DNA of 64,000 bases from Streptomyces rubiginosohelvolus (GTDB lineage Bacteria > Actinomycetota > Actinomycetes > Streptomycetales > Streptomycetaceae), in contig NZ_BMTW01000001.1 in assembly GCF_014649875.1 (NCBI RefSeq), positions 930,001 through 994,000 on the forward strand. The letters are read 5' to 3'. Both the position numbers and the translations under genes were made by a program. The notes beneath the pieces are model-generated. The model was not told the origin of the DNA and ran no database searches. It worked only from the letters and a program-made list of their open reading frames with translations. Positions 1-64,000 of this stretch are shown piece by piece. Within the stretch, counting starts at the first letter, position 1. The number at the start of each line of letters is the position of its first letter.

Positions 1-9
1 CAGGGCTCC

Positions 10-846
10 TCAGCCCTGGATCAGCCCGTGCTCGGTGAGGTATTCCAGCTGGGCCCGCACGGACAGCTCGGCGGCCGGCCACAGGGAGCGGTCCACGTCG
101 GCGTAGACCGCCGCCACCACGTCCGACGGCGTACGGTGCCCGGCCTCCACCGCCGTCTCCACCTGGGCGAGCCGGCTGGCGCGGTGGGCCAGGTAGAACT
201 CCACCGCTCCCTGCGCGTCCTCCAGCACCGGCCCGTGGCCCGGCAGCACCGTGTGGACGCCGTCGTCGACCGTCAGCGACCGCAGCCGCCGCAGCGAGTC
301 CAGGTAGTCGCCGAGCCGCCCGTCCGGGTGCGCGACCACCGTCGTACCGCGGCCGAGGATCGTGTCGCCCGTCAGCACCGCCCGGTCGGCGGGCAGATGG
401 AACGAGAGCGAGTCCGCGGTGTGCCCCGGCGTCGGCACCACCCGCAGCTCCAGGCCGCCGGTGGTGATCACGTCGCCCGCCCCGAGGCCCTCGTCGCCCA
501 GCCGCAGCGCCGCGTCCAGGGCCCGTACCTTCGTCCCCGTCAGCTCGGCGAACCGGCCCGCGCCCTCCGCGTGGTCCGGGTGCCCGTGGGTGAGCAGCGT
601 GAGGCCCACGCGCCGCCCGGACCGCTCCACCGCCTCGATCACGGCCCGCAGGTGTACGTCGTCGAGCGGCCCGGGATCGATGACGACGGCGAGGTCCGAG
701 TCGGGCTCGGCCACGATCCAGGTGTTCGTCCCGTCGAGCGTCATCGCGGACGGGTTGGGCGCGAGGACGTTGACCGTACGGGCGGTCGCGGGCCCGGAGA
801 CGACAGCTCCGCGCGGCTGTCCGGGCAGGGCGGCTGCGTCGGTCAT
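10..846 (-). CDS. Metallo-beta-lactamase fold hydrolase (LACTB2-like)
   Basis: A 278-residue zinc hydrolase. The metal-binding motif THGHPDH is at about residues 86-92, and the later ligands are PGHTADS near 141, TGDTILG near 159 and LPGHGPV near 198. After the catalytic domain a helical tail resembles the winged-helix segment of LACTB2-type MBL proteins. The ATG start at 846 overlaps the stop of the upstream NUDIX gene as ATGA, so the two are translationally coupled; an open frame runs further upstream but lies inside the NUDIX gene. The substrate cannot be told; endoribonuclease or thioester hydrolase activity is known in the family. A cytoplasmic location is inferred because there is no signal peptide. 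Confidence 0.85.
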   Translation of the reverse strand: MTDAAALPGQPRGAVVSGPATARTVNVLAPNPSAMTLDGTNTWIVAEPDSDLAVVIDPGPLDDVHLRAVIEAVERSGRRVGLTLLTHGHPDHAEGAGRFAELTGTKVRALDAALRLGDEGLGAGDVITTGGLELRVVPTPGHTADSLSFHLPADRAVLTGDTILGRGTTVVAHPDGRLGDYLDSLRRLRSLTVDDGVHTVLPGHGPVLEDAQGAVEFYLAHRASRLAQVETAVEAGHRTPSDVVAAVYADVDRSLWPAAELSVRAQLEYLTEHGLIQG

Positions 847-1739
847 GCGGCGCCGCCTCCCCCGCCCGCCGCGGGCACGTGTTTGGTGAACTCGTCGTGT
901 CCCGGCCAGGTCAGCACCAGCTCGTCGCCCTCCAGCCGGGCCTGCGCGAGGACCGGGGTCATGTCCTGCACGTCGGCGGCCTCCAGGGCCTCGGCGGCCG
1001 TCCCGTACGGCGCGAGGGCCCGCAGCGTGGTCACGGTGGGCGGCATCATCAGCAGCTCGCCCGCGTCGTAGCGGCGGGCGGCCTCCGCCGGGGCGATCCA
1101 CACCGTACGGTCGGCCTCCGTGGAGACGTCCCGGGTGCGCTGCCCCTCGGGGAGCGCGGCGACGAAGAACCAGGTGTCGTAGCGGCGCGGTTCGAACTCC
1201 GGGGTGATCCAGCGCGCCCAGGCGCCCAGCAGGTCCGAGCGCAGCACCAGGCCGCGCCGGTCCAGGAACTCCGCGAAGGACAGGTCCCGGGCGACCAGCG
1301 CCTCCCTGTCGGCCTCCCAGTCGTCCCCGGTGGTGTCGCCGACCACGGTCGTGGCGGTCGGCCCGGCGAGCAGGACACCCGCCTCCTCGAACGTCTCGCG
1401 CACCGCCGCGCAGACGACGGCCTGCGCCTCGGTGACCGTCGCCACCCCGAGCCGGCCGGCCCACTGCTCCAACGGAGGCCCGGCCCACCCGATCAGCCGG
1501 TCGTCGTCACGCGGATCGACTCCGCCACCCGGATAGGCGTACGCGCCCCCGGCGAACGCCATCGACGTCCGGCGGCGCAGCATGTGCACGACGGGTCCGG
1601 ACGCCGGCGCCTGGGGCCCACGGTCGCGGAGCAGCATCACCGTGGCCGCCCGCCGGGGCGTCACGGCCGTCAGCTCACCGGCGGCGAGGGCCCGGATCCG
1701 GTCGGGCCATTCCGGGGGGTACCACTGACCTTGGGACAT
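843..1739 (-). CDS. NUDIX hydrolase (NUDT7/8/19-like)
   Basis: A 298-residue protein with an N-terminal TPRRAATVMLLRD strand and a Nudix box centred on REXXEEXG, read as RETFEEAGVL at about residues 114-123. The long spacing before the box and the AYPGGGVDPRDD segment resemble the CoA-pyrophosphatase/NUDT19 group, which cleaves nucleoside diphosphate derivatives; the substrate is not proven. On the minus strand a TAGCCT box lies at 1746-1751, six bases before the ATG, so the mRNA is probably leaderless. The gene is the first of a two-gene operon with the MBL hydrolase. Confidence 0.85.
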   Translation of the reverse strand: MSQGQWYPPEWPDRIRALAAGELTAVTPRRAATVMLLRDRGPQAPASGPVVHMLRRRTSMAFAGGAYAYPGGGVDPRDDDRLIGWAGPPLEQWAGRLGVATVTEAQAVVCAAVRETFEEAGVLLAGPTATTVVGDTTGDDWEADREALVARDLSFAEFLDRRGLVLRSDLLGAWARWITPEFEPRRYDTWFFVAALPEGQRTRDVSTEADRTVWIAPAEAARRYDAGELLMMPPTVTTLRALAPYGTAAEALEAADVQDMTPVLAQARLEGDELVLTWPGHDEFTKHVPAAGGGGGAA

Positions 1740-1860
1740 GGCCGGAGGCTATCCGGAACCGCGCCGATGTTCGAGAGGCTCCCTGGTCGTCGCGACGACC
1801 CGACATGCCCCGGACACACACGACGCCCGCACGCCCCCGCTCCGCAGGCCCCGTAACACG

Positions 1861-1895
1861 CGATCCCGCCCGGTCGCGGGGACCGGGCGGGATCG
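1861..1895 (-). terminator. Intrinsic terminator after the RidA gene
   Basis: A perfect 15-bp inverted repeat (1861-1875 with 1881-1895, five-base loop) lies 43 bases past the RidA stop on the minus strand. There is no U-tract, as is usual in Streptomyces. It separates the RidA operon from the NUDIX promoter. Confidence 0.7.
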
Positions 1896-1937
1896 GAGAC
1901 GTACAAGAAGTGCGAGAAACGTACGGGAAGGGGGGCC

Positions 1938-2408
1938 TCAGGCCTCGACGAGCTCCACCTGGACCTCGACCTCGACCGGTGCGTCCAGCGGCAGCACGGC
2001 GACGCCCACGGCGCTGCGCGCGTGCACGCCCTTGTCGCCGAGGACCGCGCCCAGCAGCTCGCTGGCGCCGTTGATCACGGCGGGCTGGCCGGTGAAGTCG
2101 GAGGCCGAGGCGACGAAGCCCACGACCTTCACGACGCGCTTGATCCGGTCCAGGTCACCGGCGACCGACTTCACGGCGGCGAGCGCGTTGAGCGCGCAGG
2201 TCTTCGCGAGCTCCTTCGCCTCGTCCGGCGTGACCTCGGCGCCGACCTTGCCGGTGACGGCGAGTTTGCCGTCCACCATCGGCAGCTGACCCGAGGTGTA
2301 CACGTACACCCCGGACTGCACGGCCGGCTGGTACGAGGCCAGCGGCGGCACGACGGCGGGCAGGGTCAGGCCCAGCTCGGCGAGGCGCGATTCGACGGCG
2401 CCCGCCAC
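1938..2408 (-). CDS. RidA (YjgF/YER057c/UK114) family protein
   Basis: A 156-residue protein of the RidA family, whose members hydrolyse reactive enamine/imine intermediates released by PLP enzymes. The family core SGQLPMVDGKL, the NALAAVKSVAGDLDRIKRVVK helix region and the RSAVGVAVLPLDAPVEVEV ending with the conserved arginine are visible. The start is a GTG at 2408 that shares one base with the stop of the DUF4177 gene (TAGTG), so translation is coupled. Residue numbers match the larger, about 155-residue actinobacterial branch of the family rather than the 130-residue classical RidA. The activity is inferred from the family. Confidence 0.85.
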   Translation of the reverse strand: MAGAVESRLAELGLTLPAVVPPLASYQPAVQSGVYVYTSGQLPMVDGKLAVTGKVGAEVTPDEAKELAKTCALNALAAVKSVAGDLDRIKRVVKVVGFVASASDFTGQPAVINGASELLGAVLGDKGVHARSAVGVAVLPLDAPVEVEVQVELVEA

Positions 2409-2566
2409 TACGCCTTCTCCCGCTTCAGGTAGGCCACGAGCTGCTCGGGGTTGTTCGGGCCGGGAACGACCTGGACCAGCTCCCAGCCGTCCTCGCCCCA
2501 GGTGTCCAGAATCTGCTTGGTCGCGTGCACGAGAAGGGGCACGGTCGCGTATTCCCACTTGGTCAT
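2408..2566 (-). CDS. DUF4177 small protein
   Basis: A 52-residue protein starting MTKWEYATVPLL and containing DTWGEDGWELVQV, the pattern of the DUF4177 family. It is probably a cytoplasmic protein of unknown function. It is the first gene of a two-gene unit with RidA. On the minus strand TACAGT (2574-2579) lies seven bases before the ATG, predicting a leaderless transcript. The gene is divergent from the first ArsA-like ATPase, so both promoters fit in about 70 bases. Confidence 0.85.
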   Translation of the reverse strand: MTKWEYATVPLLVHATKQILDTWGEDGWELVQVVPGPNNPEQLVAYLKREKA

Positions 2567-2573
2567 GGGCCCG

Positions 2574-2631
2574 ACTGTAACGCCTGGCACGTACGGTCCC
2601 GTGCGTAGGCCGGGGCAGGACTGGTTAGGCT
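2574..2631. promoter_or_regulatory. Compact divergent promoters, both leaderless type
   Basis: The minus-strand -10 box TACAGT (2574-2579) is seven bases before the DUF4177 ATG, and the plus-strand -10 box TAGGCT (2626-2631) is seven bases before the ArsA GTG at 2639. No good -35 box is seen for either. Only 72 bases separate the two start codons. Confidence 0.6.
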
Positions 2632-2638
2632 CGAATAC

Positions 2639-3613
2639 GTGAGCAGGTTCCAGGTCGTCAGCGGCAAGGGCGGTACCGGTAAGACCACGGTGGCCGCCGC
2701 CCTCGCGCTCGCCCTCGCGACCGAGGGCAGGCGCACCCTCCTCGTCGAGGTCGAGGGCAGGCAGGGCATCGCCCAGCTCTTCGGTTCCGACGCGCTCCCC
2801 TACGAGGAGCGCAAGATCGCCGTCGCGCCGGGCGGCGGCGAGGTGTACGCGCTGGCGATCGACGCCGAACGCGCCCTCCTCGACTACCTCCAGATGTTCT
2901 ACAAGCTCGGCAGCGCCGGCCGCGCCCTGAAGAAGCTCGGCGCGATCGACTTCGCCACCACCATCGCGCCCGGCGTCCGGGACGTCCTGCTGACCGGGAA
3001 GGCGTGCGAAGCAGTACGCCGCAAGGACAAGCAGGGCCGGTTCGTCTACGACCACGTGATCATGGACGCCCCGCCGACCGGCCGGATCACCCGCTTCCTG
3101 AACGTCAACGACGAGGTGGCCGGGCTGGCGAAGATCGGCCCGATACACAACCAGGCCCAGGCGGTGATGCGGGTCCTGAAGTCCCCGCAGACCGCGGTCC
3201 ACCTGGTGACCCTCCTGGAGGAGATGCCGGTCCAGGAGACCGCGGACGGCATCGCCGAACTGCGCGCCGCCGAACTGCCCGTGGGCAGCGTCTTCGTGAA
3301 CATGGTCCGCCCGCATCTGCTGGACGAGGACGCCCTGCGCACCGCCGCGGGCGGCCGCCGCAAGGAGATCGCCAAGACGCTGACCCGGGCCGGGGTGACC
3401 GGTTCCGCCGCCCTCGTACGTCCGCTGGTCGCGCAGGCGGCCGAGCACGCGGAGCGGGTCGGCCTGGAGCGGGAGCAGCGCGCGGTGCTGGCCGGTCTGG
3501 GCCTGCCGACGGCGGAGCTGCCGCTGATGGGCGACGGGGTGGACCTCGCCGCGCTGCACGACCTGGCCACGGAGCTCCGTAAGCAGGGCGCGGGGGAAGA
3601 GGGGGACGTATGA
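2639..3613 (+). CDS. ArsA/Get3-like ATPase, first of pair
   Basis: A 324-residue P-loop ATPase. The deviant Walker A sequence GKGGTGKTT is at residues 9-17 and a DAPPTGRITRFL switch region is near 142. This places it in the ArsA/Get3 (SIMIBI) group; a role in arsenite export is unlikely because the arsenic genes lie elsewhere in the window. The GTG start has no Shine-Dalgarno sequence but a TAGGCT box seven bases upstream, so the mRNA is probably leaderless. The stop overlaps the ATG of the second ATPase (ATGA), and the two proteins probably form a heterodimer. In S. coelicolor such a pair sits beside wblA, as here. Confidence 0.88.
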   Translation: MSRFQVVSGKGGTGKTTVAAALALALATEGRRTLLVEVEGRQGIAQLFGSDALPYEERKIAVAPGGGEVYALAIDAERALLDYLQMFYKLGSAGRALKKLGAIDFATTIAPGVRDVLLTGKACEAVRRKDKQGRFVYDHVIMDAPPTGRITRFLNVNDEVAGLAKIGPIHNQAQAVMRVLKSPQTAVHLVTLLEEMPVQETADGIAELRAAELPVGSVFVNMVRPHLLDEDALRTAAGGRRKEIAKTLTRAGVTGSAALVRPLVAQAAEHAERVGLEREQRAVLAGLGLPTAELPLMGDGVDLAALHDLATELRKQGAGEEGDV

Positions 3614-5100
3614 GCGCGGACACGGACACGGTGGCCGAGGGCGGCCCGGACGCGGTCGCCAACGCCGACGGCGGGCTGGACACGGACGCGCTGCTGGACG
3701 ACCCGGGCATCCGGATCGTCGTCTGCTGCGGCTCCGGCGGTGTCGGCAAGACCACGACCGCCGCGGCCCTCGGCGTACGGGCCGCCGAGCGCGGCCGGAA
3801 GGTCGTCGTCCTCACCATCGACCCGGCCCGCCGGCTCGCCCAGTCCATGGGCATCGACCAGCTGGACAACGTGCCCCGCCGGGTCGACGGCATCGACGGC
3901 GACGGCGAACTGCACGCCATGATGCTCGACATGAAGCGGACCTTCGACGAGACCGTCGAGGCGCACGCGGACGCGGAGCGGGCCAGGGCGATCCTGGAGA
4001 ACCCCTTCTACCAGTCCCTGTCGGCCGGGTTCGCCGGTACGCAGGAGTACATGGCGATGGAGAAGCTCGGGCAGCTGCGGGCGCGCGACGAGTGGGACCT
4101 GATCATCGTCGACACCCCGCCCTCGCGCTCCGCGCTGGACTTCCTGGACGCGCCGAAGCGGCTCGGGTCGTTCCTCGACGGGAAGTTCATCCGGCTGCTG
4201 ATGGCGCCCGCGAAGGTGGGCGGCCGGGCCGGGATGAAGTTCCTCAACGTCGGCATGTCGATGATGAGCGGCACGCTGGGCAAGCTGCTCGGGGGCCAGT
4301 TCCTGCGGGACGTCCAGACGTTCGTCGCCGCGATGGACACCATGTTCGGCGGCTTCCGCAGCCGCGCGGACGCCACGTACAAGCTGCTCCAGGCGCCCGG
4401 CACGGCCTTCCTCGTGGTCGCGACGCCGGAGCAGGACGCGCTGCGCGAGGCCGCCTACTTCGTGGAGCGGCTGGCCGCCGAGGACATGCCGCTGGCCGGT
4501 CTGGTCCTCAACCGCGTGCACGGCAGCGAGGCTTCGCGGCTCTCCGCGGAGCAGGCGCTGACCGCCGCAGAAAATCTTGACGACGCCCGCATTGTGGATC
4601 AGAGGGCCGGGAAAGCTGGCCTTGGTGACCGGGTAGCCCCCGACCCGGCGGTCACCGCTTCCGGAACGACCGAGCCGCCCCTCTCCCCCGAGGCCGGGCA
4701 GGCGTCCGGTCCGCAGACCTCAGCCGAGCACCAGGACACGACGGAGAACGAACCGCCCCACGAGAACATCGCGCACGCCGCGACCGCCCCCGAGGGCGAC
4801 ACCGCCGATGCCACCCCTGCGGTGCACTCGGCCGACGTGACCGGAGCGTCCGACACCGACGCGACCGACGTCATCAGCATCGAGGAACTGACGGCGGGTC
4901 TGCTGCGCCTGCACGCCGAGCGCATGCAGGTCGTCGCCCGCGAGAACCGCACCCGCGACCGCTTCACCGCCCTCCACCCGGAGGTCCCGGTGACGGCCGT
5001 GGAAGCGCTGCCCGGCGACGTACACGACCTGGACGGCCTCCGGGCCATCGGCGACCGGCTGGCGGACGGCTCCGCCCCGGCCCCTGCCGGAGCGGCGTAG
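3610..5100 (+). CDS. ArsA/Get3-like ATPase, second of pair, with acidic linker
   Basis: A 496-residue ATPase with GSGGVGKTT at residues 41-49 and a DTPPSRSALDFLDAP switch II segment near 170. The core resembles the partner gene, but residues of about 320-420 form an Ala/Thr/Asp/Glu/Pro-rich insertion with no predicted fold, between the ATPase core and a final helical segment that begins ISIEELTAGLLRLHAERM. The core is therefore split by a disordered linker. It is cotranscribed and translationally coupled with the first ATPase. Whether the pair targets tail-anchored proteins, gas vesicles or something else is not shown by the sequence. Confidence 0.87.
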   Translation: MSADTDTVAEGGPDAVANADGGLDTDALLDDPGIRIVVCCGSGGVGKTTTAAALGVRAAERGRKVVVLTIDPARRLAQSMGIDQLDNVPRRVDGIDGDGELHAMMLDMKRTFDETVEAHADAERARAILENPFYQSLSAGFAGTQEYMAMEKLGQLRARDEWDLIIVDTPPSRSALDFLDAPKRLGSFLDGKFIRLLMAPAKVGGRAGMKFLNVGMSMMSGTLGKLLGGQFLRDVQTFVAAMDTMFGGFRSRADATYKLLQAPGTAFLVVATPEQDALREAAYFVERLAAEDMPLAGLVLNRVHGSEASRLSAEQALTAAENLDDARIVDQRAGKAGLGDRVAPDPAVTASGTTEPPLSPEAGQASGPQTSAEHQDTTENEPPHENIAHAATAPEGDTADATPAVHSADVTGASDTDATDVISIEELTAGLLRLHAERMQVVARENRTRDRFTALHPEVPVTAVEALPGDVHDLDGLRAIGDRLADGSAPAPAGAA

Positions 5101-5131
5101 AGCCGACGCGCCGAGCGGCGTGGTCGGCGCG

Positions 5132-5482
5132 CTACCCGACGGCGGCGTACGTCTCGTGCAGCTCCTCGTCCTCCAGCCCGATGACTCCGGGCAGGATGCC
5201 GGTGGACCGCTCGTACTCGCTGCGTGCGGTCTCCAGCAGTCGGCGCCAGGACGTGACGGTCGGCCGGCGGCGCAGCAGTGCGCGGCGCTCCCGCTCCGTC
5301 ATTCCGCCCCACACGCCGAATTCGACGCGATTGTCCAGCGCATCGGCCAGGCACTCGGTCCGCACCGGGCATCCGGTGCACACCGCCTTGGCTCTGTTCT
5401 GCGCTGCCCCTTGTACGAACAGTTCATCCGGATCGGTAGTGCGGCAGGCTGCCTGCGCACTCCAGTCGGTTACCCAGCCCAT
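5132..5482 (-). CDS. wblA: WhiB-like transcription factor WblA
   Basis: A 116-residue Wbl protein with cysteines at 13, 35, 38 and 44 (C-x21-C-x2-C-x5-C), which bind a 4Fe-4S cluster, followed by the FGVWGG turn at 55-60 and a basic helix. The start MGWVTDWSAQAACR matches the WblA N-terminus known in Streptomyces; an in-frame ATG 19 codons upstream is less likely. WblA is a pleiotropic regulator of development and secondary metabolism in this genus. Its position between paired ArsA-like ATPases and a class A PBP matches the S. coelicolor SCO3577-SCO3580 order. A very long leader region lies upstream. Confidence 0.93.
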   Translation of the reverse strand: MGWVTDWSAQAACRTTDPDELFVQGAAQNRAKAVCTGCPVRTECLADALDNRVEFGVWGGMTERERRALLRRRPTVTSWRRLLETARSEYERSTGILPGVIGLEDEELHETYAAVG

Positions 5483-6064
5483 GCCGGCGCCGTCCTCTCC
5501 CGAATCGAGGCTCCCCCACGGCGGTAGCGGCATATTCACCGCTGCCAGTTGAGGACGTTACGGAAGGTGGGGACAGCACAACACCCCCTTCGGGCCCAAT
5601 CTTGAATGGTCCGAACGGACTATGCGTATGCGGCAGATCACCCAGGGGAGTGAGCCGAGGACATACGCGACTATCACCGTGAAAAAGGGACAGTGCACTC
5701 AAGTTGCAACGGACTTCTCGCGACATACGGGGCGAATTCGGGAGCGCCTCGCTGAGTGCGAGAAGGGCGATGCGGTGGCACATCGACCGGGCGAAGAATG
5801 ACCAGAAGATGCGCATGGGGCGGCAGGGGGCTTGATACGGAACCGGACTGCTGTGACAGTTGAGAGCAGCTTAGGCCAACGCCTGCCCGTCTGTCCGGCG
5901 AATGGGAACGTAGGCCCTCCGCGTCCGCGTGCCCGCGCCATGACGGTGTGCCGTGTCTCCACCCGGCCCGATTCTCCGCCCGGATGTCACGGTCTGGTAC
6001 GGGAACGCTCCGAGAGCCCCCTGCTCCTGCGACACGTTCATCACTACGGATTAGGCTGCCCCCT
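5483..6064. promoter_or_regulatory. 582-base wblA/PBP divergent intergenic region
   Basis: There is no convincing gene here. The part from about 5560 to 5880 is clearly less GC-rich than its surroundings and holds a GTCCG-AA-CGGAC palindrome at 5609-5620. At the right end, TAGGCT at 6052-6057 lies seven bases before the PBP start, so nearly all of the remaining space belongs to the wblA control region or leader. In S. coelicolor wblA is known to be under developmental control; I could not identify an operator with confidence. Confidence 0.5.
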
Positions 6065-8311
6065 ATGCCAAAGAAGCGCTCGGGCGGCGGTCTCACCACG
6101 ACTCAGCAGGCCGCCAAGTTCGTCGGTGTCGCCGCCCTCTCCGGAGCTGTCCTGGCAGGCATCGCGCTGCCCGCGGCCGGAGCGCTGGGGCTCGCCGCCA
6201 AGGGGACGGTCGAAGGGTTCGACGAGATCCCCTCCAACCTCAAGACACCGCCGCTCAGTCAGCGGACCACGATCCAGGACCGCGACGGCGGCACCATCGC
6301 CACGGTGTACTCCCGCGACCGCACGGTCGTCCCGCTCAAGGACATCTCGCCGCACATGCAGGCCGCGATCATCGCGATCGAGGACTCCCGCTTCTACGAG
6401 CACGGCGCGGTCGACCTCAAGGGCATCCTGCGCGCGATGAACCGCAACGTACAGGCGGGCGGGGCGGCGCAGGGCGCGTCGACCCTCACCCAGCAGTACG
6501 TGAAGAACGTCTTCGTCGAGGAGGCGGGCGACGACCCGGAGAAGGTCGCCGAGGCCACGCAGCAGACGCTCGGCCGCAAGGTCCGCGAGCTGAAGTACGC
6601 GATCCAGGTCGAGGAGGAGCTCGGCAAGAAGAAGATCCTGGAGAACTACCTCAACATCACGTTCTTCGGGCAGCAGGCGTACGGCATCGAGGCCGCGTCC
6701 CAGCGCTACTTCTCCAAGCACGCCAAGGACCTCAAGGTGGAGGAGGCCGCGCTGCTCGCCGGCATCGTCCAGTCGCCGAGCCGCTACGACCCGGTCAACG
6801 ACACGGAGGAAGCGACCAAGCGCCGCAACACCGTGCTGACGCGGATGGCCGCGGTCAAGAGCATCACGCAGGCCGAGGCCGACAAGGCCATGGAGACGCC
6901 CATCAAGCTGAAGGTGTCCCGGCCGAAGAACGGCTGCATCACCGCCGTCAGCGGCTCCGGCTTCTTCTGCGACTACGTACGCAAGACGATCCTCACCGAC
7001 CCCGCCTTCGGCAAGACCGACGAGGAGCGGGCCAAGCTCTGGAACCTCGGCGGTCTGACCATCCGGACCACGCTCGACCCGCGCGCCCAGAAGGCCGCCA
7101 ACGAGGCCGCCACCGCGAGGGTCAACAAGGACGACAAGTTCGCGGCGTCCGTGGTGCAGGTCCAGCCGGGCAGCGGGAAGATCCTCTCGATGGGCCAGTC
7201 CCGCCCGTACGGCCTGGACCAGAAGCAGAACGAGACCGTCCTGAACCTCGCCGTCAGCAACAAGATGGGCGGCAGCACCTACGGCTTCCAGGTCGGCTCC
7301 ACGTTCAAGCCGTTCACCGCGGCGGCGGCGCTGGAGAAGGGCATCAGCCCGGCGACGTCGTTCTCCTCGGACTGGAAGATGACGCTCCAGGAGCGGGACT
7401 TCCGCAACTGCTCCGGCTCCCCCGCCGGGTACGCGCCCTGGCAGCTCCAGAACGAGCTGGAGTCCGAGAAGGGCACCTGGGACATGACGAGCGCGCTCGG
7501 CAAGTCCATCAACACCTACTTCGCGATGCTGGAGCAGAAGGCCGGCCTCTGCGAGACCGTCGAGATGGCCAAGAAGGTCGGCTACGAGCGCGGTGACGGC
7601 AAGAAGATCGGGGAGTACCCCTCGATCACCCTCGGCGGTGAGGTGAGCACGCCGCTCTCCATGGCCGGCGCGTACGCCGCCTTCGCCAACCGCGGCACGT
7701 ACTGCACGCCGATCGCCATCGAGTCCATCAAGGACCCGCAGGGCAAGAAGCTCGACGTGCCGAAGACGTCCTGCTCGCGCGCGATGAGCGAGCGGACCGC
7801 GGACACGATCAACCAGATGCTCAAGGGCGTCGTCGAGGACGGCACCGGTACGCAGGCCGGACTCAGCGACCGGGACAACGCGGGCAAGACCGGTACGACC
7901 AACGACCGCAAGGACGCGTGGTTCGTCGGGTACACGCCGAACCTGTCCACCGCGGTGTGGGTCGGTGACGACGTCGGCGAGAAGAGCTCGATGTTCAACG
8001 TCACCATCGGCGGCCAGTACTACGACAAGGTCTGCGGTGGCTGTCTGCCCGGCCCGATCTGGCGCATCGCGATGACCGGAGCGCTGGACGCGTCCGAGAC
8101 CCCCGGGTTCAACACCGTCCCCGTGCCTCGCGGCAAGGAGAAGGACGACAAGGAGAAGGGCGACCGCGACCGGGGCCGTGACCGCGACCGCGGTGACGAC
8201 GACGACAAGCCCGGCGACGACGGCAACCGGTTCCCCGGGATCGAGCTCCCGGAGGGCGTGATCGGCGGACCGGGCGGCGGCGGCCGGGGCGGCGGCAACG
8301 AGGGGCCCTGA
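6065..8311 (+). CDS. Class A penicillin-binding protein (bifunctional transglycosylase/transpeptidase)
   Basis: A 748-residue cell-wall synthase. A membrane anchor lies at about residues 13-42, the GT51 domain has the catalytic glutamate E106 in EDSRFYEH and GASTLTQQ near 137, and the transpeptidase domain has S412-TF-K415, the SIN motif at 481 and KTG at 608-610. The C-terminal 60 residues are a charged Asp/Lys/Arg tract ending in a Gly-rich tail. The ATG at 6065 is seven bases after TAGGCT, so a leaderless mRNA is expected; a longer upstream open frame has no support. It polymerises lipid II and cross-links peptidoglycan outside the membrane. Confidence 0.95.
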   Translation: MPKKRSGGGLTTTQQAAKFVGVAALSGAVLAGIALPAAGALGLAAKGTVEGFDEIPSNLKTPPLSQRTTIQDRDGGTIATVYSRDRTVVPLKDISPHMQAAIIAIEDSRFYEHGAVDLKGILRAMNRNVQAGGAAQGASTLTQQYVKNVFVEEAGDDPEKVAEATQQTLGRKVRELKYAIQVEEELGKKKILENYLNITFFGQQAYGIEAASQRYFSKHAKDLKVEEAALLAGIVQSPSRYDPVNDTEEATKRRNTVLTRMAAVKSITQAEADKAMETPIKLKVSRPKNGCITAVSGSGFFCDYVRKTILTDPAFGKTDEERAKLWNLGGLTIRTTLDPRAQKAANEAATARVNKDDKFAASVVQVQPGSGKILSMGQSRPYGLDQKQNETVLNLAVSNKMGGSTYGFQVGSTFKPFTAAAALEKGISPATSFSSDWKMTLQERDFRNCSGSPAGYAPWQLQNELESEKGTWDMTSALGKSINTYFAMLEQKAGLCETVEMAKKVGYERGDGKKIGEYPSITLGGEVSTPLSMAGAYAAFANRGTYCTPIAIESIKDPQGKKLDVPKTSCSRAMSERTADTINQMLKGVVEDGTGTQAGLSDRDNAGKTGTTNDRKDAWFVGYTPNLSTAVWVGDDVGEKSSMFNVTIGGQYYDKVCGGCLPGPIWRIAMTGALDASETPGFNTVPVPRGKEKDDKEKGDRDRGRDRDRGDDDDKPGDDGNRFPGIELPEGVIGGPGGGGRGGGNEGP

Positions 8312-8333
8312 CCGTACGGGGCTGTTTGCCAGG

Positions 8334-8377
8334 AAAGGGGTGGGCGCCCGGTCCGAGGACCGGGCGCCCACCCCTTT
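8334..8377. terminator. Bidirectional terminator
   Basis: A perfect 21-bp inverted repeat (8334-8354 with 8357-8377), followed by T residues on the plus strand and preceded by an A run, lies between the converging PBP and YqeY-like genes and can end both transcripts. Confidence 0.9.
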
Positions 8378-8409
8378 TTCCTTGCCCTGCTGCTCCGCTC
8401 GGCGAAGCC

Positions 8410-8874
8410 TCAGCCGGCGAGGCGCTTCTTCACCGCAGCGGCGACCCGGCCGCCCTCGGCGAGCCCGGCGACCTTCGGGTTGACGATCTTCATGACGGCG
8501 CCCATCGCGCGCGGTCCCTCGGCCCCGGCGGCCTTCGCCTCCTCGACGGCGGACGCCACGATGACGTTCAGCTCGTCGTCCGTGAGCTGCTTGGGCAGGT
8601 AGCCGTCGAGCAGCTCGCCCTCCGCCTTCTCGCGCTCGGCCTGCTCGGTCCGGCCGCCCTGGGCGAAGGCCTCGGCCGCCTCACGGCGCTTCTTCGCCTC
8701 CTTGGCGATCACCTTCTGCACCTCGTCGTCGGAGAGCTCGCGCGCCGACGTGCCGCTGACCTCTTCCTTCGTGATCGCGGTGAGGGTGAGCCGAAGGGTG
8801 GACGAGGTCAGCTCGTCACGCGCCTTCATGGCCGTGTGGAGGTCTTCCTTGAGCTTGGACTTGAGCGTGGTCAT
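8410..8874 (-). CDS. GatB/YqeY domain protein
   Basis: A 154-residue protein starting MTTLKSKLKEDLHTAMKARD, with GYLPKQLTDDEL in the middle and a MGAVMKIVNPKVAG-like segment near the end. This is the full YqeY family pattern, related to the tail domain of the GatB amidotransferase subunit that contacts tRNA. The family has no settled function as a free-standing protein. A longer in-frame extension upstream lies antisense to the next gene and is not credible. CACAAT sits six bases before the ATG on the minus strand, a possible weak leaderless promoter. Confidence 0.9.
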   Translation of the reverse strand: MTTLKSKLKEDLHTAMKARDELTSSTLRLTLTAITKEEVSGTSARELSDDEVQKVIAKEAKKRREAAEAFAQGGRTEQAEREKAEGELLDGYLPKQLTDDELNVIVASAVEEAKAAGAEGPRAMGAVMKIVNPKVAGLAEGGRVAAAVKKRLAG

Positions 8875-8997
8875 GCCGTGATTGTGACAGGTGGGGGGCC
8901 GGAACCGCCCACCGATTTCCCTCCCCCTCCTCTGACCTTTCCTCTCGCCTACCTCTCGCCTTTTCTCCGGGCGTTCCGCTTCTGCGACGATGGGCGC

Positions 8998-9936
8998 ATG
9001 CGCGCACGCTACGGAGTACCCCTGAAAGTCACGGCAGTCGGCGCGGCGGTCGGCGCCGCCGGACTGGCCTACGCCGCCGGGTTCGAGGCCCGCTCGTTCC
9101 GCCTGCGACGGGTCACCGTTCCCGTACTCCCGCACGGGGCACGTCCGTTGCGCGTGCTGCAGGTCTCCGACATCCACATGGTGTGCGGTCAGCGCAAGAA
9201 GCGCGCCTGGCTCCAGTCGCTGGCGGGCCTGCGCCCCGACTTCGTGGTGAACACCGGCGACAACCTCTCCGACCCGGACGCGGTGCCCGAGGTGCTGGAC
9301 GCGCTGGGCCCGCTGATGGAGTTCCCGGGCGTGTACGTCTTCGGCTCCAACGACTACTACGGCCCCAAGCTCCGCAACCCGGCCCGCTACCTCCTGGAGA
9401 AGGCCCAGGGCAAGCACGGCCTCAACGGCAACGCCCCCGCGGTCGGCGTCGTCCACAATCCGTGGGAGCCGATGCGCGACGCCTTCGACGAGGCGGGCTG
9501 GCTGGACCTGTCGAACACCCGGGGCCGGCTCAAGCTGGAGGGCATGGAGCTGGCGTTCACCGGCCTGGACGACCCGCACATCAAGCGGGACCGTTACGCC
9601 GAGGTCCAGGGCGGCCCGGAAACCGGCGCCGACCTCTCCATCGGCGTGGTCCACGCCCCGTACCTCCGCTCCCTGGACGCCTTCACGGCCGACGGCTACC
9701 CCCTGATCCTGGCGGGCCACACGCACGGCGGCCAGCTGTGCATCCCGTTCTACGGGGCACTGGTCACCAACTGCGACCTGGACACGGACCGGGTCAAGGG
9801 CCTGTCGAGCCACACGGTCGGCGACCAGCGCGCCTACCTCCACGTCTCCGCGGGCTGCGGCACCAACCGCTACACCCCGGTCCGCTTCGCCTGCCCGCCG
9901 GAGGCGACGCTGCTGACGCTGGTGGCGAAGGGCTGA
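8998..9936 (+). CDS. Metallophosphoesterase (calcineurin-like, YkuE type)
   Basis: A 312-residue protein with a hydrophobic N-terminal segment (about residues 9-27, probable membrane anchor) followed by the phosphoesterase motifs VSDIHM, NTGDN, GSNDYYG, VVHAP and GHTHGGQ. The usual GNHD motif reads GSND, as in related actinobacterial proteins. These enzymes use a two-metal centre to hydrolyse phosphoesters, often at the membrane face; the substrate is unknown. The ATG start was chosen because upstream in-frame sequence is antisense to the YqeY gene. GACGAT lies six bases upstream. Confidence 0.88.
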   Translation: MRARYGVPLKVTAVGAAVGAAGLAYAAGFEARSFRLRRVTVPVLPHGARPLRVLQVSDIHMVCGQRKKRAWLQSLAGLRPDFVVNTGDNLSDPDAVPEVLDALGPLMEFPGVYVFGSNDYYGPKLRNPARYLLEKAQGKHGLNGNAPAVGVVHNPWEPMRDAFDEAGWLDLSNTRGRLKLEGMELAFTGLDDPHIKRDRYAEVQGGPETGADLSIGVVHAPYLRSLDAFTADGYPLILAGHTHGGQLCIPFYGALVTNCDLDTDRVKGLSSHTVGDQRAYLHVSAGCGTNRYTPVRFACPPEATLLTLVAKG

Positions 9937-10058
9937 GGGGGCGGGGCTGCCCCGGAGCGGTTGACGGCGGGGGCGCGGCGGCCCAGACCGGATGACGGCG
10001 AACGGCCGACGGGGCCGACGAATCGCGGGGGTCTTCCCACCCCCTTACGGTACGAATC

Positions 10059-10805
10059 ATGACCACGCCCCGGACCGCCCTGCTCCCCCGCCCCCGGGCT
10101 GCAGAGGTGCTCCGGGACCCCACCGGCCCCCGCCGCCCCTGGGCCACGGCCCTGCGCACCCTGGCGTGCGGGGCGGCGGCGGCGGGCCCGGCCATCACCG
10201 TGGCCACCGGTTACACCCCACCACCCCTGATCCACTTCACGGTCCTGGCGAACCTGCTGGTCGCGGTGGCCTTCGGCTGGTCGGCGGTACGTTCCTGGCG
10301 AGGTGCTCCGCCGCTCCCGCCGTACCTGACGGGCGGGGTGCTACTGCTCGCGGCGATCACCGCCCTGATGCACCACCTGGTGCTGGTGAACTACCCGGAG
10401 ACCCCGGCCCCCGGCACGGGCTGGTCCCTCGCAGCGACGCTCCTGCTCCACACGGTGACCCCCTTGACGGTCGCCGCGGACTGGCTCCTGCTGACCGCGC
10501 CGAGGACCCTGCGCCTGACCCACATCCCGCTGTGGCTGACGGCCCCGGCGGCCTACCTGGGCCTGGTTCTGACCCGCGGAGCCCTGCTCTCCCCCGGCTC
10601 CCCGACCCGCTACCCGTACCCGTTCCTCGACGTCGACACGTACGGCTACGCCGGCACCCTCACCCAGTCCCTCGCCCTCGGCCTCCTCTTCACCGCCCTG
10701 GCCAGCCTGATCACCGCCGTGGACCACATCCGGCCGAACGTGGCGGGGTGGATCCAGCACCGAGGAAACCGGATTTCGCCTCCGGCCGCCGGTGGGCTAA
10801 AGTAA
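10059..10805 (+). CDS. Pr6Pr family integral membrane protein
   Basis: A 248-residue protein with about six hydrophobic segments and the conserved [15 protein letters not shown] element near residues 184-198, typical of the Pr6Pr family (related to FAR-17a/AIG1 proteins). The function is unknown in bacteria. TACGGT (10046-10051) is seven bases before the ATG, so the mRNA should be leaderless. The gene lies directly upstream of tRNA-Pro on the same strand. Confidence 0.8.
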
Positions 10806-10833
10806 TCGATGTCGCCGGGAGTCCGGTGGACAT

Positions 10834-10907
10834 CGGGGTGTAGCGCAGCTTGGCAGCGCGCTTCGTTCGGGACGAAGAGGTCGTGGGTTCAAATCCCGCC
10901 ACCCCGA
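10834..10907 (+). tRNA. tRNA-Pro (anticodon CGG)
   Basis: A 74-base cloverleaf: the acceptor stem CGGGGTG pairs with CACCCCG, the anticodon stem CTTCG pairs with CGAAG around the loop TTCGGGA, and the T-arm is GTGGG-TTCAAAT-CCCGC. The anticodon CGG reads CCG. The discriminator is A and the CCA end is not encoded. Confidence 0.97.
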
Positions 10908-10923
10908 CAGCTAAGCACCAGGT

Positions 10924-10959
10924 CAGAGGGCCGGTACTGATTTCAGTACCGGCCCTCTG
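10924..10959 (+). terminator. Terminator after tRNA-Pro
   Basis: A perfect 17-bp inverted repeat (10924-10940 with 10943-10959), followed by CTCTTT, lies 16 bases after the tRNA. Confidence 0.9.
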
Positions 10960-11001
10960 GCTCTTTCCGCGCGTGCGAGGCGATCCCGACCGGGAAACGC
11001 G

Positions 11002-11826
11002 TCAGCAGCCGCTTCCTGCGCTGCAGGAGTCAAAGCTCGTCGGCCGGGCGGGTGCCTGGGCAGTGGTGCCGGTGGGCGCCGTCGGCTTCGTGGCGCGGAC
11101 CATGGCCGAGTGCATGCCGTCGGCCACCGCGTGCGTGGGGATGACTTCGATGTCCGTGAAGCCGGCCGCCGCCAAGCCCTCTCCGTACTCAGTGAACGAC
11201 AGCGCGCCCGCGATGCAGCCGACGTAGTCGCCGCGTTCCGCCCGCTGGTCGGGGCCGAGTTGGTCGTCGGCCACGACGTCGGAGATGCCGATGCGGCCGC
11301 CGGGGGCCAGTACGCGGAACATCTCGGCGAAGACCGCGGGCTTGTCTGTGGACAGGTTGATGACGCAGTTCGAGATGACGACGTCGATGGTGTTCGCCGG
11401 GAGGGGGATCGCCTCGATGGTGCCCTTCAGGAACTCGACGTTCGTGGCGCCCGCCTTCTTCTGGTTGGCCAGGGCCAGGGCGAGCATCTCCTCGGTCATG
11501 TCCAGGCCGTACGCCTTGCCGGTGGGGCCGACGCGGCGGGCGGAGAGGAGGACGTCGATGCCGCCGCCGGAGCCGAGGTCCAGGACCCGGTCGCCTTCGT
11601 GGAGGTCGGCGACCGCGGTGGGGTTGCCGCAGCCGAGGGAGGCGGCGACGGCCTCGGCGGGGAGGGCGTCGCGTTCGGCGGCGGCGTAGAGGGTCGAGCC
11701 GAAGTTGTCGTCGACCTCGATGGCCTGCGGGCCGCAACAGGCCGTGCCGCCTTCGGTGACCTGGACGGCAGCGGCGGCGTAGCGCTCGCGGACGGTTTCG
11801 CGCAGGTCGTTGGAGTGGTGGCTCAT
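11002..11826 (-). CDS. arsM: Arsenite S-adenosylmethionine methyltransferase
   Basis: A 274-residue class I methyltransferase with the SAM motif VLDLGSGGGIDVLL near residues 81-94. The ArsM cysteines are visible in TACCGP near 29, SLGCGNP near 64 and ISNCVINL near 152, with an extra Cys pair at the C-terminus (CSAGSGC). The enzyme converts As(III) to methylated, often volatile, forms. A GGAGG Shine-Dalgarno sequence precedes the ATG. The gene is divergent from arsR-acr3-arsC, so one operator region can control both arms of arsenic resistance. Confidence 0.93.
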   Translation of the reverse strand: MSHHSNDLRETVRERYAAAAVQVTEGGTACCGPQAIEVDDNFGSTLYAAAERDALPAEAVAASLGCGNPTAVADLHEGDRVLDLGSGGGIDVLLSARRVGPTGKAYGLDMTEEMLALALANQKKAGATNVEFLKGTIEAIPLPANTIDVVISNCVINLSTDKPAVFAEMFRVLAPGGRIGISDVVADDQLGPDQRAERGDYVGCIAGALSFTEYGEGLAAAGFTDIEVIPTHAVADGMHSAMVRATKPTAPTGTTAQAPARPTSFDSCSAGSGC

Positions 11827-11901
11827 GACGTACCTCCAGGCTGTTTTGATGTTTCTCTATGCAAGCTTGCTTCTTGAATCGAAGTTCGTCAACATAGAAG
11901 C
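11827..11901. promoter_or_regulatory. Divergent arsM/arsR promoter and candidate ArsR operator
   Basis: The 75 bases are AT-richer than the flanks. The inverted pair TTGA (11874-11877) and TCAA (11889-11892), 11 bases apart, resembles ArsR-type half sites. CAACAT (11890-11895) is six bases before the arsR ATG and overlaps the second half site, so bound ArsR would block its own promoter. The boundaries are inferred. Confidence 0.5.
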
Positions 11902-12285
11902 ATGTCGAAACAAGAGCTGGTCGTGCTCGGCCAGGACGAGAGCGGCTGCTGCCCCACCCTGCTGACCGCGCCTCTGGACCAGGAGCAGGCCGTCGAGCTG
12001 GCCAAGATGTTCAAGGCTCTCGGCGACCCCGTACGGCTCCGCCTGTTGTCGATGATCGCCTCGCGCGAGGGCGGCGAGATCTGCGTCTGCGACCTCACCC
12101 CTGCGTTCGATCTGTCCCAGCCGACGATCTCCCACCACCTCAAGCTGCTGCGGCAGGCCGGGCTCATCGACTGCGAGCGGCGCGGCACCTGGGTGTACTA
12201 CTGGCTGCTGCCGGGGACCATCGACAAGCTCGCCGGGGTTCTCACCCGCTCCGGACGGCCCGCCACGTCGGAGGCCTCCGCGTGA
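11902..12285 (+). CDS. arsR: ArsR/SmtB family arsenite-responsive repressor
   Basis: A 127-residue winged-helix regulator. ALGDPVRLRLLS opens the DNA-binding domain, EICVCDL near residues 53-59 is the classical As(III)-binding Cys pair on helix alpha-3, and QPTISHHLKLLRQAGLI is the recognition helix region. A further Cys pair (SGCCP) is at residues 16-17. It represses the ars genes until arsenite binds. Its stop overlaps the GTG of acr3 (GTGA), so the operon is translationally coupled. Confidence 0.93.
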   Translation: MSKQELVVLGQDESGCCPTLLTAPLDQEQAVELAKMFKALGDPVRLRLLSMIASREGGEICVCDLTPAFDLSQPTISHHLKLLRQAGLIDCERRGTWVYYWLLPGTIDKLAGVLTRSGRPATSEASA

Positions 12286-13391
12286 GCGCTCCCTCCACCG
12301 CCCCCGTCGCGGCGCGGATGTCCTTCGTGGACCGCTACCTGGCGGTGTGGATCCTGGTTGCCATGGCCGCCGGTCTCGGTCTGGGGCGTCTCGTTCCCGG
12401 GCTCGGCGACGTGCTGGCGAAGGTCACCGTCACCGGGGTCTCGCTGCCGATCGCTCTCGGGCTGCTCGTGATGATGTACCCGGTACTGGCCAAGGTCCGC
12501 TACGACCGTCTGGGCACCGTCACCGGCGACCGCCGGCTCCTCGTTCCCTCGCTGGTGCTGAACTGGGTGCTCGGGCCGGCGCTGATGTTCGCCCTCGCCT
12601 GGATCTTCCTGCCGGACCTGCCCGAATTCCGCACCGGCCTGATCATCGTGGGGCTCGCCCGCTGCATCGCCATGGTCGTCATCTGGAACGACCTCGCCTG
12701 CGGCGACCGCGAGGCCGCCGCCGTCCTGGTCGCCCTCAACTCCGTGTTCCAGGTCTTCGCCTTCAGCCTGCTCGGCTGGTTCTACCTGTCCGTACTGCCC
12801 GGGTGGCTCGGCCTGGACCAGACCGTCCTGGACGTGTCGGTGGGGGAGATCGCCCGCAGTGTGCTGATCTTCCTCGGCATCCCGCTGGCCGCCGGCTTTC
12901 TGACCCGCCGTCTGGGCGAGCGGGCGAAAGGCCGCATCTGGTACGAGACGAAACTGCTCCCGCGCATCGGGCCGTTCGCCCTGTACGGGCTGCTCTGCAC
13001 CATCGTCGTCCTCTTCGCCCTCCAGGGTGACGCCATCACCTCCCGGCCCTTCGACGTCGTCCGGATCGCGCTGCCGCTGCTGGTGTACTTCGCGCTCATG
13101 TGGGCCGGCTCCCTGGCTCTGGGAAAGGCTGTCGGGCTGGATTACCCGAAGGCCGCGACGCTCGCGTTCACGGCCGCGGGCAACAACTTCGAGCTGGCCA
13201 TCGCCGTCTCCATCGCCACCTTCGGCGCCACCAGCGGACAGGCCCTCGCCGGAGTCGTCGGCCCCCTCATCGAGGTACCCGTCCTCATCGGCCTCGTGTA
13301 CGTGGCGCTCGCCGCCCGCCGTTTCTTCCCCGATCCCGGCCCCTCTGCCGCGTCACCTGCCGCCGTCCCGGAAGGCCCCGCCCATGTCTGA
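12282..13391 (+). CDS. acr3: Arsenite efflux transporter, ACR3 family
   Basis: A 369-residue membrane protein with about ten hydrophobic segments. The ACR3 signature GLARCIAMVVIWNDLACGD near residues 126-144 carries the cysteine essential for arsenite transport. The C-terminal half has TFTAAGNNFELAIA-like sequence typical of the family. It exports As(OH)3 using the proton motive force. It overlaps arsR by four bases and arsC by eight, giving a tight arsR-acr3-arsC operon. Confidence 0.95.
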   Translation: MSAPSTAPVAARMSFVDRYLAVWILVAMAAGLGLGRLVPGLGDVLAKVTVTGVSLPIALGLLVMMYPVLAKVRYDRLGTVTGDRRLLVPSLVLNWVLGPALMFALAWIFLPDLPEFRTGLIIVGLARCIAMVVIWNDLACGDREAAAVLVALNSVFQVFAFSLLGWFYLSVLPGWLGLDQTVLDVSVGEIARSVLIFLGIPLAAGFLTRRLGERAKGRIWYETKLLPRIGPFALYGLLCTIVVLFALQGDAITSRPFDVVRIALPLLVYFALMWAGSLALGKAVGLDYPKAATLAFTAAGNNFELAIAVSIATFGATSGQALAGVVGPLIEVPVLIGLVYVALAARRFFPDPGPSAASPAAVPEGPAHV

Positions 13392-13794
13392 CACCGCCAA
13401 GCCCTCGGTCCTGTTCGTCTGCGTCCACAACGCCGGGCGCTCCCAGATGGCCGCCGGGTTCCTCGCCCATCTCGCCGGTGACCGAGTCCTCGTGCACTCC
13501 GCCGGGTCCCTGCCCGCCGACCAGGTCAACCCGGCCGCCGTCGCCGCCATGGCCGAAGTCGGCATCGACATCACCGCCGCCGCACCCAAGGTCCTCACCG
13601 CCGAGGCCGTCCAGGCGTCCGACTACGTGATCACCATGGGCTGCGGCGACGCGTGCCCGGTCTTCCCCGGCAGGACGTACCTCGACTGGCAGCTCGACGA
13701 TCCGGCGGGCAAGGGTGTCGACGCCGTCCGTCCGATCCGTGACGAGATCAGGCGGCGCGTCGACGCCCTCCTTGCCGAGATCGGTTCTCGGTAG
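13384..13794 (+). CDS. arsC: Arsenate reductase, LMW-phosphatase type
   Basis: A 136-residue protein with the P-loop C13-VHNAG-R19-S typical of low-molecular-weight phosphatase folds, and a second Cys pair in ITMGCGDACPV near residues 82-90. That arrangement is the thioredoxin-coupled ArsC type, which reduces As(V) to As(III) for export by ACR3. The ATG lies eight bases inside the acr3 gene. It is the last gene of the arsenic operon; the readable remains of an acetyltransferase gene converge on it. Confidence 0.93.
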   Translation: MSDTAKPSVLFVCVHNAGRSQMAAGFLAHLAGDRVLVHSAGSLPADQVNPAAVAAMAEVGIDITAAAPKVLTAEAVQASDYVITMGCGDACPVFPGRTYLDWQLDDPAGKGVDAVRPIRDEIRRRVDALLAEIGSR

Positions 13795-13813
13795 GGGGTC
13801 AGTCGCGGTTCGC

Positions 13814-14297
13814 TCAGCGGCAGGGCTTGCTCAGGTAGAGGGCGTACTCGCCCGCCGAGGCCGTGAACTCGTAGAGCGATGTGGCCCGCCCCGCGCTCCC
13901 GGGCGAACTCCTCCGCCCGGGACATCAGTGCCCTGCCCACCCCTCGGCCCCGGTGGTCGGGGGCGACCTCGATGTCCTCGATCGTGAGGCGGCGGTTCCA
14001 CCGCGCGTACGCGACCGAGACGAAGCCTGCCAGGGAGCCGTCGGGGGCCAGAGCCAGGAAGGTGGGGGCTCCCTGGAGATGTTGGTCTCCCTCGTCCGCT
14101 GAGACGTCCTCGTCCTCCGGGAACACCTTCGTCAGCGGCGGGTCCACCACCGTCTCCCGCAGCGTGAAGCCGTTCTCCGCCGTCTCCACCTGGAAGACCG
14201 TGGCCGTCGTGAAAGAGCCGTCCAGCGCTTCGACGAGCCCGGCGTCCTCGGGCGTGGCGGTGCGGATCTCGTACGTCGTGTCATCGGCCGGGGGCAT
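13814..14297 (-). pseudogene. GNAT acetyltransferase, internally deleted and out of frame
   Basis: The N-terminal part is intact and resembles streptothricin-acetyltransferase-like GNAT enzymes, with EDIEVAPDHRGRGVGRALM as the acetyl-CoA loop. After GAGHIA at about 13871-13886 the frame runs on as unrelated sequence into the arsC 3' end. In the next frame the family's normal ending appears at once, SLYEFTASAGEYALYLSKPC, with a stop at 13814-13816. Roughly two dozen family residues that should lie between are missing. I infer a deletion between short repeats containing ACATCGC, with a frame change. TAGTCT six bases before the ATG indicates that a leaderless promoter remains. The frameshifted product would be about 224 residues and probably inactive. 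Confidence 0.8.
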
Positions 14298-14343
14298 GGC
14301 ACGAGACTACGGCGAGGTGAACGGGCGTCAGCAGGGCGTCCCT

Positions 14344-15111
14344 TCAGGAACCGGGCGTCAGGTCGTCGGAGCGGCCCGCCTCGATACGCGACCACTGCGG
14401 GATCGGGCGGCCGTTGGTGCGCATGGGGTGCTCCGGGGGCGCGTCCATGGTCTGGGGCCAGCCGGAGGGCGAGTCCTCCCAGAGTTCCTGGCGGCCGTAC
14501 ACGGTCAGGTCGATCAGCGCGTAGTCGTAGTCCATCACCTCCACCCCGCGCAGCGTCGTCCAGTACGTCTCGTAGACCCGGTCGCCCTCGCGCAGGTAGC
14601 AGACGATGTGCATGCTGCCGACCTGGCGTCCGGTCAGCAGCTCGTCGTTCGAGGGGAGTGCGGAGTACCAGGGCATCTCCCAGCCCATGAAGTCCCGGTA
14701 GCGGCGGCTCTCCTCGTACGGGCCCTGGCAGAAGACGGCGTACGTGATGTCGCGGGAGTGCAGGAACTCCAGCTCCCGCACCTGGTTGGTGACCCAGGTG
14801 CAGCCCTCGCACTGGTCGGCCGCCTCGTGGCCCTCGTGCCACATGAAGTAGTACGCGATCAGCTGTCGGCGTCCTTCGAACGCGTCGAGCAGCGTCACCG
14901 GGCCGGCCGGGCCGGTCAGTTCGAGATTCGCGTCCACCTCGACCATGGGCAGTCGGCGGCGGGCCGCCGCGATCGCGTCGCCTTCCCTCGTGTGCGCCTT
15001 CTCGCGGAGCCGCAGACTCGCCACTTCCGCCTCGAAGGCCGCCCGGTCGGCCACCGGCGGCCGGGCCGGTGCGCGGTCGGGGTCCGGCGTGCTGCTGTCG
15101 TGCTCGGTCAC
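14344..15111 (-). CDS. DUF899 thioredoxin-like family protein
   Basis: A 255-residue protein with the DUF899 pattern: REKAHTREGDAIAAARRRLP, RRQLIAYYFMWHEGHE, the Cys-containing QCEGCTWVTNQ and FMGWEMPWYS. The fold is thioredoxin-like and the function is unknown. I chose the GTG at 15111 (VTEHDSS); a longer in-frame ATG at 15180 is possible. The protein is probably cytoplasmic. Its 3' end faces no gene, and the next start upstream is the divergent molbindin-like regulator. Confidence 0.8.
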   Translation of the reverse strand: MTEHDSSTPDPDRAPARPPVADRAAFEAEVASLRLREKAHTREGDAIAAARRRLPMVEVDANLELTGPAGPVTLLDAFEGRRQLIAYYFMWHEGHEAADQCEGCTWVTNQVRELEFLHSRDITYAVFCQGPYEESRRYRDFMGWEMPWYSALPSNDELLTGRQVGSMHIVCYLREGDRVYETYWTTLRGVEVMDYDYALIDLTVYGRQELWEDSPSGWPQTMDAPPEHPMRTNGRPIPQWSRIEAGRSDDLTPGS

Positions 15112-15299
15112 GGTCGTGTCCCGTCGTCGTACGTCGTCACGCGCCCCCGTCGGCCGGAGGTCGGCTCCGTCCGCGGGCACGCGAGTTTCCCAGGAGCGCC
15201 CGGGACGGTCCAGCTCCCCGCCCGGCGAGCCGGGTTACCGAACCGGGACGCCGTAACCGAGCCCAACATGAAGCAAACGAAAGGCCCTAGAGTGCCTCC

Positions 15300-15695
15300 G
15301 TGCCGACCTACAGCATCGGCCGGGCCGCGGAGCTGCTCGGCGTCAGTTCGGAGACCGTCCGCCGGTGGGCCGACAGGGGGCAGCTCGCCATGGAGCGGGA
15401 CGGGGCGGGGAACCGGGTGATCGACGGGGTCGGGCTCGCCGCGTTCGCCAAGGACCGGGCCGCCGGGCTGCATCCTGTGCCCGGGGAGACGCGGACCTCG
15501 GTGCGGAACTCCTTCGCCGGGATCGTCACCGCCGTGACCGTCGACGACATCGTGGCCCAGGTCGAGATCCAGTCCGGGCCCCACCGGCTCGTCTCCCTGG
15601 TGAGCCGGGAGGCGGTCGACGAGCTGGGTATCGAGGTCGGGGTGACCGCCACCGCGCGGGTGAAGTCGACCAACGTTCACATCGATCGGCCGTAG
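15300..15695 (+). CDS. HTH-TOBE molybdate-binding (molbindin-like) protein
   Basis: A 131-residue protein. Residues 1-50 form an excisionase/MerR-like helix-turn-helix (YSIGRAAELLGVSSETVRRW), and residues 65-131 a TOBE/Mop domain (RNSFAGIVTAVTVDDIVAQVEI, ATARVKSTNVHI) that binds molybdate or tungstate. It is likely a regulator or storage protein for molybdate homeostasis. TAGAGT at 15288-15293 is six bases before the GTG, so the mRNA is probably leaderless. The remnant of a molybdopterin oxidoreductase lies downstream at 16858-17040, which fits a former molybdenum-related neighbourhood. Confidence 0.85.
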   Translation: MPTYSIGRAAELLGVSSETVRRWADRGQLAMERDGAGNRVIDGVGLAAFAKDRAAGLHPVPGETRTSVRNSFAGIVTAVTVDDIVAQVEIQSGPHRLVSLVSREAVDELGIEVGVTATARVKSTNVHIDRP

Positions 15696-15696
15696 A

Positions 15697-15744
15697 GCCG
15701 GAAACCCGGGTCAGCGGCAGACCGGAGACCCAGGTCAGCGGCAG
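15697..15744. repeat. 24-bp tandem duplication at a convergent gene end
   Basis: Two 24-base units (15697-15720 and 15721-15744) differ at only a few positions. The second carries the stop and last codons of the PucR gene on the minus strand, so the first copy repeats that gene's 3' end outside the coding region. Confidence 0.75.
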
Positions 15745-16907
15745 AGCAGCGCCGCCTTCAGGTCCAGCTTGTGGTCCAGCCGGGCCAGGTCGCGGCCCGT
15801 CAGCATCTCCACGCGCGGGATGCGGTAGTGCACGGTGTTGACGTGCAGATGCAGCGCCTCTGCTGTGCGGGCCCAGGAGCCGTTGTGCGTGAGGAACACA
15901 TCCAGGGTCTCCAGGAGCATCCGGTGCGAGGGGTTCGTGTCGTCGGCGAGCAGGCCCAGCGCGTGGATGCCGAAGGCGGTCCGTACGTCGGCGGGGATGC
16001 CCGTGAGGAGGGCGTCGAGCGTCGTCAGGTCCTCGACCGCCGTCAGGTTGGACGTGGGCGCCTCGGTCCCGGGTGCCTTCCGTGAGCTCGCCGCCGTCAA
16101 CGCGTAACGTGCCTGCGTCAGCGCCCCCTTGAGACTTTGCGGGGTGGTGGCCGGGGTGCTGATGCCGCCGTGGAGGGGGACCTTCGCGCTACGGGACTGG
16201 AGCGTCGGCCAGAGGTTCTTCAGCGTCGTGGCGATCGGGTCCGTGCGTGAGTCCGTACGTGTGCGGGTGCCTATCACCGCCGTCGCCTCCCCCGGCTCCG
16301 CCATCGGCAGCCTCCCCACCGCGAAACCGCAGTCCGTCAGGTGGTGCAGTGCCTCGGCCAGGGCGTCGACCGCCCCGTCGTCGTCCGCCGCCCCCTTCAC
16401 CGTGATGACCGTGTACGGGTCCTGATCCGCCAGGCCGCACGCCTCCAGCGCCCTCCCCAGCGCGGCCGGGGCGGCGGCGCTCGGCGGGGCGTCGATCAGG
16501 GCCAGCAGGTCGGTGGCCCGGCCCCGGGCGGTCGTCTCGCGGCGGAGCGTCTCCCGGCGGTGCTGGGCCAGCACCTCGGCTATCTCGTGCAGCATGCGCG
16601 GCGGCGTCCCGACCGGCTCGGGCAGGTGCAGATGCCACTGGGCGTACGCGGATGCGTCCAGGTCGACGCTCAGGGTCGTGGTCGCCGTGACGGCCTCGGC
16701 CGCCCGGCGGGCGGGCAGCGGCGGGGCGGTCGGGGTGCGGGCGATCGTGCGGCCCGTGGCGCTGAGCACGTACGCGGGCGGGGTCCCGAGGTGGGCGACC
16801 GACCGGGTGAGCAGCGTGTCCGGGTCCGTGCCGTCCGCCAGGAGCCGGCTCAGCTCCGTGATCGACGCGGACTTCGGCGATGCGCCCGTGCTGCTCGCCA
16901 CCCGCAT
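15735..16907 (-). CDS. PucR/CdaR-type transcriptional regulator, probably N-terminally truncated
   Basis: A 390-residue open frame. The C-terminal 60 residues are a PucR-type HTH (TLDVFLTHNGSWARTAEALHL, then NTVHYRIPRVEMLTG), preceded by a GGDEF-like central domain. The first recognisable element, ITELSRLLADGTDPDTLL, looks like the linker that follows the PucR N-terminal domain, and that domain is missing. Codons 1-16 are antisense to the molybdopterin oxidoreductase remnant. I infer that the original 5' end and promoter were lost. Whether the gene is expressed is unknown. Confidence 0.75.
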   Translation of the reverse strand: MRVASSTGASPKSASITELSRLLADGTDPDTLLTRSVAHLGTPPAYVLSATGRTIARTPTAPPLPARRAAEAVTATTTLSVDLDASAYAQWHLHLPEPVGTPPRMLHEIAEVLAQHRRETLRRETTARGRATDLLALIDAPPSAAAPAALGRALEACGLADQDPYTVITVKGAADDDGAVDALAEALHHLTDCGFAVGRLPMAEPGEATAVIGTRTRTDSRTDPIATTLKNLWPTLQSRSAKVPLHGGISTPATTPQSLKGALTQARYALTAASSRKAPGTEAPTSNLTAVEDLTTLDALLTGIPADVRTAFGIHALGLLADDTNPSHRMLLETLDVFLTHNGSWARTAEALHLHVNTVHYRIPRVEMLTGRDLARLDHKLDLKAALLCR

Positions 16908-17040
16908 GGACGGCCGGCCGCTGGAGCCGGACGGCAGCCAGCTGGTGATGCCCCGGGACCGCTGCGGGGCCCGCTACGTCAGCTCCATCACCCGGGTCTG
17001 GGTCGGGGCCGCCCAGCTTCCCCCTTACACCGGAGGCTGA
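16858..17040 (+). pseudogene. 3' remnant of a molybdopterin-dependent oxidoreductase
   Basis: About 60 codons read VIDADFGDAPVLLATRMDG, then RPLEPDGSQLVMPRDRCG, then ARYVSSITRVWVG, ending at a TGA. This matches the C-terminal part of sulfite-oxidase-like molybdopterin-binding domains (substrate-side D-x-D-F-G, then the P-x-D-R/G-R-YV segment). No catalytic part or start precedes it; upstream sequence is the opposite-strand PucR gene. It is best explained as the tail of a gene that once ran divergently from pucR. Confidence 0.6.
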
Positions 17041-17303
17041 ACCTCAGCACCCCTCCGCGCGCTCGGCGTTGAGCCGTCCGGATGAACGCGCGGGCTCGCG
17101 GGGGTCCGCCGGGGCGCACAGAATTCCCCCGAACTTGCCTACTCCGTCACCGAGTTGAGGTTTATCTACGCGCGGAGCACGACCCACCGAACGATCCTTC
17201 GGGCATATCAGACGACTTCTCGCACGGCCATTACCGGCGGGTACCGAGAGCTGCTAGAAACGGCATTCCCCACATCCCCCCACGCTTCGAAGGGCTGGCA
17301 GCC

Positions 17304-18110
17304 ATGTCAGTACGAAGAATTTGGGCCTCTCTCTCCACTCTCGCGATCGCCGCCGTCGCGGCCATCGGTGTCGCCGGGCCGGCTGCCGCCGCCGACTCGG
17401 CCGCCGCGGGCGGCTATGTCGCGCTCGGCGACTCCTACTCCTCGGGCGTCGGCGCCGGAAGCTACCTCTCCGACAGCGGCGACTGCCGGCGCAGCACCGC
17501 CTCCTACCCCTACCTGTGGCAGGCGGCCAACTCCCCCGCCTCGTTCGACTTCGTCGCCTGCTCGGGGGCGACGACCTCGTCCGTGGCGAGCAGCCAGCTC
17601 GGCGTGCTCAACGCGTCCACCTCGCTGGTCAGCGTCACCGCCGGAGGCAATGACGTCGGGTTCGCCGACGTCATGCAGGACTGCGTGCTCGGCAGCGAGG
17701 CCACCTGCCTCGCCAGCGTGGACGCGGCCGTCGGGCAGATGAACAACACCCTGCCCGGCAGCCTGGACGCGCTGTACGACGGCATCCGGGCCGGCGCCCC
17801 GCAGGCCCAGGTCGTGGTCCTCGGCTACCCCCGCTTCTACCAGCTGTCCGGCAGCTGCATCGCCGGGCTCAGCGAGGCCGAACGGACCGCGATCAACAAC
17901 GCGTCGGACGTGCTGAACGACGTCCTCGCCAAGCGGTCCGCCGACGCCGGGTTCACCTTCTCCAGCGTGGTGGACGAGTTCACCGGACATGAGCTGTGCT
18001 CGGGCGACGCCTGGATCCACAGCGTCACCGTCCCGATCGAGAACTCCTACCACCCCAAGGCCGCGGGGCAGTCGGGCGGCTATCTGCCCGCCTTCCGCTC
18101 GGCGGTGTAG
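17304..18110 (+). CDS. Secreted SGNH/GDSL esterase or lipase
   Basis: A 268-residue protein with a signal peptide (basic MSVRRIW, hydrophobic core, cleavage after about residue 31 in AAAADSAAA). Block I is YVALGDSYSSG with the catalytic serine, block III is GGNDVGF, and the Asp-His dyad is near the end in DAWIHSV and NSYHPKAAGQ. Six cysteines likely form three disulfides, as in Streptomyces GDSL lipases and phospholipases. AGGG lies ten bases before the ATG. The substrate is not defined by the sequence. Confidence 0.92.
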   Translation: MSVRRIWASLSTLAIAAVAAIGVAGPAAAADSAAAGGYVALGDSYSSGVGAGSYLSDSGDCRRSTASYPYLWQAANSPASFDFVACSGATTSSVASSQLGVLNASTSLVSVTAGGNDVGFADVMQDCVLGSEATCLASVDAAVGQMNNTLPGSLDALYDGIRAGAPQAQVVVLGYPRFYQLSGSCIAGLSEAERTAINNASDVLNDVLAKRSADAGFTFSSVVDEFTGHELCSGDAWIHSVTVPIENSYHPKAAGQSGGYLPAFRSAV

Positions 18111-18121
18111 GACCTCGGAGA

Positions 18122-18164
18122 GGGACGGCGGTTCACCGGGCGACGACCGGTGGGCCGCCGTCCC
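18122..18164. terminator. Bidirectional terminator
   Basis: An 18-bp near-perfect inverted repeat (18122-18139 with 18147-18164, one mismatch) lies between the converging SGNH esterase and SnoaL-like genes. Confidence 0.75.
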
Positions 18165-18173
18165 GCGTCGTGC

Positions 18174-18611
18174 TCAGTAGCGCTCGACCAGATGCTCCCG
18201 GCCCGCCGGAGGCTCGTACGACTCGGGCCAGAAGTCCGTCACCCCGGTGATCAGACCCTCCTCGTCGAACGTGAAGAAGTGGATGGCGTCCAACTCCTGC
18301 TCCGGCTCGCCCTCCTGCTCCCCCGTCACCGTGAACCCGGTCCGGGCCGCGGCCTGCCGGCCCTCCGCGTCGGCGACGATCCGCTCGACCCGGACGTGCC
18401 AGTCGCCCGGATACTCCTGGTTGAACCGGAGATACCGCTCCTTGCCGAGGATCCGCTCGCGCGTCTGCGGCAGTTCGTACACCACGTCCTCGGCGAGGGT
18501 CGCCGCGAACGCACCCCAGTCGCGCGCCTCGGCCGCCGACCAGTACGTCTCCACCGCCCCGCGCAGCGCAGCCGTCGTCGTCCCCGAAGCGCTTCCCGTC
18601 ATCTCGGTCAT
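18174..18611 (-). CDS. SnoaL-like (NTF2-fold) protein
   Basis: A 145-residue protein of the SnoaL/DUF4440 type: an N-terminal helix, AARDWGAFAATLAEDVVYELPQ-like core, KERYLRFNQEYPGDWHVRVERI and a final sheet AIHFFTFDEEGLITGVTDFW. The NTF2-like cone binds small molecules; members are isomerases, dehydratases or have unknown roles. Two in-frame starts exist; I prefer ATG at 18611 over 18641 because the latter adds a hydrophobic stretch unrelated to the fold. No ligand can be inferred. Confidence 0.8.
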   Translation of the reverse strand: MTEMTGSASGTTTAALRGAVETYWSAAEARDWGAFAATLAEDVVYELPQTRERILGKERYLRFNQEYPGDWHVRVERIVADAEGRQAAARTGFTVTGEQEGEPEQELDAIHFFTFDEEGLITGVTDFWPESYEPPAGREHLVERY

Positions 18612-18686
18612 GAAGAAGAGTGTGGGCCCCACCACTGACAATCGGCCGGAGAAGCCCCGCGGAGCGGCTCCCGCCTGCGGTTGTCT

Positions 18687-19520
18687 CTACCGCTCCGCCG
18701 GGCGCGACGCCTTGATCGAGTACATCAGCGGGATCCTCGGGCGGCCCGCCGCGAAGCGGTAGTGGCCGTCCGCGTGGCGCTCCAGCGTGGTGAACCGCGG
18801 GACGAGCGAGACGTCGTGCTCGTGGAGGAACTCGATCCGCAGCCCCACCGAGGCGAGCGCCGTCACCACCCGGCCCACCGGGTGCTGCCACTCGACGCTG
18901 CGGTTGTGCACGGTCGGTGCGTCGAGGTCGGCGTACGTGCCCGGCGTCTCGTCCACCCAGGCATCGCGGCTGAAGTAGTCGTCGGTGACCAACGAACCGG
19001 TCTCGTCCATCGAGTCGGTCAGCGGGTGGAACTCCGCCAGGTAGAGGAACCCGCCGGGCGCGACGAGTGACGCGGCGGTCTCGGCCCAGCGGTCGATGTC
19101 GGGCAGCCAGCCCAGCGCACCGATGCCCGTGTAGACGATGTCGTACGCGGAATCGGGAACGGCGGCCGGGGCGTCGTACACGTCGGCCACGACGAACGCC
19201 GCCCGGTCCGGGCCGAGACCCAGCGACCCGGCCAGGCCCCGGGCGGTCTCGACGGCGGGCTCGGAGAAGTCGAGGCCCACGACCTGCGCGGCGCCGTGCC
19301 TCGCCCAGGACAGGGTGTCCATGCCGAAATGGCACTGGAGGTGCAGCAGGGTCTTGCCGGTGACGTCCCCGACCTCGGCCAGCTCGAAGGCGCGCAGCGC
19401 GTCCTTGCCCGCCCGGAACGCGTCCAGCTCGTAGTAGTCGCTCGCCACATGGATCGGCACGCGTTCGTCCCAGCGCGCGCGGTTGGTCGCGTGCCAGTCG
19501 TCCGGAGTCGGGGAGTACAT
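18687..19520 (-). CDS. Class I SAM-dependent methyltransferase
   Basis: A 277-residue protein with the SAM-binding motif KTLLHLQCHFGMDTLSWA near residues 55-72, the acidic loop VVGLDFSEPAVETA, and a post-motif region YDIVYTGIGALGWL. The substrate is unknown. TAGCTT on the minus strand (19528-19533) is seven bases before the ATG at 19520, supporting this start and a leaderless mRNA; an ATG six codons upstream would put the start inside the promoter box. Confidence 0.85.
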   Translation of the reverse strand: MYSPTPDDWHATNRARWDERVPIHVASDYYELDAFRAGKDALRAFELAEVGDVTGKTLLHLQCHFGMDTLSWARHGAAQVVGLDFSEPAVETARGLAGSLGLGPDRAAFVVADVYDAPAAVPDSAYDIVYTGIGALGWLPDIDRWAETAASLVAPGGFLYLAEFHPLTDSMDETGSLVTDDYFSRDAWVDETPGTYADLDAPTVHNRSVEWQHPVGRVVTALASVGLRIEFLHEHDVSLVPRFTTLERHADGHYRFAAGRPRIPLMYSIKASRPAER

Positions 19521-19632
19521 GTCCGGGAAGCTACCCACGGGCCGGGCGGGGGCGCGAGTGGTTATTCGCCGCCCTCAAGAGCTCCGCCGGAGCCCCGCCG
19601 GAGCCCGATGAGTCATCGGGTTGGATGGGAGC

Positions 19633-21447
19633 ATGACGACGACTGATGCTGCAGCCGCACCCGACTGGGAGAAGCGGTTCCGTGCGCCCCGCGTCTCCCT
19701 GCCCGACTGGGCCGAGGACGCCCCCGACCGTTCCCTGTTCGTTTCCAACGCCACCGGGACCTACGAGCTGTACGCGTGGGACCGGGCGAGCGGGCGGCAG
19801 CGCCAGGTGACCGACCGGCCCAACGGGACCACCGACGGGGTGCTCACGCCGGACGGGGAGGCCGTCTGGTGGTTCAGCGACACCGACGGCGACGAGTTCG
19901 GGGTGTGGATGCGCCAGCCGTTCGGCGGCGGGGATGACGAGCCGGCCGCGCCGGGCCTCGCGCCCTCGTACCCGGCGGGCCTGGCCATCGGGCGGGACGG
20001 TTCGGCGGTGATCGGCCGGTCGACCGACGAGGACGGTACGACGGTCCACCTGGTGCGGTCGCCGGGCGCCGAGCCCGTGGAGATCTACCGGCACCGGGAG
20101 TCCGCGGGCGTCGGGGACCTCTCCCACGACGGGACGCTGATCGCGCTGGAGCACACCGAGCACGGCGACGCGATGCACTCCGCGCTGCGCGTGGTCCGCC
20201 CGGACGGCTCGACCGTGGCCGAGCTGGACGACACCGAGGGCGGCACGAAGGAGCTGGGGCTCAGCGTGCTCGGCTTCGCGCCGGTCGCCGGGGACACCCG
20301 GCTCCTCGTCGGACACCAGCGGCGGGGCCGTTGGGAGCCGATGATCTGGGACCCGGTCGCGGGCACGGAGACTCCGCTGCCGATCGACCTGCCGGGCGAT
20401 GTGGGCGCCGAGTGGTATCCGGACGGCTCGGCCCTGCTCGTCGAGCACGAATTCGAGGCCCGCAGCGAGCTGTGGCGGTACGAGCCGGGGGCGGACGCGC
20501 CCGTGCGCGTGGAGACCCCCGCCGGCACGGTCTCGGGCGCCACGGCCCGCCCGGACGGGACGGTGGAGTACCTGTGGTCCTCGGCCGCGCAGCCGCCCGT
20601 GGTGCGGTCGACGAGCGGTGCCGTGGTCCTGGATCCTCCCGGTGCGAAGGCCCCGCCGTCGGTGGCCGTCGAGGACGCGTGGGTCGAGGGGCCCGGCGGC
20701 CGGATCCACGCCCTCGTACAGAAGCCCGCGACCGGTGAGGGCCCCTTCCCCACCATCTTCGAGATCCACGGCGGACCGACCTGGCACGACAGCGACGCCT
20801 TCGCCTCCGGTCCCGCCGCCTGGGTCGACCACGGCTTCGCGGTCGTCCGGGTCAACTACCGGGGCTCCACCGGATACGGCCGCGCCTGGACGGACGCGCT
20901 GAAGCACCGGGTCGGCCTGATCGAGCTGGAGGACATCGCGGCCGTACGGGAGTGGTCCGTGAAGTCCGGGCTCGCGGACCCGGAGCGCCTGGTGCTGGCC
21001 GGCGGGTCCTGGGGCGGCTATCTGACCCTGCTCGGCCTCGGCACCCAGCCCGACGCCTGGGCGCTGGGCCTGGCCGCCGTCCCCGTCGCGGACTACGTCA
21101 CGGCGTACCACGACGAGATGGAGGCCCTGAAGGCGATGGACCGCACGCTGCTGGGCGGTACGCCGGAGGAGGTGCCCGAGCGCTTCGAGGCCTCGTCCCC
21201 GCTGACGTACGTCGACGCGGTGCGCGCCCCCGTCTACATCTCGGCGGGCGTCAACGATCCGCGCTGCCCCATCCGTCAGGTGGAGAACTACGTGGACCGG
21301 CTGGCGGCGCGCGGCGCGGTCCACGAGGTCTACCGCTACGACGCCGGGCACGGCTCGCTCGTGGTGGAGGAGCGGATCAAGCAGGTGCGGCTGGAGCTGG
21401 AGTTCGCCCTGAAGCACCTGGGCGGCGGTGCCGTCCAGGGGGTGTAA
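19633..21447 (+). CDS. S9 family prolyl oligopeptidase-like serine peptidase
   Basis: A 604-residue protein. Residues 1-350 form a beta-propeller with repeated LSHDGTLIALEHTEHG-type blades, and residues 350-604 are the alpha/beta-hydrolase domain. The nucleophile S459 lies in GGSWGGY, the acid in VNDPRCP and the histidine in YDAGHGSLV. Such enzymes release dipeptides or acylated amino acids from short peptides in the cytoplasm. The ATG at 19633 is preferred to a TTG four codons upstream. A strong hairpin follows the gene. Confidence 0.92.
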   Translation: MTTTDAAAAPDWEKRFRAPRVSLPDWAEDAPDRSLFVSNATGTYELYAWDRASGRQRQVTDRPNGTTDGVLTPDGEAVWWFSDTDGDEFGVWMRQPFGGGDDEPAAPGLAPSYPAGLAIGRDGSAVIGRSTDEDGTTVHLVRSPGAEPVEIYRHRESAGVGDLSHDGTLIALEHTEHGDAMHSALRVVRPDGSTVAELDDTEGGTKELGLSVLGFAPVAGDTRLLVGHQRRGRWEPMIWDPVAGTETPLPIDLPGDVGAEWYPDGSALLVEHEFEARSELWRYEPGADAPVRVETPAGTVSGATARPDGTVEYLWSSAAQPPVVRSTSGAVVLDPPGAKAPPSVAVEDAWVEGPGGRIHALVQKPATGEGPFPTIFEIHGGPTWHDSDAFASGPAAWVDHGFAVVRVNYRGSTGYGRAWTDALKHRVGLIELEDIAAVREWSVKSGLADPERLVLAGGSWGGYLTLLGLGTQPDAWALGLAAVPVADYVTAYHDEMEALKAMDRTLLGGTPEEVPERFEASSPLTYVDAVRAPVYISAGVNDPRCPIRQVENYVDRLAARGAVHEVYRYDAGHGSLVVEERIKQVRLELEFALKHLGGGAVQGV

Positions 21448-21466
21448 GGGCCGGATAAATTGCGGA

Positions 21467-21492
21467 CCCCGCCCCGGGTACCCGGGGCGGGG
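21467..21492. terminator. Palindromic terminator before SURF1
   Basis: A perfect 26-base palindrome (13-bp arms) lies 20 bases after the S9 peptidase stop and immediately before the SURF1 promoter box. Confidence 0.7.
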
Positions 21493-21509
21493 AACCGTAC
21501 CTTTGAGGG

Positions 21510-22394
21510 GTGTACCGGTTCCTGCTGACCCCACGGTGGTGGGGGATCAACCTCTTCGTCGTGCTGGCCATCCCGTTCTGCGTGTTCATGGGCACCTGGC
21601 AGCTCGGCCGCTTCGAGGACCGCGTCCAGTCGCACGAACAGGCGGAGAAGGCCCCCGATCCGAGCACCCGGGCCGCCAAACCCCTGGACGCGCTGCTGCC
21701 CGTCGACAAGGTGACGTCCGGCCGTCCCGCCATCGCCACCGGGACGTACGCCGACCAGTTCCTGGTGCCCGGCCGGAAGCTGGAGGACCGGCAGGGCTTC
21801 TACGTCCTGAACATGCTCCGGACCGACACCGGCAAGGCCCTGCCGGTGGTACGGGGCTGGCTGCCCGGGTCCGCGACCGACGCCCGGGTTCCCGCAGCGC
21901 CGAAGGGCGAGGTCACGGTGACCGGCGACCTCCAGGCCTCCGAGAACACCCACAGCGACGGCGTGAACGTCCGCGGCGGCCTCCCCTCGGGGCAGGTCGG
22001 CATGATCAGCGCGGCGACCCTGGTGAACCTCGTCCCCTACGACGTGTACGACGCCTGGGTGACGCTTCCCGAGGCCGAGGCGGGCGGTACGGGCGGCGCG
22101 ATGAAGCCCGTGCCGGCGGCGGCCCCGGAGGGCAGCGGCCTCGACCTGAAGGCCTTCCAGAACCTCGGCTACACGGGCGAGTGGTTCGTCTTCGCCGCGT
22201 TCGTGCTCTTCATGTGGTTCCGGCTGGTGCGGCGCGAGGCCGAGGCCGAGCGGGACATCGCGCTCGGCCTCGTACCGGAGGAAGCCGCCGCTGAGGCCTC
22301 GGAGACGATGGATGCCGCGGAGGGCGCCCCGAAGGACACCCCCGAGGACCCGTCCTCGCCGGACTACGACGTGGCGAGCACGCCCGTCCGGTAG
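21510..22394 (+). CDS. SURF1 family cytochrome oxidase assembly protein
   Basis: A 294-residue membrane protein with one transmembrane helix at about residues 10-30 (LTPRWWGINLFVVLAIPFCV), the SURF1 motifs GTWQLGRFEDR, GFYVLNML and VVRGWLP, and a second helix near 228-245 (WFVFAAFVLFMWFRLVRRE). The C-terminal 50 residues are acidic and disordered. SURF1 helps insert haem a into cytochrome aa3 oxidase. TACCTT (21498-21503) six bases before the GTG predicts a leaderless mRNA. Its 3' end overlaps the convergent membrane-protein gene by 31 bases. Confidence 0.9.
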   Translation: MYRFLLTPRWWGINLFVVLAIPFCVFMGTWQLGRFEDRVQSHEQAEKAPDPSTRAAKPLDALLPVDKVTSGRPAIATGTYADQFLVPGRKLEDRQGFYVLNMLRTDTGKALPVVRGWLPGSATDARVPAAPKGEVTVTGDLQASENTHSDGVNVRGGLPSGQVGMISAATLVNLVPYDVYDAWVTLPEAEAGGTGGAMKPVPAAAPEGSGLDLKAFQNLGYTGEWFVFAAFVLFMWFRLVRREAEAERDIALGLVPEEAAAEASETMDAAEGAPKDTPEDPSSPDYDVASTPVR

Positions 22395-23944
22395 ATCGTG
22401 CCCGAGCAGGCGTTGGGGATCTCCGTCTGCGCGGTGGGCGCTCCCGACTCCGGCGTGTGCGTCACGGCGACGCTGCCCTCGGCGGTGGTCCCGCCGTCCT
22501 CGTACAGCGACTGCGGGTCCATGCCGGACTGGTTCTCGGAGCCCCCGCCGACCGAGCCTCCCGCGCCGTCCGCCGACGGGGTCGGGGTCGGTGAGGGGCC
22601 CGTGGTCGGACAGGTTTCGGTCGGCACCCAGGCGAACCGCACCTCGTACGCCATGGCCGGCTTCAGCAGCACCGTGCCCGGCTCCTGGGACGGGTCGGGC
22701 AGGCCGGGGGCCGCGTCGCCCGCCGCGTGCTGGACCACGACGATCTTCTGCGAGTCGGCGGCGCCGAGGGCGGTGAAGCCCACGGTGCCGTTGCTGCTGA
22801 CCGTGCAGTCCGTGCCGGACACGTTGGCGATCCTGAAGCTGCCGTAGACCGTGCCGTCGGTTCCCGGCGCGTCGGTGCTCGCGGACGCGACGCCGAGCTG
22901 GCCGGGGTCGCAGACGGGCAGGGACGCGTAGTCCACGCTCGGGGTGTCGGGCTTCTCGCCCGCCACCGCGCCGTCCGGGTCGCTTCCCTCGCCCCGGGAG
23001 GGGCTGGGGTCCGGGGCGGCCTCGCCCTCGCCGCCCTCGCTCTCGCGCTCGGTGGGCGCCGCGGACTGCCGGCCCGGCTCCTCGGGGCCGGGCTCCTCCC
23101 CGTTGCCGCCCTGGGCCTGCTCGCCGTGTCCGGCGATGGCGGGGTTGGCGGTGGACGAGCCGTCCGAGGTGGCGACGTGGACGAAGGCGGGGACGGCGGT
23201 GCCGATCAGCAGGGCCGCCGCGGCCGCCCCGACGATGGCCTGCCGCCGCCGGGCCCGGCGGGCGGGGACGGCACGGTGGAGGTGGTCGAGGGTCCCCTCG
23301 GAGGGGACGATGTCGCGGACCGCGCCGTGCAGCATGCGGCGCAGGGCCACCTCGTCCAGGTCGCCGGACCGGTCGGCGGCGGGGCCGCGTCTGCCGTCGG
23401 CGAAGAGGTCGGTCAGCGTGGCGAGGAAGTCGTCGTCGGACGCTGCGGGGGCGTCGGCGGGGCCGTCACCGAGGGCTTTGCCCGCACCGGGGGCGGTGGC
23501 GGCGGCGGTCTCCGTACGGGTGTCGTCGCCGGTCCCGGTGACCGCGTCGTCGGCGGCCTCCGTACGTGCGTCCGCGCGGGTCTCCACACCGGCGTCGTCA
23601 GCAGCCTCCGTACGGGCGTCCGCGCCGCTCTCCGTACCCGCGTCCGCGTCACCGTCCGCCGGAGCTGCGGCACCCGCGTCCGCCGGGGCCTCCGCGGCCG
23701 GGTCCGCCGGGGCCTCGGCGCCCGGGTCCCGCTCGTCGGGGTCCTCGATGGATTCGCCGTCCGCGCTCGCGGGCGGTGCCGGTTCCGGGGGGCCGCTCTC
23801 TCCGGGGCCCGCGTTCTCGCTCGGCGGTCGGTCCGGATCGGTGTGCGGAGTCTTCTCCGGCCCGTGGTTCACAATTCCGTTTCCCGTCGGGTCGTCCTCG
23901 TGCCTGTGCTCAGGGATCTCGGGGTGCTGTTCGGACCCGCTCAT
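22364..23944 (-). CDS. Large membrane protein partnered with an ECF sigma factor
   Basis: A 526-residue protein. Residues 1-165 are an Ala/Asp/Glu/Pro-rich disordered region with repeated ADARTEAADDA units, 170-225 a helical region (LDEVALRRMLHGAVRDIV), 237-257 a transmembrane helix (AIVGAAAAALLIGTAVPAF), and the rest an extracellular part with a Ser/Pro/Glu linker and a beta-rich C-terminal domain with paired cysteines. Its ATG overlaps the sigma factor stop (ATGA), so they are coupled and it may act as an anti-sigma factor; no zinc anti-sigma motif is seen. The S. coelicolor counterpart is probably next to SCO3613. Confidence 0.8.
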   Translation of the reverse strand: MSGSEQHPEIPEHRHEDDPTGNGIVNHGPEKTPHTDPDRPPSENAGPGESGPPEPAPPASADGESIEDPDERDPGAEAPADPAAEAPADAGAAAPADGDADAGTESGADARTEAADDAGVETRADARTEAADDAVTGTGDDTRTETAAATAPGAGKALGDGPADAPAASDDDFLATLTDLFADGRRGPAADRSGDLDEVALRRMLHGAVRDIVPSEGTLDHLHRAVPARRARRRQAIVGAAAAALLIGTAVPAFVHVATSDGSSTANPAIAGHGEQAQGGNGEEPGPEEPGRQSAAPTERESEGGEGEAAPDPSPSRGEGSDPDGAVAGEKPDTPSVDYASLPVCDPGQLGVASASTDAPGTDGTVYGSFRIANVSGTDCTVSSNGTVGFTALGAADSQKIVVVQHAAGDAAPGLPDPSQEPGTVLLKPAMAYEVRFAWVPTETCPTTGPSPTPTPSADGAGGSVGGGSENQSGMDPQSLYEDGGTTAEGSVAVTHTPESGAPTAQTEIPNACSGTIYRTGVLATS

Positions 23945-24603
23945 GCCTGGGCCTCCATCACCACACGCAGCGCCGCGATGCCCCGCGAACCGTACGCCTT
24001 CACCGAGCCCAGCGAGACGCCCAGCGTCTCGGCGACCTGGGCCTCCGTCATGTCCGCGAAGTAGCGCAGCACCAGCACCTCGCGCTGGCGTCGCTGGAGC
24101 CCCTTCATGGCCTTGATCAGCGCGTCCCGCTCCAGCTGGTCGTACGCGCCCTCCTCCGCGCTCGCCATGTCCGGCATCGGCTTGGAGAGCAGCTTCAGCC
24201 CGAGGATGCGGCGGCGCAGCGCCGAGCGCGAGAGGTTGACGACCGTCTGCCGGAGGTAGGCGAGGGTCTTCTCGGGCTCACGGACCCGGTTGCGCGCGGA
24301 GTGCACCCGGATGAACGCCTCCTGCACCACGTCCTCGCAGGACGCGGTGTCGTCCAGCAGCAGGGCCGCGAGGCCGAGCAGGGAGCGGTAGTGGGCGCGA
24401 TAGGTCTCGGTGAGATGGTCGACCGTCGTTCCTGCTGCCACCGTCTCCTCAGCACCCCCGCGCTGCGCGGGCAGCGAGGCCGGGCGCGCAGCGGGCATGG
24501 GCGCGATCACCGGCATGCCGCCGGGCGCGCGGGGCCGCCGGAACGGGCGCACCGAAGCGCCTCGCAACGGGCCCACCACTGTGATGTCGAGAACCTCTGC
24601 CAC
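23941..24603 (-). CDS. ECF-type RNA polymerase sigma factor
   Basis: A 220-residue sigma-70 family protein with an N-terminal extension of about 60 residues, region 2 (HYRSLLGLAALLLDDTASCEDVVQEAFIRV, residues 70-100) and region 4 (QREVLVLRYFADMTEAQVAETLGVSLGSVKAY). A GTG start at 24603 is taken; a shorter start inside the extension is possible because the first 60 residues are not conserved sigma sequence. It is coupled to the membrane protein downstream, which may be its regulator. The stimulus is unknown. Confidence 0.9.
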   Translation of the reverse strand: MAEVLDITVVGPLRGASVRPFRRPRAPGGMPVIAPMPAARPASLPAQRGGAEETVAAGTTVDHLTETYRAHYRSLLGLAALLLDDTASCEDVVQEAFIRVHSARNRVREPEKTLAYLRQTVVNLSRSALRRRILGLKLLSKPMPDMASAEEGAYDQLERDALIKAMKGLQRRQREVLVLRYFADMTEAQVAETLGVSLGSVKAYGSRGIAALRVVMEAQA

Positions 24604-24878
24604 GCCTGTTGGACACGCTGCCCCCCGTCAGGGTTGTACGCGGACCGCGCCACGTTCGACACTGTGCGACAAGCCCTCATACGTACCTGCTCTTCCCCAA
24701 ATGCCCCGTTACGGCGTCCGGCCACGCACAAAGTGACGGCATAGACGCAACCCGGCCGAGGTGCGGTTGCAGATGGCCGGAAGATCATCGTCGGACATGA
24801 CAACGTCCCAGCTCAAGAGGTTCAGACCAGCGAATTCCTCATAGGGCGTTCACAGATCCTACAAAACAAGTTCGATCA
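24604..24878. other. Intergenic region between asd and the sigma gene
   Basis: No gene is seen. A weak inverted repeat GCAACC/GGTTGC (24747-24752 with 24765-24770) lies about 110 bases past the asd stop and could end the ask-asd transcript. The part from 24640 to 24740 is AT-richer and probably contains the sigma-gene promoter. Confidence 0.35.
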
Positions 24879-25949
24879 TCATCGAGGGAATTCGGCGGCG
24901 ACCGATTCGGCGATCTGCGCCACGTTCAAAGCCGCACCTTTTCGGAGATTGTCCCCGCAAAGGAACATTTCCAGGGCATGCGGATCGTCCATCGACCGCC
25001 GGACGCGGCCCACCCAGGTGGGGTCGGTGCCGACCACGTCGGACGGGGTCGGGAAGTCCCCGGCGGCCGGATTGTCGAACAGGACCACGCCGGGGGCGGT
25101 CGCCAGGATCTCGTGCGCCTTGCCGACCGCGACCTCGTTCTCGAAGCGGGCGTGGACGGACATCGAGTGGGTGGCGACGACGGGGACGTACACGCAGGTC
25201 GCGGTGGTCTTCAGGTCCGGCATGCCGAGCACCTTGCGGCACTCCTCGCGCAGGGTGATCTCCTCGGAGGACCAGCCGTCCCCGGCGTCCGTACCCGCCC
25301 AGGGCACGACGTTCAGGGCGATGGGCGCGGCGAACGGGCTGTCCGCCGTGGAGGCTTCGTCGCCCAGGGCCCGGCGTACGTCTCCGGGCTGGGTGCCCAG
25401 TTCCGTACCGGCGACCAGGGCGAGCTGTTCGCGGAGGGCGGCGACGCCGTCACGGCCCGCATCGCTGACGGCCTGGTAGGAGGAGACGATCAGCTCGCGC
25501 AGCCCGAATTCGGCGTGCAGGGCGCCGACGGCGACGATCAGCGACAGCGTGGTGCAGTTCGGGGACGCGATGATGCCGCGCGGCCTGAGCCGTGCGGCAT
25601 GGGAGTTGATCTCGGGGACGACGAGCGGAACGTCGTCGTCGAGCCGGAAGGCGGCGGAGTCGTCGATGACGACGACGCCCTTGGCCGCGGCGATCGGGGC
25701 CCAGTGGGCGGACACCTCGTCCGGCACCAGGAAGAGGGCCACGTCGATGCCGTCGAACACGTCCTCGGCCAGCGGGAGGACCTCGCTCTCCTCACCGCGC
25801 ACGACCAGCTTGCGGCCGGCCGAGCGCGGTGAGGCGACGAGTCTGACCTCGCCCCAGACGTCCGCGTGCTGCGAGAGGATCCGGAGCATGACACCGCCGA
25901 TCGCCCCGGTCGCACCGACGACCGCGAGCGAAGGGCGGTGTTCCGTCAT
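24879..25949 (-). CDS. asd: Aspartate-semialdehyde dehydrogenase
   Basis: A 356-residue enzyme making aspartate semialdehyde from aspartyl phosphate in Lys/Thr/Met/DAP synthesis. The NADP loop [16 protein letters not shown] is at residues 9-24, the nucleophile cysteine in SPNCTT near 129-134, the substrate-binding SSYQAV near 159, and the catalytic histidine in VATHSMS. The family motif after the glutamine normally reads S-G-x-G but here reads SDAG. The conserved [15 protein letters not shown] ends the protein. Its ATG overlaps the ask stop (ATGA). The operon order ask-asd is that of S. coelicolor SCO3615-SCO3614. Confidence 0.92.
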
Positions 25950-26467
25950 CGGCCGGTGCCTCCGTAGACCACGGCCTCGTCGGAGTCGCTGTCGAGCCCG
26001 AAGGCGGTGTGCACGGCGCGCACGGCCTCGTTGACGTCGTCGGCGCGGGTGACCACCGAGATGCGGATCTCGGATGTCGAGATCAGCTCGATGTTGACGC
26101 CCGCGTCGGACAGCGCCTCGAAGAAGCCGGCGGTGACGCCCGGGTTGGTCTTCATGCCCGCGCCGACCAGGGAGATCTTGGCGATCTGGTCGTCGTAGCG
26201 CAGCGAGTCGAAGCCGATGGCGCTCCGGGTCCGCTCCAGGGCGTCGATGGCCTTGCGGCCCTCGGCCTTGGGCAGGGTGAAGGAGATGTCCGTCAGGCCG
26301 GTCGTCGCGGCGGAGACGTTCTGCACCACCATGTCGATGTTGACCTCGGCGTCCGCGATGGCGCGGAAGATCGCGGCCGCCTCGCCCGGCTTGTCCGGGA
26401 CGCCGACGACGGTGACCTTGGCCTCCGAGACGTCATGGGCGACTCCGGAGATGATCGCGTGCTCCAC
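25946..26467 (-). CDS. Aspartate kinase beta subunit from an internal start
   Basis: An in-frame GTG at 26467 is preceded by AAGGGG eight bases upstream, and the 173-residue product ([18 protein letters not shown] onwards) consists of the two ACT domains only. Expression of the ACT domains as a separate beta subunit from the same reading frame is established for alpha2-beta2 aspartokinases of Corynebacterium and other actinobacteria. The ribosome binding site and frame are visible; expression here is inferred. Confidence 0.75.
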
Positions 26468-27217
26468 CTTCTGGTCCCCTTGCGGCTCGTTGCTGACCCA
26501 GGTGCCGCGCAGTCCGGAGAAGGACGAGCGGACGTGGATCGGAATGTTGTAACGGCGTGCGTACTCGACGCAGCGGTGCAGCAGCACCTTGGAGCCGGAC
26601 GCGGCCAGCTCCAGCATGTCCTCGAAGGAGATCCAGTCGATCTTCTTCGCCTTCTTCACGACCCGGGGGTCCGCGGTGAAGACGCCGTCGACGTCGGTGT
26701 AGATCTCACAGACCTCGGCGTCCAGCGCGGCGGCCAGCGCGACGGCGGTCGTGTCCGACCCGCCGCGGCCGAGGGTGGTGATGTTCTTGCCCTCCTGGGA
26801 CACGCCCTGGAACCCGGCGACGATGGCGATGTTGCCCTCGTCGATCGAGGTCCGGATACGGCCCGGGGTGACGTCGATGATGCGCGCTTTGTTGTGGACC
26901 GAGTCGGTGATGACACCGGCCTGGCTGCCCGTGAACGACTGGGCCTCGTGGCCCAGGTTCTTGATCGCCATGGCCAGCAGGGCCATGGAGATCCGCTCAC
27001 CCGCGGTCAGCAGCATGTCGAACTCCCGACCGGTAGGCATCGGAGACACCTGCTCGGCGAGATCTATCAACTCGTCCGTCGTGTCGCCCATCGCGGACAC
27101 CACGACAACCACCTGGTTGCCGTTCCTCTTGGCGTCGACGACTCGCTTGGCGACCCGCTTGATGCCCTCGGCATCGGCTACGGAGGAGCCTCCGTACTTC
27201 TGCACGACAAGGCCCAC
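25946..27217 (-). CDS. ask: Aspartate kinase, alpha subunit
   Basis: A 423-residue aspartokinase catalysing the first step of the aspartate pathway. The kinase motif [14 protein letters not shown] begins at residue 4, the aspartate site [11 protein letters not shown]-like region follows, and two ACT domains occupy the last 160 residues, the site of Lys/Thr feedback control. I chose the GTG at 27217 because GAGGAG lies six bases before it; an in-frame ATG seven codons upstream has no ribosome binding site. The gene contains an internal start for a beta subunit. It is coupled to asd. Confidence 0.93.
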
Positions 27218-27487
27218 GTGCGCTCCTCGCTCAGTCATTACTGCGGTCGGCTCAGTTTAACGAGCAGTCCGGAATCGACCCGTCCATTACCAGATGGTGA
27301 GATGTCCCGCTCAGCACCCGGTACGGCGTGTCGCTCCGAACTGCTCGTACGAGGCTGCTGCCCAGCCCGACCGTCGAGCACTCCCGTTTGTGTCCCAGCC
27401 CACACGATCGGACACGGACCGGCCAGCCGGGAGCGTCAGTCGGCGTACCCCGCCGGCCGGCGAACCGCTCGCCCGCGCGGACCCGTG

Positions 27488-28012
27488 TCAGCCCGCCGTC
27501 AGCGTCGCCACGTCGAGGACCTGGGTGTTCTGCGCGGCCGCGATGCGCCAGACCCCGTCGTCCTTGGCGAGCACGTAGGTCGGCGTGCCCGGGACCGCCT
27601 CGGGGTGGGCGGCCATGAGCGCGGCGGGGTCCTCCTGGCCGTGGAAGATCTCGTCCAGGTACGCACCTCCGGCGCGGCTCACCGGGCGCTGGCGGATCTT
27701 CACGGCGGCCACGTCGGGGCGGATGAAGAGGACGAGGTCGACGGCGTACGTGGCGGTCACCGGGGAGTCCGCCTGCGGGGGCAGCACCGTGCGGGTGAAG
27801 GCGCTGATCTCCGGCAGCCCGGTCAGCCGCTTGCCGTGGGCCGTGGTCCAGACGGCGTCCTCGCGGAAGCCGGCCAGGAAGGCGTCGGGCAGCGCGTTCT
27901 GCTGGGCGTGCTGCACTCCGGCGACGAACGCGACGATGGCGTCGACGTCCTCCTGCGGGGCCGGGACGCCGATGACGGTGGGCGCGGGTACGGCGGGGGT
28001 CGCGGCGCTCAT
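27488..28012 (-). CDS. SgcJ/EcaC family (NTF2-like) protein
   Basis: A 174-residue protein of the SgcJ/EcaC type, a DUF4440-like NTF2 fold: EDVDAIVAFVAGVQHAQQNALPDAFLAGFREDAVWTTAHG-like core, RPDVAAVKIRQRPV, and DGVWRIAAAQNTQVLD at the end. Members near enediyne genes have unknown function; others are free-standing. AAGGAG precedes the ATG. It has its own promoter, with a MerR/SoxR-type palindrome in a 19-bp spacer, so the gene is probably switched on by redox or small-molecule stress. Confidence 0.82.
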   Translation of the reverse strand: MSAATPAVPAPTVIGVPAPQEDVDAIVAFVAGVQHAQQNALPDAFLAGFREDAVWTTAHGKRLTGLPEISAFTRTVLPPQADSPVTATYAVDLVLFIRPDVAAVKIRQRPVSRAGGAYLDEIFHGQEDPAALMAAHPEAVPGTPTYVLAKDDGVWRIAAAQNTQVLDVATLTAG

Positions 28013-28061
28013 GGGAGTCTCCTTGCGGGATGCGGCCGTCGGGTTCGGCCGTTCATCCCGG

Positions 28062-28092
28062 AGCCTCTTCCCTCAACCGCGGTTGAGGTCAA
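28062..28092 (-). promoter_or_regulatory. MerR/SoxR-type promoter with 19-bp spacer
   Basis: On the minus strand, -35 TTGACC (28087-28092) and -10 GAGGCT (28062-28067) are separated by 19 bases, and the perfect 18-bp palindrome CCTCAACCGCGGTTGAGG (28071-28088) fills the spacer. A palindrome with these arms between over-spaced -35 and -10 boxes is the hallmark of MerR-family activation, and the arms resemble SoxR boxes. The SoxR gene is not in this window. Confidence 0.75.
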
Positions 28093-28108
28093 GGGCCCTC
28101 CGCAGGCC

Positions 28109-28768
28109 CTACTTCACCGGCCGCAGCCCCAGCGGCCCCGCGATCTCCTGGAGCATCACGCGGCCCGCCTCCTCGGCGAGGTTCTCCTCGCCCGGGTCCT
28201 GGTCGGTGTCCAGGCCGTCCAGCTCCTCCAGGGGCTGGCCGAGGCGGATGTGGGCGACCAGGGACTGGAGGGCGCGGAGGGTGGCGGAGGCGGTGGAGCC
28301 CCAGTTGGAGAAGTACGAGAACTGCCACCACCACAGCGCCTCGGCGGTGCGGCCCGCCTCGTAGTGCGCGAGGCCGTGGCCGAGGTCGGTGACCAGGTCG
28401 GCCAGGTCGTCGGAGATGCGGTGCGGGACCGGGGCCTTGCGGGGCTCGTACGGGTCGAAGACCTCGGAGTAGACGTCGATCGGCTCCAGCAGCGCCGCGA
28501 ACCGCTCGCGCAGACCGTCCGCGTCCGGCTCCGCGCCGAGGTCGGGCTCGTACCGCTCGTCGGGCAGGACGTCCTCGTACGCGCCGAGGCGGCCGCCCGC
28601 CAGCAGGAGCTGCGAGACCTGGAGGAGCAGGACCGGGACCGCCTCCTCCGGCTCCTCGACCTTGGACACCTCGGCGACCGCGACGATGAACGTCTTGATC
28701 TGGTCCGCGATCTGGACGGCGAAGTCGCCCGGGTCCTGCGTGACGGAGTTCAGCGTGGCGTCAGACAT
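28109..28768 (-). CDS. DUF5063 domain protein
   Basis: A 219-residue acidic protein of the DUF5063 family (FAVQIADQIKTFIVAVAEVSKV near the start, WWWQFSYFSNWGSTASATLRAL in the middle). It has no signal peptide or membrane segment. The function is unknown. GGGAGG lies eight bases before the ATG. The gene sits with recR and ybaB as in S. coelicolor SCO3617-SCO3619, which may reflect a link to recombination, but no motif proves it. Confidence 0.85.
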   Translation of the reverse strand: MSDATLNSVTQDPGDFAVQIADQIKTFIVAVAEVSKVEEPEEAVPVLLLQVSQLLLAGGRLGAYEDVLPDERYEPDLGAEPDADGLRERFAALLEPIDVYSEVFDPYEPRKAPVPHRISDDLADLVTDLGHGLAHYEAGRTAEALWWWQFSYFSNWGSTASATLRALQSLVAHIRLGQPLEELDGLDTDQDPGEENLAEEAGRVMLQEIAGPLGLRPVK

Positions 28769-28875
28769 CGAGGGGACCTCCCGTGGGCGCGGTCACAGAC
28801 GGCGGAGCGGACGGCGGTACGTGCAGGGGCCCGGGCCCGGACCGGGGGCGTACGGCGGGGGTGTCGGAGCCGGTG

Positions 28876-29475
28876 TCAGACATCCAGCAGCCGCCTCCCC
28901 TCGAAGGCGCGGCCCAGGGTGACCTCGTCGGCGTACTCCAGGTCGCCGCCGACCGGCAGACCGCTGGCCAGCCGGGTCACCTTCAGGCCCATCGGCTTGA
29001 CCATCCGCGCCAGGTACGTCGCGGTGGCCTCGCCCTCCAGATTGGGGTCGGTCGCGAGGATCAGCTCCGTGATGGAGCCGTCCGCGAGCCGCGCCAGCAG
29101 CTCACGGATCCGCAGGTCGTCCGGGCCGACTCCCTCGATGGGGCTGATCGCCCCGCCCAGCACGTGGTAGCGCCCCCGGAACTCACGCGTCCGCTCGATC
29201 GCCACGACGTCCTTGGGCTCCTCGACCACGCAGATCACGCTCGGATCGCGGCGTGCGTCCCGGCAGATCCCGCACCGCTCCTGCTGCGCGACATTGCCGC
29301 ACACCTCGCAGAACCGGACCTTGTCCTTGACCTCCAGGAGGGCGTGGGCGAGCCGGCGTACGTCGGTGGGCTCGGCCTGCAGGATGTGGAAGGCGATCCG
29401 CTGCGCGCTCTTGGGACCGACGCCGGGCAGCCTGCCCAGTTCGTCGATGAGGTCCTGAACAACGCCTTCGTACAA
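28876..29475 (-). CDS. recR: Recombination mediator RecR
   Basis: A 199-residue protein with the RecR layout: an N-terminal helix-hairpin-helix ([20 protein letters not shown]), the four-cysteine zinc finger (CEVC...CGIC, residues about 55-72), and a Toprim domain ([34 protein letters not shown]). RecR loads RecA with RecF/RecO on gapped DNA. It is downstream of the ybaB gene, the usual order for this pair. The predicted length matches the family. Confidence 0.96.
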
Positions 29476-29595
29476 CGGAACGCCTCTCTTCGCTTCCTGC
29501 TCCGTACCGTAGTGGGTACGGGTCGGTACCAGTAGGCCCCGCGGGCCTGCGGAACCTCAAGGCCCGTGGACCTCAAGGCCCTGTGGCCCGCCGGG

Positions 29596-29940
29596 TCAGA
29601 ACGGCAGACCCGGGATGCCGCCCCCGCCGCCCAGGCCCTGCGCCAGCGGGCCGAGCTTCTCCTGCTGGAGCGCCTGCGCGTTCTCGTTGGCCGCCTGGAC
29701 GGCCGCGACGACGAGGTCGGCGAGCGTCTCGGTGTCCTCCGGGTCCACCGCCTTCGGGTCGATCACCAGGGCGCGCAGCTCGCCGGAGCCGGTCACCGTG
29801 GCCCTCACGAGACCGCCGCCCGCCTGTCCCTCGACCTCGGTCCTGGCCAGTTCCTCCTGGGCCGCGGCGAGATCCTGCTGCATCTTCTGGGCCTGCTGGA
29901 GCAACTGCTGCATGTTGGGCTGGCCACCACCGGGAATCAC
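29596..29940 (-). CDS. YbaB/EbfC family nucleoid-associated protein
   Basis: A 114-residue DNA-binding protein. [23 protein letters not shown] forms the first helix, [25 protein letters not shown] the sheet, and a Gly-rich tail [11 protein letters not shown] ends it. Members form dimers that bind DNA and affect recombination; it is normally coupled to recR. The GTG at 29940 was chosen because AGGAG is six bases upstream; a five-codon longer ATG start has no ribosome binding site. Confidence 0.92.
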
Positions 29941-30250
29941 GGTCACTCCTGGCATTTCGACGACAAATGTTTCGGTAAGCCGAGCCTACGTGCTCCCCGG
30001 TCACCGCGCTCCACCCACCGGGGACCAACTCTTTCGGGTGAGATCTCGGAACCGGCGTGAGTGCTCCTATACCTGACCAGGGGCCCTGCCCAGGCGGGAA
30101 TCCCGCGATTTCGACCCCCCGGCCCACCATTCGGCGGTAGGAAGGGCATGCACATCGGCACACGAGCGTGCATGTGCGGTGACGCAGAGTTACCTCCTAG
30201 TTATCCCCTACGCGTCCGTCCCGTCCGTCAGAGTGCAGAGGAGTGCCCCG

Positions 30251-31087
30251 GTGAGTCAGCCGGAGATGCAGCCCGAGGGGCCGCCCCGCAAGGAGTCCGA
30301 TGCGGGATCCGGTGAGAACGGAGCTGAGCATTCCGCTACGGGAGTCCCGGTGGAGGGGCGTGCCGGTGGGCGCTCCGGCGGCCGTACGGGGTGGCCGACC
30401 GGCGGGCGCGATCTGACCGGGCGCCCGTTCCCCCTCGGCGACTGGGGCGAGCCGGCCGAGCGGCTCGACGAGCTCTACCGCTGGGTCGAGACCGGCGCCC
30501 TGGACACCGCGGACTGGTATCTGAACGACCGGGTCTGGAAGCGCCGGGCCGCCCGGGCCCTGCGGATGGGCACGGCCGCCGGGGTGGTCGCCGGGGCCGC
30601 CCTGCCGCTGCTCGACCTGACCGGCGCGCTGAGCGGGTCGGCGGGCTGGGGCTATCTGTCGCTGCTGCTGGGGGCCGCGTGCATGGCCTGCGACCGGTAT
30701 TTCGGCCTCACCTCCGGGTGGATAAGGAACCTGGCCACGGCCCAGGCCGTGCAGCGCCGGCTCCAGGTGCTCCAGTTCGACTGGGCCTCGGAGTGCGTAC
30801 GGGAGATGCTCGGGCCGACCGAAGGCACGGCCAGCGAGGCGGCCGAGCGGTGCCTGGGGGTGCTGCGGAGGTTCTCCGAGGACGTCACGGAGCTGGTGCG
30901 GTCGGAGACGGCGGACTGGATGGTGGAGTTCCGGGCGGGACCCGCGCCGATGGGGATGCAGGCGTTGGCGGCGGGGGGTGCGGGGCGGGGGGAGCCGGGG
31001 GTGGCGCCGGGGCGGTTCTCGATGCCGTCGGTTGCGGCCCGGCCGAACATGCCGCGGCAGCGGCCGCCGGAGTCGCCGCCGCGGTGA
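30251..31087 (+). CDS. SLATT-type 2TM domain protein
   Basis: A 278-residue protein. After a disordered Gly/Arg-rich N-terminus (about 85 residues), it has a DUF4231/SLATT pattern: WYLNDRVWKRRAARALRMGTA, then two transmembrane helices (GVVAGAALPLLDLTGAL and YLSLLLGAACMACDRYFG), then a long amphipathic helix. SLATT domains are predicted pore-forming effectors or sensors in nucleotide-signalling and conflict systems. AGAGGAG is eight bases before the GTG. The neighbours are recR, ybaB and intergenic repeats, so no effector partner is visible. The C-terminal 60 residues are Gly/Pro-rich. Confidence 0.75.
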   Translation: MSQPEMQPEGPPRKESDAGSGENGAEHSATGVPVEGRAGGRSGGRTGWPTGGRDLTGRPFPLGDWGEPAERLDELYRWVETGALDTADWYLNDRVWKRRAARALRMGTAAGVVAGAALPLLDLTGALSGSAGWGYLSLLLGAACMACDRYFGLTSGWIRNLATAQAVQRRLQVLQFDWASECVREMLGPTEGTASEAAERCLGVLRRFSEDVTELVRSETADWMVEFRAGPAPMGMQALAAGGAGRGEPGVAPGRFSMPSVAARPNMPRQRPPESPPR

Positions 31088-31161
31088 GGTTTTCGGGGGC
31101 CGCCCCGGGTGACGCTTCGGGGGCGCTGCCCCCGGACCCCCGGTCCTCAATCGCCGGACGG

Positions 31162-31395
31162 GCTGGATTTGCGCCCCGGTCCGTGAGGCGCGGGAGCGGG
31201 GCGGATGCGACGCCCCGGACCGCAAGGCGCGGGAGCGGGGCGGATGCGACGCCCCGGACCGCAAGGCGCGGGAGCGAGGTGGATTCGGCGCCCGGGTCGT
31301 GAAGACGCGGGGACGGGGTGGTTCTTGTCCCCCGGACCGCAAGGCGCGGCGACGGGATGGATGTGGCGCCCCGGTCCGTGGAAGTGCGGGGGCTA
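31162..31395. repeat. Six tandem 39-bp repeats
   Basis: Six in-phase 39-base copies run 31162-31200, 31201-31239, 31240-31278, 31279-31317, 31318-31356 and 31357-31395. Copies 2 and 3 are identical except near the end; the others are degenerate. Thirty-nine bases is 13 codons, so frames stay open through the array on both strands. The last copy runs into the stop codon of the gene at 31393. The array starts next to a copy of a dispersed repeat (about 31145-31164). No spacers, so it is not a CRISPR. Confidence 0.9.
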
Positions 31396-32043
31396 GCTGA
31401 AGATGATCATTGAGCCCTGGGCCAGGCTGCGGGTCGCTGCCGCGTGCAGGCCCAGCCAGACGTGGCGTTCGCGGGCGAAGGGACTGTCGTCGTAGGGGAT
31501 CGGGTGCGCCGGCTCCTCCAGGGCGGTGGGGCCCGCGGGGGGTTGCGGGGCGGCCGGCGGGTTGGCCGGGTCGATGCCGATGGACGGGGCCACGAACTCC
31601 AGCTCCCGCAGCAGCCCGTGCGCGGAGCCGAGGGGGCCGCCGCCCGCCAGGAGGTCGTCGTCGGAGAGCGGGGCCGGGAAGTCCACCGGGACGTACGCCC
31701 CGGCGTGGTCGTAGTGCCAGACCAGGTGCGACTGCTGCGCGCCCTGCTCGAACATCTCCAGGAGCTGTTCGTAGTCGCCGTCGAGACCGGCGACCGGGGT
31801 GACGGCCAGCCCGCTCAGCTGGAGCAGATAGGCGCGGCGCAGGAAGTGCAGGGCGTCGTAGTCGAAGCCGGCCACGGGGGCGACGTCACCGGTGAGGCCC
31901 GGCATGTAGGCGTAGACGGGGACGGGCGGCAGCCCGGCGTCGTTCAGCGCCTTGTCGTAGACGGCGATCTCTTCGGCGAAGGGGTTGTCGGCGCTGTGGC
32001 ACAGCACGTCGACGAGGGGGACCAGCCACAGGTCACAGGCCAC
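31393..32043 (-). CDS. Conserved hypothetical protein
   Basis: A 216-residue protein (MACDLWLVPLVDVLCHS...). I do not recognise the family. It has no signal peptide or membrane helix and is rich in Asp, Pro and aromatic residues; PFAEEIAVYDKALNDAG and HYDHAGAYVPVDFP suggest a compact globular enzyme. Its stop codon lies inside the sixth copy of a 39-bp tandem repeat, so its 3' end was captured by the repeat array. It is followed by no gene on the same strand. Confidence 0.65.
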   Translation of the reverse strand: MACDLWLVPLVDVLCHSADNPFAEEIAVYDKALNDAGLPPVPVYAYMPGLTGDVAPVAGFDYDALHFLRRAYLLQLSGLAVTPVAGLDGDYEQLLEMFEQGAQQSHLVWHYDHAGAYVPVDFPAPLSDDDLLAGGGPLGSAHGLLRELEFVAPSIGIDPANPPAAPQPPAGPTALEEPAHPIPYDDSPFARERHVWLGLHAAATRSLAQGSMIIFS

Positions 32044-32103
32044 GAAGTCTCGCTCTCCAACGGGTTCGGGCGATCGTCGGGACAGCGTAATGCGGGGCGA
32101 ACC

Positions 32104-32883
32104 TCACGCACAGTGCCCCGGGGACTCCGGAGGTATCGCGGAGCCCGGTCCCGGCGGTCCGTCGGCGCTCCCCTCCGCGTTCCCTATCGCGTTCGCTTCC
32201 GCGTTCCCTTCCGCCTCCCGCGCCTCCAGGCGGTCCGCCCAGGCGAGCGCGTGCCCGTAGTACGAGCGCATCTCGGCGTGGACCTGCTCGCGGTCACCGC
32301 GGGCTATGGCCTCGACCAACTCCTCGTGGCCGAACCACAGCACGTTCTCGTCCATGCCGTCGCGGCGCAGCCGGTGCACGGCGAACACCCAGGCCTGGAC
32401 GCGGAGCCGGGTGAGGAAATCGGCGATGTACGGGTTGAGGACGAACTGCCCCAGCTCCCGCCAGAACCGCAGGTCGTACCCGATCAGGACGTCGAGGTCG
32501 CCGCCCTTCGCCGCGCGGACCGCCTCCGCGGCCCGGCGGCGGATCGAGGCCAGCCCCTCGGGCCGGACGGCGACCCGTTCGGCGGGGTCGCGGAAGAGGC
32601 CCTCGACGACGAGGGCCCGGGCCTCGGCCATCGCGCGGTAGTCGGCGACGGTGAACTCCCTCACCTGGAAGCCCCGGTGCTGGTCGGAGGCGAGGAGCCC
32701 CTGCGCGGAGAGGTCGAAGAGCGCCTCGCGGACGGGCGTCGCGGAGACCCCGTACTGCTCGGCGATCTGCTTGACGGTGAACTCGCGGCCCGGCGGCAGA
32801 CGTCCCGCGAGCACCTCGTCACGCAGCGCGTCGGCGATCTGCTGGCGCAGGGTACTGCGCGTCACACCTGCGCTCGGACTCAT
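32104..32883 (-). CDS. GntR family regulator, FCD subfamily
   Basis: A 259-residue regulator. The HTH is at residues 10-75 (TLRQQIADALRDEVLAGRLPPG, KQIAEQYGVSATPVREALFDL), followed by an all-helical FCD ligand-binding domain (RALVVEGLFRDPAERV to the conserved histidine in GHEELVEAIARGD). FCD regulators bind small carboxylates. It is separated from the class III aminotransferase upstream by a terminator, so it may sense a substrate or product of that enzyme. The C-terminal 40 residues are disordered. Confidence 0.87.
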   Translation of the reverse strand: MSPSAGVTRSTLRQQIADALRDEVLAGRLPPGREFTVKQIAEQYGVSATPVREALFDLSAQGLLASDQHRGFQVREFTVADYRAMAEARALVVEGLFRDPAERVAVRPEGLASIRRRAAEAVRAAKGGDLDVLIGYDLRFWRELGQFVLNPYIADFLTRLRVQAWVFAVHRLRRDGMDENVLWFGHEELVEAIARGDREQVHAEMRSYYGHALAWADRLEAREAEGNAEANAIGNAEGSADGPPGPGSAIPPESPGHCA

Positions 32884-33013
32884 GCCGACCCCTTCCGTCC
32901 GTCCCCGTGCGTATCCGGCGTACCCCGTCGTACCCGTCCGTCCATGGCCGCCCCGCTCGCCGGCCGTTACCGGTGGGGGCATCTCTGGTTCGGGTCACCT
33001 TAAGCCAGGGCCG

Positions 33014-33041
33014 CCGCCGTGCCCGATTCCGGGCACGGCGG
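33014..33041 (-). terminator. Terminator after the aminotransferase gene
   Basis: A perfect 12-bp inverted repeat (33014-33025 with 33030-33041, four-base loop) lies 82 bases past the aminotransferase stop on the minus strand. Confidence 0.6.
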
Positions 33042-33122
33042 GGGGACGTACGGGGTCGATTACGTACGGAATCGGATCGTCCGGTTACTCCGCGTACGGA
33101 CCGGAAGCGGACACGGGCCGCG

Positions 33123-34505
33123 CTACGCGCCCTGCACGGTGTACGTGTCGGCCACCGAGAGCGCCACGTCCAGGGCCGCGAGCCCTTCCTTGGCCTCGGC
33201 CTCGGAGACGTTGCAGGCGGGGACGGCGTGGGTCCGGTTCATGTTGATGAACGGCCACAGCCCCTGCTTCTTCGCCGCCGCACCGAAGGCTGCCATCGGG
33301 GCGTTGGCCTCGCCCGAGGCGTTGTACGGGACGAGCGGCTCGCGGGTCTCCCGGTCGCGTACGAGCTCCAGCGCCCAGAACGCGCCGAGGCCGCGCACCT
33401 CGCCCACCGAGGGGTGGTGTTCGGCGAGTTCGCGCAGGCCGGGGCCGAGAACGGTCTCGCCGATCCGGGCCGCGTGCTCGACGACCTTCTCGTCCTCCAT
33501 CACGCCGATGGTGGCGACGGCGGCGGCGCAGGCCAGCGGGTGCCCGGAGTAGGTGAGGCCGCCGGGGTAGGGGCGGGTCTCGAAGGTCGCGGCGATCTCG
33601 GCGCTGATGGCGACGCCGCCGAGCGGTACGTAACCGGAGTTGACGCCCTTGGCGAAGGTCAGCAGGTCCGGCACGACGTCGAAGTGATCGGCGGCGAACC
33701 AGGCGCCGGTACGGCCGAATCCGGCCATGACCTCGTCGAGCACGAAGACGATCCCGTACCGGTCGCAGATCTCGCGGACGCCCGCCAGATAGCCCGGCGG
33801 CGGGGTCATGATGCCCGCGGTGCCCGGGACGGTCTCCAGGATGATCGCGGCGATGCTGGAGGGCCCCTCGAAGGCGATCGTGTCTTCCAGGTGCTGGAGG
33901 GCGCGGGCGCACTCCTCGGCCTCGGTCTGCGCGTAGAACGGCGAGCGGTAGAGGAACGGCGCCCAGAACCGGACGACGCCCGCCGAGCCGTTGTCGGAGG
34001 GCCAGCGGCGCGGGTCCCCGGTGAGGTTGATCGCGGTGGAGGTGGCGCCGTGGTACGAGCGGTAGGCGGAGAGCACCTTCGGACGGCCGGTGTGCAGCCG
34101 GGCCATGCGGATGGCGTTCTCGACGGCCTCGGCGCCGCCGTTGGTGAAGAAGATCTTGTCCAGGTCGCCCGGAGTGCGCTCGGCGATGAGGCGTGCGGCC
34201 TCGGAGCGCGACTCGATCGCGAACGCGGGCGCGAAGGTGGCGAGCTTGCCCGCCTGCTCCTGGATCGCGGCGATCACGGTGGGGTGCTGGTAGCCGATGT
34301 TGGTGTAGACGAGCCCGCTGGTGAAGTCGAGGTAGCGGTTGCCGTCGTAGTCCCAGAAGTAGGACCCCTCGGCGCCGGCGACGGCGAGCGGGTCGATGAG
34401 GCCCTGGGCGGACCAGGAGTGGAACACGTGCGCGCGGTCCGCGGCCTTCACGGCCGCACCGGCCGCGGGGTCGGCGTACGGGGCATGAGGGGCATGAGGG
34501 GTCAT
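33123..34505 (-). CDS. Class III aminotransferase (PLP-dependent)
   Basis: A 460-residue enzyme. The cofactor lysine is in LLTFAKGVNSGYVPLGG near residue 285, the aspartate that pairs with the PLP nitrogen is in FVLDEVMAGFGRTG, and GGAEAVENAIRMAR binds the phosphate. It resembles omega-amino-acid/taurine-pyruvate type aminotransferases; the amino donor is not known. The nearby GntR/FCD regulator suggests amino-acid-responsive control. The inverted repeat GGTGGCC/GGCCACC (34532-34550), 27 bases upstream of the start, is a possible operator. Confidence 0.9.
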   Translation of the reverse strand: MTPHAPHAPYADPAAGAAVKAADRAHVFHSWSAQGLIDPLAVAGAEGSYFWDYDGNRYLDFTSGLVYTNIGYQHPTVIAAIQEQAGKLATFAPAFAIESRSEAARLIAERTPGDLDKIFFTNGGAEAVENAIRMARLHTGRPKVLSAYRSYHGATSTAINLTGDPRRWPSDNGSAGVVRFWAPFLYRSPFYAQTEAEECARALQHLEDTIAFEGPSSIAAIILETVPGTAGIMTPPPGYLAGVREICDRYGIVFVLDEVMAGFGRTGAWFAADHFDVVPDLLTFAKGVNSGYVPLGGVAISAEIAATFETRPYPGGLTYSGHPLACAAAVATIGVMEDEKVVEHAARIGETVLGPGLRELAEHHPSVGEVRGLGAFWALELVRDRETREPLVPYNASGEANAPMAAFGAAAKKQGLWPFINMNRTHAVPACNVSEAEAKEGLAALDVALSVADTYTVQGA

Positions 34506-34608
34506 GCGGCCGAGCGTAAGCGCTGGTGGGGGGTGGCCTCCATGGCCACCTTGTACGGCCTGGGGCGGATGGTGTCGGCAAGGTGTCGCCCTCGCCCCGC
34601 CCCCCCTC

Positions 34609-34645
34609 TTGACAGCATGCTGCCGAAATGACAGTCTTCTGTCAT
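34609..34645 (+). promoter_or_regulatory. Promoter and MarR operator of the DJ-1/MarR operon
   Basis: A -35 TTGACA (34609-34614) and a weak -10 CAGTCT (34632-34637) are 17 bases apart. The perfect inverted repeat ATGACAG-TCTT-CTGTCAT (34628-34645) covers the -10, and the palindrome CAGCATGCTG (34613-34622) sits on the -35. Binding of the MarR repressor encoded downstream to these sites would block RNA polymerase. Confidence 0.75.
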
Positions 34646-34663
34646 CGAGCCGAGGAGGTCATC

Positions 34664-35287
34664 ATGACCAGCAGCAGCGCCGGAACCGTGCATCTCGCCG
34701 TTTACGACACCTTCGCCGACTGGGAGACGGGGTACGCGACCGCCCATCTCACGCAGAACGGCTACACCGTGCGGACCGTGGGGCTCTCCCGGGAGCCGGT
34801 GACGACCATGGGCGGCCTGCGCGTCCAGCCCGACCTGGCACTGGACGAACTGCGGCCGCAGGACAGCGCGTTGCTGATCCTGACCGGTGCGGCCGGCTGG
34901 GACACGGGCGAGACGCTGGCCCCGTTCGCGCGAACGGCCCGGACCTTCCTGGACGCGGGGGTGCCGGTGGCGGCGATCTGCGGGGCGACGGCCGGGCTGG
35001 CCCGGGAGGGGCTGCTGGACGACCGGGCGCACACGAGCGCGGTCTCCTTCTACCTCGCGGCGACGGGGTACGCGGGCGGCGAGCGGTACGTGGAGGTGGA
35101 CGCGGTCACGGACCCCGGGGCGGACGGGACCGGGCGCCTGATCACGGCCGGGCCGACGGAGCCGGTGGCGTTCGCGCGGGAGGTGTTCGCGCTGCTCGGG
35201 GTGTACGACGCGAAGAAGCTGGACGCGTGGTACCGGCTGTTCCACGACTCGGACGCGAGCGCGTACGAGGTGTTGCAGGGTGAGTAG
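34664..35287 (+). CDS. DJ-1/PfpI family protein (amidase/glyoxalase-like)
   Basis: A 207-residue protein with the DJ-1 fold: VHLAVYDTFADWETGYA at the start, MGGLRVQPDLALDEL, and the nucleophile cysteine in PVAAICGATAGLAR near residue 106, next to the glutamate in the first helix. Members act in deglycation, peptidase-like or oxidative-stress roles. GAGGAGG is six bases before the ATG at 34664; the longer frame from 34628 starts inside the operator. It is cotranscribed with marR, whose GTG overlaps its stop by eight bases. Confidence 0.87.
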   Translation: MTSSSAGTVHLAVYDTFADWETGYATAHLTQNGYTVRTVGLSREPVTTMGGLRVQPDLALDELRPQDSALLILTGAAGWDTGETLAPFARTARTFLDAGVPVAAICGATAGLAREGLLDDRAHTSAVSFYLAATGYAGGERYVEVDAVTDPGADGTGRLITAGPTEPVAFAREVFALLGVYDAKKLDAWYRLFHDSDASAYEVLQGE

Positions 35288-35777
35288 CGAGGGTGCGGGT
35301 CGCGTCCCGTCCGAGCAGGAGTTCCTGAGCCGGGCGGCGCTGACGGTGTTCCGGCTGAACGGGCAGTTCCTGTCGGTGGCCGACGAGTTGGCGCGGCCGG
35401 GCGGGCTCACGGCGGCGCGGTGGCAGGTGCTGGGGGCGGTGCTGGTGGAGCCGCTGCCGGTGGCGGGGATCGCCCGGACGATGGGGATCACCCGGCAGAG
35501 CGTGCAGCGGATCGCGGACCTGCTGGTCGAGCGGGGGCTCGCGGAGTACGCGGAGAACCCGGCCCACCGCCGAGCGAAGCTGCTGCGGGCGACGGGGGCG
35601 GGGCGCGAGGCGGTGGCCCGGATCGGCCCGCCCCACGCGGAGTTCGCGGCGCGGCTGGCGGGAGAGCTGGGGGCGGAGAACCTGACGGAGACGCTGGCCG
35701 CGCTGGACCACCTGTCGCAGGCGCTGGACGCCCTCGCCGCCACGGACCGGGGCACTCCAAGCCCGTCCGGCGATTGA
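35280..35777 (+). CDS. MarR family repressor
   Basis: A 165-residue winged-helix protein: LTVFRLNGQFLSVADELARPGGLTAARWQVL, recognition helix GITRQSVQRIADLLVERGLAEY, wing NPAHRRAKLLRATGAG. It probably represses the DJ-1 operon by binding the palindromes at 34613-34645, which is autoregulation. Its GTG overlaps the upstream stop (GTGAGTAG). The last six codons (PSPSGD and the stop) are encoded by one arm of a 29-bp inverted repeat, so that repeat has inserted into or replaced the natural 3' end. Confidence 0.88.
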   Translation: MSSEGAGRVPSEQEFLSRAALTVFRLNGQFLSVADELARPGGLTAARWQVLGAVLVEPLPVAGIARTMGITRQSVQRIADLLVERGLAEYAENPAHRRAKLLRATGAGREAVARIGPPHAEFAARLAGELGAENLTETLAALDHLSQALDALAATDRGTPSPSGD

Positions 35778-35899
35778 GGACGGAACCCTTGGTCCCACGA
35801 GGGCGGTGCGCCTGCGGGGGCGGTACCCCGGAGTATCCCGGGACGTTCAGGCCGAGGCCGAACACCTCGACGGTTCCGTCCTCAAACGCCGGACGGGCT
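35760..35899. repeat. 140-bp element with 29-bp terminal inverted repeats
   Basis: The arm at 35760-35788 pairs with 35871-35899 (27 of 29 bases), enclosing 82 bases that contain no gene. Part of the arm, GCCGGACGGGCT, also occurs at about 31153-31164 and is a sequence I recall as common between Streptomyces genes. The left arm supplies the stop codon of the MarR gene. The structure resembles a MITE or a long-stem terminator. Confidence 0.7.
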
Positions 35900-36101
35900 G
35901 GGGCGGGTGAACGCCGTCGCGGCAGGAAGGCAAACCCCGGACGGGCTGGTCAGGTCCGCCGGACGGGGTGGAAAGGCGGGCGCCGTCATCGGCGGGAAGG
36001 CCAGCGCGGGACGGACGGAACGGGAGGCAGCGCCAGGCGGGCTCAAGCGGGGTGGGGCTCGGCGTTATTCTCGTGCGGGCCGCACGGGGAGGTAGCGCAC
36101 C
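35900..36101 (+). promoter_or_regulatory. Kinase promoter region
   Basis: No gene is seen. GCCGGACGGG-type repeat fragments recur near 35936-35970. TATTCT (36066-36071) is a plausible -10 box, which would give a leader of about 24 bases, and GGGGAGG lies ten bases before the kinase ATG. Confidence 0.4.
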
Positions 36102-37886
36102 ATGGACAAGCTCGGGCCCGACGACCCGCACCGCATCGGCGCGTACCGGCTCCTCGGCCGCCTGGGCGAAGGCGGCATGGGCCAGGTCTTCCTCGCCCGC
36201 TCCGACCGCGGCCGCACCGTCGCCCTCAAGCTCGTCCGCCGCGAGCTCGCCGAACGCCCCGAGTTCCGCGCCCGCTTCCGCCAGGAAGTGCACGCCGCGC
36301 ACCGGGTCGGCGGCGCGTGGACCGCCCCGGTGCTGGACTCCGACACCGAGGCCCCCGTCCCCTGGGTCGCCACCGGTTACGTCGCCGGGCCCTCCCTCCA
36401 GCGCATCGTCTCGGGCCGCCCCGGCGCCCCGGTCACGGCCTCGGGGGCGTACGGGCCCCTGCCGGCCCGTTCCGTACGGTTCCTGGGGTCCGGGCTCGCC
36501 CACGCCCTCCAGCACATCCACGGGGCCGGGCTCATCCACCGGGACCTGAAGCCCTCCAACGTCCTGATGACCATCGACGGGCCCCGGGTCATCGACTTCG
36601 GCATCGCCCGCGCCCTGGAGTCCGTGGCCGACGGCGATCCGACCCGCACCGGGGTCCTCGTCGGCTCGCCCGGATTCATGGCCCCGGAGCAGGTGCGCGG
36701 CGAGCGCGTGACCACCGCGTGCGACGTGTTCTGCCTCGGGTCCGTCCTCGCGTACGCCGCATCGGGCCGGCTGCCGTTCGGCACGCCGGAGAGCGGCGGG
36801 GTCCATGCCCTGATGTTCCGGATCGCCCAGGAGGACCCGGACCTGACCGGGGTCCCGGAGGAGCTGGCCGGCGTCGTCCGGGACTGTCTGGCGAAGGACC
36901 CGGCGGCCCGCCCCGGTACCGACGAGATCCTGGCCCGCCTGGGCGAGGCGGACGCGGACGAGCCCTGGCTGCCCGCCACCCTCCTCGCCCAACTCGGCCG
37001 CCAAGCGGTGGGGTTGCTCGACGCGGAGGACCCGGAGGAGCCCGAGGCGCCGGGCAGGCCCGGGAACCCGCGGGGGTCGGAGAGCCCGTGGGGATCGGAA
37101 AGCCCGTGGGGATCGGAAAGCCCGCGGGGGTCGGAGAGCCCGCAGGCGCCGGAGACGCCCCGCACGCCGGTGAGCCCCCAAGGGCCGGCCGGGCCGGCCG
37201 TGCCGCCCTCGGGCCCGCGCACCCTCGCAAGCCCCCCATGGCCCCCGACGCCCGCACAACCCACCCAGCTCACCCAGCCCGCCTACCCCTCCGCCCCCAT
37301 ACCCCCGGCCCACTTCGCGCCCACGCCTCCCCCGCCCGCCCGGGAACGCCGCTCCGCCGGGGCCACCGTCGCCCTCATAGCCGTCGCCGTCGTCGTGGCG
37401 ATAGGAGCGGGCGGATCGGTGTACGCCTTCATGAAGGGCGACGGGCCGGGCACGACCGCCTCCCCCGGGCCCTCGGGCTCCGCCGACACGGGCAGCGGCG
37501 GCCAGGGGCAGCAGGGCAGCGGCCAAGGGGACGTCCCCGAGGGATTCCTCGGCACCTGGTCCGGCTCCATACCCGGCGAACAGGGCTCCTCCACACGGAC
37601 GTTGACCATCCGGCAGGGCGACGTCGGCGACCAGGTCCTCGCCCTCACCGCCGAGGGGCCCCTCGCCTCCGGGTCCACGTACCACTGCGAGTTCAGCGCC
37701 CCGCTCGCCGACAGCCCCGCCGGGGACGGCCCGGTCCGCATCGGCCCCTCCACGGTGTCCTCCGGGAACCCGGCCGCCTCCTGCACGCCCGGCAAGCCCA
37801 CCGAGCTGACCCTGCTCCCGGACGGCACCCTCCGCCGCACCACGACCGGCACGGGTGAGAGCCTGATCTACACCAAGTCCGGCTGA
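36102..37886 (+). CDS. Membrane-anchored Ser/Thr protein kinase
   Basis: A 594-residue PASTA-less kinase of the PknB type. The kinase domain is at residues 10-280: GRLGEGGMGQVFLA, catalytic lysine in VALKLVRRE, HRDLKPSNVL, DFGIAR and the GSPGFMAPEQ loop. A low-complexity linker at about 320-430 contains four GSESP units and many prolines, a transmembrane helix is at about 423-442 (VALIAVAVVVAIGAG), and the last 130 residues are an extracellular beta-rich domain with two cysteines. It senses an unknown signal. Its 3' end overlaps the convergent MFS gene by 19 bases. Confidence 0.93.
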   Translation: MDKLGPDDPHRIGAYRLLGRLGEGGMGQVFLARSDRGRTVALKLVRRELAERPEFRARFRQEVHAAHRVGGAWTAPVLDSDTEAPVPWVATGYVAGPSLQRIVSGRPGAPVTASGAYGPLPARSVRFLGSGLAHALQHIHGAGLIHRDLKPSNVLMTIDGPRVIDFGIARALESVADGDPTRTGVLVGSPGFMAPEQVRGERVTTACDVFCLGSVLAYAASGRLPFGTPESGGVHALMFRIAQEDPDLTGVPEELAGVVRDCLAKDPAARPGTDEILARLGEADADEPWLPATLLAQLGRQAVGLLDAEDPEEPEAPGRPGNPRGSESPWGSESPWGSESPRGSESPQAPETPRTPVSPQGPAGPAVPPSGPRTLASPPWPPTPAQPTQLTQPAYPSAPIPPAHFAPTPPPPARERRSAGATVALIAVAVVVAIGAGGSVYAFMKGDGPGTTASPGPSGSADTGSGGQGQQGSGQGDVPEGFLGTWSGSIPGEQGSSTRTLTIRQGDVGDQVLALTAEGPLASGSTYHCEFSAPLADSPAGDGPVRIGPSTVSSGNPAASCTPGKPTELTLLPDGTLRRTTTGTGESLIYTKSG

Positions 37887-39130
37887 GAGGCGGGCACTTC
37901 GGACACCGGAGCACCCGGCCGCCGCCGCAGCGCCCCCGTGATCAGCGCCGCCCCGCCCAGCAGCACGAGCACCACCACCATCGCGTTCCGCAGCCCCACA
38001 TGGTCGGCCAGGAAGCCCAGTGACGGCGGGCCGACCAGGAACGCCGCATAGCCCGCCGTAGACACCGCCGCGACGCGGGCCGAGGCGTCCCCCGGCCCAG
38101 CGCCCTCCCCCGCCGCCGAGATCGTGACCGGGAAGCCCAGCGAGGCGCCCAGGCCCCACAGCACCACCGCCGCCCCGGCGAGCAGCGCACTGTCGGAGAA
38201 GATCACCAGCGCCACGCCGACCGCCGCCACCACGGCACTGGCCCGGACCACGGCCGCCGGGCTGTACCGCACCAGCAGCGGCCCGCCCGTGAACCGGCCC
38301 GTCGTCATCGCCACCGCGAACAGCATGAACGTCAGCGAACCGGCCGTCGCCCCCGTCCCGTGGCCGTCCACCATCAGCAGCGGCAGCCAGTCGTTGGCGG
38401 AGCCCTCCGCGAAGGCCATGGCCAGCACGATCAGGCCGATCAGCACCAGCCGCCGGTCCCGCCAGACGGCCAGCTGCCCGCGCACTCCCCTGGCCCGATC
38501 CCCGCCACGAGACTCCGCGTCACCGGTGACCGCCGACTCGCGCCCCGTTCCCGCCGGCACCGCCCGCACGGTCCACACCCCGGCCGCCGCGACGGCCAGC
38601 GCGACCGCCGCCAGGTGCCAGCCCACCGGGAAGCGGACCGCCGTCAGACCCATCCCGAGCAGCGCGCCGACCACGGTCCCCAGGCTGAAGCAGCCGTGCA
38701 GCACCGGCAGGACCGGGCGGCCCACGGTCCGTTCGACGGCGGCGCCCTCGATGTTGAACGCCACCTCCGCCAGGCCCATCCCGGCCCCGAACAGCGCGAG
38801 TCCGCCGAACACCCCGCCGGACACCTCCAGCGCCGCTCCCCCGGCGATCACCAGCAGCCCGGCCACCAGCAGCACCGCCCCGACCGTGATCACCAGCCGC
38901 CCGCCGTGCCTGCGCACCAGCCCGCCGGAGGCCAGCACCCCCGCCATCGAGCCGATCGAGAGCCCGAACAGCACCAGACCCATCGCGCCCGTGGACACCT
39001 CCAGCGCGTCCCGGACGGCCGGGGTCCTGGCCACCCAGGACGCCATGCTCACCCCCGTGGCGAGCATGAAGAGAAAGAGCGCCGCGCGCCAGCGGCGGGT
39101 GACGGCCTCCACGACCTGCGGGTTCTTCAT
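37868..39130 (-). CDS. MFS transporter (12-TM)
   Basis: A 420-residue protein with about twelve hydrophobic segments and a central charged loop (residues about 200-225). WVARTPAVRDALEVSTGAMG and GSMAGVLASGGLVRRHGGRLV are the usual A-motif regions. The substrate is unknown. It starts from an ATG preceded by TACGCT eight bases upstream, within twin palindromes that likely bind the divergent TetR repressor, so it is probably a regulated efflux pump. Confidence 0.88.
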   Translation of the reverse strand: MKNPQVVEAVTRRWRAALFLFMLATGVSMASWVARTPAVRDALEVSTGAMGLVLFGLSIGSMAGVLASGGLVRRHGGRLVITVGAVLLVAGLLVIAGGAALEVSGGVFGGLALFGAGMGLAEVAFNIEGAAVERTVGRPVLPVLHGCFSLGTVVGALLGMGLTAVRFPVGWHLAAVALAVAAAGVWTVRAVPAGTGRESAVTGDAESRGGDRARGVRGQLAVWRDRRLVLIGLIVLAMAFAEGSANDWLPLLMVDGHGTGATAGSLTFMLFAVAMTTGRFTGGPLLVRYSPAAVVRASAVVAAVGVALVIFSDSALLAGAAVVLWGLGASLGFPVTISAAGEGAGPGDASARVAAVSTAGYAAFLVGPPSLGFLADHVGLRNAMVVVLVLLGGAALITGALRRRPGAPVSEVPASQPDLV

Positions 39131-39133
39131 GGG

Positions 39134-39166
39134 GTACGAGCGTACGCCTGGAGCGTACGTCCGTAC
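39134..39166. promoter_or_regulatory. Twin palindromic operator between MFS and TetR genes
   Basis: Two identical-arm palindromes GTACG-NN-CGTAC occur at 39134-39145 and 39155-39166, exactly 21 bases apart, or two helical turns. They overlap the MFS -10 box. The pattern suits cooperative binding of two TetR dimers on one DNA face. Confidence 0.75.
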
Positions 39167-39258
39167 ACTCCCGTCCGCGTTCTATGCTGCGCGGAGAATC
39201 CAGCAGACCGACACCGAGACCGAGGCCCGACCCCGAGGCCGACCCGAGGAGGCACCGC

Positions 39259-39807
39259 GTGGCGACCGGGCGCACCGACCCCGAGCGGCGGGACCGCATC
39301 ATCGACGCGGCACTCGACCTCATCGTCGACGAGGGCGTCGCGGGCGTCTCGCACCGCAAGGTCGCCGCCCGCGCGGGCGTGCCGCTGGGCTCGATGACGT
39401 ACCACTTCTCCGGCATGGACGAGCTGCTGCACGAGGCGTTCACCCGGTTCTCCGGGACGATCGTCGCCGTCTTCGAGGAGCGCCTCGGCGCGGCGACCAC
39501 CCCCGACGAGGCCCGCGAGGCCGTCGCCGATCTCGTCCATCACCTCTCCGGCGGCAACCAGCGCGAGCTGATCCTCACCCACGAGCTCTACACCCTCGCC
39601 GCCCGCCGGCCCGCCTACCGCGAGCTCACCCGCACCTGGATGGGGCGCAGCCGCCGCGCCCTGGAATGGCACTTCGACCCGGCCACCGCCCGCCAGCTCG
39701 ACGCGCTCATCGAGGGCCTGTCCATCCACCGCGCCCTGGAGACCGAGCCCCACGAACGCGCCCTCACGGTCGAGGCGGTCGCCCGCATCACCGCGCCGCG
39801 CTCGTAG
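39259..39807 (+). CDS. TetR/AcrR family repressor
   Basis: A 182-residue regulator with an N-terminal HTH (RIIDAALDLIVDEGVAGVSHRKVAARAGVPLGSMTYHF) and a helical ligand-binding domain. The GTG at 39259 was chosen because GAGGAGG lies six bases upstream; a longer frame from 39184 reaches back towards the operator region. It is divergent from the MFS gene and probably represses both through the GTACG palindromes. Confidence 0.9.
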   Translation: MATGRTDPERRDRIIDAALDLIVDEGVAGVSHRKVAARAGVPLGSMTYHFSGMDELLHEAFTRFSGTIVAVFEERLGAATTPDEAREAVADLVHHLSGGNQRELILTHELYTLAARRPAYRELTRTWMGRSRRALEWHFDPATARQLDALIEGLSIHRALETEPHERALTVEAVARITAPRS

Positions 39808-39840
39808 AGGCTGTTCTCTCGCAGTCCGGCCGCCCGCCCG

Positions 39841-40176
39841 TCACGTCACGCCCGTTACGGTGACGATGATCCGGAACTCCCTGCCCGGGTACCCGGTGGC
39901 CAGGTGCCGGCTCACCGCCTCACGGACGGCGCGGGTGGTGTCGAGGGTCCGTCTGTCGGAGCGGCAGATCAGGCGGATCTCCACGGTGGTGCGGGTATCC
40001 CCGCTGGGTGCCGAGACGGTGATGCCGGGGGTGTCGTCGCCCGGGCGGGCCAGGGGTGAGGTGGCACGCAGGGCGCGCAGGCGGCTTCGGAGGCCGGGCG
40101 CGAGGAACGCCACTCCGGGGACCTCCCGGACCACGTGGGCCAGTTCGCTGTGCATGGTGTCGGCGGAGGCACTCAT
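39841..40176 (-). CDS. Asp23/Gls24-like small protein
   Basis: A 111-residue protein (MSASADTMHSELAHVVREVPGVAFLAPGL...) with a core like the Asp23/Gls24 alkaline-shock family: VREVPGV, then EIRLICRSDRRTLDTTRAVREAVSRHLA and a final strand IIVTVTG. It has no membrane segment. Its ATG shares one base with the stop of the upstream ZAS-Asp23 gene (TGATG). It is third in an operon sigma, ZAS-Asp23, Asp23-like. Confidence 0.75.
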   Translation of the reverse strand: MSASADTMHSELAHVVREVPGVAFLAPGLRSRLRALRATSPLARPGDDTPGITVSAPSGDTRTTVEIRLICRSDRRTLDTTRAVREAVSRHLATGYPGREFRIIVTVTGVT

Positions 40177-40781
40177 CAGGGGGCGCTCCCTTCCTGCGCT
40201 GATCGCGGTGCGGCTTCGTCTTCGGAGACCAGGTCGGTGATGCGGACGTTGATCTCGCCGAGGTGAAGTCCCAGGCGCTCGTGGGCGGTTACGTCGACCC
40301 GGTCGCGGATCTGCTGGGCCAGGGCCTGTACGTCGGGTGTCGTGAGCGGCACGTGCACGGACAGGTCGACGTCCACGGGCGTACCACCGAGGCGGCACGA
40401 TCCCGCCCTGACCCCGGGCACCTCCTCGGCGGCCCGGCGCAGGGCACGAGCGGCCACGTTCTCCATGATCCGCAGGTCCTCGTCCGTCTCGCCCAGCGGC
40501 AGGGGCCGCCCGGGGCGCAGTTCGAGGCGGACCACGTCCATCACCCGGTCGATGAAGGAGGCCGCGTCGACGGGCTGCTGCGCGGGGTCGGAGTCCAGGG
40601 CGCGCACCTGGGACTCCAGGCGTTCCAGGTCGGCGACCGCGAGCCGGCAGTGGGCGCACTGCGTGGTGTGGTCGTCGTGGACGCCCTCCTCCCAGTCGGC
40701 CCAGACCTGGGAGAGGAGGCGGCCGCAGGGAAGCGTCTCGTCGTCGGGGTCGGTGCGGGTCTCGGGTGGCAGGTTGGTCAT
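40176..40781 (-). CDS. ZAS-type anti-sigma motif fused to an Asp23-like domain
   Basis: A 201-residue protein. Residues of about 15-60 carry the zinc anti-sigma motif H-x3-C-x2-C as HTTQCAHC after a short CGRLLSQVWADWEEG helix, and residues of about 95-190 resemble Asp23/Gls24 (ARALRRAAEEVPGVRAGSCRLGG, DVDLSVHVPLTTPDVQALAQQIRD, HLGEINVRITDLV). The ATG overlaps the sigma stop (ATGA). I infer a soluble anti-sigma factor whose activity is set through an Asp23-type domain. There is no membrane helix. Confidence 0.72.
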   Translation of the reverse strand: MTNLPPETRTDPDDETLPCGRLLSQVWADWEEGVHDDHTTQCAHCRLAVADLERLESQVRALDSDPAQQPVDAASFIDRVMDVVRLELRPGRPLPLGETDEDLRIMENVAARALRRAAEEVPGVRAGSCRLGGTPVDVDLSVHVPLTTPDVQALAQQIRDRVDVTAHERLGLHLGEINVRITDLVSEDEAAPRSAQEGSAP

Positions 40782-41365
40782 TGCCAGGCCCCCAGGGAGT
40801 GAGTCAGTTGGCGGCGAGCTCTGAAAACACGGGCGCGTACGGCTTGTTCACTGATGCCGACGGTCTTCGCGATGAAGGCGTACGACCGGCCGTCGAGCGT
40901 GCGCAGCGTCCAGCAGATGCGTTGTTCGGGCGAGAGCGTGGACAGCGCCTCCTGTACGTCGTGGAGCGCCGCGCGCCCCTCGGTGATGCGGTCCGGCGCG
41001 GTGGTGTACGCCGGGGCCGGCAGGTCGGGCAGTTCGTTGAGCGGTGCCTGCGGGCGCCGCGCGCGCAGGATGTTGAGGCACCGATTGGTGACGATGCGGT
41101 ACATCCAGGTCCCGAAGGAGGATCTGCCCTGGAACTCCGGCAGGCTGCGCCAGGCGCCGACGAAGGCCTCCTGGACGGCGTCCTCGGCCTCGGTCCGGTC
41201 GCCGAGCAGACGGGTGGCCAGACGAAGGAGGGAGGGGGCGTGCCGACGCACCAGTACGGCGAAGGCGTCCTCGTCACCTTCGGCCGCGCGCTCCGTCATC
41301 AGGGTGTCGTCGGACCGTCCGCCCTCGACGTCGGGCGGCTCGCCCGGCGGGGGATTCCCCGTCAC
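40778..41365 (-). CDS. ECF sigma factor of the Asp23 divergon
   Basis: A 195-residue ECF sigma factor. Region 2 is AFAVLVRRHAPSLLRLATRLLG, then DRTEAEDAVQEAFVGAWRSL, and region 4 is LSPEQRICWTLRTLDGRSYAFIAKTVGISEQAVRARVFRA-like. I chose the GTG at 41365 because GGAGGAG is seven bases upstream; an ATG six codons earlier is possible. It is coupled to the ZAS-Asp23 gene. Its regulon may include the divergent Asp23 operon. Confidence 0.9.
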   Translation of the reverse strand: MTGNPPPGEPPDVEGGRSDDTLMTERAAEGDEDAFAVLVRRHAPSLLRLATRLLGDRTEAEDAVQEAFVGAWRSLPEFQGRSSFGTWMYRIVTNRCLNILRARRPQAPLNELPDLPAPAYTTAPDRITEGRAALHDVQEALSTLSPEQRICWTLRTLDGRSYAFIAKTVGISEQAVRARVFRARRQLTHSLGAWQ

Positions 41366-41670
41366 AGTCTCGCTCCTCCTCATGCGGTACGCGCCCGCTG
41401 GTCGTCCGGTCGTGGTGGTCTCGCCCGTTCTGACACGGGAGCCGGTGCGCTGTGACGCGTACCCGCGAGATCAACCGGGAGCGCACGATTTTCGGGGGTA
41501 GGTGCAGGCGGCTCGCCGGGATCCGAAAAATTCGTGCGTCTTCGTGCGTCACAGAGTCCGGGGAGCGGAGTCGAACGTGATGAAGGACCGCACAGAACAC
41601 AGAACAGAGAACACAGCACACATCACGCAGCGACGCACGCCCAGCGCTGACGACATCGAAGGAGCACCTG
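41366..41670. promoter_or_regulatory. Divergent promoter region of the two Asp23 operons
   Basis: 305 bases without a gene. Near 41530-41550 TTCGTGCGTC occurs twice in a row, and near 41590-41625 an ACAGA/ACACA-rich stretch reduces GC. GAAGGAG precedes the Asp23 GTG at 41671. No certain -10 or -35 box could be placed. Confidence 0.4.
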
Positions 41671-42210
41671 GTGGCTACCGACACGAAGACGACCCCCTCC
41701 ACCGACAGCGTGACGAACAGCGGCAAGGCGGCCCGCTTCGAGCAGCCGTCCGGCACGGGCCGGTCGGCCGGGACGAACCTGTCGAACGGGGCTACCGGGG
41801 CGGAGGCTCCGGCCGGCGACCGCGGCCGCACCTCCATCGCCGACGTCGTGGTGGTCAAGATCGCCGGCATGGCGGCGCGTGAGATCCCCGGCGTCCACGA
41901 CATGGGCGGCGGCCTGTCGCGCACCATCGGCGCCGTCCGCGACCGGGTGCCCGGCGGCCGTCCCAACGTGGGCCGGGGAGTAAAGGTCGAGGTCGGTGAG
42001 CGGCAGACCGCGATCGACCTGGAACTCGTCGTGGAGTACGGGGTGTCCATCAAGGACCTGGCCTCCGACGTCCGGGAGAACGTGATCCTCGCCGTGGAAC
42101 GGATCACCGGCCTGGAGGTCGTCGAGGTCAACATCGCCGTCGACGACGTCCGCCTCCCCGACGACGAGGACGCCTCCGCGTCCGCCGGTGACCAGAGCCG
42201 GGTCGCGTAA
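41671..42210 (+). CDS. Asp23/Gls24 family envelope stress protein
   Basis: A 179-residue protein. A disordered 50-residue N-terminus leads to the family core: IADVVVVKIAGMAAREIPGVHDMGGGLSR, then GVKVEVGERQTAIDLELVVEYGVSIKDLA, VRENVILAVERITGLEVVEVNIAVDDV. In Firmicutes Asp23 binds the membrane through AmaP and protects the envelope at alkaline pH. GAAGGAG precedes the GTG by six bases. It is the first of four genes on this strand, divergent from the ECF sigma factor. Confidence 0.9.
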   Translation: MATDTKTTPSTDSVTNSGKAARFEQPSGTGRSAGTNLSNGATGAEAPAGDRGRTSIADVVVVKIAGMAAREIPGVHDMGGGLSRTIGAVRDRVPGGRPNVGRGVKVEVGERQTAIDLELVVEYGVSIKDLASDVRENVILAVERITGLEVVEVNIAVDDVRLPDDEDASASAGDQSRVA

Positions 42211-42281
42211 CCCCTGACCACCACCGGAAGCCGGAAGAGCGGGCGGGCATCCGTACGCCCCGAGACGAAGAGGAGGGGCCT

Positions 42282-42464
42282 GTGAACGGCCGGTCCATGG
42301 GTCTGTTGGTAGGAGTCGCGCTCGGCTTCGCCGCCTACTTCGGCGGGTTCGCCGCGTTCCTGCTCGTCGGCTCTCTCGGGGCGGTGGGCTGGGGGGTGGG
42401 GGCCTGGCTGGACCGGGAAGGGGCCGCGCATCTGCGTGACCTGTTCGACCGGGAACGGCGGTGA
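42282..42464 (+). CDS. Small membrane protein (DUF2273-like)
   Basis: A 60-residue protein with two short hydrophobic stretches (GLLVGVALGFAAYFGGFAAF and LLVGSLGAVGWGVGAWLD) and a charged C-terminus. Small DUF2273 membrane proteins lie next to Asp23 in Firmicutes, and the position here fits. GAGGAGGGG precedes the GTG. It overlaps the next gene by four bases (GTGA). Confidence 0.78.
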   Translation: MNGRSMGLLVGVALGFAAYFGGFAAFLLVGSLGAVGWGVGAWLDREGAAHLRDLFDRERR

Positions 42465-43459
42465 TCCCCGCCGCCGCGCGGGGCACCACCACCGTTTCCG
42501 CGCGGGCCGTCGCCCGGATCGCCCAGCAGGCCGCCACCGAGACCCCGAACGCGGTCGGCACGGTGCGCGGCACGGCGACCGTACGGGGGCAGCGCGCCGA
42601 GGTCTCCGTACGGCTCGGCCTGCCCTGGCCGGCCGACCTCGGCCGCCGGGCCGGAGAAGTGCAGCGGCACGTGGCTTCCCGTACCGGCGAGCTGACCGGG
42701 CTGTCCGTGCGCGTGGCGCGACTCCGGGTCATCCGGCTGCAACGCCCCACGGGGGGCACGGTCGTGTTCGAAAAGACCACCGCTCCGTCCGCCCCAGGGC
42801 GTCGTGTTCCCCGGCGCTGGTGGTCCGCGCGTCCCACGCCCGTCGTGGTGGCGGCCCTCCTGGGCGCGGCGGCTGCGGGGCTCCTGACCGCCGACATGGC
42901 CCTGGTCCACCTCTTCGGCAACGCACCGGCGGCGTGGCGGACCGGCCTCGTCGACCGGCTCGCCGACACGAGCCCGGCCGCCGGTTCGGTGACGGTCGCG
43001 GCGGCCGCCCTGGCCGTGGCCGGTCTCTGGCTGCTCCTCCTGGCCTGCACGCCGGGGCTGCGCAAGCGCTATGTGGTCGCGGGTTTCGGCGCGGGGCGGT
43101 CCATCGCGCTCGACCGGGCGGCCGTCGCCTCCGAGGTCCGCGATCGCGTCCTCGACACGGACGGCGTCGACTCCGTACGCGTCAGGGTCGGCCGACGCCG
43201 GGTCCGCGTCCGGGCCGACCTCGCCTTCGGCGACCGGGCCGCCGCCCGCGAACAGGCGGGTGCCGCCGCGCGGGAGGCCCTCGCCGACTGCCGGCTGAAC
43301 CGGCCGTTGCGGGTGGGGCTGCGTCTGCGTACGACGAGCACCTGGGACCCCACACCCCCTGCCCCCGAGCCTGCGTCGGCCGCAGGAACCGTCGGAGAAA
43401 CCGCCGGAGAAGCAGCCGGAGGACCCGCCGGAGAAGCAGAGCGTAAGGAGAGCCCGTGA
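42461..43459 (+). CDS. Membrane protein with two Asp23-like flanks (DUF6286-type)
   Basis: A 332-residue protein. Residues 1-95 resemble an Asp23-like domain (SARAVARIAQQAATETPNAV...), two transmembrane helices are near 122-142 and 170-193, and residues 205-295 are a second beta-alpha domain (SIALDRAAVASEVRDRVLDTDGVDSVRVRVGRRRVRVRADL-like). The C-terminal 35 residues are disordered. I recall the DUF6286 name for the C-terminal part. It probably anchors the Asp23 complex. Confidence 0.75.
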   Translation: MIPAAARGTTTVSARAVARIAQQAATETPNAVGTVRGTATVRGQRAEVSVRLGLPWPADLGRRAGEVQRHVASRTGELTGLSVRVARLRVIRLQRPTGGTVVFEKTTAPSAPGRRVPRRWWSARPTPVVVAALLGAAAAGLLTADMALVHLFGNAPAAWRTGLVDRLADTSPAAGSVTVAAAALAVAGLWLLLLACTPGLRKRYVVAGFGAGRSIALDRAAVASEVRDRVLDTDGVDSVRVRVGRRRVRVRADLAFGDRAAAREQAGAAAREALADCRLNRPLRVGLRLRTTSTWDPTPPAPEPASAAGTVGETAGEAAGGPAGEAERKESP

Positions 43460-44046
43460 CGTCCCGGAGCGGAGCAAGCGGAGTGAACAGGACGCTCATC
43501 GCCCTGGCCGGAATCGCGCTCCTGGCCGCGGGGCTCTGGCTCCTCGGTGCGACCCGTGCGGTCGCGGACCACCTGCCCGCCTGGTGGCCCGCTCCCCCGG
43601 CCGACGGCGTCCTCCTCGACCGGGAAGGGCTGGCCTCGCTGCGCGGGGAGGGCTGGTGGGCCCCTGCCGTGCTGGCCGCCGGGACGGTCATCACCCTCCT
43701 GTGCCTGGCCTGGGCCGTGACCCGGACGCCGTTGCGCGGCCTCCGCCCGACCGGTCCGCTGTCCACCGCCCGTACCGAACTCAGGCTCACCGCCCTGGAA
43801 GACGCGGTGTGCGAGGACGCGCGCCGCATCGAGGGCGTCGCGCGGGCCCGCTGCCGTATCGCTCTGCGCCGTACGTCCGCCCACCTGGCCCTGCGGGTCT
43901 GGACCCTGCCCGGGTACGCCGCGAAGGACGTCCTCGACGGCCTCGGCACCGTGTCGGCGACCGTCGAGCACGCCCTGCACCCACGGGGCCTGGACACGCG
44001 CACCCGCGTCAGTGCGCAGCGCCACACGGCCCCGCACGTCCGCTGA
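43456..44046 (+). CDS. AmaP-like alkaline shock membrane anchor
   Basis: A 196-residue protein with transmembrane helices at about 12-33 (LIALAGIALLAAGLWLLG) and 70-90 (AVLAAGTVITLLCLAWAV), the layout of AmaP with an intervening loop, then a cytoplasmic domain (ALEDAVCEDARRIEGVARARCRIALRRTSAHLALRV). In Staphylococcus AmaP recruits Asp23 to the membrane. The GTG overlaps the preceding stop (GTGA), ending the four-gene operon. Confidence 0.8.
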   Translation: MTSRSGASGVNRTLIALAGIALLAAGLWLLGATRAVADHLPAWWPAPPADGVLLDREGLASLRGEGWWAPAVLAAGTVITLLCLAWAVTRTPLRGLRPTGPLSTARTELRLTALEDAVCEDARRIEGVARARCRIALRRTSAHLALRVWTLPGYAAKDVLDGLGTVSATVEHALHPRGLDTRTRVSAQRHTAPHVR

Positions 44047-44178
44047 GGCGGCACGCTCCACCCGACGCCCGAAGCCCGACACCCGAAGCCCGGCGCTCAG
44101 AACACCAGCACCGGAGCGCGGTGTTCACTCGTGCGGGGGTACGTGCTCAGAGCGGAATGCGGCATCCGACGATGTGAG

Positions 44179-44838
44179 ATGTTTGCCGATGTGGGGAACT
44201 TCGATGCGGAGTGGGCAGCGGCGCCCGAGGCGGTGCGACGCTGCTTGGCGTTGGCGTACGAGGCACTGGTGGCCGGCGGGCTGGCGGTGGGATCCGTACT
44301 CACTGATCCCACGGGCACAGTGCGGGCCGAAGGGCGTAACCACGCCTATGACGACGGCCCCGGAGAAGGCCCGCTGCGTGGTACGCCGCTCGCGCATGCC
44401 GAGATGAACGCTCTGGGCGCGGCACGAACCGATTGGGATCTCAGCGCCCTCACCCTGTGGAGCACGCAGGAACCCTGCTCCATGTGCACGGCTGCGACGG
44501 CCTTCACCGGCGTAGGAACAGTGCGGTACCTGGCCCCGGACCCCTGGGCACTGGCCAGCGGGAACGACGGTTCCTCGGGGGTGACGGGGATGGACCAGCA
44601 GCCTTGGCTGGTGGCGGCCAACCTCATGTTCCTGCGGAGTGTTTCGGCAGCCGCACAGGGGACGGAGGAACCGGCAACCCTCACTCGCTGTCGAGAGCTG
44701 GAACCGGAGACGGTCGGCCTGCATGACGCCTTGCCGCCGGGCCTGCCTGCGGCGCGGAATGCCGAAGCGTGGCTGGACGGCCTGTGGCACGCCATCGGTG
44801 ACGCCGCGACCACCCGCCGCTTGAGGATGGAAGGCTGA
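44179..44838 (+). CDS. Zinc-dependent cytidine/deoxycytidylate-type deaminase
   Basis: A 219-residue protein with the deaminase zinc site HAEMNAL (about residue 77) and PCSMC (about residues 101-105), and a preceding RNHAYDD segment. The substrate could be a nucleoside, guanine or another base. The C-terminal 90 residues, after the core, are an extension not typical of small deaminases. I chose ATG 44179; a longer frame from 44131 exists. No clear ribosome binding site is seen. Confidence 0.8.
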   Translation: MFADVGNFDAEWAAAPEAVRRCLALAYEALVAGGLAVGSVLTDPTGTVRAEGRNHAYDDGPGEGPLRGTPLAHAEMNALGAARTDWDLSALTLWSTQEPCSMCTAATAFTGVGTVRYLAPDPWALASGNDGSSGVTGMDQQPWLVAANLMFLRSVSAAAQGTEEPATLTRCRELEPETVGLHDALPPGLPAARNAEAWLDGLWHAIGDAATTRRLRMEG

Positions 44839-44861
44839 GGTGCCCCTCCACCGCGCTTGGG

Positions 44862-45395
44862 TCATATCTCCCGTCGTGGTCCTTCCGCCGGCTGTTGGGT
44901 CGTCCGCCAGCGCGGGGCCTCCCAGTCCGGGACGTCCGGTGACGCGAAGTGGAAGGGCACCTGGAGGTGCTCGGCCAGCGCCCGGCCGGCCTCGGCGGCA
45001 GCAACGGCTGGCGGAGGGCCGTCAGATCGGTGGTAGACGGTCGCCAGGCGGCTCTCTCCGTCCGGAGCGTCCAGGACCGCGACCAGCTCCACGAACCAGC
45101 CGTGCACGGTGTCGCCGTCCCACAGCGCCTCCACCGCCGCCACACGGCCGGGAAGAGCCGCGACCCGGGCTGCCAGCGAGGGGAGGTCCAGCGGATCGGG
45201 AGGCGTGTACTGCACGCGGTCGCCCAGAGCCTCGTACCGCGCGTAAATCACCAGCTCGGCCTCGTGCAGGCCGACCCCCAGCGGGCGCAGCGCCTCCCAG
45301 ACGGACTTGACCGCCGACAGCCGACGGTCGCGCAGCACGTCGGCATCCACCTCACGGCGGGTTCGCTCCTCCAGATAGGTCCACCAGCCACTCAT
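44862..45395 (-). CDS. Conserved hypothetical protein
   Basis: A 177-residue soluble protein starting MSGWWTYLEERTRREVDADVLRDRR. I do not recognise the family. It is rich in Ala/Arg/Glu with helical N-terminus, then a beta-containing half (VHGWFVELVAVLDAPDGESRLATVYH). A start 10 codons upstream is possible. It is convergent with the deaminase gene and ends 23 bases from it. Confidence 0.55.
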   Translation of the reverse strand: MSGWWTYLEERTRREVDADVLRDRRLSAVKSVWEALRPLGVGLHEAELVIYARYEALGDRVQYTPPDPLDLPSLAARVAALPGRVAAVEALWDGDTVHGWFVELVAVLDAPDGESRLATVYHRSDGPPPAVAAAEAGRALAEHLQVPFHFASPDVPDWEAPRWRTTQQPAEGPRREI

Positions 45396-45488
45396 GGGGC
45401 CACCGGTCGCGATCTCAGGGGGCACGTCATGCGCCAGAACGTACGCCAGGACGCAGCATCCGCCGACTCCAGGCCGTCGGCGTCGCCT

Positions 45489-45896
45489 TCAGCTCAGTAA
45501 CGCGTACGCCGCGTTGAACAGGATCAACGTGTGCACGAACCGCCCCGCACGGGTCGGCGGGTACCGCCACATCAGCGGCCAGGTGTCGCCCCCGAGCGCC
45601 GGTACGGGTACGTAACTGATCCGGCCTGTCGCCGAGTTGAACGTCGTCACCTCACGCGGCCACGGCCGCCCCGCCGTCGACCCGGGCGGTACGAGGAAGT
45701 ACACCCCGCGCCGGCCGTTCGACTCACTGACGACGGGACCCGGTTCGCCCCCGACCAACTCCTCCATCAGGTCGGCCAGTCGCCGCCCCGCGTCACCATC
45801 CACGCGGATCGCGTCGAATTGCACGCCCGCCTTGCGGAGATGGAATCCGTACTCCGGAATCCAGTCCGCCGTCACACCGCCATTAGTTGCGTTCAC
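45489..45896 (-). CDS. Conserved Streptomyces hypothetical protein
   Basis: A 135-residue protein with PEYGFHLRKAGVQFDAIRVDG, a block GRRGVYFLVPPGSTAGRPWP and the ending AGRFVHTLILFNAAYALLS. I have seen similar short proteins beside XRE/DUF397 genes of streptomycetes, as here; the function is unknown. It is divergent from the XRE gene at 46053 and has no signal peptide. Confidence 0.6.
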   Translation of the reverse strand: MNATNGGVTADWIPEYGFHLRKAGVQFDAIRVDGDAGRRLADLMEELVGGEPGPVVSESNGRRGVYFLVPPGSTAGRPWPREVTTFNSATGRISYVPVPALGGDTWPLMWRYPPTRAGRFVHTLILFNAAYALLS

Positions 45897-46052
45897 GGGA
45901 TGATTGTGACCCTGATCACCTAGCGTTATCCATGCCTGCCGAGGTGCGTCGCAAAGCCGTTGACCTGCGCGAACTTCGCTGGAGCGGAGTCGAGTTCAGC
46001 AGCATCGAGTAGTGACCGGTTGAGTTCGGTTGAGTCGAAAAGAGATCGCGTA

Positions 46053-46889
46053 ATGGCGAGTGCTGAGAACAAGGAGACGGCGAGTCCGATGGCCCGGATG
46101 GTCGCCGAGATGGCCCGGACGCTACGTGTCCAGCGCGGGTGGACGCAGGAGCAGCAAGGCAAGGAGATCGGCTATTCGGCGGCGGCGATCAGCGCCATGG
46201 AGACGTGCGCGCAGCCCGCCAGCGACGCCATGCTGGTCGAGCTGAACCGGGTCCTGGGGAACGGCACCCCCATCTTCGAGACGGCACGGAAGTACATGCG
46301 GATGGAGCGGCTGCCCGAGCAGTTCAAGGACTACGCCCTGCTGGAGGAGGCCGCCCTCAGCCTCCAGTTGTTCGCCGCGAACGTCGTCCACGGGCTGTTC
46401 CAGACGGAGGCGTACGCGCGGGCGCTCATCGGGGGCTCATTCCCCCCGCTCCCCGGCCACCGTGTGGAGGAGCTGGTTCAGCTCCGGATGGCCCGCACGG
46501 CCCTCTTCGATCGCGACCCGCTCCCAATGATCGAGATCATCATCGATGAGGCGGTTCTGCGGCGCGTCATCGGCAGTGAGGAGATCATGCGGGAGCAGTT
46601 GCTCCATCTCGTGGAGTGCGCCCGGCGGCGCAATGTCACGCTGCTGGTGCTGCCGCTGGACGCGGGGAAGCACGGGGAGTACGCAGGAGATCGCGGCTCG
46701 ATGAACCTGCTGGAGACCCCGGAGCACGAACGCCTCGTCTACCTGGAGCCGCAGGACGAGAGCATCCTGATCAGCGACCCTGCAAAGGTCAGCGTCTACG
46801 CTCAGCGCTATGCGAAGATCCGGTCACAGGCCCTGGGTCCTCGTGAATCGCTGGACCTCATCAAGCGGTTGGCAGGAGTGACGGAATGA
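46053..46889 (+). CDS. XRE family regulator with DUF5753 domain
   Basis: A 278-residue protein. The HTH is at residues 20-75 (RTLRVQRGWTQEQQGKEIGYSAAAISAMET), and the DUF5753 domain at 95-270 (LQLFAANVVHGLFQTEAYARALI, IIIDEAVLRRVIGS, YVYAQRYAKI-like). Pairs of this regulator with a DUF397 protein are numerous in Streptomyces and include developmental and toxin-like modules. I chose the ATG at 46053; a longer frame from 45960 has no support. It overlaps the DUF397 gene (ATGA). Confidence 0.9.
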   Translation: MASAENKETASPMARMVAEMARTLRVQRGWTQEQQGKEIGYSAAAISAMETCAQPASDAMLVELNRVLGNGTPIFETARKYMRMERLPEQFKDYALLEEAALSLQLFAANVVHGLFQTEAYARALIGGSFPPLPGHRVEELVQLRMARTALFDRDPLPMIEIIIDEAVLRRVIGSEEIMREQLLHLVECARRRNVTLLVLPLDAGKHGEYAGDRGSMNLLETPEHERLVYLEPQDESILISDPAKVSVYAQRYAKIRSQALGPRESLDLIKRLAGVTE

Positions 46890-47122
46890 GCAGCACCCTC
46901 CGATGGTTCAAGTCGAGCTACAGCAGCGGCAGCGGCGGCGACTGCATCGAGGTCGCGTTCGACTGGCGTACGTCCTCCTACAGCAGCTCCAGCGGTGGCG
47001 ACTGCGTCGAGGTCGCCGCCTGCCCCCACTCCGTCCACGTGCGTGACTCCAAGGTCTCCGACGGGCCCGTCTTCGCCGTCGCGCCCGACGCCTGGTCGGC
47101 GTTCGTCACCTGGGCGGAGTGA
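46886..47122 (+). CDS. DUF397 protein with duplicated core
   Basis: A 78-residue DUF397 protein paired with the XRE regulator. The motif W-x-K/T-S-S-Y-S-x3-G-G-D-C-x-E-V appears twice, as WFKSSYSSGSGGDCIEV and WRTSSYSSSSGGDCVEV at residues 7-23 and 27-43, where single-copy family members have one. The second half carries VHVRDSKVSDGPVFAVAPDAW, the usual ending. It is in an operon with the XRE gene. Confidence 0.87.
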   Translation: MSSTLRWFKSSYSSGSGGDCIEVAFDWRTSSYSSSSGGDCVEVAACPHSVHVRDSKVSDGPVFAVAPDAWSAFVTWAE

Positions 47123-47181
47123 GCCGAGCGCGGCTCCGTCCTGACGTATCCGCAGGTGGCGGGCGTGTTAGCGTCGACTTC

Positions 47182-47835
47182 ATGGCAGTACAGCGTGCTG
47201 GTGACGCGGAACCGGAACCCGAACCGACGCACCCCACACCCCCCGAGGGGCTCAAGAGCCGGGACCGGATTCTGTGGGCCGCCTCGACGATGCTCGGCGA
47301 GGGCGCGGGCGCGGCGCTGAGCGTGCGTGCCGTGGCCGAGCGGGCAGGGGTGAGCACGGGGTCCCTGCGGCACCACTTCCCCACGCAACGCGCGCTCATG
47401 GACGCCATGTTGAAGGTCGTCTTCGACCTCGTCCTGCCGGAGGCCAGCTTCCGCGATACGTCCATTTCCCCGCGTGACCGCCTGCTCGGCTGCGTACAGG
47501 GGCTGCTCGTGCCGCCGGACAGCGCCCGTAACGCGCGCGAGGCGTGGCTGACCGTCCACGAGCGGTACATCGCCCAGGAGCCCACCCAGGCGATGCGGGC
47601 GGAGTACCAGGCGATGCAGCGCGAGGTGACCCGCCGGGTCGAGGAGTGCCTGAACGTGCTGGTCGAGGAGGGGGCGCTGGCCGCCGGGGACACCACACGG
47701 CGGGCGCGGTTCCTGCTGACGCTGGCCAACGGCGTATCGATCGAGCAGGTGCTGCCGAGCGAGGACGCCCGCATCGCCACCGAGCTGGACGTCCTCCGCA
47801 CCGGCGTCGACCTCGTCCTCGACAACCGCGTCTGA
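47182..47835 (+). CDS. TetR family regulator
   Basis: A 217-residue protein with a TetR HTH (LSVRAVAERAGVSTGSLRHHFPTQRALMDAM) and a ligand-binding helical domain. TAGCGT (47169-47174) is seven bases before the ATG at 47182, so the mRNA is probably leaderless and the longer frame from 47119 is wrong. Its stop is inside a tandem 35-bp repeat. The target genes are not evident; the next gene is convergent. Confidence 0.87.
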   Translation: MAVQRAGDAEPEPEPTHPTPPEGLKSRDRILWAASTMLGEGAGAALSVRAVAERAGVSTGSLRHHFPTQRALMDAMLKVVFDLVLPEASFRDTSISPRDRLLGCVQGLLVPPDSARNAREAWLTVHERYIAQEPTQAMRAEYQAMQREVTRRVEECLNVLVEEGALAAGDTTRRARFLLTLANGVSIEQVLPSEDARIATELDVLRTGVDLVLDNRV

Positions 47836-47899
47836 GGCCGCCCTCGGCGTGCGTCAGGTATCGGGTCTGAGGCCGCCCCCGGCGTGCGTCAGGTACCGG
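47830..47899. repeat. 35-bp tandem duplication covering two convergent stops
   Basis: Units 47830-47864 and 47865-47899 match at 33 of 35 positions. The first copy begins with the TetR stop, and the second carries the stop of the convergent membrane-protein gene (47889-47891). It may also fold as a weak terminator. It resembles the duplication at 15697-15744. Confidence 0.8.
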
Positions 47900-48545
47900 C
47901 TCCGCCGTCCAGGAGCCAGTGATAACGCATCCGCATGGCCCGCTCGGTCGCGCCGATGGCCGCGCCGAAGCCGAGCGTGACGTTCAGCCATATCGGCAGC
48001 CGCAACGGCGACTCGAAGGTGCCCAGCGAGTCCGCGATGGCCGGGATCTCGGAGATCGGCTGCGCGGCCTGGAGCAGGTTGAGGCCGACCCCGATGACCA
48101 GGAACACCACGGACACGACCCCGATGAGAGCGCTGGCACCCGGGTGCTGACGGGCGAAGTTCATGCGCCGCCCCTCCCCCGAGCGGGGGTCGGGGACAAG
48201 CCGCGTCTCCCTGCCGTCGTCCGCGACGAAGTGGCAGCGGCGCATGCCCACTTCGCTCCGGCGGACCTCGATGGTCCCGCCGGGGACGGGGAAGCGGGCC
48301 GGGAGCTTGGACTCGGCCTCGCAGAGCCCGTCGCGGTACAGCCGGGCCCGGACCACGCCCGACTCGGGGTCGCCGCCGTGCTTGACCTCCACCGTGTACG
48401 TCGCGGAGAGGCCGCCGCCCACCGGCAGCGCGATCGAGAGGAGCGAGCGCCGGGTCATCTGCCACCAGCGGAAGGGCTTCAGCGGCTTCCCGTCGCCCGG
48501 CTTCACCCGGCGCTCAAGTCGTCGGTCGTTCCAGCTCAGCCCCAT
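47889..48545 (-). CDS. Hypothetical membrane protein
   Basis: A 218-residue protein starting MGLSWNDRRLERRVKPG, with a probable membrane stretch at about 140-160 (ALIGVVSVVFLVIGVGLNLL) and another near 185-205 (RLPIWLNVTLGFGAAIGAT). I do not recognise the family. GGGAGGG lies eight bases before the ATG at 48545, so a start nine codons upstream is rejected. It is convergent with the TetR gene and divergent from the FG-GAP gene. Confidence 0.65.
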   Translation of the reverse strand: MGLSWNDRRLERRVKPGDGKPLKPFRWWQMTRRSLLSIALPVGGGLSATYTVEVKHGGDPESGVVRARLYRDGLCEAESKLPARFPVPGGTIEVRRSEVGMRRCHFVADDGRETRLVPDPRSGEGRRMNFARQHPGASALIGVVSVVFLVIGVGLNLLQAAQPISEIPAIADSLGTFESPLRLPIWLNVTLGFGAAIGATERAMRMRYHWLLDGGAGT

Positions 48546-48720
48546 GGCGACGCCCTCCCTGATCGTGACCAATACGGTGTGCTACTTGAACCTCCCGACC
48601 CAAACTAACACACTGTACTAGTAACTTACGGTGATCAGAGGGCCCCGCGTGACGGACGCACGAGTGCTCGTGGCTGAATACCCCCACACACAGAAGCAAC
48701 TAGGGGTGGGGGCACCACAG
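48546..48720. promoter_or_regulatory. Divergent promoter region, AT-rich
   Basis: The 175 bases include an unusually AT-rich stretch at 48575-48635 (ACTAACACACTGTACTAGTA and neighbours). Both flanking genes must start in it; I cannot place specific -35/-10 boxes. Confidence 0.4.
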
Positions 48721-50148
48721 ATGACCGGACACACCGCGCGGACCAGACGTTTCGCCGTACTGGCCGCGACCGCCGCGATGACCGTCGCCGCGACCACGCT
48801 GTCCGGGGGGACGGCGGGGGCCGCGCCACTGCCGGTGCCGCAGGACATCAACGGGGACGGGTACGGGGATGTCGTGCTCCCCGCCCCGCGCGCCACCGTC
48901 AAGGGGCAGGAGTGGGCAGGGGCCCTCGTCGTGCTCTACGGATCCGCCAAGGGCGTCTCCGCCGCCAAGCGGGCCGTGATCACGCAGGCCTCGCCGGGAG
49001 TGCCGGGGGCAGCGGAGGCCGGAGACGCCTTCGGGGCGTCGAGCGCCATCGCGGACCTCGACAAGGACGGCTACGCGGACGTCGTCGTCGGATCGCCGTA
49101 CGAGACGGTCGGCTCCGCGAAGTCGGCCGGCGCGGTGACCGTCCTCTGGGGCAGCAAGAGCGGGCTGGTGTCCGGGGCCGCGCTGCCCACCGCCGCCGAG
49201 AAGAACGGGCAGGCGGGCCGCGACGTGGCCGCCTGGTCCGGCCCCGGCAACGCCCAGGTCCTCATCGTGAACAACAACACCACCACACGTCTGACCGGCC
49301 CGTTCACGCGGGCGGGCGGCGTCCCGTCGTCCTACCTGCACGAGGAGACGGGGTGGATGCGCTCCGCCACGTACGGCGATCTGAACGGGGACAAGGCCGC
49401 CGACCGGGTGCTGGTCACCGGCCGCATGGGAGGGCTCAGCGGCGGCTACGCGTTCGTCAACTCCTCCATGCAGGACACCTCGTTCCGCCGGATGACCGGC
49501 GGTGACGGGCTCACCTCGGCCGTCGGGGACGTCAACGGGGACGGCTACGGAGACCTCGTGCTCGGCGACCCCGACGAGCCCAACGGGGACGGACCGTGGG
49601 GCCACACCGGCGGGGCGGTGCACGTGTGGTTCGGGTCGGCGAAGGGCGTGGCGTACGACAAGGCACCGATGACCGTCCACCAGGACACGGCGGGGGTACC
49701 CGGCGGCGGGGAGGGGTACGACGCGTTCGGGGCGTCGGTCGCGGTCGCCGACCTGAACAAGGACGGAGCGGCCGAGATCATCGTCGGCACGCCCGGTGAG
49801 GCGATCGGCAGCACGGGGCGGGCCGGGGGCGTCGTGGTCGTTCCCGGCCGCCGTACGGGTCAGCTCGGGGCGGGCTCGTACGCGTTCACGCAGAACACCG
49901 CCGGGGTGCCGGGCGGGGCGGAGACCGATGACCAGTTCGGCGCGACGGTGAGCGCCGGGGACCTGAACCGGGACGGGCGGCCGGAGCTGGTGGTGGGTGC
50001 GGCGTGGGAGAACGACCGGGGCGCGGTGTGGGTGCTGCCCGGCGGTGCGTCCGGGCCGCTCTACACGTCGTCCGTCTCCTTCGGCCCCGCCGGTCTCGGG
50101 CTGCCGGGAGACATCGGACTGCTGCTGGGCGGCGACCTCCAGCAGTAG
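48721..50148 (+). CDS. Secreted FG-GAP repeat protein
   Basis: A 475-residue protein with a signal peptide (MTGHTARTRRFAVLAATAAMT, cleavage near AGAAP at about 34). Six Ca2+-binding FG-GAP motifs of the D-x-N-x-D-G-x-x-D type appear (INGDGYGDVVLP, LDKDGYADVVVG, LNGDKAADRVLV, VNGDGYGDLVLG, LNKDGAAEIIVG, LNRDGRPELVVG), so a seven-bladed propeller of integrin-alpha type is likely. The extracellular function is not known. The ATG at 48721 was chosen to give a proper signal peptide. Confidence 0.9.
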   Translation: MTGHTARTRRFAVLAATAAMTVAATTLSGGTAGAAPLPVPQDINGDGYGDVVLPAPRATVKGQEWAGALVVLYGSAKGVSAAKRAVITQASPGVPGAAEAGDAFGASSAIADLDKDGYADVVVGSPYETVGSAKSAGAVTVLWGSKSGLVSGAALPTAAEKNGQAGRDVAAWSGPGNAQVLIVNNNTTTRLTGPFTRAGGVPSSYLHEETGWMRSATYGDLNGDKAADRVLVTGRMGGLSGGYAFVNSSMQDTSFRRMTGGDGLTSAVGDVNGDGYGDLVLGDPDEPNGDGPWGHTGGAVHVWFGSAKGVAYDKAPMTVHQDTAGVPGGGEGYDAFGASVAVADLNKDGAAEIIVGTPGEAIGSTGRAGGVVVVPGRRTGQLGAGSYAFTQNTAGVPGGAETDDQFGATVSAGDLNRDGRPELVVGAAWENDRGAVWVLPGGASGPLYTSSVSFGPAGLGLPGDIGLLLGGDLQQ

Positions 50149-50173
50149 CCCTCAGCGCTACAGACACGGGAAA

Positions 50174-50208
50174 GGCGGCGCGGGGTCCGGTCGAGACCCT
50201 GCGCCGCC
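50174..50208. terminator. Bidirectional terminator
   Basis: A 14-bp inverted repeat with one mismatch (50174-50187 with 50195-50208) lies between the converging FG-GAP and I36 inhibitor genes. Confidence 0.7.
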
Positions 50209-50239
50209 GCGTGACGTGGCCGCTGTCACTTGGCCCGTG

Positions 50240-50626
50240 TCACTTGGCCAGCTTCACGGAGTTGATCGGCGTGAAGTCGTAGTCGTAGTACGTGCCGGCC
50301 ACCTGGTTTCCCCCGCAGTCCGTGCCGTTGGACCCCTTGCACCGGTACGCCTTCGCGCCGCCGGTCTGGTTGTTGAACCAGCGCTTCGTGCCGTACTGGT
50401 CGTAGATCTTGTGCGTCCCGTACGAGTAGAAGGCGTGGCTCGGCTTGTCACCGTTCCAGCCCGCGCCCGGGTACAGGCAGACGGCGCCGGACGGACAGCC
50501 GTGGATCGTGCCGGCCGCCTGCGCCGCGCCGGCCGTCGCCGTTCCGCCCAGCGTGAGCACGGCACCGGTGGCGAGCGCGGTGGCCGCCAGGGCGGTCCTC
50601 GTGATGGTCCCCCGAATCAGACGCAT
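50240..50626 (-). CDS. Secreted peptidase inhibitor, family I36 (SMPI-like)
   Basis: A 128-residue protein with a signal peptide (MRLIRGTITRTALAATALAT, cleavage near GAAQAAG) and four cysteines in an SMPI-like order (C-PSGAV-C near 44-50, then C near 96 and 104). The FNNQTGGAKAYRCKG segment matches the metalloprotease-inhibitor family I36. It is likely secreted and may inhibit proteases. A GAAGG precedes the ATG. Confidence 0.75.
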   Translation of the reverse strand: MRLIRGTITRTALAATALATGAVLTLGGTATAGAAQAAGTIHGCPSGAVCLYPGAGWNGDKPSHAFYSYGTHKIYDQYGTKRWFNNQTGGAKAYRCKGSNGTDCGGNQVAGTYYDYDFTPINSVKLAK

Positions 50627-50784
50627 ACGCCTTCATCCCCCTTCAGGTCGTACCGGTAGTCCCGGTCGTTCTGGCGTTCGTTCATCGCTCGTTTACGAGC
50701 TGCTTCGATGATGGGGAGAACCGTGCAAACGGGTCGAAAGGTTTTCGGCCCACGGAAAACGGATGCGTTCGTTTCGGGGGATTC

Positions 50785-51760
50785 ATGACACTCCGTATCC
50801 ATTTCACAGCAGACGACCTGGCACGCATCACGGTCACTCCCCGTCCTGACCCCATGTGGGAGTTGGTCAACAGCCTGCACACCCTGCAAGCCCGGCAGAC
50901 CGCATCCGAGTACGCGCCGTGGCTGCGGCACGTGCGGAAGCGGCTGGCCCGCAGCGACCTGAGGAGCCCGATCCGGCTACTCACGACGCTGGTCCCGCCC
51001 CCGGGGGAACTTCCCGGACTTCCTCACTCCGCCCCACAAGGGCGGTATGGAGGTCGCCCGTGACCTCGTGCTCGCCACTCCGGCGAGCCGCCTCCGCGCC
51101 GAACTGTCCGCCTGCTTCGGGCAGCGCACGCCGTCCGCATGGCTCCGGCGGCTCGCGGAGGGCGACCGGGCCGCCCGGCAGGAGCTCGACGGCGCGGTCG
51201 CCACGTACTTCCGCGAACTCCTGGCGCCCCAGTTGCACGTGATCGACGCCGTGGTGCACACCGACCGCGCGCACCACGGCCAGGACGTGCTGGAGGGCGG
51301 GGCCGAGCGGTTGCTGAGCACGCTGTCGCCGTCGATCCGCTGGGAGCCGCCGACGCTGGTCGCCGACTACCCGCGGGACGGCGACCTCCACCTGGGCGGG
51401 CGGGGCATCTCGCTGGTCCCGTCCTTCTTCTGCACGGGGCGCCCCATCACGCTCATCGACCCCGGCCTCCCGCCCGTACTCGTCTACCCCGCGAGCCGCC
51501 GCTCCGGATCCGCGGACACGCTCGACGGCCTGCCCGAACTGCTGGGGCGGACCCGGGCCATGGTCCTGTGCGCGCTGGCCTCACCGTGCGCGACGGGCGA
51601 ACTGGCCCGGCGGATCGGGGTGTCGATCGGGACGGCGAGCAAGCACGCGTCGGTGCTGCGCACCGCGAAGCTCGTCACCAGTACGCGCAGGGGCGGCGAG
51701 GTCGTGCACGCCCTGACCCCGCTCGGGCGGGAGCTGGCGCAGGGGCGGAGGGGCGGCTAG
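50785..51760 (+). pseudogene. DUF5937/ArsR-like regulator with a one-base frameshift
   Basis: Two open frames share a family alignment: the first (from ATG 50785) reads MTLRIHFTADDLARITVTPRP and stays in frame to PPPG, and the second runs from about 51008 to 51760 reading FPDFLTPPHKGGMEVARDLVL and ending in a winged helix (CATGELARRIGVSIGTASKHASVLR). The region is 976 bases; removing one base of the C5G5 run (50998-51007) gives a continuous 324-residue frame. It is either a mutation or a sequencing error. Confidence 0.8.
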
Positions 51761-51873
51761 GCCGGCCAGTCCGTCCGGGCCTCCTAAGCCGCTGCCGGCC
51801 TGTTGCCCGAGGCCGCCGGATCGCCGGCCCGCACGCTGCCCGCGGACCACAGGCCCGGCGTACGGTCCGCCCC

Positions 51874-53043
51874 TCAGGGACGCTCGGGTACGGGGGTTAC
51901 GGGGCCGCCCTGCTTCGGCACCGTTCCGCGCGGCGCCTCCGAGGCCTCGGGCGCCTCCGAGGCCTCCGGCACCGGCTGCGGCTCGACCGTACGTCCGAGC
52001 GCCCTCCGGGCCAGCCTTGCGGCCGCGGCCCAGAAGCGGTCCGGCAGGAACACCGCGTCGGCGATGATCATCGCGCCCGAGAACAGCGGCAGGCCCATGA
52101 GCACCGCAATGCCGATGTGCATGCCGAGCAGCATCGTCAGCACCGGGTACTTGAGCCTGCCGAACAGCACGAACGGGAAGGCGACCTGGAGGAGCACGGT
52201 CAGGTAGCCGACGACCGCGATGGCGAGCGCCTGCTCGTCCGCCCAGTGGGAGAGCACGGGCCACGGCTGGAAGAGGTCGAGGTTCAGGACGTAATGCAGC
52301 GCGGTTCCGGCTCCCCAGGTGCCGCCCTGCACCTTGTAGAGGCCCGCGGCGCCGTAGAGGAAGCAGACCTGGACACCGATCACGAGGAGCCCGCAGTTGT
52401 GCACGGCCGTGACCAAGGTGCGGCGTGCGTCGCCGAGCCGCGGTGGGAGGGAGGGCAGCCACCGGCGGCCGGAGGCGCGGCCGGCTCTCCTGGCATCCAG
52501 GGACCACCGGCGGCCGGACGCGGTGAGGACGAGGTAGAGCGCCATCAGGAGGACGAGGTTGTCGCCGCCGTCCGTCATGAAGATCGACCGCGCGTGGAAC
52601 GAGGCGACGACGACGGCGAAAAGCACGGAGACCGCGCGCGTCCGCCACCCCAGCAGGAACAGGACGCTGACGACGAGTGCCGCCGCGTAACAGAGTTCGA
52701 AGTACAGGCGGCTGTCGGAGAGGGTCAGCACACTGACCCAGCCGGTCTGGTCGAAGAGCTGCCGGGCCAGGTCCGGGGTCCACGGCGAACCGGGGCCCCA
52801 GATCTCGTCGCGGTGCGGGAACTCCCGCAGCAGGAAGACGAGATAGAGCAGGCCGTACCCGATGCGCAGCACCGCGATCGAGTAGAGGGAGAGGGGGCGT
52901 TCGGTCAGCAGCGCCCACGCGTGGCGTACCGCGCCCGTCACCCGTACCAGTGGACGGGTCGGGGCGGTGGCCGACTCGGGCGGACGGGTCGAGCTGTTGG
53001 CCGGCCCCGGCGGACGGATCGGGTCGTTGGCCGTCTCAGGCAT
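51874..53043 (-). CDS. HTTM domain protein
   Basis: A 389-residue membrane protein with the HTTM pattern of vitamin-K-dependent carboxylase relatives: SIAVLRIGYGLLYLVFLLRE, SFHARSIFMTDGGDNLVLLM, GLYKVQGGTWGAGTALHYV and several more helices. The function in bacteria is unsettled. The ATG overlaps the DUF5819 stop by eight bases, so the two are coupled. The C-terminal 35 residues are disordered. Confidence 0.87.
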   Translation of the reverse strand: MPETANDPIRPPGPANSSTRPPESATAPTRPLVRVTGAVRHAWALLTERPLSLYSIAVLRIGYGLLYLVFLLREFPHRDEIWGPGSPWTPDLARQLFDQTGWVSVLTLSDSRLYFELCYAAALVVSVLFLLGWRTRAVSVLFAVVVASFHARSIFMTDGGDNLVLLMALYLVLTASGRRWSLDARRAGRASGRRWLPSLPPRLGDARRTLVTAVHNCGLLVIGVQVCFLYGAAGLYKVQGGTWGAGTALHYVLNLDLFQPWPVLSHWADEQALAIAVVGYLTVLLQVAFPFVLFGRLKYPVLTMLLGMHIGIAVLMGLPLFSGAMIIADAVFLPDRFWAAAARLARRALGRTVEPQPVPEASEAPEASEAPRGTVPKQGGPVTPVPERP

Positions 53044-53665
53044 CGGAGGTCACCTTCCACCAGGGCAGGAGCCGTGTCTCGGCGTTCTTCGTGGCGGCGG
53101 TTCGGCGGTCGAGGTCCGTGCTGCCCTGAGCGGCGACGGGCAGGGTGACCACCCGGAGCTGGATGTTCTCGAACGGCTTGCCGTCCCGTTCGGCCATGCG
53201 GTCGGCGGCGATGTTGCGCAGGTAGCGCTGCATCATGACGGCCCGGTCCGAGCGCGAGAGGTCGTCGCCTCCGTGGAGTTCGGCGTACGACGTCCAGGAC
53301 CGGCGCAGCATGTTCTGCGAGGTGTGACTGGGGAAGGCGTTGTGCTTGATGTCGGAGGCGTCCACGGCGGTCAGATCGAACCAGTCGCTGACTTGGACGG
53401 AGCCGTCCGGGGCGGTGTGCGCGGTCCGCGCGGAGATCTGTCGGTTGACGGAGTCCGGATCCGGTGCGAACAGCCGCCAGTTCTGCTCGAAGAAGGGGTA
53501 GATCCAGGCGTCCACCTGGGAGTTGAAGCGCTGCGACACCGTATTCGGCGGCGCCACGTGCAAGAACACCAGGCCGACGTGGGCCAGGGCCGTGGCCAGG
53601 CAGAGCGCCACGGCGGTATTGAGGACTCTTCTGCGTACATGTTCCGTCGTGACTCCACCCAGCAC
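53036..53665 (-). CDS. DUF5819 family protein
   Basis: A 209-residue protein with one N-terminal membrane helix (RRVLNTAVALCLATALAHVGL) and an external domain (SQRFNSQVDAWIYPFFEQNWRLFAPDP). DUF5819 genes are typically next to HTTM genes, as here, so the two proteins probably act together in the membrane. The GTG at 53665 is the only start that keeps the membrane helix intact. Confidence 0.85.
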   Translation of the reverse strand: MLGGVTTEHVRRRVLNTAVALCLATALAHVGLVFLHVAPPNTVSQRFNSQVDAWIYPFFEQNWRLFAPDPDSVNRQISARTAHTAPDGSVQVSDWFDLTAVDASDIKHNAFPSHTSQNMLRRSWTSYAELHGGDDLSRSDRAVMMQRYLRNIAADRMAERDGKPFENIQLRVVTLPVAAQGSTDLDRRTAATKNAETRLLPWWKVTSDA

Positions 53666-53711
53666 GTGCCCCAGCCCCGCCCTGTTCCTTGTCGTCGTCC
53701 GTCTCGTGGAA

Positions 53712-53749
53712 GCGCGCGGCGGGGCAGGAGGACATGCCCCGCCGCGCGC
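53712..53749 (-). terminator. Terminator after the ice-binding gene
   Basis: A perfect 15-bp inverted repeat (53712-53726 with 53735-53749) lies just past the ice-binding gene stop. Confidence 0.8.
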
Positions 53750-53780
53750 CGGTCAGCCGGCGCGCGTGCCGCGCCGCCGG

Positions 53781-55031
53781 TCAGCCTTCGTGGTGCCCGG
53801 CGCCTTCCGGCTTGTCGCCGTAGCCGCCGTGCTCCTCACCGTGGCCGGGGCCCTGGTCGCCGGGGCGCCCGTCGCCGTAGCCGCCGCTGTCGTGACCACC
53901 GGAGTGGCCGCCGGTGCCGCCACCCTTGCCACCGCCGGTGTGGCCGCCCGTGTGACCGCCGGTGCCGCCGCCCTTGTTGCCACCGGTGACGCCGCCCTTG
54001 CCGCCGCCCGTGGTGTTGCCGGCGATGTTCCCGGACGTGTTGCCGACGGTGTTCCCCGTGGTGGTCCCGGTGGTGGTCGAGCCGCCCGGAGTGCCGCCGG
54101 TCGTGCCGCCCGTCAGAACGCCGCCGAGCACCCCGCCCAGCACACCGCCGGTGCCGCCGGTGGTGCCGCCGGTCAGGACACCGCCGAGCACCCCGCCCAG
54201 CACACCGCCCGTGGTGCCGGTGGTGGTACCCGTCGTGGTTCCTGTCGTCGTGCCCGTCGTGGTCCCGGTGGTCGTACCGGACGTGGTGCCGCCCGAGCAG
54301 GTGGACCGGGTGATGCGGTTGTTGTCCAGGGTGACCGAGCCGTTACGGGCCAGCGCGCGGCCCTCGATGGTCGCGCCGGTGGTCACGCTGATCGAGGTCA
54401 GGGCCAGGATGTTGCCGATGAAGGTCGAATCCGTGCCGAGCGTGGCCGAACTGCCGATCTGCCAGAACACATTGCACGGCTGCGCACCGTTGATGAGGTT
54501 GACGCGGCTGGCGGACGCCGTCGTCAGACCCGAGCCGACCTGGAAGACCCACACCGCGTTGGGGTCACCCTCCGCGTCGAGAGTGAGCGTGCCGGTGAGG
54601 CCCAGCGTCGAGGACGCCGTGTAGACGCCGGGCACCAGCGTCAGGCCCCCGGCGTCCGGCGGCAGCGCGGCGTCCGTGGCCTGGCCCGCCGCGTTGTTGT
54701 ACGCCACCACCAGGTCGGACTTGGCCTGGAGCGCGACCGCGTTCGCCGAGTGCTGGACGCCGTTCACCAGGCCCGGCGGAAATCCGCTGATGGCCGTTCC
54801 CGGGCTGACGCCGACGTCCCCAGTGATCACCGTAGGCCCGGTGTTGGTAACCGACTCCCCTGCCAGCACCGCGAAACTGTCCGCCGTTCCGAGCGGCACC
54901 GGCGTGGCGATGGCGAACGCCGGTGACGACGTCACCGCGACCATCGTGGCAGCGACCGTCGCGGCGAGCGCGGCCGTGATCCAGGAAGAAACAATGCGCC
55001 GAACTGCAAGGTCAGATTTTCTGAGCTTCAA
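53781..55031 (-). CDS. Secreted ice-binding-like protein (DUF3494) with repetitive Gly/Thr tail
   Basis: A 416-residue protein with a signal peptide (cleavage near AFAIATP at about 40), then a DUF3494 beta-solenoid (about 45-245): FAVLAGESVTNTGPTVITGDVG, VQHSANAVALQAKSDLV, TFIGNILALTSISVTTGATI, ALARNGSVTLDNNRI. From about 245 the tail is Gly/Thr-rich, with GTTT repeats, two GGVLGGVLGGVL blocks and a Gly/His/Lys end. DUF3494 proteins bind ice or act as adhesins. The best start is a TTG at 55031 without a clear ribosome binding site, so it is uncertain. Confidence 0.88.
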   Translation of the reverse strand: MKLRKSDLAVRRIVSSWITAALAATVAATMVAVTSSPAFAIATPVPLGTADSFAVLAGESVTNTGPTVITGDVGVSPGTAISGFPPGLVNGVQHSANAVALQAKSDLVVAYNNAAGQATDAALPPDAGGLTLVPGVYTASSTLGLTGTLTLDAEGDPNAVWVFQVGSGLTTASASRVNLINGAQPCNVFWQIGSSATLGTDSTFIGNILALTSISVTTGATIEGRALARNGSVTLDNNRITRSTCSGGTTSGTTTGTTTGTTTGTTTGTTTGTTGGVLGGVLGGVLTGGTTGGTGGVLGGVLGGVLTGGTTGGTPGGSTTTGTTTGNTVGNTSGNIAGNTTGGGKGGVTGGNKGGGTGGHTGGHTGGGKGGGTGGHSGGHDSGGYGDGRPGDQGPGHGEEHGGYGDKPEGAGHHEG

Positions 55032-55125
55032 CAGAAATCGACTTTCTGTGCGAGGCGGCGACTTCCGAGCCGTTCACGGTTTCCCGGAAGCCCTCGTGTT
55101 GTCGGCAGCACATTACGCACAGAAA
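55031..55125. promoter_or_regulatory. ACAGAAA inverted repeats upstream of the ice-binding gene
   Basis: Left and right arms ACAGAAA (55031-55037) and TTTCTGT (55043-55049) form a 7-bp inverted repeat at the start codon. The overlapping TTTCTGTGCG (55043-55052) is repeated as its complement CGCACAGAAA at 55116-55125. Regulation by a dimeric protein is plausible. The wider gap 55126-55327 is AT-rich and contains a GAATCCTT/AAGGATTC hairpin at 55208-55230 and no gene. Confidence 0.55.
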
Positions 55126-55327
55126 CACCCTGAAAGTCCGGAGAAATGACGCTAAATACGACGCTCTTTTCCGGGACGATCAAGGAGAACGCTTTTTTCG
55201 CACTACAGAATCCTTTCTCCGGAAGGATTCCCTCCGAACGCACGAACCGAATGGAAAACAATGCGTCACGCGTTCCTATCAATTACCGGAATTCGCCGGC
55301 CGCCGCCCTGTCGTCCCGTGGCGGTTC

Positions 55328-56887
55328 CTACGCCGCCGTCAGGTCCCGGGACCTCAGCGCCAGCCACAGGTCGTAGCGGGCGCTCGGGGGGCGCAGCAGC
55401 GAGCGCTGGAGCACCGTTTCGAGCCGGGTGAGGCGCTTGCGGGCGCCGGGTACGGAGATGCCCAGCTCGGCGGCGGCAGGTCCGAGGCGGCCCTCGCACC
55501 GCACCCAGGTGCGCAGGGTCTCCTCGGCGCCGAGGACGGGGGCCAGTTGCTGGTCCGCCCAGTCGCGTACGGCGGGGCGGACCAGGATCGCGTCGAGACC
55601 GCCCGCCGCCTCCGACGCAGCGGAGGCCGACGTACCGGAGGCCGACGATCCGGAGGCCGGCGATCCGGAGGCCGGCGATCCGGACTGCGCGGGCTCGGGG
55701 GTGCACGCCGGGGCGGGGGTGGAGCGGACGCGCAGGGCCAGGTCGAGGGCGGCCTGGTCGGCCAGCCGGTGCAGGTCGAGGCCGAGCAGCTCGCCGATGA
55801 GCCGCAACCGGGCGGCGAGGGTGTTGCGGTGGACCTTGAGATGGCCGGTCGCGTGCGACGAGAACGCCAGCCAGGAAGCGGCCGTGGCCAGCAGCTCCTG
55901 GCTCCCGGGGTCCTGCGGGCGGCGCGGAACATGGGTCAGGAGCGGGTTCAGCAGCTCGTCCGCCCACCGGCGGCCGGCCGGTCCGACGACGAGCGCGGGA
56001 TCCGGCGAGACCCCGAACCGGGCGTGCCGGGCAGGCAGTTCGCGGGCGACGGCCAAGGCGTGGAAGGCCTGGCGGTAGCCGGTCGCGGTGTCGGCCAGTG
56101 GCACGGGCTCGCTGACGCCCACGACGCAGTCGCCCACCCGGGCGGCGACTGTCTCGTCGGTCGGGACGGCACCCGGCTCCGGCTCCTTCGCCTCCGCGGG
56201 CATGACCAGGATGAGGTGGCGGGCGTAGACGGGGCACCGCACGATCCAGGAGCGGCCGCCGTCCGCGTCCACGCAGACCCGGGCCACCTCGTCGCGACCG
56301 CCGCCGGAACACTCCACGACGCACACCCGCACCGGATCGGGGAGCCGGGGGCGCAGCGCACCGGCGACCTGCTGGGCGATGGAGAGCTGACCCGTCATCA
56401 GCAGGTGCAGCACCGCCTCACGGCCCCGGGACTCGGCGAGGTCCACCCGGCGGCGCTTGCGCTCCAGCGTCTCGGCCTGGAGGCACAGGGACAGCGGGAG
56501 GACCACGTCGGCCAGCAGCGTGGCGAGCCCGGTGGCCACCGGCCGGGGCGTGACGACGGCGAGCACGGGGCCGGTGTCGTCACCGACGCCCGGAGGGAAG
56601 ACGCTCAGGGGGAAGAGCAGGGCGGTGTACGCACCGGTGTCCACGGCATACGCCTGTACCCCGCGCTCGGTGAGGGCGCTCGCGCCCTCGGCGACCAGCC
56701 CCGCGACATCGGGCACCATCGCCCCCGCCGTACGGGCCGCGGCGTGCAGCACCGTCCCGTCCGGCCCGACGAGCCCGGCCCAGCCCTCGGCCCGCCCGGC
56801 CAGCCAGCGCAGCAGCCCGGCCGTGCCGCCGGTGCGGGCCAGCCGGTGCATCCGCAGAAGATCGTCCGCGCGCTCCCCTGATCGCAT
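55328..56887 (-). CDS. PucR/CdaR-type regulator with two HTH segments
   Basis: A 519-residue protein. The N-terminal 120 residues are a sensor-like domain (VAGLVAEGASALTERGVQAYAVDTGAY), the middle has a GGDEF-like region, and two PucR-type HTHs occur near 355-395 (HATGHLKVHRNTLAARLRLIG) and 460-515 (CEGRLGPAAAELGISVPGARKRL). A SGSPASG low-complexity run lies between them. GGGGGA precedes the ATG at 56887. It is divergent from the sliding clamp gene. Confidence 0.85.
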   Translation of the reverse strand: MRSGERADDLLRMHRLARTGGTAGLLRWLAGRAEGWAGLVGPDGTVLHAAARTAGAMVPDVAGLVAEGASALTERGVQAYAVDTGAYTALLFPLSVFPPGVGDDTGPVLAVVTPRPVATGLATLLADVVLPLSLCLQAETLERKRRRVDLAESRGREAVLHLLMTGQLSIAQQVAGALRPRLPDPVRVCVVECSGGGRDEVARVCVDADGGRSWIVRCPVYARHLILVMPAEAKEPEPGAVPTDETVAARVGDCVVGVSEPVPLADTATGYRQAFHALAVARELPARHARFGVSPDPALVVGPAGRRWADELLNPLLTHVPRRPQDPGSQELLATAASWLAFSSHATGHLKVHRNTLAARLRLIGELLGLDLHRLADQAALDLALRVRSTPAPACTPEPAQSGSPASGSPASGSSASGTSASAASEAAGGLDAILVRPAVRDWADQQLAPVLGAEETLRTWVRCEGRLGPAAAELGISVPGARKRLTRLETVLQRSLLRPPSARYDLWLALRSRDLTAA

Positions 56888-57245
56888 CCATCCCCCGTTC
56901 CGCCCAGGACACAGCCGTGTCGCCGGTGACCGGGCCATTCTGACTGTGCGGACCGATACCCCGGCGGCCGTCCCGATGGGCGTATTGAATCTCCCGGTGC
57001 CCCTACCCCTCGATCTATCGTCCGAACGTGTTCCGGCACGTCGGGGGACGACGGGGGAGGCCGGAACACGGTACGCGGGAACGCGGCGGCAGCGGCTCAC
57101 GGGGGTGGTCGCTGTCGCCGGTTGCCGCGCTCCCTGGCGTGTTACCGCGCTCCCGGGCGTGAGAGCTGCGCTGTGGGCGCGCCTGATTGTCAGTGGTGCC
57201 TCGTAACGTCGGACGCAGGAGTCGGCCTACGGAAGAGGGCACCCC
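56888..57245. promoter_or_regulatory. Divergent region between the regulator and clamp genes
   Basis: 358 bases with no gene. The 20-bp unit GTTGCCGCGCTCCCTGGCGT at 57121-57140 is repeated with two changes at 57141-57160, a spacing of two helical turns. TAACGT near 57209 could be a -10 box for the clamp gene. Confidence 0.5.
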
Positions 57246-58394
57246 ATGGAATTTCGCATCGAGCGCAGCGCCCTGACCGAGGCCGTGTCCTGGGCGGCCC
57301 GCGTCCTGCCCGTGCGCTCGCCCGTTCCCGTACTGGGCGGACTGCTGCTGGACACGGATGCCGGATCCGGGGACGGGACCGGGGCCGGGCGGCTGCGGAT
57401 CTCCGGGCTGGACTACGAGGCGTCCGCGCGCATCGACGTGGAGGGCGAAGTCCTGCGGCCCGGGAAGGCGCTCGTCATGGGGCGGCGGCTCCTGGACATC
57501 TGCAAGGTGCTGCCCGACGGGCCCGTGGAGTGCGCGGTGGAGGGCTCGCGGTTCACGGTGTCGGGCGACGGGGCCCGGTTCGGCCTCTCCGTGCTGCCGC
57601 TCGACGACTACCCGGCGCTGCCCCCGCTCCCGCGGGTGCGGGGCGCGGTGGACGCGGAGCTGTTCGCGGCGGCGGTGGCCGATGTGGCGGTGGCGGCGGG
57701 GCGCGACGACACGCTGCCCGTGCTCACGGGGATCCGGCTGGGGCTCGACGGCGACACGATGACGCTCGCCGCGACCGACCGCTACCGCTTCGCCGTGCGG
57801 ACCCTCCCGTGGAAGGCGGCCGCGCCCGGCGAGAGCGCCGACGTCATCGTCTCCGCCCGCCGGCTCACCGAGATCGCCCGCTCGCTGGGCCGTTCCGGGC
57901 TGGTGAGCGTCGCCCTGGACGCCGGTTCGGCGGGCTTCGAGCACGCGGGCATGCGCACCACCGTACGGCTCCTGGAAGGCCGACTGCCGCGCCACGAGAA
58001 GCTGTTCGCGCTGGAGGACCCGGCCGTGGCGGTGGTGGACCGGGCCCGGCTGACGGAGGCGGCCAAGCGGGTCTCCGTCGTCGCCGACGGGGACAGCCCG
58101 GTCCAGATGACGTTCTCCCGCGCCGACGCCTCCGTGACGCTCCGGGCGGGCTACGAGGACGACGTGGCCTCCCAGCGGCTGCCGGCCACGCTGGAAGGGG
58201 CCGAGGAGCTGACGGTGGCCTTCAACCCGGCGTATCTGGCGGACGCGTTGGCCTCCTTCACCGGTCCTGCCCTGCGGCTCCAGCTGCTGGGGGCGGGCCA
58301 GCGCGCGCTGATCACGGACGGGGCGCCGACGGACGGGGCGGGCCCGGACACGCACCGGCATCTGCTGATGTCGGTGCGGCCGCAGTTGGTGTGA
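57246..58394 (+). CDS. DNA polymerase III beta sliding clamp paralogue
   Basis: A 382-residue protein with three clamp domains: EFRIERSALTEAVSWAARVLPVRS at the start, VEGEVLRPGKALVMGRRLLDICKVLP in domain 1, TDRYRFAVRTLPW in domain 2, and GYEDDVASQRLPATLEGAEELTVAFNP in domain 3. The C-terminal peptide-binding ending reads LMSVRPQ where dnaN proteins have L-M-P-x-R-L. It lies outside any oriC/dnaA context, so it is a second clamp gene; streptomycetes are known to carry such paralogues. Confidence 0.88.
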   Translation: MEFRIERSALTEAVSWAARVLPVRSPVPVLGGLLLDTDAGSGDGTGAGRLRISGLDYEASARIDVEGEVLRPGKALVMGRRLLDICKVLPDGPVECAVEGSRFTVSGDGARFGLSVLPLDDYPALPPLPRVRGAVDAELFAAAVADVAVAAGRDDTLPVLTGIRLGLDGDTMTLAATDRYRFAVRTLPWKAAAPGESADVIVSARRLTEIARSLGRSGLVSVALDAGSAGFEHAGMRTTVRLLEGRLPRHEKLFALEDPAVAVVDRARLTEAAKRVSVVADGDSPVQMTFSRADASVTLRAGYEDDVASQRLPATLEGAEELTVAFNPAYLADALASFTGPALRLQLLGAGQRALITDGAPTDGAGPDTHRHLLMSVRPQLV

Positions 58395-58461
58395 CGGGGT
58401 CGCCCGCTGTCCGTCCTTGCCGCCGTCCGTCCTGCCGCTGTCCGTACCCGCCGCGCGGGTG

Positions 58462-59529
58462 TCAGTCCTGCGGCCGGACACCCGCCTCGTCGACCACCGC
58501 CGTCTCGATCACCGCGCTGTCACCGAGGAAGTCGCCCTTCTTCCCGTACTCCGTGTCCTTCGTCAGGTGGCTGCTCCAGCCCAGGTAGGACAGATCCTCC
58601 GGGTCGAAGACCCACTCGGTGCGCACGCCGGAACGCTCGTCGTCGCGGGCGATGCCCACGCCCTTGCGGCCCAGGGCGTCCACCGCGTCGGGGGCCTCGG
58701 TGACGCCGGGGATGAGCGCGGCCGCCTTGTAGAGCGCGGCGGCGGTGCCGGGCGGCAGGATCGTGTCACCGATCAGGCCCCCGATCGCCTCGAAGAGAGC
58801 CTGGTCACGGTCCTCCCCCTCGAACTTCGGGGTGATCTCGGAGAGGTAGTCCAGCAGTTCCTGCGGATCGGTCGGCAGGGTGGCCAGCCAGCGGTAGGTG
58901 GGCCGGTGGAGGCCCGGCCGGGTGCCCTCGCTGTCGCCCAGCTCGGCGTTGATGGGCAGGGTTTCCCCGTGTTGACGGCTCAGACCGAGCTTCTTCTGCG
59001 GGCCGGGCTTCTGCGAGTACCAGGTCTCCGACTCCTCCAACGGCTGGACGAGCAGCTTGCCGGTCGTCAGGTCGACGTCCCGGCCCGTGCCGCGTGTGTA
59101 GACGAACTGGTCGTCGCGGACCGGCAGGGCCTCGCCCTTCCCCGCCGCGTCCGAGATGCGCAGGAGCACCTGGGACACCGACCGGGTCTCCCCCGCGGAG
59201 CCCGTGCCCGCCGGGCCGCCGTTCTGCGCGGCGTACCCCAGGACCAGCGCCCCGGCCACGGCCAGCGCGGTGGCGGGCGCCAGGAAGGAGGGCCGCAGCA
59301 GGCGCGACCGGTCGGGGCGGCCGGCTCGCTCGCGGGCGCGGTCCTGGGCGTCGGCCCCGGTACGGCCCTGGGCGCGGGCGGTGTCGTCGTCGATCAGGTT
59401 CATCAGGCGTTCCCTGTGGTGCTCGTGACGGCCCGGCGGAAGGTCGGTCCCGGGGGCGGGCGGCAGCAGCCGCGCCAGTTCGGCGCGCTCGGCCGCGTAC
59501 GCTTCGCGGCCGTTGTCGGTGCCCGTCAT
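58462..59529 (-). CDS. CU044_5270-type protein partnered with an ECF sigma factor
   Basis: A 355-residue protein. A cytoplasmic Ala/Glu/Arg-rich N-terminus of about 80 residues leads to a transmembrane helix at about 84-103 (FLAPATALAVAGALVLGYAA) and a long extracellular part (SQVLLRISDAAGKGEALPVRDDQFVYTR). I recall the CU044_5270 family name. Its ATG overlaps the sigma stop (ATGA), so it may be the membrane-bound regulator of that sigma factor. Confidence 0.78.
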   Translation of the reverse strand: MTGTDNGREAYAAERAELARLLPPAPGTDLPPGRHEHHRERLMNLIDDDTARAQGRTGADAQDRARERAGRPDRSRLLRPSFLAPATALAVAGALVLGYAAQNGGPAGTGSAGETRSVSQVLLRISDAAGKGEALPVRDDQFVYTRGTGRDVDLTTGKLLVQPLEESETWYSQKPGPQKKLGLSRQHGETLPINAELGDSEGTRPGLHRPTYRWLATLPTDPQELLDYLSEITPKFEGEDRDQALFEAIGGLIGDTILPPGTAAALYKAAALIPGVTEAPDAVDALGRKGVGIARDDERSGVRTEWVFDPEDLSYLGWSSHLTKDTEYGKKGDFLGDSAVIETAVVDEAGVRPQD

Positions 59530-60188
59530 CGCGATCCCCTCTCGCTCGGCAGGGCGACGATCGCCGCCCTGCCTCCTACCTCTCCGCGGCCCCGGCCGGG
59601 TTCCCGCGCTTCCCGCTCTTTCCGCTCTTCCTGCGCTTCCTGTGCGAGCCGTTCGCCCGTCAGCGCGCGCAGCCGCTTCCGGGCCCGGGAGAGCCGCGAG
59701 CGTACGGTGCCCACGGGCACGCCCAGCGCGTCCGCGGTCTGCTCGTAGTCGAGCCCGGCCCAGACACAGAGCGCCAACACCTCCCGCTCGGGCCCCCGGA
59801 GCCGGTCGAGCACCGCGCGTACGGCCGCCAGCTCCCGCTGGTGGTCCAGGCGCTCGGCGGACGCCTCGGCGAAGTCGGCGGTCTCCTCGGGCTTCGGCTG
59901 CCGGGCCAGGAAGGCGAGCCGGCGGCCGACCCCGCGGCGGTGGTTGCGCGCCCTGTTGGTCGCGATGCCCAGCAGCCAGGGCCCGAGCGGCGCGCCTTCG
60001 GCGCGGACCTGTTCGCGGGTGCGCCAGGCGGCGAGGAAGGTCTCCGACATCACGTCCTCGGCGGCCGAGAGGTCCCCGGTGAGACGGGCGGCGTGCTGGT
60101 GGACGGTGCGGGCGTACCGGTCGTAGAGGTCCCCGAAGGCCTCCCGGTCACCGGCCCGGATCCGCTCCCGTACTTCGTTGTGTTCCAC
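59526..60188 (-). CDS. ECF sigma factor
   Basis: A 220-residue sigma factor: region 2 (AFGDLYDRYARTVHQHAARLTGDLSAAEDVMSETFLAAW) and region 4 (LRGPEREVLALCVWAGLDYEQTADALGVPVGTVRSRLSRA). The GTG at 60188 is preceded by GAGAGG. It is coupled to the CU044_5270-type protein. The C-terminal 35 residues are disordered. Confidence 0.92.
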   Translation of the reverse strand: MEHNEVRERIRAGDREAFGDLYDRYARTVHQHAARLTGDLSAAEDVMSETFLAAWRTREQVRAEGAPLGPWLLGIATNRARNHRRGVGRRLAFLARQPKPEETADFAEASAERLDHQRELAAVRAVLDRLRGPEREVLALCVWAGLDYEQTADALGVPVGTVRSRLSRARKRLRALTGERLAQEAQEERKEREAREPGRGRGEVGGRAAIVALPSERGSR

Positions 60189-60292
60189 GCCCTGTACCTC
60201 TCCGGGACCTGCGCCCGGTTCCCGTGGCCCGCGTCACATCCGGGGTCGGCGTCTCACGACGATCGTGCCAACCGGGCCGCGGACGCCGAAAC

Positions 60293-60329
60293 GGGGGGTG
60301 CGTTCCGGCTCTCGCCGGACGCACCCCCC
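60293..60329 (-). terminator. Terminator after the chitinase gene
   Basis: Inverted arms GGGGGGTGCGTTCCGGC (60293-60309) and GCCGGACGCACCCCCC (60314-60329) pair with one bulge, 41 bases past the chitinase stop on the minus strand. Confidence 0.8.
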
Positions 60330-60369
60330 GCTCGGGTGGGGTTCTCAGGCCCTCACGAGGACCTTCGGA

Positions 60370-61260
60370 TCAGCAGCTCAGGTTCGAGCCGGTGGTGGTG
60401 CCGAGAACCTGGGTGAACTGCGTGAACTTGTTGATCCGGCTCTGGACCTGGGCCGGGTTGCCGCCGTTGCACTCGATCGCGCCGTTGATGGAGCGGATCG
60501 TCTCGCCGAAGCCGGCGTTGTTCACGATGGCGTTGTGGCCGGTCATGGTGCCGGGGCCGGACTGGGTGTTCCAGTACCAGAGGCCGGTCTTCCAGGCGAT
60601 GGCGGCGTTCTGCTCGACCAGGTAGGGGTTGTTCAGCAGGTCGATGCCGAGGGCGTCACCGGCGGCCTTGTAGTTGAAGTTCCAGCTCAGCTGGATCGGG
60701 CCCTTGCCGTAGTACGCGGACTGGCCGGCCGGGCAGCCGTAGGGCTGGCTCGCGTCGCAGTAGTGCGGGTAGTTCGCCTCGTTGACTTCCTTGATGTACA
60801 CCAGCCCGCCGGTCTCGTGGCTGACGTTGGCGAGGAAGGCGGCCGCCTCGCGCTTCTTGATCTCGTCGGAGCCGGTGTTGGCGAAGGCCGGGTAGGCGCT
60901 GAGGGCGTCGGTCAGGCCCTGGTAGGTGTAGAAGGGGTTCCGGTTCGGGAACATCTGGTTGAACTGGGCCTCGCTGACGACGAATCCGTTGCTCTGGCCC
61001 GGGTCCTCACCGCCCCCGCCGGTACCGCAGGCGCCCTTGTCGGCCCAGACGTCCGACGAACCCGGACGCTCGTTCTGGGTCCACCACTTGGCCGTGTAGT
61101 TACGGCCGTTGTACGAGACCGAGCCACCGTTCGTGTAGACGGCGGAGGAGCTCCAGGCCGTGGCACAGGTGGCGGCCTGCGCGGTGGCGGCGGGAAGCAC
61201 GACGAGCGCCGCGACGACCGCGCCGAGCGCGACCAGCAGGCTCATGACACGTCGGATCAC
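60370..61260 (-). CDS. Secreted GH19 chitinase with CBM5/12
   Basis: A 296-residue enzyme. The signal peptide runs to about residue 30 (VIRRVMSLLVALGAVV, ending AAQAATCATAW). A CBM5/12 chitin-binding domain follows (residues 31-77, SSAVYTNGGSVSYNGRNYTA, then WWTQNERPG), then a Gly-rich linker and the GH19 domain with the catalytic glutamates in VSHETGG and KEVNEANY and the YYGKGPIQLSWNFNY segment. It resembles ChiC/ChiF-type enzymes of Streptomyces. AAGGAG is seven bases before the GTG at 61260. DasR-like operators lie upstream. Confidence 0.95.
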   Translation of the reverse strand: MIRRVMSLLVALGAVVAALVVLPAATAQAATCATAWSSSAVYTNGGSVSYNGRNYTAKWWTQNERPGSSDVWADKGACGTGGGGEDPGQSNGFVVSEAQFNQMFPNRNPFYTYQGLTDALSAYPAFANTGSDEIKKREAAAFLANVSHETGGLVYIKEVNEANYPHYCDASQPYGCPAGQSAYYGKGPIQLSWNFNYKAAGDALGIDLLNNPYLVEQNAAIAWKTGLWYWNTQSGPGTMTGHNAIVNNAGFGETIRSINGAIECNGGNPAQVQSRINKFTQFTQVLGTTTGSNLSC

Positions 61261-61333
61261 GTGAACACACTCCTTGAACGCGGCGCGCCGTCCGGCCGTG
61301 CGCCGCTGTGGGGGTGCCCGACACTCAACCGAG

Positions 61334-61365
61334 AATGGTCTGGACCTGTCAAGGTCTAGACCAGT
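61334..61365 (-). promoter_or_regulatory. Two DasR-type operators upstream of the chitinase gene
   Basis: Two 16-base sites at 61334-61349 and 61350-61365 each match 13 of 16 positions of the DasR-responsive element ACTGGTCTAGACCAGT. Their tandem layout is that of the direct repeats known in Streptomyces chitinase promoters, so the gene should be repressed by DasR and induced by chitin sugars. Confidence 0.85.
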
Positions 61366-61498
61366 ATTCGTGACAAGCCGCCGGACTTGCCGAAGTCGTC
61401 GAAGGTCGGCAAGTAGGAGCGGAATGCTGTGCTCCGGCTTCCCGGGCTGCTGCCATGAGGGGGTCACATTCCTCTGTGGAGAAGGGGGTTCGCCCGGG

Positions 61499-62452
61499 AT
61501 GCGGACCACAACGATGGGCAGGGACGGACCGGTCGTCGGCCGGTTGGGACTGGGGGCGATGGGCCTCTCGTACCGTTACGCCCCCGGCCTGAGGGACCGG
61601 ACCAAGGCGGTGTCACTCGTCCAGGAGGCGGTCGACCTCGGGGTCAATCTGGTCGAGACGGCCGACGCCTACGCGGACGGCGAGAACGAGCGGCTGATCG
61701 GTGAGGCCATCCGCGGCCGGCGGGACGAGGTGGTGCTCTGTACCGGCGGCGGTCTGCTCGGCAACCCCGACGGGGTGCTGCGGCCCGCGGGCGGCCCGCA
61801 GGCGCTGCGGGACGCGGTCGACGAGAGCCTGCGCAGGCTCGACGTGGACCACATCGACCTCTATCTGCTGCGCCGGATCGACCCCGCCGTCCCGCTGACG
61901 GAGAGCTGGGGGGCGCTGGCCGAGCAGGTCTGGGCGGGCAAGATCCGGATGCTCGGGCTGCCCGTCGTGACCGTGGAGCAGGCCCGGGAGGCCGAGGCCG
62001 TGCACGAGGCGTCCGCGATCGGCGCCGAGGTGTCCCTGTTCACGCGGTGCGGCCTCGACGACGTCGTCCCGTACTCGGTGGAGCGCCGGATCGCCCTGCT
62101 GGCCGGTGCGCCGCTCGGGCGCGGTCTGCTGACCGGAGCGTTCTCCCGCCCCGAGGACCTGCCCCCGGGCGACTGGCGGCACACCCAGCCGCGCTTCGCC
62201 CCACGGGCCATCCGCCACAACCACGCCCTCGCGCAGGCCGTCGCCCAGGTGGCGGCCCGGCACGAGGCCACCCCCGCGCAGATCGCCCTGGCGTGGCTGC
62301 TCCGGCTCGGTGACCACGTGGTGCCGCTGCCCGGCACCCGGGCGTCGTACCACCTCGCGGAAAACCTCGGCGGGGACCGTGTCCGGCTGACCGAACAGGA
62401 CCTGACCGACCTGGAGTTCCTGCCCTATCCGGCAGGCTCCGCAGAGGTGTGA
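61499..62452 (+). CDS. Aldo/keto reductase-like protein lacking the catalytic tetrad
   Basis: A 317-residue TIM barrel of the AKR family (VVGRLGLGAMGLSYRYAPG at the start, ending with GTRASYHLAENLGG). The tetrad normally reads Asp-Tyr-Lys-His. Here the position of Asp is Glu53 in VETADAY, Tyr58 is kept, the Lys is Gly83 in VVLCTGGG, and the His is Arg125 in YLLRRIDP. The ATG at 61499 is preceded by GAAGGGGG. It is followed by a serine-hydrolase-like gene on the same strand. Confidence 0.88.
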   Translation: MRTTTMGRDGPVVGRLGLGAMGLSYRYAPGLRDRTKAVSLVQEAVDLGVNLVETADAYADGENERLIGEAIRGRRDEVVLCTGGGLLGNPDGVLRPAGGPQALRDAVDESLRRLDVDHIDLYLLRRIDPAVPLTESWGALAEQVWAGKIRMLGLPVVTVEQAREAEAVHEASAIGAEVSLFTRCGLDDVVPYSVERRIALLAGAPLGRGLLTGAFSRPEDLPPGDWRHTQPRFAPRAIRHNHALAQAVAQVAARHEATPAQIALAWLLRLGDHVVPLPGTRASYHLAENLGGDRVRLTEQDLTDLEFLPYPAGSAEV

Positions 62453-62516
62453 GCCGGCCCCGGACCCACCCGTGCACCGCTGCCCCTGACCCTCCACCAC
62501 TTCTGGAGTTCCTGAC

Positions 62517-63761
62517 ATGACGACCTCACTGGTACGGCAGGTCCTCCCGCGGCCCCGGCCGCGGGCGGCGACAACCGACGTCCACGGCACCACGGCGTCC
62601 GGGTTCGCCTCGGTGCGCCACTTCTTCGAACGGGCCTGCCGGGAAGCGGGCCCGCCCAGATCCCAGGGAGCCGCGCTCGCGGTCGTCCGGGACGGTGAAC
62701 TGGTGGTCGACCTGTGGCAGGGCACCGCCGACCCGGTCACCGGGACTCCGTGGACCGGCGACACCCTCGCACCGCTGCTGACGGGCTCCCACTCCGTCCT
62801 GGCCACGGCGGTCCTGCTCCTCGCCGACATGGGCGCTCTCGCCCTGGACCGGCCGGTCGCGGAGTACTGGCCGGAGTTCGCGGCGCGCGGCAAGAGCGCG
62901 GTGACGCTGCGGGACGTGCTGACCTTCACCGCCCGGCTCCCGGCCATGGAGGCGGGGCTCGACCAGCGGGACGTGGAGAACCCGCGCATGATGGCCGCGC
63001 TCCTCGAACTGCACAGCCAGGAGGACGACCCCCGTGCCGGGGGCGTGCTGCACGGCCCGTGGACGGCGGGGTGGATCGTCGCGGAGGTGGTCCGCCGGGT
63101 GGACGGCCGCGATCTCGACCTGTTCTTCCTGGAGGAGATCGCCGGGCCACTGGGCCTGGACGTCCACTTCGGCCTCGTACCCGACCAACTGCCGCACACC
63201 GCACGTATCTCGTACGGGGCGGACTTCCGCTCCCGTTTCCCGGCCCCGGACGGCGGCCAGGACAGCGGCGCGGCGGACCTGTGCGAGCGGGTGTGGAACA
63301 ACCCGTGCCCTTTCCCGGCGGACGCCGGGGTCTGGAGCGAGAGCCGGCGGCGCTACGCGCTCATCCCCTCCCTGGGGGCGTACGCGTCGGCCCGCGGCCT
63401 GGCGCGACTGCAGGGCGTCCTGGCCGCCGACGCCGTACGGGCTCCGGGCGAGGAGCCGCTGCTCCTGTCGCGCCGCACGCTCGACCAGGCGCGGAGCTTC
63501 TGGGTCGAGGGCCTGGACCCGCTGCTCGGCGGGGTCAGCGCCTACGGCGAAGGCGGCCTCCAACTCCTCGACGACGGGCTGCACCCGGCCGTCCGCTCGG
63601 GCGCCTTCGGCCACCAGGGCCCCGGCGGGATCGCCTGTCAGTCCTGGCCCCTGGCCCGGACCGGCGCCGCCTGGGTCCGCGGCCGGCTGACGGCGGGCCC
63701 GGGCGCCCGGCTCCTGGACGAGGTGGCCGACGCGGTGGACCGGACGCTGCGGGCGAGGTGA
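62517..63761 (+). CDS. Beta-lactamase-fold protein lacking the SxxK motif
   Basis: A 414-residue protein of the class C/serine-hydrolase family (ALAVVRDGELVVDLWQGTAD, WTGDTLAPLL, VLATAVLLLADMGALALDRPV). Where the family has SxxK before VTATAV, this protein has T89-G-S-H92, so neither the nucleophile Ser nor Lys is present. The motif HGYxxxxxGW reads HGPWTAGW, so the catalytic Tyr is Pro181. GGAG-type ribosome site CTGGAG precedes the ATG by about eight bases. It is 64 bases after the AKR-like gene. Confidence 0.85.
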   Translation: MTTSLVRQVLPRPRPRAATTDVHGTTASGFASVRHFFERACREAGPPRSQGAALAVVRDGELVVDLWQGTADPVTGTPWTGDTLAPLLTGSHSVLATAVLLLADMGALALDRPVAEYWPEFAARGKSAVTLRDVLTFTARLPAMEAGLDQRDVENPRMMAALLELHSQEDDPRAGGVLHGPWTAGWIVAEVVRRVDGRDLDLFFLEEIAGPLGLDVHFGLVPDQLPHTARISYGADFRSRFPAPDGGQDSGAADLCERVWNNPCPFPADAGVWSESRRRYALIPSLGAYASARGLARLQGVLAADAVRAPGEEPLLLSRRTLDQARSFWVEGLDPLLGGVSAYGEGGLQLLDDGLHPAVRSGAFGHQGPGGIACQSWPLARTGAAWVRGRLTAGPGARLLDEVADAVDRTLRAR

Positions 63762-63813
63762 GGAGACCGCCGGGTCACCGGCGGGAGCGGCGTGAGACGG
63801 ACCCCGGCCGCCG

Positions 63814-64000
63814 TCAGGCCGGGGACCGTCCGCTCTCCGCCTGCGGGGACTCCCGGCCGTCCTGGCCGCCTCCCTCATGCCGATCCGCGGCGAGGCCGTG
63901 CAGGACGACGTCCCAGACGGAGTCCCGGGCCACGGGCGTGCCGTGGGCGGCCATCGCGCCCTCCGCCAGGTGCGCCAGCATGACCTCCGCCTCCTCGGGC
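63814..64000 (-). CDS. TetR family regulator, 3' end only
   Basis: The open frame enters from the window's right edge and stops at 63814-63816. The visible part reads EEAEVMLAHLAEGAMAAHGT, then PVARDSVWDVVLHGLAA, a C-terminal TetR-type helix, followed by a disordered Gly/Ser tail. The rest of the gene is outside the window. It is convergent with the serine-hydrolase-like gene. Confidence 0.6.
   Translation of the reverse strand, partial: PEEAEVMLAHLAEGAMAAHGTPVARDSVWDVVLHGLAADRHEGGGQDGRESPQAESGRSPA

Follow-up and report, generated by a model that had tools for sequence, protein, structure and literature searches.

The window, a stretch of 64,000 nucleotides from Streptomyces rubiginosohelvolus, contains a divergon of two operons. 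The minus-strand operon carries the genes for an ECF sigma factor, for a soluble candidate anti-sigma factor in which a zinc motif is joined to an Asp23-like domain, and for a small protein that resembles Asp23; the facing plus-strand operon codes for Asp23, followed by a small membrane protein, a DUF6286 protein and a product that resembles AmaP. All seven genes that a sequence-only reading of this DNA had assigned to the divergon were found where it had placed them, and in both operons adjacent coding sequences share a few bases (TGATG/ATGA), an arrangement seen in coupled operons. The locus comprises the following features:

40778-41383, minus: ECF sigma factor with regions 2 and 4 only (Pfam), first gene of the minus-strand operon
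40176-40781, minus: soluble anti-sigma candidate, N-terminal ZAS-type domain and C-terminal Asp23-like domain, without a transmembrane segment
40647-40727, minus: zinc-ligand stretch of the ZAS domain, residues 19-45, C-x18-H-x3-C-x2-C
40212-40472, minus: Asp23-like domain of the anti-sigma candidate, residues 104-190, including the invariant C129
39841-40176, minus: small soluble Asp23-like protein, 111 aa, third gene of the minus-strand operon
41671-42210, plus: Asp23 family protein (Pfam Asp23)
42282-42464, plus: small membrane protein, DUF2273-like (sub-threshold match, conserved position)
42461-43459, plus: DUF6286 protein, Asp23-like in its N-terminal part, with two predicted membrane segments and a C-terminal DUF6286 domain
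43456-44046, plus: AmaP-like two-TM membrane anchor (below-cut-off NCBIfam match, conserved position)
41432-41458 (contig 971432-971458), plus: ECF-type promoter motif GACAC-N14-TGTGACGC, directed toward the Asp23 operon
41546-41572 (contig 971546-971572), minus: ECF-type promoter motif GACTC-N14-TGTGACGC, directed toward the sigma operon

The identification of the first minus-strand gene as an ECF sigma factor, initially made from the letters alone, was borne out by profile searches: the 201-aa product matches Pfam Sigma70_r2 (1.4e-22) and Sigma70_r4_2 (1.3e-13), has neither region 1.1 nor region 3 according to Pfam, and its profile matches the structures of SigH, SigE and SigW. On the plus strand, the Asp23 protein matches Pfam Asp23 (PF03780) at 1e-29, with 103.6 bits against a cut-off of 28. 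The next-but-one product matches Pfam DUF6286 at 1.4e-21 and the AmaP model at 2.4e-10, the latter with 40.4 bits, under the NCBIfam cut-off of 55; its membrane segments were read from the sequence by eye. The last gene of this operon reached 27.2 bits (2.7e-6) with NCBIfam anchor_AmaP, also under the cut-off of 55, and we describe its product as AmaP-like from its apparent domain arrangement without classing it as AmaP. The small membrane protein gave a sub-threshold Pfam match to DUF2273 (0.31), and the small Asp23-like protein a Pfam Asp23 match (0.2) that is not significant alone; homologs of the latter occupy the equivalent position in 68 of 80 loci. We accepted these weak family assignments because the whole gene set is conserved across Streptomyces.

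This conservation is extensive. About 46 of 150 Streptomyces genomes encode a close relative of the anti-sigma candidate, whose gene nearly always sits in the divergent arrangement, and the complete set, with the sigma factor, ZAS-Asp23 and small Asp23-like genes on one side and the Asp23, small membrane protein, DUF6286 and AmaP-like genes on the other, recurs across the genus. A search with the anti-sigma candidate as the query gave 80 named Streptomyces loci, and in every one of them the sigma gene adjoins that of ZAS-Asp23. A few loci carry the sigma and ZAS-Asp23 genes with no Asp23 gene inside 5 kb (tblastn), indicating that this pair can occur without the scaffold operon beside it. The contig scan used a narrower anti-sigma alignment, the broader one (A1) being too diverse, and the FastTree tree, computed from 146 columns, contains one aberrant long branch (L071).

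Searched alone, ZAS-Asp23 yields only below-cut-off Pfam matches (DUF6286, 3.8e-7; Asp23, 0.0019). The prediction that it carries an anti-sigma zinc motif was upheld by conservation: the potential ligands C19, H38, C42 and C45, in the ZAS-type arrangement C19...H38xxxC42xxC45, were conserved without exception (41/41 sequences), and the gene lies beside that of the sigma factor. No significant anti-sigma match to the N-terminal domain was found with Pfam or PDB sequence profiles, and a weak RslA match (3hug, E 0.04-0.09) ranked under unrelated zinc fingers. When the domain was aligned by hhalign with the zf-HC2 anti-sigma set of the same genome, however, it matched with a probability of 77 and an E value of 2e-5, compared with at least 0.07 for shuffled sequences, and the matched member (L242) resembles RsrA in sequence. 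An AlphaFold model of ZAS-Asp23 (pLDDT 85) gave weak structural matches for the N-terminal part, including the zinc form of RsiW (Z 3.0) and MucA (Z 2.4), both class I anti-sigma domains; Foldseek with the same part returned nothing significant, an absence that we do not count as evidence. The full-length model also matched the C-terminal domain of MamM (Z about 10), PrgK and EscJ, but through the Asp23-like half only, and we rejected these matches as reflecting a common small alpha/beta fold and no relationship. Taken with the families involved, these data make ZAS-Asp23 a candidate inhibitor that would bind zinc and hold the sigma factor through its ZAS domain.

The intergenic region indicates what the sigma factor is likely to control. 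An ECF-type motif, GACAC-N14/15-YGTNACGC, is oriented toward both operons, with 36 matches in 34 loci against 0.39 expected. Among 45 independent loci, it points toward Asp23 in 29 and toward the sigma gene in 26, compared with about 0.5 expected by chance for both directions, and in 23 of 27 loci both sides carry the same -10 variant, compared with 9.5 by permutation. The stringent motif has exactly two occurrences in the whole 7.5 Mb genome, both at the divergon; a genome-wide search for a wider regulon found none, the lenient motif giving 22 matches against 9 in a reversed control. A strict search across the genus yielded 25 matches, mostly at the divergon, and relatives outside Streptomyces carry the same motif beside the sigma gene. 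In some clades the strict motif is missing from one side or from both, and about 19% of unique loci have it on neither. The sequence-only reading had named in advance, as an outcome that would count against it, a sigma regulon excluding the plus-strand operon; at the sequence level, the same motif faces both operons, placing the Asp23 operon within the predicted regulon. Because the motif stands on both sides, its -10 variants are concordant and its stringent matches lie only here, there is strong support for autoregulation of the sigma/anti-sigma pair together with control of the Asp23 operon, and we consider both very likely.

A paralogous Asp23 divergon without a sigma gene provides a natural comparison. 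There, the Asp23-like half of the anti-sigma candidate is retained, the zinc half is absent, and the retained half is fused to a counterpart of the small Asp23-like protein, which forms the second domain. None of 15 such sigma-free divergons carries the motif in either direction, ruling it out as a property of all Asp23 divergons. The persistence of the Asp23-like half in this setting favors its interaction with the Asp23 scaffold and lends indirect support to the sequence-only proposal that this domain could sense the state of the membrane Asp23 complex.

These observations are best explained, as a whole, by a self-contained, autoregulated stress switch, to which we assign a probability of roughly 0.6. 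The cytosolic ECF sigma factor would be kept inactive by the ZAS domain of soluble ZAS-Asp23; once freed, it would transcribe its own operon and the facing operon for Asp23 and the DUF2273-like, DUF6286 and AmaP-like proteins from the two matching promoters. Judging from their families, the plus-strand products would assemble a membrane-associated Asp23 scaffold, such that sigma release would produce more of this scaffold and more of the inhibitor. The likeliest signal would be the state of the scaffold itself: the anti-sigma candidate may dock through its Asp23-like domain, together with the small Asp23-like protein, retaining the sigma factor while the scaffold is intact and freeing it once the scaffold disappears or is disturbed. 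Docking as the signal, as well as its sign, is speculative, and we propose it at clearly less than even odds. A broader and still more doubtful extension is that, in Actinobacteria, an anti-sigma factor carrying an Asp23-like domain directly reads the assembly state of the Asp23/AmaP/DUF6286 membrane scaffold, which would thus govern its own production, and that the paralogous divergon now present in most Streptomyces later shed the sigma factor and the zinc domain. If true, Asp23 scaffolds would be more than structural.

Other accounts of the signal deserve consideration. The ZAS domain itself might be the sensor, as in RsrA, with the Asp23-like domain doing no more than anchoring sigma and anti-sigma close to the envelope; the sigma factor would then be freed when C19/H38/C42/C45 are oxidized or lose their zinc, perhaps with the participation of C129 and sigma C157. 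Consistent with such a redox or zinc switch, all four potential ligands are present in an RsrA-type arrangement, C129 in the Asp23-like domain is invariant (29/29 sequences), as is C157 of the sigma factor (27/27), and among 30 region-4 sequences of the genome this sigma factor alone has a cysteine at that position. Both cysteines are present in the relatives L206-L209 and both are missing in L210. Moreover, 24 of 120 loci have a molybdoenzyme of the sulfite-oxidase family adjoining the sigma gene, and a fasciclin lipoprotein usually accompanies it. However, the locus in the window has no redox gene, zinc is structural in many ZAS anti-sigma factors that do not sense redox, and the distant relatives L208 and L209 have lost the zinc ligands while retaining the sigma factor, C129 and the remainder of the anti-sigma candidate, showing that zinc is not essential in all cases; this loss also weighs against the leading account. 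We regard redox or zinc sensing as possible but rather unlikely. Less probable still is a homeostatic pair without a dedicated sensor, in which sigma activity would be kept constant by anti-sigma level and proteolysis alone, the Asp23-like domain being a structural part of the scaffold: sigma and anti-sigma would be co-transcribed from the same predicted promoter and the Asp23-like part persists without regulation in the sigma-free paralog, but ECF sigma factors with adjoining anti-sigma factors are usually signal-responsive. That ZAS-Asp23 instead acts as a positive partner, or is some unrelated zinc protein within the Asp23 complex, would accord with the lack of a significant Pfam anti-sigma match and the weak structural match, but is very improbable given the profile match to ZAS proteins, among them L242 with its likeness to RsrA, the overlap of its gene with the sigma gene directly upstream, and the absence of the zinc domain exactly where the sigma factor is absent.

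The self-contained switch has parallels among known systems. Like SigR/RsrA of Streptomyces, it combines an ECF sigma factor with an adjoining soluble anti-sigma candidate bearing a Cys-His-Cys-Cys zinc arrangement; unlike ZAS-Asp23, RsrA has no Asp23-like domain, and the SigR regulon is large, whereas the stringent motif here is confined to the divergon. Asp23-family proteins are abundant in Gram-positive bacteria. In S. aureus, Asp23 is attached to the membrane by AmaP and forms filaments, and its loss induces a cell wall stress response (PMC6954212). The S. aureus asp23 operon resembles the present one in combining Asp23 with an AmaP-like anchor and in being driven by an alternative sigma factor, from a SigB promoter (PMC11350273), but SigB is a group III sigma factor with RsbW, not an ECF, whereas our locus has a dedicated local ECF, a ZAS-Asp23 anti-sigma candidate and a DUF6286 protein. 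In S. venezuelae, the Asp23/Gls24 protein RS07310 is down-regulated on ethanol shock, likewise associating a Streptomyces Asp23 protein with an envelope-type stress, although that study draws no link to an ECF (PMC9769785).

The closest counterparts are ECF286 (model WP_003983642.1, Streptomyces rimosus) and ECF292 (Mycolicibacterium), which are described as lying beside predicted anti-sigma factors that are soluble and belong to the Asp23 family (PMC8999054, citing Casas-Pastor et al. 2021). The sequence-only remark on Asp23 and AmaP of Firmicutes, that no ECF sigma factor or ZAS-Asp23 fusion was known there, is thus only partly right, as an ECF beside an Asp23-family predicted anti-sigma factor was already catalogued. 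Compared by description, our locus shares with both groups an actinobacterial ECF sigma factor adjoining such a protein; the passage describing them includes no zinc domain, divergent Asp23/AmaP operon, promoter motif or sigma-free paralog (PMC8999054). The present analysis supplies new evidence in the form of a promoter motif for an ECF class that had been catalogued but not characterized, together with a candidate regulon and an evolutionary comparison with the sigma-free version. An Asp23 scaffold is thereby linked with a dedicated pair of sigma and anti-sigma factors whose targets are few and predictable (two promoters), which makes the response of the Asp23 complex testable by a simple reporter in a laboratory Streptomyces.

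The window (C1:930001-994000 of a Streptomyces-type genome of 7.55 Mb) contains two opposed operons with the seven genes that the sequence-only reading had assigned to them, and the best-supported interpretation, to which we give a probability of about 0.85, is that an autoregulated sigma/anti-sigma pair controls the Asp23 operon. The main features are as follows.

41383 to 39841, minus strand: minus operon, encoding an ECF sigma factor (201 aa), a ZAS-Asp23 protein (201 aa) and a small Asp23-like protein (111 aa)
41671 to 44046, plus strand: plus operon, encoding Asp23, a small membrane protein, a DUF6286 protein and an AmaP-like protein
41432-41458, plus strand: promoter motif match facing the Asp23 operon
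41546-41572, minus strand: promoter motif match facing the sigma operon

Adjoining genes share a few bases at their junctions, the pattern to be expected if their translation is coupled. The divergon is adjoined by another divergent pair, a hydrophobic transporter-like protein (37868-39130, minus) and its partner, a TetR-type regulator by Pfam (39184-39807, plus), and a Ser/Thr protein kinase whose top NCBIfam match, AfsK, falls below the cut-off lies at 36102-37886 (plus). Sigma region-4 matches occur at two other places in the window, 59670-59828 and 23968-24126, both minus.

The ZAS-Asp23 protein (40176-40781, minus), the anti-sigma candidate, served as the query against 150 Streptomyces genomes drawn evenly, and strong matches (E < 1e-15), a few of them partial, were obtained in 46; the weaker matches that were examined represent a different, sigma-free protein. 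The divergent arrangement recurs in 40 loci retrieved together with their flanks and likewise in 80 named Streptomyces loci, including those of S. globisporus, S. parvus, S. californicus, S. scabiei and S. coelicoflavus. Among the named loci, sigma is present in 80/80, Asp23 in 75/80 and DUF6286 in 71/80, followed by the small Asp23-like protein (68/80), the small membrane protein (55/80) and the AmaP-like protein (50/80); because Pfam scores are weak for several of the single proteins, the case for the minor members is based on this conservation. Sigma and ZAS-Asp23 genes also adjoin Asp23 genes in non-Streptomyces actinobacterial genomes (L206, L207, L210).

Control of both operons by the sigma factor is strongly supported by a two-part motif, GACAC-N14/15-YGTNACGC, usually with TTG in front of it, which was found by comparing intergenic regions and occurs 36 times in the first 34 loci (14 toward Asp23 and 22 toward sigma, versus 0.39 expected in Markov sequences). 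Since the pattern had been tuned on these loci, it was tested unchanged on 45 others, yielding 29 matches toward Asp23 and 26 toward sigma, against ~0.5 expected for both together. The -10 variant is identical on both sides in 23 of the 27 two-site loci, versus 9.5 expected by permutation, a concordance less independent than it appears, given the related species among these loci. The stringent motif has exactly two matches in the whole genome, both at the window divergon, and a strict genus-wide search returned 25, mostly at divergons; the motif also lies beside the sigma gene in two non-Streptomyces relatives. The predicted promoters face each other in 26/27 two-site loci, including the window sites (41432-41572), so that the predicted leaders of the two operons overlap in antisense; with start sites assumed to lie about six bases past the -10, the overlap in the window is ~75 bases.

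A sulfite-oxidase-family molybdoenzyme adjoins sigma in 24 of 120 loci (L046:6432-8850, L049:7115-9335, L132-L136, L144-L146 and others), mostly accompanied by a fasciclin lipoprotein gene and itself placed between sigma and Asp23; the ECF motif is directed at the molybdoenzyme in 13 of the 24.

The N-terminal domain of the anti-sigma candidate is likely, but not proven, to be a ZAS. C19, H38, C42 and C45 are invariant in 41/41 sequences; one version outside Streptomyces (L208, L209) has lost the zinc ligands. The confident AlphaFold model (mean pLDDT 85) comprises a helical N-terminal part and an alpha/beta Asp23-like domain (~104-190), and the helical part modelled alone forms four helices, with H-x3-C-x2-C spanning helices 2 and 3. 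Its profile aligns with zf-HC2 proteins of the same genome (probability 77, E 2e-5; 20 column-shuffled controls all gave E >= 0.07), among them L242, which we take to resemble RsrA. Structure comparison by VIA-align gave weak matches, topped by the zinc form of RsiW (Z 3.0) and MucA (Z 2.4), both class I anti-sigma domains. No transmembrane segment is apparent in the candidate.

Most Streptomyces, this one included (L008, C10:196000-210000, Asp23 at 6267-6611; further loci L082-L093, L213, L214), possess a second divergon, in which genes for Asp23, a small membrane protein, a DUF6286 protein and an AmaP-like protein face one soluble protein, the anti-sigma's Asp23-like half fused to the small Asp23-like protein. 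It has no sigma, its soluble protein lacks the zinc domain, and the ECF motif is absent from these regions (0/15). In the Asp23 tree, the sigma-free divergons nest within the Streptomyces group that is linked to sigma (support 0.98 for the clade and a moderate 0.815 for the nesting) and sigma-linked relatives fall outside it, which suggests that sigma and the zinc domain were lost. The persistence of the Asp23-like half beside an Asp23 operon without sigma makes the strongest indirect case for this half working with the scaffold, the presumed membrane-associated assembly of plus-operon products. A conserved CAGCCTGCCGTAT-like stretch near the start of the fused protein may be a promoter element; a further, more distant Asp23 gene (L009, C11:198044-198379) has no neighbouring DUF6286 or AmaP genes.

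Tentatively, release of sigma would depend on scaffold docking: the anti-sigma candidate would dock on the scaffold, hold sigma while the scaffold is intact and let it go once the scaffold is lost or disturbed. In S. aureus, Asp23 is attached to the membrane via AmaP and assembles into filaments, and cells that lose Asp23 or AmaP switch on the cell wall stress response (PMC6954212); hence, a regulator raising scaffold output when the scaffold is missing would be sensible. Alternatively, a zinc/thiol switch could free sigma. Two cysteines away from the zinc site are invariant, C129 of the anti-sigma candidate (29/29) and C157 of sigma (40778-41383; 27/27), and among 30 region-4 sequences of the genome only this sigma has a cysteine at the C157 position. 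In the relatives that were examined, the two cysteines occur jointly or not at all (both kept in L206-L209, both missing in L210), and C129 is missing from the sigma-free divergon proteins; with this pattern, a thiol-based signal is possible. The other alternative is sigma release with no dedicated sensor behind it.

We found no characterisation of the ECF/Asp23-type anti-sigma class in the open-licence papers searched. According to PMC8999054, ECF286 (S. rimosus) and ECF292 (Mycolicibacterium) adjoin soluble Asp23-family proteins for which an anti-sigma role is predicted. Given these entries, the window system is most likely a member of a class already catalogued but unstudied.
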